Positions 1 through 17,772 of a DNA stretch of 17,772 nucleotides are shown here, in pieces (position 1 is the stretch's first letter; each line of letters opens with the position of its first letter). This DNA comes from Shewanella sp. 10N.286.48.A6 (lineage in GTDB: Bacteria; Pseudomonadota; Gammaproteobacteria; Enterobacterales; Shewanellaceae), in contig NZ_MCVI01000047.1 in assembly GCF_002873135.1 (NCBI RefSeq), positions 1 through 17,772 on the forward strand, read 5' to 3'. Both the position numbers and the translations under genes were made by a program. A model generated the notes under the pieces. That model was not told the DNA's origin, made no database searches, and saw nothing but the letters and a program-made list of their open reading frames with translations.

Positions 1-100
1 AATTATGTTTTACCCGGTTTCATTGTTCATCATCATCCTCCATTTAGGGCATTGTTAATACGCTAGCGCATTATTAGCAAAACCCGCAAAGTAATACTTC

Positions 101-128
101 TGGCAACCCATTGGGTTGCCATTTTTTT
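101..128 (+). terminator. Intrinsic terminator for an upstream plus-strand gene
   Basis: A perfect 9-bp stem (TGGCAACCC at 101-109, GGGTTGCCA at 113-121) with a 3-nt loop is followed by seven T residues at 122-128. The T tract is on the plus strand only, so this should end a plus-strand transcript entering from the left, convergent with the aminopeptidase gene. On the minus strand no U tract follows the stem, so it is not a good terminator for that gene. Bases 1-100 hold no gene I can support. Confidence 0.8.
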
Positions 129-156
129 AGCCATTGTTAATCAATAGCGCCGAGCT

Positions 157-1953
157 TCAAAGCTGCTGCATCAGTGCATCAAGTTGTACTTGCAGTGAAG
201 GATGATAACCTGCCCTTGCCTGCTGAAATATCGCTAAAGCCTGTTGCTCATACCCGGCAATTAATAACTCGTTATAAAGCGGCTTAACAAACTTTGCTCG
301 GCCAATATGACCTAAAAAGGCTGCAACCTTTGGCAGCACTATCTCATAGTTATTGCGGATGGCTACACTGTACCAGTCGCAGGCAAGCTCAGCATTTTGT
401 GAACCCGAGAAGCCAAACACGCTATCAAGATCGGTAAGTTGTAGCTGCGTGAGTTGCAGCGGTAGCTGTTTGATAAAATACTGCCAATGATGCACTCGCC
501 AACCAGCCACATTCAATTTAGCCGCACTGTCGCCCAGCTTTAATTGCTGCAATGCCAAATCCACTTTATCTAAGCTTATGGATGTCGGCCCAACAAACCA
601 TTGGGGTAATCCTTCACCGTATACCCAAGTCATCAACTCTGATTCACTGATGGCCTCGGGATACTGCACAAGCAAGGTTTGCTTGGCATATTCAATAAAG
701 GTTTCAGTGGTAATAGCTTGAAACTTAAAATGCTGCACATAATCAAATAAGAATTGATCAAAATCGTTACGGCCTAAGCGCGCTTCAAGTTCATGGACAA
801 ACATTGATGCCTTGTCATAGGTAAAGCGATTAAAAGCGTCATTGGCATCTTGTTGCTGCACATTAGCCGGCAATGTTTGCGCAGCTAATGGCATGGAGAT
901 CATTTCTTCTTTAAGGCGGCCAAACTCAATAACCCACTCAAGCTCCGCTTGCTCTTTGCCATAGATTTTTTCCACTAAACGATTAGTAAAGTAAGTGGTA
1001 AAGCCTTCATTGAGCCATAAATCTCGCCATGTGGCATTGCTGACTAAGTTGCCCGTCCATGAGTGAGCTAACTCATGGGCTACGGTAGACACTAAGCTTT
1101 TATCGCCCGCTATCAAGGTAGGAGTAATAAAAGCCAGTCGTGGATTTTCCATGCCGCCAAAGGGAAAGCTCGGCGGTAACACTATCATGTCATAGCGATC
1201 CCATGGATATGGGCCAAGCAAGGACTCAGCCGCTAATATCATCTCCTCGGTATCTTCAAACTCAGCCAACGCTTTGGCTAGCATCACAGGTTCGGTATAA
1301 ATACCGCAGCGGTCACTAATGGCCCCGTAAGCTAAATCTCCTACTGCCAGTGCTAGTAAATGGGTCGGAATGGGCTTTTCCATCTCAAACTGGAACACGC
1401 CATCAGCGGGCATAATGTCACTATTTGCCGCACTCATCACTGCCCGTAAACCGTTATTGACCTTAACGGCAGCTGAAAAAGTAATACGCGCTTTGGGAGT
1501 ATCTTGCAAAGGGATCCAACTGCGGGCATTAACCGGTTGAGATTGGCTAAAAAGATAAGGGACTTGTTTACCTAAGGTTTGCTCAGGCGTCAGCCATTGC
1601 AGCCCTTGCGCCTTTGGGGAGGTACGATAACTTATGGTCACTTGGTTGATGTCATCACCTACTGCAATGATAATCTTCTCGCCTTGTCGCTCATTGATAT
1701 GCTCAATACTAAATTCAAGCAAGCGACCACTATTATCGGTAATGGTATCGATAATCAAATCCCGGCCATCTAGCACTAATTCATTACAGTCTTCACAGCG
1801 ATTAAATTGCAGTGTCGCTTGAGCGACTAATTGCTGCTTATCAAAATCAACATCTAAGTTTAACTGTAAATGATGCACTTTTATCTGATCAGTATTTGCC
1901 ACTGAATGATAATCACGATTATTGTCCCAAAGCTTGCGCATTTTGATATCCAT
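157..1953 (-). CDS. M1 family metallo-aminopeptidase, leukotriene A4 hydrolase-like
   Basis: Zinc aminopeptidase that removes N-terminal residues from peptides; no signal peptide is visible, so probably cytoplasmic. Residues are numbered on the longest frame, which starts at 2001. The exopeptidase motif GGMEN is at 282-286, the zinc site HELAH at 309-313 with third ligand E332 in NEGF, and a likely catalytic tyrosine is Y395. The C-terminal 150 residues resemble the helical LTA4-hydrolase C-domain (GRAKFVKPLYNEL near 567). The frame is open to 2001, but I prefer ATG 1951-1953. A TGG-TATACA extended -10 at 1978-1986 would start transcription inside the longer frame, and GGAG at 1956-1959 lies upstream, although only 2 nt from the ATG. 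ATG 1939-1941 is a further alternative. The family is clear; the start is uncertain. Confidence 0.9.
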   Translation of the reverse strand: MDIKMRKLWDNNRDYHSVANTDQIKVHHLQLNLDVDFDKQQLVAQATLQFNRCEDCNELVLDGRDLIIDTITDNSGRLLEFSIEHINERQGEKIIIAVGDDINQVTISYRTSPKAQGLQWLTPEQTLGKQVPYLFSQSQPVNARSWIPLQDTPKARITFSAAVKVNNGLRAVMSAANSDIMPADGVFQFEMEKPIPTHLLALAVGDLAYGAISDRCGIYTEPVMLAKALAEFEDTEEMILAAESLLGPYPWDRYDMIVLPPSFPFGGMENPRLAFITPTLIAGDKSLVSTVAHELAHSWTGNLVSNATWRDLWLNEGFTTYFTNRLVEKIYGKEQAELEWVIEFGRLKEEMISMPLAAQTLPANVQQQDANDAFNRFTYDKASMFVHELEARLGRNDFDQFLFDYVQHFKFQAITTETFIEYAKQTLLVQYPEAISESELMTWVYGEGLPQWFVGPTSISLDKVDLALQQLKLGDSAAKLNVAGWRVHHWQYFIKQLPLQLTQLQLTDLDSVFGFSGSQNAELACDWYSVAIRNNYEIVLPKVAAFLGHIGRAKFVKPLYNELLIAGYEQQALAIFQQARAGYHPSLQVQLDALMQQL

Positions 1954-1977
1954 TACTCCAAAAGTTCTAATGAGTAC

Positions 1978-1986
1978 TGTATACCA
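1978..1986 (-). promoter_or_regulatory. Candidate extended -10 promoter of the aminopeptidase gene
   Basis: Read on the minus strand the sequence is TGGTATACA, an extended -10 (TGN followed by TATACA) with no recognisable -35. It lies on the chromosomal side of the island boundary, so the aminopeptidase gene probably kept its own promoter when the island inserted. Confidence 0.35.
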
Positions 1987-2069
1987 ATGGCCGCTTTTCA
2001 TCGAGTATCACTGTGTATCTAGTAAACTTAACGCTCACTATTTGAAATAAAAAAGCCTCTTAAAAATTA

Positions 2070-2171
2070 TATATAGTAACTTTAAAGGGTGTATAATGTG
2101 TATTAAGGTAGAGAAATCTGCCTTTTTTTTGCATATTTAACATAACAGGTGTATAGTAAATGGTGTGTACG
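2070..2171 (+). repeat. Left end of the island with terminal inverted-repeat motifs
   Basis: Reading inward, this end holds TATATAGTA (2070-2078), AGTAAC (2075-2080), TGTATAATG (2090-2098), T8GCA (2123-2133) and AATGGTGTGTACG (2159-2171). All occur in inverted orientation at the right end: 16088-16096, 16022-16027, 15997-16005, 15977-15987 and 15988-16000. AGTAAC, TGTATAATG and T8GCA keep their order with similar spacing. These are plausible recombinase-binding sites. They also overlap the likely gmtY promoter. Confidence 0.6.
2129..2157 (+). promoter_or_regulatory. Candidate gmtY promoter inside the island end
   Basis: A TATAGT -10 (2152-2157) lies 17 bp after a weak TTGCAT -35 (2129-2134), about 37 nt before the gmtY start. 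A consensus TATAAT also occurs at 2092-2097 within the outer repeat motif and could be a second promoter. Both overlap or adjoin the inverted-repeat motifs, so recombinase binding could repress its own operon; that is inference. Confidence 0.4.
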
Positions 2172-2193
2172 ATATGTATAAGGAAAACATGGT

Positions 2194-3651
2194 TTGTCAT
2201 CAGTAAAAGTTAGAGCAACGATTGTAGAGGACAATACGGGCATCAAAAGCCAACTGCCTATCTTGCTAACTGAGCAAGGAGAGTTAAGTACGGTCACAGA
2301 CTACCTACTCAAGCTAGAGGCAGACGGTGTGAGTAACTCCGTCATGAATGGGTTTATTCAAGCGGTGTCCTTGTTGCTGGATTATATGGAAGCAAATAGA
2401 GGATTGTTTGACGATCCGAAGTTGCTCTTTCAGACCTTTTCTAAGCGGTTGTATACAGGAACGATTGGTGAGGATGGACTTGACCCATCAGGTTTGTATT
2501 GGGTGCCAAGTTCAACCAGTAACGTGAATAAGCATATTCATCGATTGACGGCATTTACAGATTGGTTGGCAAACAAGCACGGCACTGCGTCCATGAATCC
2601 CTTGCGTAATGCTACCCCGCATGAGCAGCGATTGAATTACGCTGCATGGTATCGCAAAAACCAAAACGATTTCCTTGGTCATATCGAAGATAAGACTGTG
2701 AACAAAACCATCCGTAAGGCGCGAACCATTAAAGGACGCACGCCGCTCACCAAAACCGAAGATGACGCCATCGCCTTTCCTGAAAAGCATTGGGAAGATT
2801 TTTATATAAATGGCATCGGTGGCGCGAGCGACCCACGAGTGGCACTCAGGGACAAGTTAATACTCCTTCTCATGCACGGTGGCGGGTTACGCGAAAGTGA
2901 AGCTTTAACGCTTTGGGTGACAGACGTGTTTGAAGATCCCTATGAGCCAGATAGTGCTATCGTTCGAATTTACAACGAAATAGATGGCAAAGCCCCTGAT
3001 GGTTGGCGAAGTCGTTCTGGTACACCAAACAGAGAAGCATATCTAAAGGAGCAATATGCTCGCATCCCTCGCCAGCGCATGAAAGGCACAGCTCATCTTG
3101 GTTGGAAGAACCGTGTGGTTGACCACAAAGACAATTACATACAGGTTCAATGGTTTCCAACTGACTATGGCAAAGTGTTTATGTCACTTTGGAAAAACTA
3201 CCAAAAGTACCGCGCCAGCATCGACTGTCATCACCCTTATGCGTTTATTTCGTTTCATCATAGCGCTATCGGCAACCCTTACACCATCAACGCCTTCCAT
3301 GATAACTACGCCAACGGCTTGAAGCGCATTGGTTTAGAGCCGAGCAAGGCAGAAGGCTTAGATCCACATGGGCATCGACATAATTACGGCAGACGATTAG
3401 AACGTTCAGGATTGAACCCGTTGGTAATTCGACGCTGTATGCACCATAAGTCCCTAGACTCACAAATCCCCTACACAGGCAAAGGCCAGCAGGAAATCTC
3501 TGACGAACTCACTCAAGCCACGCTGCAACTGGCAAACCCTGAATCCAAAGTCAAAGCACTCGACTGGAAAGCATTGGTAGAGCATGGTTTTGATGACATC
3601 GACCCGCAGGGCTACTTCACTGGCAAACATCCAAAATTGAGAGGTAAATAA
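2194..3651 (+). CDS. gmtY: Gamma-mobile-trio tyrosine recombinase GmtY
   Basis: Site-specific recombinase, 485 residues, first gene of the mobility operon. The C-terminal half carries tyrosine-recombinase signatures: R233 in GLRESE (Arg I), H392-x-x-R395 in the HGHRHNYG segment, and H418 with nucleophile Y427 nine residues later. The N-terminal 130 residues look like a helical core-binding domain. Initiation is on TTG (2194-2196), with AAGGA at about 2180-2184 as ribosome site. The ATG at 2189 is in another frame and stops after five codons. The stop codon overlaps the gmtZ start (TAATG). Identification as GmtY rests on size, motifs and the following two genes, all recognised from memory of the family. 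Confidence 0.85.
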   Translation: MSSVKVRATIVEDNTGIKSQLPILLTEQGELSTVTDYLLKLEADGVSNSVMNGFIQAVSLLLDYMEANRGLFDDPKLLFQTFSKRLYTGTIGEDGLDPSGLYWVPSSTSNVNKHIHRLTAFTDWLANKHGTASMNPLRNATPHEQRLNYAAWYRKNQNDFLGHIEDKTVNKTIRKARTIKGRTPLTKTEDDAIAFPEKHWEDFYINGIGGASDPRVALRDKLILLLMHGGGLRESEALTLWVTDVFEDPYEPDSAIVRIYNEIDGKAPDGWRSRSGTPNREAYLKEQYARIPRQRMKGTAHLGWKNRVVDHKDNYIQVQWFPTDYGKVFMSLWKNYQKYRASIDCHHPYAFISFHHSAIGNPYTINAFHDNYANGLKRIGLEPSKAEGLDPHGHRHNYGRRLERSGLNPLVIRRCMHHKSLDSQIPYTGKGQQEISDELTQATLQLANPESKVKALDWKALVEHGFDDIDPQGYFTGKHPKLRGK

Positions 3652-6335
3652 TGGCGAACAAAGGCAGAAAACTCGACGGACGCTCATCGGATTTAACTTT
3701 CTCATGGATGCTCACCACGCTTGGTGCGGAGTGGCAGCAATGGCAGGAGTTAGCAGCGGAGTGGATGGCAACTCAAACGACAGGTATTAACAATAAACAA
3801 AATGCTCTAAATCGTTTCTTTGAGTCCTATCTGGCTGAATATGCACCCTATGCCATCGGCGATATAGATTTGTTTTTTAAGGGCTACTGCGGTCATCAAT
3901 GCTCTAGCGAAGAGTTGAAGATTCTTGTAATGAAAACACAAAATGCCCCAGCTATCATCTCTAAAGGCGTGAATTTTCCTTGTGACTTTATCGACTTTGT
4001 TATTGAAAAAGTGTTCTCCGAGGAAGATGACCATGGCAACCTTGCTCCCTTAGTTCAAAACCCGCTCAGCAAAATCAAGAGCCAAGCCTCCACTACGGAA
4101 ACCGTGCGTAACCCCTTGCCGTATCGCTATATTCAGGACTTACGCCAAATACTCTGTCCGTTGCCCGACAAAACCGAACTGACCGTCATTGAGCAAAATC
4201 TCAAGGAAGGTGAACAACAACTTCCTGCTTACCACTACCGTCATTTCAAGCACTGGACATGGGCGCAGCAGCAAACAGGGCAAGGAGAAAGAGGTGGCGA
4301 TGGTGATTGGTTTGAAGTTGAGCCAGAACTGATTGATAAAGCCGATCCTGATTGTGTGTGGCGCACCAAAGAGGTGACTCGCCATATTAAAGGAGAGGGG
4401 AAGAAGAAAATCACCGTCCATCAAATCTGGTCGCCTGTCAAAGCGATGGTGATTTTAATAAAGCTCCATCTACCACTGCGTACCTATCAGGTGCGTATGC
4501 TGGACAGCGGTGAGGCTGATACATGGCGCTATGAGCAAGGTCAATGGGTGCTCAACACCAAACATGACTTTGCCCTTGGCAGCGAGAAGCGCCCGTTCGG
4601 GAAAGGCATCTTCCGCCGCATTCACGACACCATGACAGGGCTGTATTCCACAGGCTTGTATATCAACACCAACAAAACCGCTGACCAAAACAAAGACGAA
4701 CTAGAGCGTGGTTATATCATCCCTTGGCAAAACGAGGAAGTGCTGTACTGGCTTGAGAAACTGCGTAACTGGCAAGAAAAATATAACCCCATTGCAAAGC
4801 CCACCGATTGCACCACACTGCTTAATAAGCATATTGGAAAGAGCAAGTCGGATAAACAATTAGAAAGCATGGGGGAAATTGCGTTTCTGTTTCGTGATGC
4901 GTCAGCAAAAGGTGAGGATGAATCTAAACCAATTGCAGGTGACGCAAATATAGCGCCTTTCTGGTATCAACTCCTAATAACGCTAGAAAACCAACTGGCA
5001 GAACGTGGTAATACCCTAGATAACGGAGAACGGCTAAAACTGGTTGTGGATTACCCTGAAGGTACTCAAGAAGGTTCTAAAGTTGCCACACTTTTTCCTT
5101 TACACAGTTTGCGAGTCTCACTCATCACGGCGTATACGATGGACACGCAATTGCCACTGCCTGTGATTTCTAAGCTATTAGCTGGACATACACGCCTGTT
5201 GATGACCATCTACTACAACAAAATCACTCCATCGGTTATGGCTGAGAAGATGGACGAAGCGCATGGCGCACTGGATGCCAAATCCAAACAATCAGTGCGC
5301 AACTTCCTTAAAGATGCTTCGATGGAGCAAATCCAATGCAAGATGGTGTATCACAGTGATGATAGCATTCAGGCGGCATTGGTTAACCGTAATCCGATAG
5401 GCTGGGAAGAACGCTCGTGTGGGATGTGTCTGGTTGGTGGCAACACCGTGAAATCGGATGAAGTCAGTACCCTTGGTGGCTGCTGGAACGGTGGTGAGGT
5501 GATTAAAGATACAAAAATCGCTTACAACCGTGTTTACGACAGCGTAGCGCACGGCTCTGAAAACTGTATCCGCTGCCGCTGGTTTATTACCGAAGCACGC
5601 TACCTACCTGCGCTTAATGCCCACTTCAATCAACTGAGCTACAAAGCACATCAGGCCGCTAACCTATCGGTGGAAATTGAGGGTGAACTAGAAGCCCTCA
5701 AAGATGAACAGTTCTTTTGTGAAGAGCAAGGTAAGCCGTTCATCAAGCATGATGAACTGCAAGCACTACAGCGCCGCTATGAAAAACAGCAAGTCGAAGC
5801 CGATGAATACGCCAAAGATTGGATAGCGTGCTTTGAGCTTATCAACAAAATCATTCGCGTCGAAGAAGCCAGGAATGAGGATGACGCCAAAGATAAGCTG
5901 ATTGCGGTTGGCTCTGAACAAGATGTCAGCCATGCCTTGAAATTTATCGAAACCGACTCTGAATTGTTACACCTCTCCCTAATATGTGATGATGCGGAGT
6001 TCTATCCTGATTTACAGGATGAACTTCGTAAAACGCCTGCCATAGAAAAGCGCTCACGCAAGCTCAGTCGTGTACTGATGAAAAAAGGTTTTGAGCCAAT
6101 TTTCATGGAAATGGACGACAAGCAACAACTCATCGCCGCCAATGCCATGCTGCGCCAAATGGCGAAAATTGCCGACCCTGACGACAAGCTGGAAGGCTAC
6201 CGCAAGGTGGCGAGCTACATCGAAGCGGGTGAATACCTGACTGATAACAAGCTATTCTCTCAGGGTATTCAGGCACTGACTGATAAAGCAATTAATCTTG
6301 ATGGCATAGCACTACCGAACTTATTGGAGGACTAA
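3651..6335 (+). CDS. gmtZ: Gamma-mobile-trio integrase GmtZ
   Basis: Large recombinase-like protein of 894 residues. A degenerate tyrosine-recombinase core is visible: R277 (LRTYQVRML), H485-S-L-R488, H513 in AGHT, and Y522 nine residues later (Y521 is adjacent), so the catalytic set looks complete. A cysteine cluster follows: C590-x2-C593, C611 and C639-x2-C642, suggesting a bound zinc. Residues beyond about 675 are charged and helical. Its ATG overlaps the gmtY stop by one base, and its stop overlaps the gmtX ATG the same way, so translation is coupled. It probably acts with GmtY in moving the island; the division of labour is not visible from sequence. Confidence 0.85.
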   Translation: MANKGRKLDGRSSDLTFSWMLTTLGAEWQQWQELAAEWMATQTTGINNKQNALNRFFESYLAEYAPYAIGDIDLFFKGYCGHQCSSEELKILVMKTQNAPAIISKGVNFPCDFIDFVIEKVFSEEDDHGNLAPLVQNPLSKIKSQASTTETVRNPLPYRYIQDLRQILCPLPDKTELTVIEQNLKEGEQQLPAYHYRHFKHWTWAQQQTGQGERGGDGDWFEVEPELIDKADPDCVWRTKEVTRHIKGEGKKKITVHQIWSPVKAMVILIKLHLPLRTYQVRMLDSGEADTWRYEQGQWVLNTKHDFALGSEKRPFGKGIFRRIHDTMTGLYSTGLYINTNKTADQNKDELERGYIIPWQNEEVLYWLEKLRNWQEKYNPIAKPTDCTTLLNKHIGKSKSDKQLESMGEIAFLFRDASAKGEDESKPIAGDANIAPFWYQLLITLENQLAERGNTLDNGERLKLVVDYPEGTQEGSKVATLFPLHSLRVSLITAYTMDTQLPLPVISKLLAGHTRLLMTIYYNKITPSVMAEKMDEAHGALDAKSKQSVRNFLKDASMEQIQCKMVYHSDDSIQAALVNRNPIGWEERSCGMCLVGGNTVKSDEVSTLGGCWNGGEVIKDTKIAYNRVYDSVAHGSENCIRCRWFITEARYLPALNAHFNQLSYKAHQAANLSVEIEGELEALKDEQFFCEEQGKPFIKHDELQALQRRYEKQQVEADEYAKDWIACFELINKIIRVEEARNEDDAKDKLIAVGSEQDVSHALKFIETDSELLHLSLICDDAEFYPDLQDELRKTPAIEKRSRKLSRVLMKKGFEPIFMEMDDKQQLIAANAMLRQMAKIADPDDKLEGYRKVASYIEAGEYLTDNKLFSQGIQALTDKAINLDGIALPNLLED

Positions 6336-7012
6336 TGGAACTCGATATTGAAGTCATTCTGGCTGACTTAAAAGAAGGCAAAGTGCCTCGTACGCAGCAA
6401 AACCTCGATAAGCTCAACGAAACCCTGAAAGCCTATGCAGAATCAGGTCAGCGTGACTTCTCCATCACGCAAATTGGTCGGGTGTCTGCGGAAAATGGCG
6501 GATTGGCGTATGAGGCTTTTCGTGCTACCCGAAACACGCATTACCGCACCTTGATTGAAGCATGGGCGCAAAAGTGTAAAACCAACACTAAAAAGCCACT
6601 ATCACCTACATCACGCTCCAAATCTGTCCCACAAGACAACAAGTTGTTAGAGCGCATCCCTGACCCAGCCGTCCGCGCTTTGTTTGGTCAAATCATCGCA
6701 GAGCGCAACCGCTACCGCAAAGAAGTAAACCTGCTTAAGCAACACGCCAATATCACGATTGATAAGCGACCTGTCCGTCAGTTTGATGCCAGCGCAGAGC
6801 CAAGCATTGAAGTGCTCCCCTCACTTTCTGGTGTGCTTAATGAATCAGAAAAAAAGGCATTGGCTTATGCCATCTCCGATGAGTGTATGGACAAGAACGA
6901 CTGGCAAACAACGCAGGCAGGCCAAGTGAAAGACATGGAGTTCAACACAGAAATATTCCCCCGAGGCTTTGTGACTGGCCTGCGCAAGCTACTGGGTGAG
7001 GTTGATAACTAA
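6335..7012 (+). CDS. gmtX: Gamma-mobile-trio protein GmtX
   Basis: Third trio member, 225 residues, soluble. Residues 40-80 (FSITQIGRVSAENGG and following) look like a small helix-turn-helix fold. Residues 110-138 (AERNRYRKEVNLLKQ) could form a short coiled coil. No catalytic motif is seen, so an accessory or DNA-binding role is inferred. The start is preceded by GGAGG at about 6326-6330 inside gmtZ and overlaps the gmtZ stop by one base. Its N-terminal QQNLD (21-25) recurs in the next protein, with a shared 15-bp stretch of DNA. The name rests on operon position and size. Confidence 0.8.
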   Translation: MELDIEVILADLKEGKVPRTQQNLDKLNETLKAYAESGQRDFSITQIGRVSAENGGLAYEAFRATRNTHYRTLIEAWAQKCKTNTKKPLSPTSRSKSVPQDNKLLERIPDPAVRALFGQIIAERNRYRKEVNLLKQHANITIDKRPVRQFDASAEPSIEVLPSLSGVLNESEKKALAYAISDECMDKNDWQTTQAGQVKDMEFNTEIFPRGFVTGLRKLLGEVDN

Positions 7013-7449
7013 TGGCAAATGGGCAGCAAAAAGCACAGCAAAACCTCGATGCGTTTCAGGTGTGGGTGGCAACTCAACAGGATGATGACTTTAAACAAAT
7101 AGTGTTTAGAGGTCAGCTAAATCGTATTGAAGTGGCTAAAGCCGTAGGCTGTGGTAAATCAGCTCTAAATCAAAATCCTGATTTACGAAAATCATTAAAA
7201 CAACTAGAAGATAACCTGCGCGACAAAGGCGTGCTGCCACCACTGACCGACACCGCAAAAAAAGAAACTGATAAGCCTAAACAATACGATAATACGGCGA
7301 ATCGCAAGGCGCTTGATTCAAAACGCTTATCAGCACTGGAGGCTGAAAACATTGAATTAAAAACCAAAGTGAAAGAGCTTGAATGTAAACTTGAGCGCTT
7401 TGGTGAATTATCAGAAACCTTGTCAGAAATGGGGTTCATGCCTCGATGA
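7012..7449 (+). CDS. Small coiled-coil protein, probably VPA1267 family, fourth gene of the GMT operon
   Basis: A 145-residue protein of unknown function. Residues 30-55 (FRGQLNRIEVAKAVGCGKS and following) resemble a helix-turn-helix, followed by DLRKSLKQLEDNLRDKGVLPP. A Lys- and Asp-rich linker at 80-100 leads to a heptad-like coiled coil at about 104-138. QQNLD at 9-13 matches GmtX 21-25. Its ATG overlaps the gmtX stop and its TGA overlaps the helicase start (ATGA), so it is made together with both. The layout resembles the small genes next to the trio in the Vibrio parahaemolyticus VPA1267-VPA1270 region, as I recall it. A DNA-binding adaptor is possible but unproven. Confidence 0.7.
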   Translation: MANGQQKAQQNLDAFQVWVATQQDDDFKQIVFRGQLNRIEVAKAVGCGKSALNQNPDLRKSLKQLEDNLRDKGVLPPLTDTAKKETDKPKQYDNTANRKALDSKRLSALEAENIELKTKVKELECKLERFGELSETLSEMGFMPR

Positions 7450-9599
7450 ATGCTACCTTACACGAAGACCAATTGCGCGTCACCAGTATCCCCTACACCT
7501 CATCAAAGATGGTGATATTCAGCGGTACACCGCTAAAGAAAAACTCATACAGAGCCAACAGTGGTAAATACTACGTCACGATAAAGGTAGATCCTGACAC
7601 ATTGCCTGCACAACCAGCTATCGGTCAGTATTGGTCAGTCAAAGGAAGTCGACAAGTCGAAAGCATGGACATAGGCGATTACGTTATGCAGCAGCATACC
7701 TTTGAGTCACCTGAGTATGTTGAATGCAGTTTGCCAGAAACAGGCGAACAACTGATCCGATTCATCGCTAGGGAAGCTGCCTTTAAAGGTATTGGTGAAA
7801 GCAAAGCAAGGGCGCTCTGGGAGCTTTTAGGTAAGAATTTTCATGCAACCTTGAGAAAAGATACGCCAGAGTCAAGAGAGCGGCTTAGAAGTGTTCTGAG
7901 CGAAGATTCCATTATCTCATTGTTTGAGGGATATTCTAAATACAAGAATCTAGCCTACTGCAATTGGATGTCTGAACACAAGATACCTGCCAGTGTTCAG
8001 CAGCGTTTGCTGAAGTATCACACTGAGAAATCCATTGAAGCAATTAAACATAATCCTTATGCGCTAATTGGTTTCGGCATGAGTTTTACAGAGGTGGATT
8101 CTATTTCTCAAGCGAAGCTTGAGGCCACAACAAATGATGACAGACGATTGAGTGCAGCGCTTGAAATAGCGATACGCAAAGAGATTGAGAAAGGCCATAC
8201 CTACACGATACAAGCTGATTTACGCACTTATTTAACCAAGTTACTCAAGGACAAAGAACTTGTCGCCAAAGCCTTTAAAGCAGGACATGACAAAGCTCAG
8301 TATTTATTAAATCACACAACAGGCACATACCATCCAACGGCTCAGTTATTGATGGAGAATGTCGTTGCTAAACGACTCAATGCGCTTGCCAGTCAAAACA
8401 ACTTGTATGACGAGTATGCAGATTCTGCATATTGCTCTGCGGTTGGTGAATTACCTTATGAGCTAACAAAGAAACAAATAGAAGCTGTCACTACATGCTT
8501 GGATAACGCCGTAAGTTGCATTACAGGTGGTGCTGGAACAGGCAAAACGACAGTGCTTAGAACTGCATTGCGTGCCTATCATATAATGGGGTTTGAAATA
8601 CATGCTGTAGCCTTAAGTGGTCGTGCGGCCATGCGCTTGCATGAGTCAATTGGTTTTATCACTTCAACGATTGCAAAGTTACTGCGAAATGAACCTATTG
8701 ATTCAGATAAACAAAAACATCTGCTCGTTATTGATGAAGCCAGCATGATTGATTTGCCGACCATGTACCGCCTGGTCAACCATATTCATCCATCGGTTCG
8801 TATTATCTTTACAGGTGACCCCGACCAGTTACCGCCTATAGGTTGCGGCAAGGTACTTGCCGATATCGTTCTGTCTAAAGCCATTGCTAACACCATGCTA
8901 GATATCGTTAAGCGTCAGGAAGGTTCAACAGGCATTCCCGAATACTCCAAGCTCATTAATCAAGGCATCGTACCTGAGAAACTAAGTACGGGCGCTATTC
9001 ACTTCCACGAAACGACAAAGAGCGACATTGCTCAAGTCTGTTGTGACTTGTATCAGCAATCACCTGAAAACAGTCGTGTTATGGCACCGACCAAAGCGCT
9101 CGTTGCTGACATTAATAAACTAACACAAGAAGCCGTCAACCATAATGGAAATAGACTTGAGTTCGAAATGCACGGTGAGAGATTCATTCAAAACCTCAGA
9201 TTGAATGATGCGATTCTATTTACGCAAAACCATTACGACAAAGGCATTCAAAACGGCTCTCTTGGTACACTAACCAGTGTTGAGTCTTCGGGTGAAAGCT
9301 ATGGTGAAGTAACGCTGGATACGGGGGATAAAGTTGAGGTCACACAATCAGTACTCGATTGCATGGAATTGGGTTATGCAATAACCCTCCATAAAGCACA
9401 AGGTTCTCAGTTCCCACGCATTATCATTGCTTTGCAGAAAGGTAGAATCGTTGACAGAGCATGGCTTTATACCGCTATCACTAGAGCTGAGCATGAAATT
9501 CACATTGTTGGGGCAGAAGATGATTTTAAAGCCATTACTGAGGCACCAAGTCATTCACATCGGCGTAATAGCTATCTTGTTGAGCTTTTAAAAAGATAA
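7446..9599 (+). CDS. RecD-like superfamily 1 DNA helicase
   Basis: ATP-dependent helicase of 717 residues, RecD/RecD2-like. Visible motifs: Walker A GGAGTGKT (361-368), Walker B DEAS (430-433), motif III GDPDQLPP (457-464), motif V HKAQGSQ (649-655) and motif VI TAITRA (676-681). The N-terminal third includes FKGIGESKARALWELL, which resembles the helix-hairpin-helix region of RecD2 proteins. Family members move 5' to 3' on single-stranded DNA. The start overlaps the preceding stop in ATGA, so it is the last cistron of the coupled mobility operon. A role in processing island DNA during transfer or integration is inferred from that position; replication or repair support is the alternative. Confidence 0.9.
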   Translation: MNATLHEDQLRVTSIPYTSSKMVIFSGTPLKKNSYRANSGKYYVTIKVDPDTLPAQPAIGQYWSVKGSRQVESMDIGDYVMQQHTFESPEYVECSLPETGEQLIRFIAREAAFKGIGESKARALWELLGKNFHATLRKDTPESRERLRSVLSEDSIISLFEGYSKYKNLAYCNWMSEHKIPASVQQRLLKYHTEKSIEAIKHNPYALIGFGMSFTEVDSISQAKLEATTNDDRRLSAALEIAIRKEIEKGHTYTIQADLRTYLTKLLKDKELVAKAFKAGHDKAQYLLNHTTGTYHPTAQLLMENVVAKRLNALASQNNLYDEYADSAYCSAVGELPYELTKKQIEAVTTCLDNAVSCITGGAGTGKTTVLRTALRAYHIMGFEIHAVALSGRAAMRLHESIGFITSTIAKLLRNEPIDSDKQKHLLVIDEASMIDLPTMYRLVNHIHPSVRIIFTGDPDQLPPIGCGKVLADIVLSKAIANTMLDIVKRQEGSTGIPEYSKLINQGIVPEKLSTGAIHFHETTKSDIAQVCCDLYQQSPENSRVMAPTKALVADINKLTQEAVNHNGNRLEFEMHGERFIQNLRLNDAILFTQNHYDKGIQNGSLGTLTSVESSGESYGEVTLDTGDKVEVTQSVLDCMELGYAITLHKAQGSQFPRIIIALQKGRIVDRAWLYTAITRAEHEIHIVGAEDDFKAITEAPSHSHRRNSYLVELLKR

Positions 9600-10054
9600 A
9601 AATAAAATTTGTTACTTTGGGGAGTGACTACGGGTACAAGCGGAGATAAGCTGTGTGTTAACGCGAAGCGTTATCCACATCTTATTCTGCGTTCTTGCGT
9701 AGCAAGATGTGCCTGTAGTTGAGCGACCATCAAAAAGCCCGTTGGTGTTCACAATAATTGCGTACTCATTTGCAACACACTTCTGGACAGAAATCATTTA
9801 GAGTACTCTGTCTACGTCGACTAATATTGATTAGAAAAAGTATCCGAAATTATCAAAGATCTATAATTAGTTTCACCCTCTTTATCTACAAAACGAGCGG
9901 TGAACGGTAGCCGAAGAGTACAGGGCAAGATCACGAAGCTTTACCTTGTGCTAAGTTTTTTATCTTATACTTCTTTTTGATAACAAACCAAGTCAACCAT
10001 GTCTAAGCTCAATTTATTCAAGTACTTTGTAGCCTTCATTGCATTTTGACCTTA
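9600..10054. other. Non-coding junction between GMT core and cargo
   Basis: 455 bp without a convincing gene between convergent genes. It holds TTGTTACTTT at 9609-9618, identical to the right island end (16020-16029), then two inverted repeats (9659-9673 and 9676-9711). Beyond 9720 nothing is recognised; a 16-codon frame at 9999-10049 is too short to call. No clear intrinsic terminator for the helicase gene was found. Confidence 0.6.
9659..9711. repeat. Two adjacent inverted repeats (hairpins)
   Basis: TAACGC and GCGTTA flank GAA at 9659-9673 (perfect 6-bp arms). Immediately after, CACATCTT (9676-9683) pairs perfectly with AAGATGTG (9704-9711), with further partial pairing in the 20-nt interior. 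No T tract follows, so these do not look like simple terminators. They could be a structured RNA, a protein-binding site or a remnant of an earlier insertion. Confidence 0.55.
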
Positions 10055-10495
10055 TTACTCTTTATTAAAAACGACGTATGTTCCCTCAAAAGTAGCAACC
10101 AATTCATCCGCACAAAATAGATTGCAGGCTATTTTAACACGACCTTTTCCCTTGCGTTGAAACGCACGATGAAACCGAGGCCACGCCGTAAGGTTGTCAT
10201 ATTTACATACTGCTGTTACATCTTTTCTGGCGGGTTTTAGGTATCGAATGCTATTTTCTTGAATAACAATTTGATGTTTTTTACCCTCTAACTGGGCATA
10301 AACTAAAGACCAACCTGCCAAAATACCAACAACAGATAAGCTGCCGCCAAACACCGTATTCATGTGGTTTGTATTCACTCTCAATGGTGCAGTAATCTCG
10401 ATATTTTTGCTGCTACAAGTATTCACACCGATACCGAGAGACTTTGATACTGGTATATGATGATGAAGGTAGACTTCAAGCTCTCTATTTTTCAT
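10055..10495 (-). CDS. Hot-dog fold thioesterase, YiiD C-terminal domain type
   Basis: Putative acyl-CoA or acyl thioesterase of 146 residues. The segment NTNHMNTVFGGSLSVVG at about residues 41-56 matches the thioesterase-like domain found at the C-terminus of E. coli YiiD and in stand-alone homologues. The rest fits a single hot-dog domain with alternating hydrophobic strands. ATG 10493-10495 is chosen because homology-like sequence begins there. An in-frame TTG at 10532-10534 would add 13 residues but has no ribosome site; the ATG site is weak too. It is the last gene of the likely SDR-EthD-DsbA-thioesterase operon, 65 bp after the dsbA-like gene. The substrate is unknown. Confidence 0.75.
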   Translation of the reverse strand: MKNRELEVYLHHHIPVSKSLGIGVNTCSSKNIEITAPLRVNTNHMNTVFGGSLSVVGILAGWSLVYAQLEGKKHQIVIQENSIRYLKPARKDVTAVCKYDNLTAWPRFHRAFQRKGKGRVKIACNLFCADELVATFEGTYVVFNKE

Positions 10496-10560
10496 ATAGA
10501 CCGTTGCCTTTTTCAGACCGCCAAAATATTGCAAAAGTCCGTTTTAGAGGGATGCAGGAA

Positions 10561-11205
10561 TTACATTTTAGCTAATTCAGTTAATACTTGCTTATACGTA
10601 TCCACTGATTGGGCTCCAGAAATAGCGCTCTCGCGATTGAATACAACTGTTGGAACACTTGATATACCCGCTTGTTTCCATTTCTGTTCCAGCGACTGGA
10701 CATGACTTCGCATATTATCGTCATCTAGGCATTGCATTGCTTCGTCAACATTAATACCAAGACTTTGCAACTCTTGCTCGAGGGTACTCTTGCTGGATAT
10801 ATCTTTTTGCTCGCTATAAAACGAAGCAAATAATCGATTTTTAAGCTCGGTTTGCTTGCCTACACTTTTTGCGTGCTCTAGAAGAATATGAGCATCAAGG
10901 GTATTTACAGCTTTTAGTCGGTCAAAGTAGTCGAATTTAAACCCAACGTCTTCTCCAAGCTCTGTCATCTCTTTTCTGAAAAGAATGCTATCTTCCAATG
11001 TAGTACCATACTTCCTCTGAAGGTGGGCACGTAGGTCTTCACCTTCAAGTGGCATATCTGGATTTAACTGAAAAGGTTGCCACTCAATCTCAATGCGATC
11101 TTCCATACCAAGCTCTTTTATCGCGGTATCTAAACGCTTATAACCGATAATACACCAAGGACAAACCACATCTGACACTATATCCAATTTGATTTTCTTA
11201 TTCAT
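10561..11205 (-). CDS. DsbA family oxidoreductase, FrnE-like
   Basis: Thioredoxin-fold oxidoreductase of 214 residues. The redox motif CPWC is at 15-18 and the cis-proline loop SVPTVVFN has P185; the long helical insertion between them is typical of the DsbA/FrnE (2-hydroxychromene-2-carboxylate isomerase-like) group. There is no signal peptide, so it is cytoplasmic, unlike classical DsbA. FrnE homologues have been linked to oxidative-stress tolerance and to polyketide biosynthesis. GAG precedes the ATG by about 7 nt. It lies 119 bp after the EthD gene on the same strand, and the neighbouring peroxiredoxin and AhpD-like genes support a thiol-redox role. Confidence 0.88.
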   Translation of the reverse strand: MNKKIKLDIVSDVVCPWCIIGYKRLDTAIKELGMEDRIEIEWQPFQLNPDMPLEGEDLRAHLQRKYGTTLEDSILFRKEMTELGEDVGFKFDYFDRLKAVNTLDAHILLEHAKSVGKQTELKNRLFASFYSEQKDISSKSTLEQELQSLGINVDEAMQCLDDDNMRSHVQSLEQKWKQAGISSVPTVVFNRESAISGAQSVDTYKQVLTELAKM

Positions 11206-11324
11206 ATTTAACTCTTTTTATCAATCGTTTAGCTTCAATTTTATTTCATTAAATAACACTAAGCAGAACCCAAATTGTTTATTATTCGGTATCCTGCTCA
11301 TTTTCAACGTAGAGAGTTGCGGTT

Positions 11325-11636
11325 CTATATTTTTTGCTCACAAAGCTGAATTGTTGGAACGGTATTAGTGAAGTTCGGTACATCAGCTTTTATCTTCTCT
11401 GCATTTGGGCCAAATGCCGTTTGAAATGACTCTATAGATTCAAATGAAATTGTACTAATCGCCACATATGCCGCTGCTTCACCAGGAACAACACTTGTTA
11501 GCCCTGCATCTACTGTCGCCCCTTTTAGTGCGTCTCCCAGAAGCTCTCCTATCATAGGAACATGTTTGTTGCAGTAGTAATCAAAATCAAAAATCACATC
11601 ATCGTTATTTGGGTATATTACGTATACTTTAATCAT
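11325..11636 (-). CDS. EthD domain-containing protein
   Basis: A 103-residue protein with the EthD dimeric alpha/beta-barrel pattern: an N-terminal strand MIKVYVIYP, then FDFDYYCNKHVPMIGELLG with the family-typical H25-V-P, and a C-terminal strand. Members occur beside oxidoreductases in degradation and detoxification clusters; a few are enzymes, most are uncharacterised. AGGG upstream supports the ATG. It lies 53 bp downstream of the SDR gene, likely cotranscribed. Confidence 0.82.
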   Translation of the reverse strand: MIKVYVIYPNNDDVIFDFDYYCNKHVPMIGELLGDALKGATVDAGLTSVVPGEAAAYVAISTISFESIESFQTAFGPNAEKIKADVPNFTNTVPTIQLCEQKI

Positions 11637-11689
11637 TGCTTTTTCCCTTTTTCCCTTTTTCTTTCACTAAAGTTTTAAACTGTTGGGGG

Positions 11690-12490
11690 TTACATTTTGT
11701 TCTTGGGCATTGCTTTTCCAATCATTGATTCACCCATTATTGCCTGCTTTTGGTGGGAGATGATCCCAGAAAGAATAGCGGTCATTCGATTACGTTTACC
11801 TGGAACCACAACTGCTTTTTTACCTAAACCGTTGATAGCAATTTCGGCTACTTCCGCAGGATCTTTTGCAACCATTGGCAATTTAGACCAGTCAATACCA
11901 TTGTCCGCAGTCATCGGTGTGCTAGTTAGCCCCGGAGAAAGAACGGTTACATCAATACCCTTGGGTTTAAGCTCGCCATGAAGAGAAGCACCTAGTTGTA
12001 GAACATAGGCTTTGGTACCTGCATAATTTGAAAAATATGGAGAAACCATATGACCAGAAAGGCTTGATACCATTAGAATGCCGCCGCGTTTTCTTTCCAC
12101 CATCGCTGGTGTAAAGTGGTGGGTAAGTTGTAATACAGAGGTAACATTAAGCTGCACCATCTGTAATTCTTTAGCTAACGATGTCTTAGCAAATGAACCA
12201 TTTATTTCAACACCTGCTGCGAGTACCAACAAACCTATTTCTTGCTTCACCTGCTTAACTTTTTCAACCCCTTCAGTAGTAGCTAAATCTGCTGAAACAA
12301 TCATTGTTTTAATTCCATAACGATCCGCAAGCAATGCTGCGTGCTCTTCAAGTTCTTTTTCTCGACGAGCAACCAAAACAATATTCAATCCTTTTGCTGC
12401 AATTTGACTCGCCATTTCAGCACCGATGCCAGACGTTGCACCAGTGATAAGAGCCCAATCACCATACTTTTCTTTAAAGCTGATACCCAT
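11690..12490 (-). CDS. Short-chain dehydrogenase/reductase (SDR)
   Basis: NAD(P)-dependent oxidoreductase of 266 residues, classical SDR. The cofactor-binding motif TGATSGIG is at 16-23, AAG (91-93) stands for the usual NAG, N115 is conserved, and the catalytic set is S143, Y156 and K160 (YAGTK). R42 and R43 after the second strand suggest preference for NADP(H). It heads a probable operon with the EthD, DsbA-like and thioesterase genes. Its upstream gap holds repeated GCTCA/GAGC elements that could bind the AraC-type regulator encoded just upstream. The substrate, probably a carbonyl or alcohol compound, is unknown. Confidence 0.92.
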   Translation of the reverse strand: MGISFKEKYGDWALITGATSGIGAEMASQIAAKGLNIVLVARREKELEEHAALLADRYGIKTMIVSADLATTEGVEKVKQVKQEIGLLVLAAGVEINGSFAKTSLAKELQMVQLNVTSVLQLTHHFTPAMVERKRGGILMVSSLSGHMVSPYFSNYAGTKAYVLQLGASLHGELKPKGIDVTVLSPGLTSTPMTADNGIDWSKLPMVAKDPAEVAEIAINGLGKKAVVVPGKRNRMTAILSGIISHQKQAIMGESMIGKAMPKNKM

Positions 12491-12576
12491 AATTCGTTAC
12501 CTTTATCTGTGTTTAATTGATGGAGTAATTATATGGAAATCAGAGAAGGTAGGCTCTTCAGAAAAGTTCAAATATT

Positions 12577-12599
12577 GCTCAGATTAGCTCAAACGAGCC
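12577..12599 (-). promoter_or_regulatory. Candidate operator upstream of the SDR operon
   Basis: Read on the minus strand, two direct TGAGC elements lie 10 bp apart (plus-strand GCTCA at 12577-12581 and 12587-12591), preceded by an inverted GGCTC (plus-strand GAGCC at 12595-12599). Direct half-sites about one helical turn apart suit an AraC-family protein, and an araC-type gene lies immediately upstream. The link is inferred. Confidence 0.35.
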
Positions 12600-12633
12600 A
12601 ATCAGAATCTGAATAGAAGGAATAAGTGTGGTG

Positions 12634-13455
12634 TCAGGCTAAACGAAATTCAGAGGGAGAAAGACCAGTTTGTCCTTTGAAGGTACGGTTAAAGGTGGAA
12701 ACCGATTCGAAACCTGTTTCAAAAACGATGTCAGAGATACGTAAGTTATTATCTTTCAGTAACACCTTAGCTTTGTTGATTTTTAATTTGGTAATGTATT
12801 TCATTGGTGGTTCTGAATATACCTCTTTAAACTTACGTTTAAAGGTAGAAACACTCATATGACACAATGCCGCTAACTCATTCACACTCAGATCCGCATA
12901 CAGATTACTTTGGATAATATCTTCAAATTTGGCAAAATTAGGTTTAAACATGGAAGCAAGAAAATCGACTTCGGACGGAGCATTGGTTCTTTTCGACATA
13001 AGAATGACAAATTCACGTAGCTTACTCTCGATAAGCAAATCATCCGCCAACTCTGGAGAGTCTAGCAATATGCTAATGCTGTCGCGATAGTGCTCAAGCA
13101 ATCTATCCACTTCAACCTGCATAATATTATAATCAACCCTGTAGTTTGACTGGCTAATATCAAAGTTAAACAGTGACTGAAATATTTCAGGGTAAAGAAA
13201 GATGCCAATCGCTTCACCTACACCTTCATCATTAGGGTAGTTGGTATTTTCATAAAAGTAGTTGGTGCATTTTGCTAACACTCCGCAGTTTTTGTTCAAT
13301 GAAACAGATTCTGTCTGCTCCCTGACGCTAAAATCGCCATTAGTAACAAACGCAAAACACGCTTCGCTATCAACAAATACACGTGGCATACGTTTGAAAC
13401 TGGGTATATCTTGTTTTTTTAAAACAACACGTCCGTTATATTTGATTGTTTTCAT
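12634..13455 (-). CDS. AraC family transcriptional regulator
   Basis: A 273-residue regulator. The N-terminal 160 residues form a possible effector-binding cupin-like domain. The C-terminal domain has the two AraC helix-turn-helix units, at about 189-210 (LSVNELAALCHMSVSTFKRK) and 239-260 (RISDIVFETGFESVSTFNRT), ending with the family signature GLSPSEFR at 264-271. It is complete. The ribosome site is weak. It lies 143 bp upstream of, and in the same direction as, the SDR gene and probably activates that operon. The 165 bp between it and the tetR-type gene presumably hold its promoter; only a weak 5-bp-arm inverted repeat (13533-13548) is seen there. Confidence 0.9.
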   Translation of the reverse strand: MKTIKYNGRVVLKKQDIPSFKRMPRVFVDSEACFAFVTNGDFSVREQTESVSLNKNCGVLAKCTNYFYENTNYPNDEGVGEAIGIFLYPEIFQSLFNFDISQSNYRVDYNIMQVEVDRLLEHYRDSISILLDSPELADDLLIESKLREFVILMSKRTNAPSEVDFLASMFKPNFAKFEDIIQSNLYADLSVNELAALCHMSVSTFKRKFKEVYSEPPMKYITKLKINKAKVLLKDNNLRISDIVFETGFESVSTFNRTFKGQTGLSPSEFRLA

Positions 13456-13620
13456 TTAAAGGCACCATTCAATAGTATTGCGATAAGGATAAAGCAGACT
13501 ACCTGCTCGATTAACTAATTGACTCAACTAGAACCGTGTTGCTACGGTGCTGCACTCATAATCATTAGACATCTAAAACTCGACAACAAAGCTAAAGCTC
13601 GAGAATAGTCTACGCATAAT

Positions 13621-14214
13621 CTATTTTTCAAATGTACTCAATACAAGCATGAATGCATGTATAGATCGAGCGAGAGATTCATGTGGTCTTTGCCCTCTTG
13701 ATTGAACTTTGAGTCCTTGACGAAACGTAAGGAAATAGTCGGTTAAATGCTCTGCATCTATACCATCAATAAGTCGTTCTGTTTTCTCATATTGAGTAAA
13801 AAATGCCAGTGTTGCAATACGACCTTGTTCAAACTTCCTAATAACATACTCATAGAGGGCTGGTTCGTTTGATTTTAATTCAACAATACTGTTTGTAATT
13901 AAGCAGCCGTAAGTGAGTAGATCATTCTCTGGGTTTAAGAACTCACTATCAAATAAATATTGAAGATTCTCTGATATTGATTTATCCGAGTCGAGTTTCC
14001 TGAGTACCACAGACATGTGATGCTCAACATAGAAATCTACTATACATTTAAACACGGTTTCTTTGTTGCCAAACGCGTTGTAAATACTGGTTTTCGTTAA
14101 TCCTGTAACGGTCGATAATTTATCCATTTTAGTCGACGCATAACCATGCTGCCAAAAATATTTGGCCATAACTCCAAGCACTTCAATCTCGTCAAACTGT
14201 CTTTTCTTTGCCAT
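13621..14214 (-). CDS. TetR/AcrR family transcriptional repressor
   Basis: A 197-residue regulator. The DNA-binding helix-turn-helix is at about 28-47, with the typical GLTKTSIYNAFGNKE at 38-52. The remaining helices form a divergent ligand-binding and dimerisation domain. It is transcribed divergently from the peroxiredoxin-like gene, 109 bp away. That gap has two 16-bp palindromes covering promoters in both directions, so repression of itself and of the peroxiredoxin-AhpD pair is the natural reading. No clear ribosome site precedes the ATG. The inducing ligand cannot be told from sequence; C109 and other cysteines leave a redox signal possible. Confidence 0.92.
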   Translation of the reverse strand: MAKKRQFDEIEVLGVMAKYFWQHGYASTKMDKLSTVTGLTKTSIYNAFGNKETVFKCIVDFYVEHHMSVVLRKLDSDKSISENLQYLFDSEFLNPENDLLTYGCLITNSIVELKSNEPALYEYVIRKFEQGRIATLAFFTQYEKTERLIDGIDAEHLTDYFLTFRQGLKVQSRGQRPHESLARSIHAFMLVLSTFEK

Positions 14215-14242
14215 TTATCTATACAACTACATAAAATTCTTA

Positions 14243-14271
14243 TTGACACCTATTGTACTAGTTAGTACATT
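14243..14271 (+). promoter_or_regulatory. Promoter of the peroxiredoxin-like operon
   Basis: A perfect -35 TTGACA (14243-14248) is separated by 17 bp from a -10-like TACATT (14266-14271), about 53 nt before the gene start. Operator 1 overlaps the spacer and the -10. Confidence 0.65.
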
Positions 14272-14279
14272 AATTGCAA
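14252..14279 (-). promoter_or_regulatory. Divergent promoter of the tetR-type gene
   Basis: On the minus strand, TTGCAA (14279-14274) and TACAAT (14257-14252) are 16 bp apart, about 38 nt before the regulator's ATG. The -10 overlaps operator 1, consistent with autorepression. Confidence 0.5.
14254..14269. promoter_or_regulatory. TetR operator 1 (palindrome)
   Basis: TGTACTA and TAGTACA are perfect 7-bp inverted arms around GT. The site covers the spacer and -10 of the plus-strand promoter and touches the -10 of the minus-strand promoter. Confidence 0.7.
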
Positions 14280-14280
14280 A

Positions 14281-14296
14281 TGTACTAACTGGTACA
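14281..14296. promoter_or_regulatory. TetR operator 2 (palindrome, one mismatch)
   Basis: TGTACTA and TGGTACA flank AC; it is the reverse complement of operator 1 except for one base. It lies 27 bp downstream, between the plus-strand -10 and the ribosome site, so binding would block early transcription. Confidence 0.68.
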
Positions 14297-14323
14297 ATTA
14301 AACAAAACAATGAGGAACAAACG

Positions 14324-15142
14324 ATGTTTTCAGCTATAGCACTATCACTACTTGGATTTGCCTCAACGGTGATTGGAAGTTTGCATTACTTTCTAAAAGT
14401 AAAAAAGAACAAGCCTCCCAAAAATCCTATCATCCTTATGCTAGCACTTGCGGCAGGTGTCCTTTTGGGGCTAGGTGCAATTATCAGTGGGATTATAAAT
14501 ATGCATTGGAGCTTTGTTTTCGTTGTCTTAATGTCCAGCTTTTCCATATTTCTTGGTGGTAAATTCATTTGGGTATTCAGTCAAAAAGATACTCCTCTAG
14601 GTGATATTAAAGTTGTAATTGGAGATAAGTTCCCACAATTCGAATCAACCACATATGACAACGAGATTTATTCGACTGATGACCTAAAAAATCAACGTGT
14701 TCTACTTAAGTTTTACCGAGGTGCTTGGTGTCCATATTGTAGTGCTGAATTAAAAATGTTTAACGATATGAAACCGACCCTAGATCGATATGGCGTTAAT
14801 GTCGTTGCGTTGTCGGGAGATACGGCAGAACAAGCAAAAATGCACATCGAACGAGATAGTTTAGATCTTCTTCTTTTGTCAGACCCAGAACTCAAAGTAG
14901 TTAAACTATACGGCGTTGAACACCACAAGGCTTTAGGGGCTGACTCGTCTAAAACAAAAACAATATTAGGGCTGCCATTTCCTACTTCATTTGAATACAA
15001 ATCAATGTCTATCCCAACATCGATCTTAATTGATGAACATGGTGTCATCCAATGGATAGATCAATCTGAAGACTATCGACTAAGAGCAAGCGAAGAACGA
15101 TTAACTCAAGCCTTACGTAACGCTTTCACCATTAATAAATAA
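14324..15142 (+). CDS. Membrane-anchored peroxiredoxin-like (AhpC/TSA) protein
   Basis: A 272-residue fusion of an N-terminal membrane region and a thioredoxin-fold domain. Hydrophobic segments at about 3-22, 35-58 and 63-84 suggest three transmembrane helices. The domain from about 92 on has GDKFPQF, then FYRGAWCPYC with C136 and C139, and a cis-proline loop SIPTSILID. The C-P-Y-C pair resembles the peroxiredoxin-like (PRX_like) group rather than 2-Cys AhpC. The frame is open further upstream, but ATG 14324-14326 is chosen because GAGGAA (14312-14317) precedes it and promoter and operators lie before it. The AhpD-like gene follows 18 bp later, so peroxide or disulfide reduction with that partner is likely. 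With three helices and a 6-residue N-terminus the thiol domain probably faces the periplasm if the N-terminus is inside, but topology is not certain. Confidence 0.87.
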   Translation: MFSAIALSLLGFASTVIGSLHYFLKVKKNKPPKNPIILMLALAAGVLLGLGAIISGIINMHWSFVFVVLMSSFSIFLGGKFIWVFSQKDTPLGDIKVVIGDKFPQFESTTYDNEIYSTDDLKNQRVLLKFYRGAWCPYCSAELKMFNDMKPTLDRYGVNVVALSGDTAEQAKMHIERDSLDLLLLSDPELKVVKLYGVEHHKALGADSSKTKTILGLPFPTSFEYKSMSIPTSILIDEHGVIQWIDQSEDYRLRASEERLTQALRNAFTINK

Positions 15143-15160
15143 TAAACCGAGAGAATTATT

Positions 15161-15718
15161 ATGTTTAACTACCACAATATTGAAACAGCACCAGAAGCTT
15201 CAAAGCAAATGATGGAGCAATCTAAAAAATCACTTGGTTTAATTCCAAATTTACATAAAGTGCTAGCAGATGCTCCCGCAACTTATCAAGCTTATTTGAA
15301 GACTTATGAGTTATTCACGCAAAGTACACTATTCAGTCCACTCGAAGCTCAAGTGGTTCTGATGACCTCAAACTTTGAAAACAACTGTCACTATTGCGTT
15401 CCTGGTCATACGTGGATCATGAAATCAGCTAATATGCCAGAAAGCATTATTGAAGCACTACGGGAAGGAAATGAGTTACCTGATGTCAAACTACAAGCGT
15501 TGCATGTCTTTACTAAAGAGCTACTAGATAATCGTGGTCATATAGGTGATGAAAAGTTGCAGAACTTTCTAACGGTAGGATACACTGAGCGGCATGCACT
15601 TGAAGTGTTGACAGGCTTAGCTTGCAAACTCATTTCAAATTTCACCAATGCATTATCTCATACACCAGTTGATGCCCCATTAAAGGCTTTTGACTGGACT
15701 CACCCTTCAGAGAGGTAA
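15161..15718 (+). CDS. Carboxymuconolactone decarboxylase family protein, AhpD-like
   Basis: A 185-residue all-helical protein with the AhpD-type active site E73-N-N-C76-H-Y-C79-V-P-G-H83 (CxxC followed by His after three residues). AhpD proteins use this pair in alkylhydroperoxide reduction and can hand electrons to a peroxiredoxin. GAGAG lies about 7 nt before the ATG, and the gene is 18 bp after the peroxiredoxin-like gene, so the two form one operon under the TetR operators, closed by the terminator just downstream. No decarboxylase role is implied by the family name. Confidence 0.92.
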   Translation: MFNYHNIETAPEASKQMMEQSKKSLGLIPNLHKVLADAPATYQAYLKTYELFTQSTLFSPLEAQVVLMTSNFENNCHYCVPGHTWIMKSANMPESIIEALREGNELPDVKLQALHVFTKELLDNRGHIGDEKLQNFLTVGYTERHALEVLTGLACKLISNFTNALSHTPVDAPLKAFDWTHPSER

Positions 15719-15728
15719 GATCAATCTG

Positions 15729-15756
15729 AAGAGAGTATCTACTGATACTCTCTTTT
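15729..15756 (+). terminator. Intrinsic terminator of the peroxiredoxin-AhpD operon
   Basis: GAGAGTATC (15731-15739) pairs perfectly with GATACTCTC (15744-15752) around TACT. Two flanking A-T pairs extend it to 11 bp, and TTTT runs to 15756. It begins 10 bp after the AhpD-like stop codon. Confidence 0.88.
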
Positions 15757-15976
15757 AATGGCCGTGTATTTTCATAAGTATATGTGTTGTGGATTAGTAA
15801 ATTTGGCCACATAGTCAGAACTCTAGGCATAAAGAAAAGTAAGTCAAATTACGAATCTTTAGTATAGCCTCATTCCTGCTCTAGCTTGTTATGGGGCAAA
15901 AGTTAGCTAGAGGTTTTGCTTTATCAGGTAGTGTAAACTCCTACCAAGATGGAGCGCACGACAACCGACATTGCGT

Positions 15977-16027
15977 TGCAAAAAAAACGTACACACCATT
16001 ATACATAGTGTGTACGTCATTGTTACT
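15977..16027 (-). repeat. Right end of the island: palindrome and terminal inverted-repeat motifs
   Basis: A perfect 10-bp inverted repeat, ACGTACACAC (15987-15996) and GTGTGTACGT (16008-16017), flanks an 11-bp centre. Read inward from the right end, the strand shows AGTAAC (16027-16022), TGTATAATG (16005-15997), AATGGTGTGTACG (16000-15988) and T8GCA (15987-15977), all shared with the left end. The palindrome resembles paired recombinase-binding arms. Confidence 0.65.
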
Positions 16028-16098
16028 TTAGCTAGCCCTTGTCGTATATAGCTATTCACTCACTCACACGAGAATAAACATACTTTCTACTATATACT

Positions 16099-16115
16099 CC
16101 TCATGGAGGCTTTTT
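16099..16115. other. Half of the presumed ancestral pstS terminator
   Basis: CCTC-ATG-GAGGCTTTTT. The left-hand partner AAAAAAGCCTC lies at 2049-2059 beyond the other island end. Joined at CCTC the two give 10-bp perfect arms (AAAAAGCCTC / GAGGCTTTTT) with loop ATG and T tracts both ways. As it stands only a 4-bp stem remains here, so pstS may now lack an efficient terminator. Confidence 0.5.
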
Positions 16116-16133
16116 AAAAAGAAGCAGTTTAGC

Positions 16134-17105
16134 TTACAGCTTAATACCTGCTTTTTGTAAATCTTTTGCTACAACACTACGTGGTAGTGGTACATAGCCA
16201 TCTTTCTCAACAACTTGCTGACCTTGAAGAGATAACACGTAACGGATGAACTCACGATCCATTGGTGATAAATCTTTGTTAGGGTGCTTGTTGATGTAAA
16301 CATATAAGTAGCGTGATAATGGGTAAGTACCATTAGCAGCATTTGCCGCCGTTGCATCAATAAATTTAGTGCCTTTCTTAGAAACAGCGACTGCTTTTAC
16401 GCCAGCAGTTTTATAACCGATACCAGAATATCCGATAGCGTTAAGGCCTTGAGATACTGATTGAACCACTGATGCTGAACCTGGTTGCTCGTTTACGTTT
16501 GCTCTAAAGTCACCTTTACATAAGGCTTTCTTTTTGAAGTAACCGTAAGTACCTGAAACTGAGTTACGGCCATATAATTGCACGTCTTTCTTAGCCCAGT
16601 TACCTTCAAGACCCACATCGCCCCAACGCGTTACATCATCACCGCCACACTTTTTAGTCGATGAGAAAATTGAGTCGATTTGCTCGATGCTTAGCCCTTC
16701 AATTGGGTTATCTTTATGCACAAATACCGCTAATGCATCAATGGCCACACGAATAGCTGTCGGCGCGTAACCGTAATGCTTTTCAAATGCTTCAATTTCG
16801 TTTGGCTTCATTTGACGGCTCATTGGGCCGAACTGAGAAGTACCTTCAGTTAATGCTGGTGGCGCAGTAGAAGAGCCGGCAGCTTGAATTTGGATATTTA
16901 CGTTAGGGTAAATGTGTTTAAAATCTTCAGCCCATAAGGTCATCATGTTGGCTAATGTATCTGAACCCACTGATGACAAGTTACCTGAAACACCACTGGT
17001 TTTTTCGTACACAGGTAATGTTTTATCAATGGCTGCCATAGATGTAGCTGAAAATACACCAGCTGCAGAAAAGGCGATAGCGCCAACTAGCTGTTTAAGT
17101 TTCAT
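16134..17105 (-). CDS. pstS: Phosphate ABC transporter substrate-binding protein PstS
   Basis: Periplasmic phosphate-binding protein of 323 residues that delivers phosphate to the PstCAB importer. An N-terminal signal peptide runs to about residue 24 (cleavage near SMA-AID). Phosphate-contacting segments are visible: VGSDTL (46-51), [11 protein letters not shown] (75-85) and the [12 protein letters not shown] loop (179-190). C153 and C196 could form a disulfide. GGAG (17113-17116) precedes the ATG by about 7 nt. Tandem Pho boxes upstream indicate PhoB control under phosphate limitation. No pstCAB genes lie within the window; downstream is the island. Confidence 0.95.
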
Positions 17106-17161
17106 TTTTGTGCTCCGGTATTATAAGCGTTGTTATTTAAGACAGGCTCAGTATCAATGAC

Positions 17162-17205
17162 GATGATGACAAGTCTATGACGCTAATGTGACAGCAGTAT
17201 GACAA
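17162..17205 (-). promoter_or_regulatory. Tandem Pho boxes (PhoB sites) of pstS
   Basis: On the minus strand four direct 11-bp units follow each other: TTGTCATACTG, CTGTCACATTA, GCGTCATAGAC and TTGTCATCATC. Each carries the TGTCA/CGTCA core of PhoB half-sites; two tandem 22-bp Pho boxes are expected to bind two PhoB dimers. They lie about 57 bp upstream of the start codon. Confidence 0.88.
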
Positions 17206-17371
17206 TTAACACTTTTAACAATCACACCAAACACGTTCCAAAGCTAATTAATGGCAACCTTAAGCAGTTAAAAATCATGGTATTAGCTGAAAATCAGTTT
17301 ATTTAAATTGCTTAACACAGCTAATTTTGACTATGAGTTATTTATTAAGCCTGCAGTTTTTACCTAACAAG

Positions 17372-17653
17372 TTAGGCTTTGTTGCAATAAAGACCAGCAA
17401 ATAGTTTACAGACGCATCCGCAAGACCTTATAAAACCCGCTTCATGTAAGTTATTTGATACTGACCATTTTAAAGAAGCATTATTGTGGCTTAAAGAATC
17501 GGTTATTATGAACAATTCAAAGTCGTGATACCTAGTCCGCACCCAAATTGTACTGTTGATGCCTTTTTGGTATTTCCAAACTCCGTTTGGATTAACGTCG
17601 TGGGTTTTCCACCCACACCCAACCAAAAGGGTATCAACAGCATTACCCTCCAT
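17372..17653 (-). CDS. Doubtful small hypothetical protein
   Basis: A 93-residue frame, not recognised. It contains WVRTRYHDFELFIITDS and a Cys-rich tail (CGCVCKLFAGLYC). The start is preceded only by AAAGAG. Its stop codon lies in an inverted repeat, CCTAAC-AA-GTTAGG (17363-17376), and a GTTAGGG lies 5' of its start (minus strand, about 17686-17692). It may be a real small gene, a relic or chance. If it is not real, 17206-17772 holds no gene. Confidence 0.3.
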   Translation of the reverse strand: MEGNAVDTLLVGCGWKTHDVNPNGVWKYQKGINSTIWVRTRYHDFELFIITDSLSHNNASLKWSVSNNLHEAGFIRSCGCVCKLFAGLYCNKA

Positions 17654-17772
17654 ACTCTTTATTAATGAATTAGGCCCCGCCGCCCCTAACGAAAAATGCT
17701 GAAAAGCGCATGATTTTCGATGGGGATTTATCCAGCTTTTAACTTCGTTTGTTGCTAACTTCGGCCCCTGTT

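Follow-up and report, generated by a model that had tools for sequence, protein, structure and literature searches.

A Gamma-Mobile-Trio island of Shewanella from a lineage that appears to move by a 6-bp rule, mostly into stem-loops of unrelated sequence

Genes and boundaries of the island

The window, which is the whole stretch of 17,772 nucleotides analysed here, is contig 47 of the 4.65-Mb genome of Shewanella sp. 10N.286.48.A6. It contains a Gamma-Mobile-Trio (GMT) island, a type of element reportedly first described by Mahata et al. 2024. The genes gmtY (2194..3651), gmtZ (3651..6335) and gmtX (6335..7012) are consecutive on the plus strand and encode a tyrosine recombinase, a large integrase and GmtX, all above the NCBIfam cut-offs (NF040693, 563.6 bits, cut-off 340; NF047926, 1056 bits, cut-off 600; NF040692, 251 bits, cut-off 40). 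They are followed on the same strand by genes for a VPA1267-family protein (7012..7449; NCBIfam NF040697, over the cut-off) and a RecD2-like helicase (7446..9599), the latter assigned from Pfam and from TIGR01448, where its 365 bits lie under the cut-off of 500. Because the VPA1267-family protein is missing from all three copies of the IncHI2-type island described below, those of the plasmid, E. coli and Leclercia, the gmtYZX trio alone may suffice.

GmtY retains R233, H392, R395, H418 and Y427 in an alignment of 17, which we take to be the catalytic residues of a tyrosine recombinase. An HSLR...GH...Y series was read by eye in GmtZ. The GmtY profile matched Xer/Int recombinases among the PDB sequences, with one row labelled otherwise, and GmtZ alone had no match to the PDB by sequence up to an E-value of 1. 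GmtX has no Pfam match, and its predicted model is mainly helical (mean pLDDT 80.3, pTM 0.42). The cargo at 10055-15718 looks metabolic or redox-related and regulatory by Pfam analysis of the 16 window proteins; it comprises a thioesterase, DsbA-like and EthD proteins, a short-chain dehydrogenase, AraC and TetR regulators, and an AhpC/TSA protein. The neighboring genes, for an M1 aminopeptidase on the left and a phosphate-binding protein (pstS-like) on the right, are both on the minus strand. A composition profile and a tRNA scan of the window found nothing.

The limits of the island were fixed by an uninterrupted relative, genome G087, which is the best match in the genus to the right flank of the window (95%) and in which both flanks are joined. 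Host DNA of G087 matches the window to position 2066 and resumes at 16106, with a single A between the matches. Since the flank matches end and restart at these positions, the island spans 2067..16099 (14,033 bp, plus strand), in an end register common to 27 islands. A short sequence near 17562-17603, in the region 17562-17746 of the window, has two occurrences in the matching flank of G087.

In G087, the empty site is one unbroken hairpin, AAAAAAGCCTC TTAAAAAA GAGGCTTT, which forms a 10-pair stem on folding and looks like an intrinsic terminator 3' of the pstS-like gene. In the window, this putative terminator is split into two arms on the plus strand. The left arm (2049..2060), composed of an A-tract (2049-2054) and the stem half GCCTCT (2055-2060), is continuous in G087 with the right arm (16106..16115), which begins where the host match restarts and is composed of GAGGC and a T-tract. 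The left arm is followed by the left 6-bp core TAAAAA (2061..2066, plus strand), the former host loop; the host match stops at its last base, and its register was taken from the other islands. The right 6-bp core CTCATG (16100..16105, plus strand) is missing from the empty site and thus foreign to it, and was probably derived from a previous donor site. The window island therefore appears to occupy the loop of a host transcription-terminator hairpin. In all four empty sites compared (G087, E. coli E2865, plasmid pTZ41_1P and G054), the flanks join at the cut, and the comparison of occupied with empty sites defines the island, at the level of sequence, as a mobile unit with definite ends. A search for a Vibrio empty site of locus L069 gave matches to the flank query in 57 of 196 genomes; apart from the genome of L069 itself, the best had 73% identity.

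Related islands and the sequences at their ends

An alignment of GmtY was scanned against one genome per species from 84,980 species and identified 76 loci, in 28 of which GmtY is at least 77% identical. The hosts of these 28 loci include Shewanella, Vibrio, Photobacterium, Rheinheimera, Pseudidiomarina, Paraglaciecola, Leclercia and others. In this gmtY lineage, most islands start with TTATATA and finish with TATACTC; nearly all left ends have TTATATA or a near variant, preceded by an A-tract and a GC-rich arm that varies by locus. The right-end sequence was found in 18 of the 19 genomes searched (E-value up to 4e-4), one more locus being unsearchable. The match in the nineteenth genome, that of Leclercia, was a chance match, and the true right end was found with Leclercia's own sequence. 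Searches within the locus gave no convincing right end for L063, L072, L089-L092, L096 and L127. The right ends of L090, L091 and L099 were found after downstream DNA had been added, and none was found for Stutzerimonas L089 even with this addition.

The resulting 27 pairs of left and right ends comprise 21 of the 28 loci, the window, and five E. coli or plasmid copies (L167, L168, L169, L173 and L174). Loci L063, L072 and L087 were dropped for having no paired right end, and L073, L080, L082 and L088 for having no usable outer flank. GmtY is present in 143 plasmid records, five of which were examined; pEC732 was dropped because it has no left end, and the IncHI2A plasmid L172 was left out because the search string is absent from it. 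Several shorter or more distant sequences were also found. Positions 1809-1866 of L055 (G036:C15) hold a 58-bp gene-free element in a terminator-hairpin loop. It combines 11 bp of the left terminus with about 46 bp from the right end and is either an internal deletion or a MITE-like derivative. An exact-pattern search for a family of such miniature elements had no hits in 394 genomes of the order, a list that does not include G036. A right end near position 1666 of L056 (G025), in a genome with no gmtY match at E-values up to 1e-30, is probably a remnant. GmtY-like proteins with 36-38% identity occur in Bacillota records (L113-L118 and L130).

The original prediction was that motifs shared in inverted orientation mark both ends of a gmtY/gmtZ/gmtX island, and they do so with limits no more than 3 bp from the true ends at 2067 and 16099. 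The letters, coordinates and inverted orientation of the five motif pairs are all correct. The likeness of the two ends exceeds chance: the 125 bp inward from each true end share 11 distinct inverted 9-mers, compared to a mean of 0.31 in 1000 dinucleotide-preserving shuffles. None of the 1000 shuffles reached 11, and one had a shared inverted word of at least 13. The spacing of the motifs is unequal between the left and right ends of the window. Related islands without such ends were named as grounds for abandoning the idea; the same kind of ends was found in the 27 islands, so that the idea largely withstood this comparison.

The left terminal repeat TTATATATAGTAA (2067..2079, plus strand) and the right terminal repeat (16087..16099, minus strand; GAGTATATAGTAG when read inward) are conserved over the 27 left and 27 right ends. 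The proposal that the shared motifs are binding arms finds partial support in TATATAGTA, which is kept beside the crossover at both ends and occurs with at most one mismatch in 24 left and 23 right ends of the 27 related islands. Among the noted motifs, TATATAGTA alone is a terminal repeat, and most of the others are unlike recombinase arms. It is very unlikely that the full motif set serves as GmtY/GmtZ binding arms, even though the motifs are common to both window ends beyond chance and a TGTATAATG-like sequence is retained in most ends (at most one mismatch in 25 left and 21 right ends of the 27). The right-hand AGTAAC is kept exactly in just one of the 27 islands, exact T8GCA in one of 27 on each side, and AATGGTGTGTACG, with at most two mismatches, in 24 right ends but only three left ones. 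The T8GCA sequences, rather than being recombinase arms, provide the T-tracts of inward-facing terminator-like hairpins. The complete set was rejected as recombinase arms on its conservation over the 27 islands, save for the terminal repeat; TGTATAATG / GTGTGTACG is a possible candidate protein site.

A scan of the window identified one terminator-like hairpin per end, both facing inward. The left hairpin (2105..2130, plus strand) contains the noted T8. The right one (15980..16018, minus strand) contains the second T8 and the predicted palindrome, which is indeed present as part of a 14-pair hairpin (G-T allowed) that is followed by a T-tract (16018-15986, minus strand). All 27 left ends and 26 of the 27 right ends have an inward hairpin at about the same position, compared to 6-8% of 600 interior segments. 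As the loop of the right-hand hairpin is also fairly conserved, this hairpin may possibly double as a protein site. Every insertion would break a host terminator, and the island's inward terminators at both ends would block host transcripts. The breakage of the host terminator would be the reason why the island carries a terminator at each end, and such inward terminators would fit an element that disrupts terminators.

Stem-loops at the insertion sites

A perfect stem of at least 7 bp is present at the cut in 24 of the 27 reconstructed sites, whose sequences differ. The mean stem is 9.96 bp long, compared to 3.25 bp in mismatched flank pairs (0 of 20,000 permutations; 27 sites), in a sample where nine of the 27 pairs combine ends from different contigs and three of these nine were picked partly by the match itself. 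With same-contig ends only, 15 of 19 sites have a stem of at least 7 bp, and the mean is 9.3 against 3.26 bp (0 of 20,000 permutations); in this test L064 was paired with the right end on its own contig, which does not match. An earlier 21-pair version that scored shared runs gave 10.5 against 5.4 (0 of 20,000). The exceptions are pMAO6 with a stem of 2 bp, pL289 with three perfect pairs and a longer stem if a mismatch is allowed, L071 with a stem of 5 bp, and L064 with 4 bp when paired with its own-contig right end. In Vibrio sp. Isolate32 (L064, L139 and L156), the own-contig right end does not match the L064 left flank and one from another contig does; the mismatch probably reflects recombination between islands or an assembly join.

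Most of the compared related islands thus appear to occupy other hairpins of different sequence, which suggests that the enzymes choose DNA shape over a fixed sequence. A fixed-sequence attB was rejected, since stem sequences vary across sites. In L064, L075, L079 and L086, the right core is the reverse complement of the left one; palindromes account for two of these four loci, and the right end of L064 is on another contig. It looks as though the element had gone back into its own symmetric site in the opposite direction.

Among more distant GmtY lineages, two Halomonas islands (GmtY 62-64% identical) and one of Pseudomonas borbori (51%) have matching flanking arms of 10-13 bp. In two species of Psychrobacter (GmtY 55%), a CRISPR repeat is interrupted by the island, and the loop GCATAG stands on either side of it, as read from left and right junctions that lie on different contigs (position 9851 in both L095 and L097, with the right junctions in L201 and L202). 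Clades with GmtY of about 31-33% identity instead occupy recurrent sites that look gene-borne; judged by eye, we take these sites to be greB and a radical-SAM gene.

When the flanks of 26 sites are aligned at the cut (the base-frequency table omits L168), the six core positions are little conserved, with G at the last position in 65% and 54%. Beyond the core lie about six GC-rich positions with no fixed base (top frequency 0.73), and beyond these A occurs at 65-92% over five positions. The recombinases might instead recognize a loose symmetric consensus in ordinary double-stranded DNA, with an A-tract and about six GC-rich bp before a 6-bp core and six GC-rich bp and a T-tract after it, so that terminators would be merely good genomic matches. 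The A-tracts at a fixed distance on both sides of the cut agree with this explanation, which we nevertheless regard as rather unlikely. In 1.7 Mb of locus DNA, 4540 distinct places match in composition and just 113 of them have a stem of at least 7 bp, compared to 22 of the 22 targets that follow the composition rule, and both the L077 site and the Psychrobacter CRISPR repeats are stem-loops without A/T-tracts. The same comparison disfavours composition alone, and it favours pairing, more than composition, as the property that would be recognized at the targets. With the loop fixed at exactly 6 nt, all six inner pairs form in 14 of 22 targets and in 78 of 9369 positions; because the fixed loop accounts for only 14 of the 22, the target loop length presumably varies somewhat.

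Two further explanations were weighed. The island could enter many palindromes or places, with only the harmless insertions into terminators surviving. The intergenic location of terminators and the terminator-like hairpins that come with the island would suit such survival, but nearly all sites have the cut at the loop in one and the same register, for which tolerance alone is insufficient, and we find the explanation highly improbable. Alternatively, the machinery could follow a transcription complex paused at a terminator. Although most targets resemble intrinsic terminators, the sister lineage uses CRISPR repeats and the L077 stem-loop has no T-tract, which leaves this alternative barely plausible. 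We favor targets that are selected mainly by their paired arms.

Probable movement by a 6-bp rule and relation to known elements

An island of the IncHI2A plasmid pIMP-20710 is 98.5% identical over 11.2 kb to one in the chromosome of E. coli O111:H8 TW05614, where it is inserted between ygcG and eno. The cargo of this E. coli/IncHI2 island at L167 20838-23634 encodes DUF6527, ThiF-family and multiubiquitin-domain proteins, which might form a ubiquitin-like defence system. The empty sites are hairpins in both replicons: ATGCCAGC CCGGAG GCTGGCAT in E. coli E2865, and GGCCAGC AAGTAT GCTGGC in plasmid pTZ41_1P. The plasmid copy has the cores AAGTAT on the left and ACAAAG on the right. In the E. 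coli copy, the left core is CCGGAG, which is the host loop, and the right core is AAGTAT. A chromosomal copy in Leclercia has TATTAT on the left and AAGTAT on the right; the same Leclercia strain also carries the island on a plasmid. In both chromosomes, the right 6 bp thus equal the left core of the plasmid copy. The right junction of Shewanella ANA-3 holds exactly 6 extra bp, with no host base lost. The 6 bp 5' of the left end are therefore former host DNA and the 6 bp 3' of the right end are foreign, a fingerprint rule based on two jumps of one element (one family of copies) and on the one 6-bp footprint of ANA-3.

A search for further plasmid-to-chromosome jumps found the right-end pattern in one of 392 genomes, the already known Leclercia. 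A query of the left end plus 30 bp of flank had matches in 33 plasmid records, in 31 of them over its full length. One of the two partial matches is without the first 14 bases, and the other starts at the first base of its record, with the flank outside the record.

We consider it likely that the element is a terminator-loop GMT island, whose circle with a 6-bp core would insert into new stem-loops chosen mainly by their paired arms. GmtY and GmtZ, aided by GmtX, would join the two ends by a 6-bp crossover, and the resulting circle would retain the left 6 bp only. It would then enter another stem-loop at the loop, in the manner described for the strand-biased circularizing integrative elements (SE). 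Paired arms, usually with A/T-tracts outside and without a fixed sequence, would mark the target, and we infer that GmtY and GmtZ read a folded hairpin. A more specific form of this proposal is shape-reading integration, in which a loop of about 6 nt on a stem of about 7-13 bp can serve as a target irrespective of sequence, the recombinases probably work on a single strand or an extruded hairpin, and the end terminators repair the regulatory damage. We find it plausible, though somewhat short of probable.

Integron attC recombination also employs a tyrosine recombinase on a hairpin of poorly conserved sequence, with a single integrase that moves gene cassettes. GMT elements differ in that whole islands move and in that the folding of their targets is inferred. 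Group IIC introns similarly target rho-independent terminator stem-loops or attC sites, but are described, in the part of the source used here, as RNA-based retroelements that insert beside the stem (PMC7923331), whereas the GMT island has tyrosine recombinases and lies in the loop. A group IIC intron was rejected for the window, as the 16 window proteins scanned with Pfam include no reverse transcriptase.

In its passages on SE, PMC10214605 describes imperfect terminal repeats with a 6-bp spacer, which GMT islands also have, and the transfer of the donor's left 6 bp to the right end of the new copy, as seen in the E. coli and Leclercia copies relative to the IncHI2 copy. According to the same passages, no empty donor site is left after circle formation, the core genes are intA, tfp, intB and srap, and the described targets are selected sites and not terminators; in the last two respects SE appear to differ from GMT islands. 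Comparison of GMT proteins with those of the pAQU1 SE by blastp and hhalign gave no similarity, in an insensitive search that also missed GmtY against IntA, both of which belong to PF00589. The 6-bp rule of SE is also seen in Tn554, which resembles GMT islands in having one ordinary and one large tyrosine recombinase, a small protein and a 6-bp footprint, and differs in its Staphylococcus and Enterococcus hosts; its target site specificity is stated, and terminators are unmentioned in those excerpts (PMC10214605).

GInt elements share with GMT islands the location of several recombinases at the left end of the island and proposed 6-nt staggered cuts. As far as the consulted portion of PMC5385486 describes them, they differ in having ginABCD with three integrases, site-specific integration and flanking direct imperfect repeats; the window has two recombinase genes plus gmtX. 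A RIT element consists of three consecutive tyrosine recombinases of 315-410 aa in the excerpted text of PMC10214605. It was rejected for the window, where two recombinases of 485 and 894 aa precede GmtX. The island thus appears to move like SE and Tn554 elements but to target hairpins.

GMT islands are described, in the sections of PMC12039261 drawn on here, as mobile armories of antibacterial toxins and antiphage defence, and a single isolate is mentioned there in which two identical islands occupy different places. The present analysis adds to this description the base-level ends, the 6-bp rule and the stem-loop targets. Terminator targets are reported in no title or abstract from full-text searches on terminator-targeting elements and on GMT islands; within a set of papers that does not include the original GMT paper, this is weak evidence of novelty.

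The lineage is best described as GMT islands that appear to move by the 6-bp rule of SE and Tn554 and whose putative targets are mostly stem-loops of unrelated sequence. With exact ends, each GMT island can be delimited to the base, and the 6-bp fingerprint reveals, from sequence alone, the source site of a copy, here from an IncHI2 plasmid to two chromosomes. If shape-reading integration is true, intrinsic terminators, and CRISPR repeats in the sister lineage, would be genome-wide landing sites. Landing in terminators would account for the arrival of a single lineage of a tyrosine-recombinase element at many places with little cost. Such an element would also offer an integrase steered by shape, not sequence, and makes it testable how such an enzyme tolerates non-identical cores.
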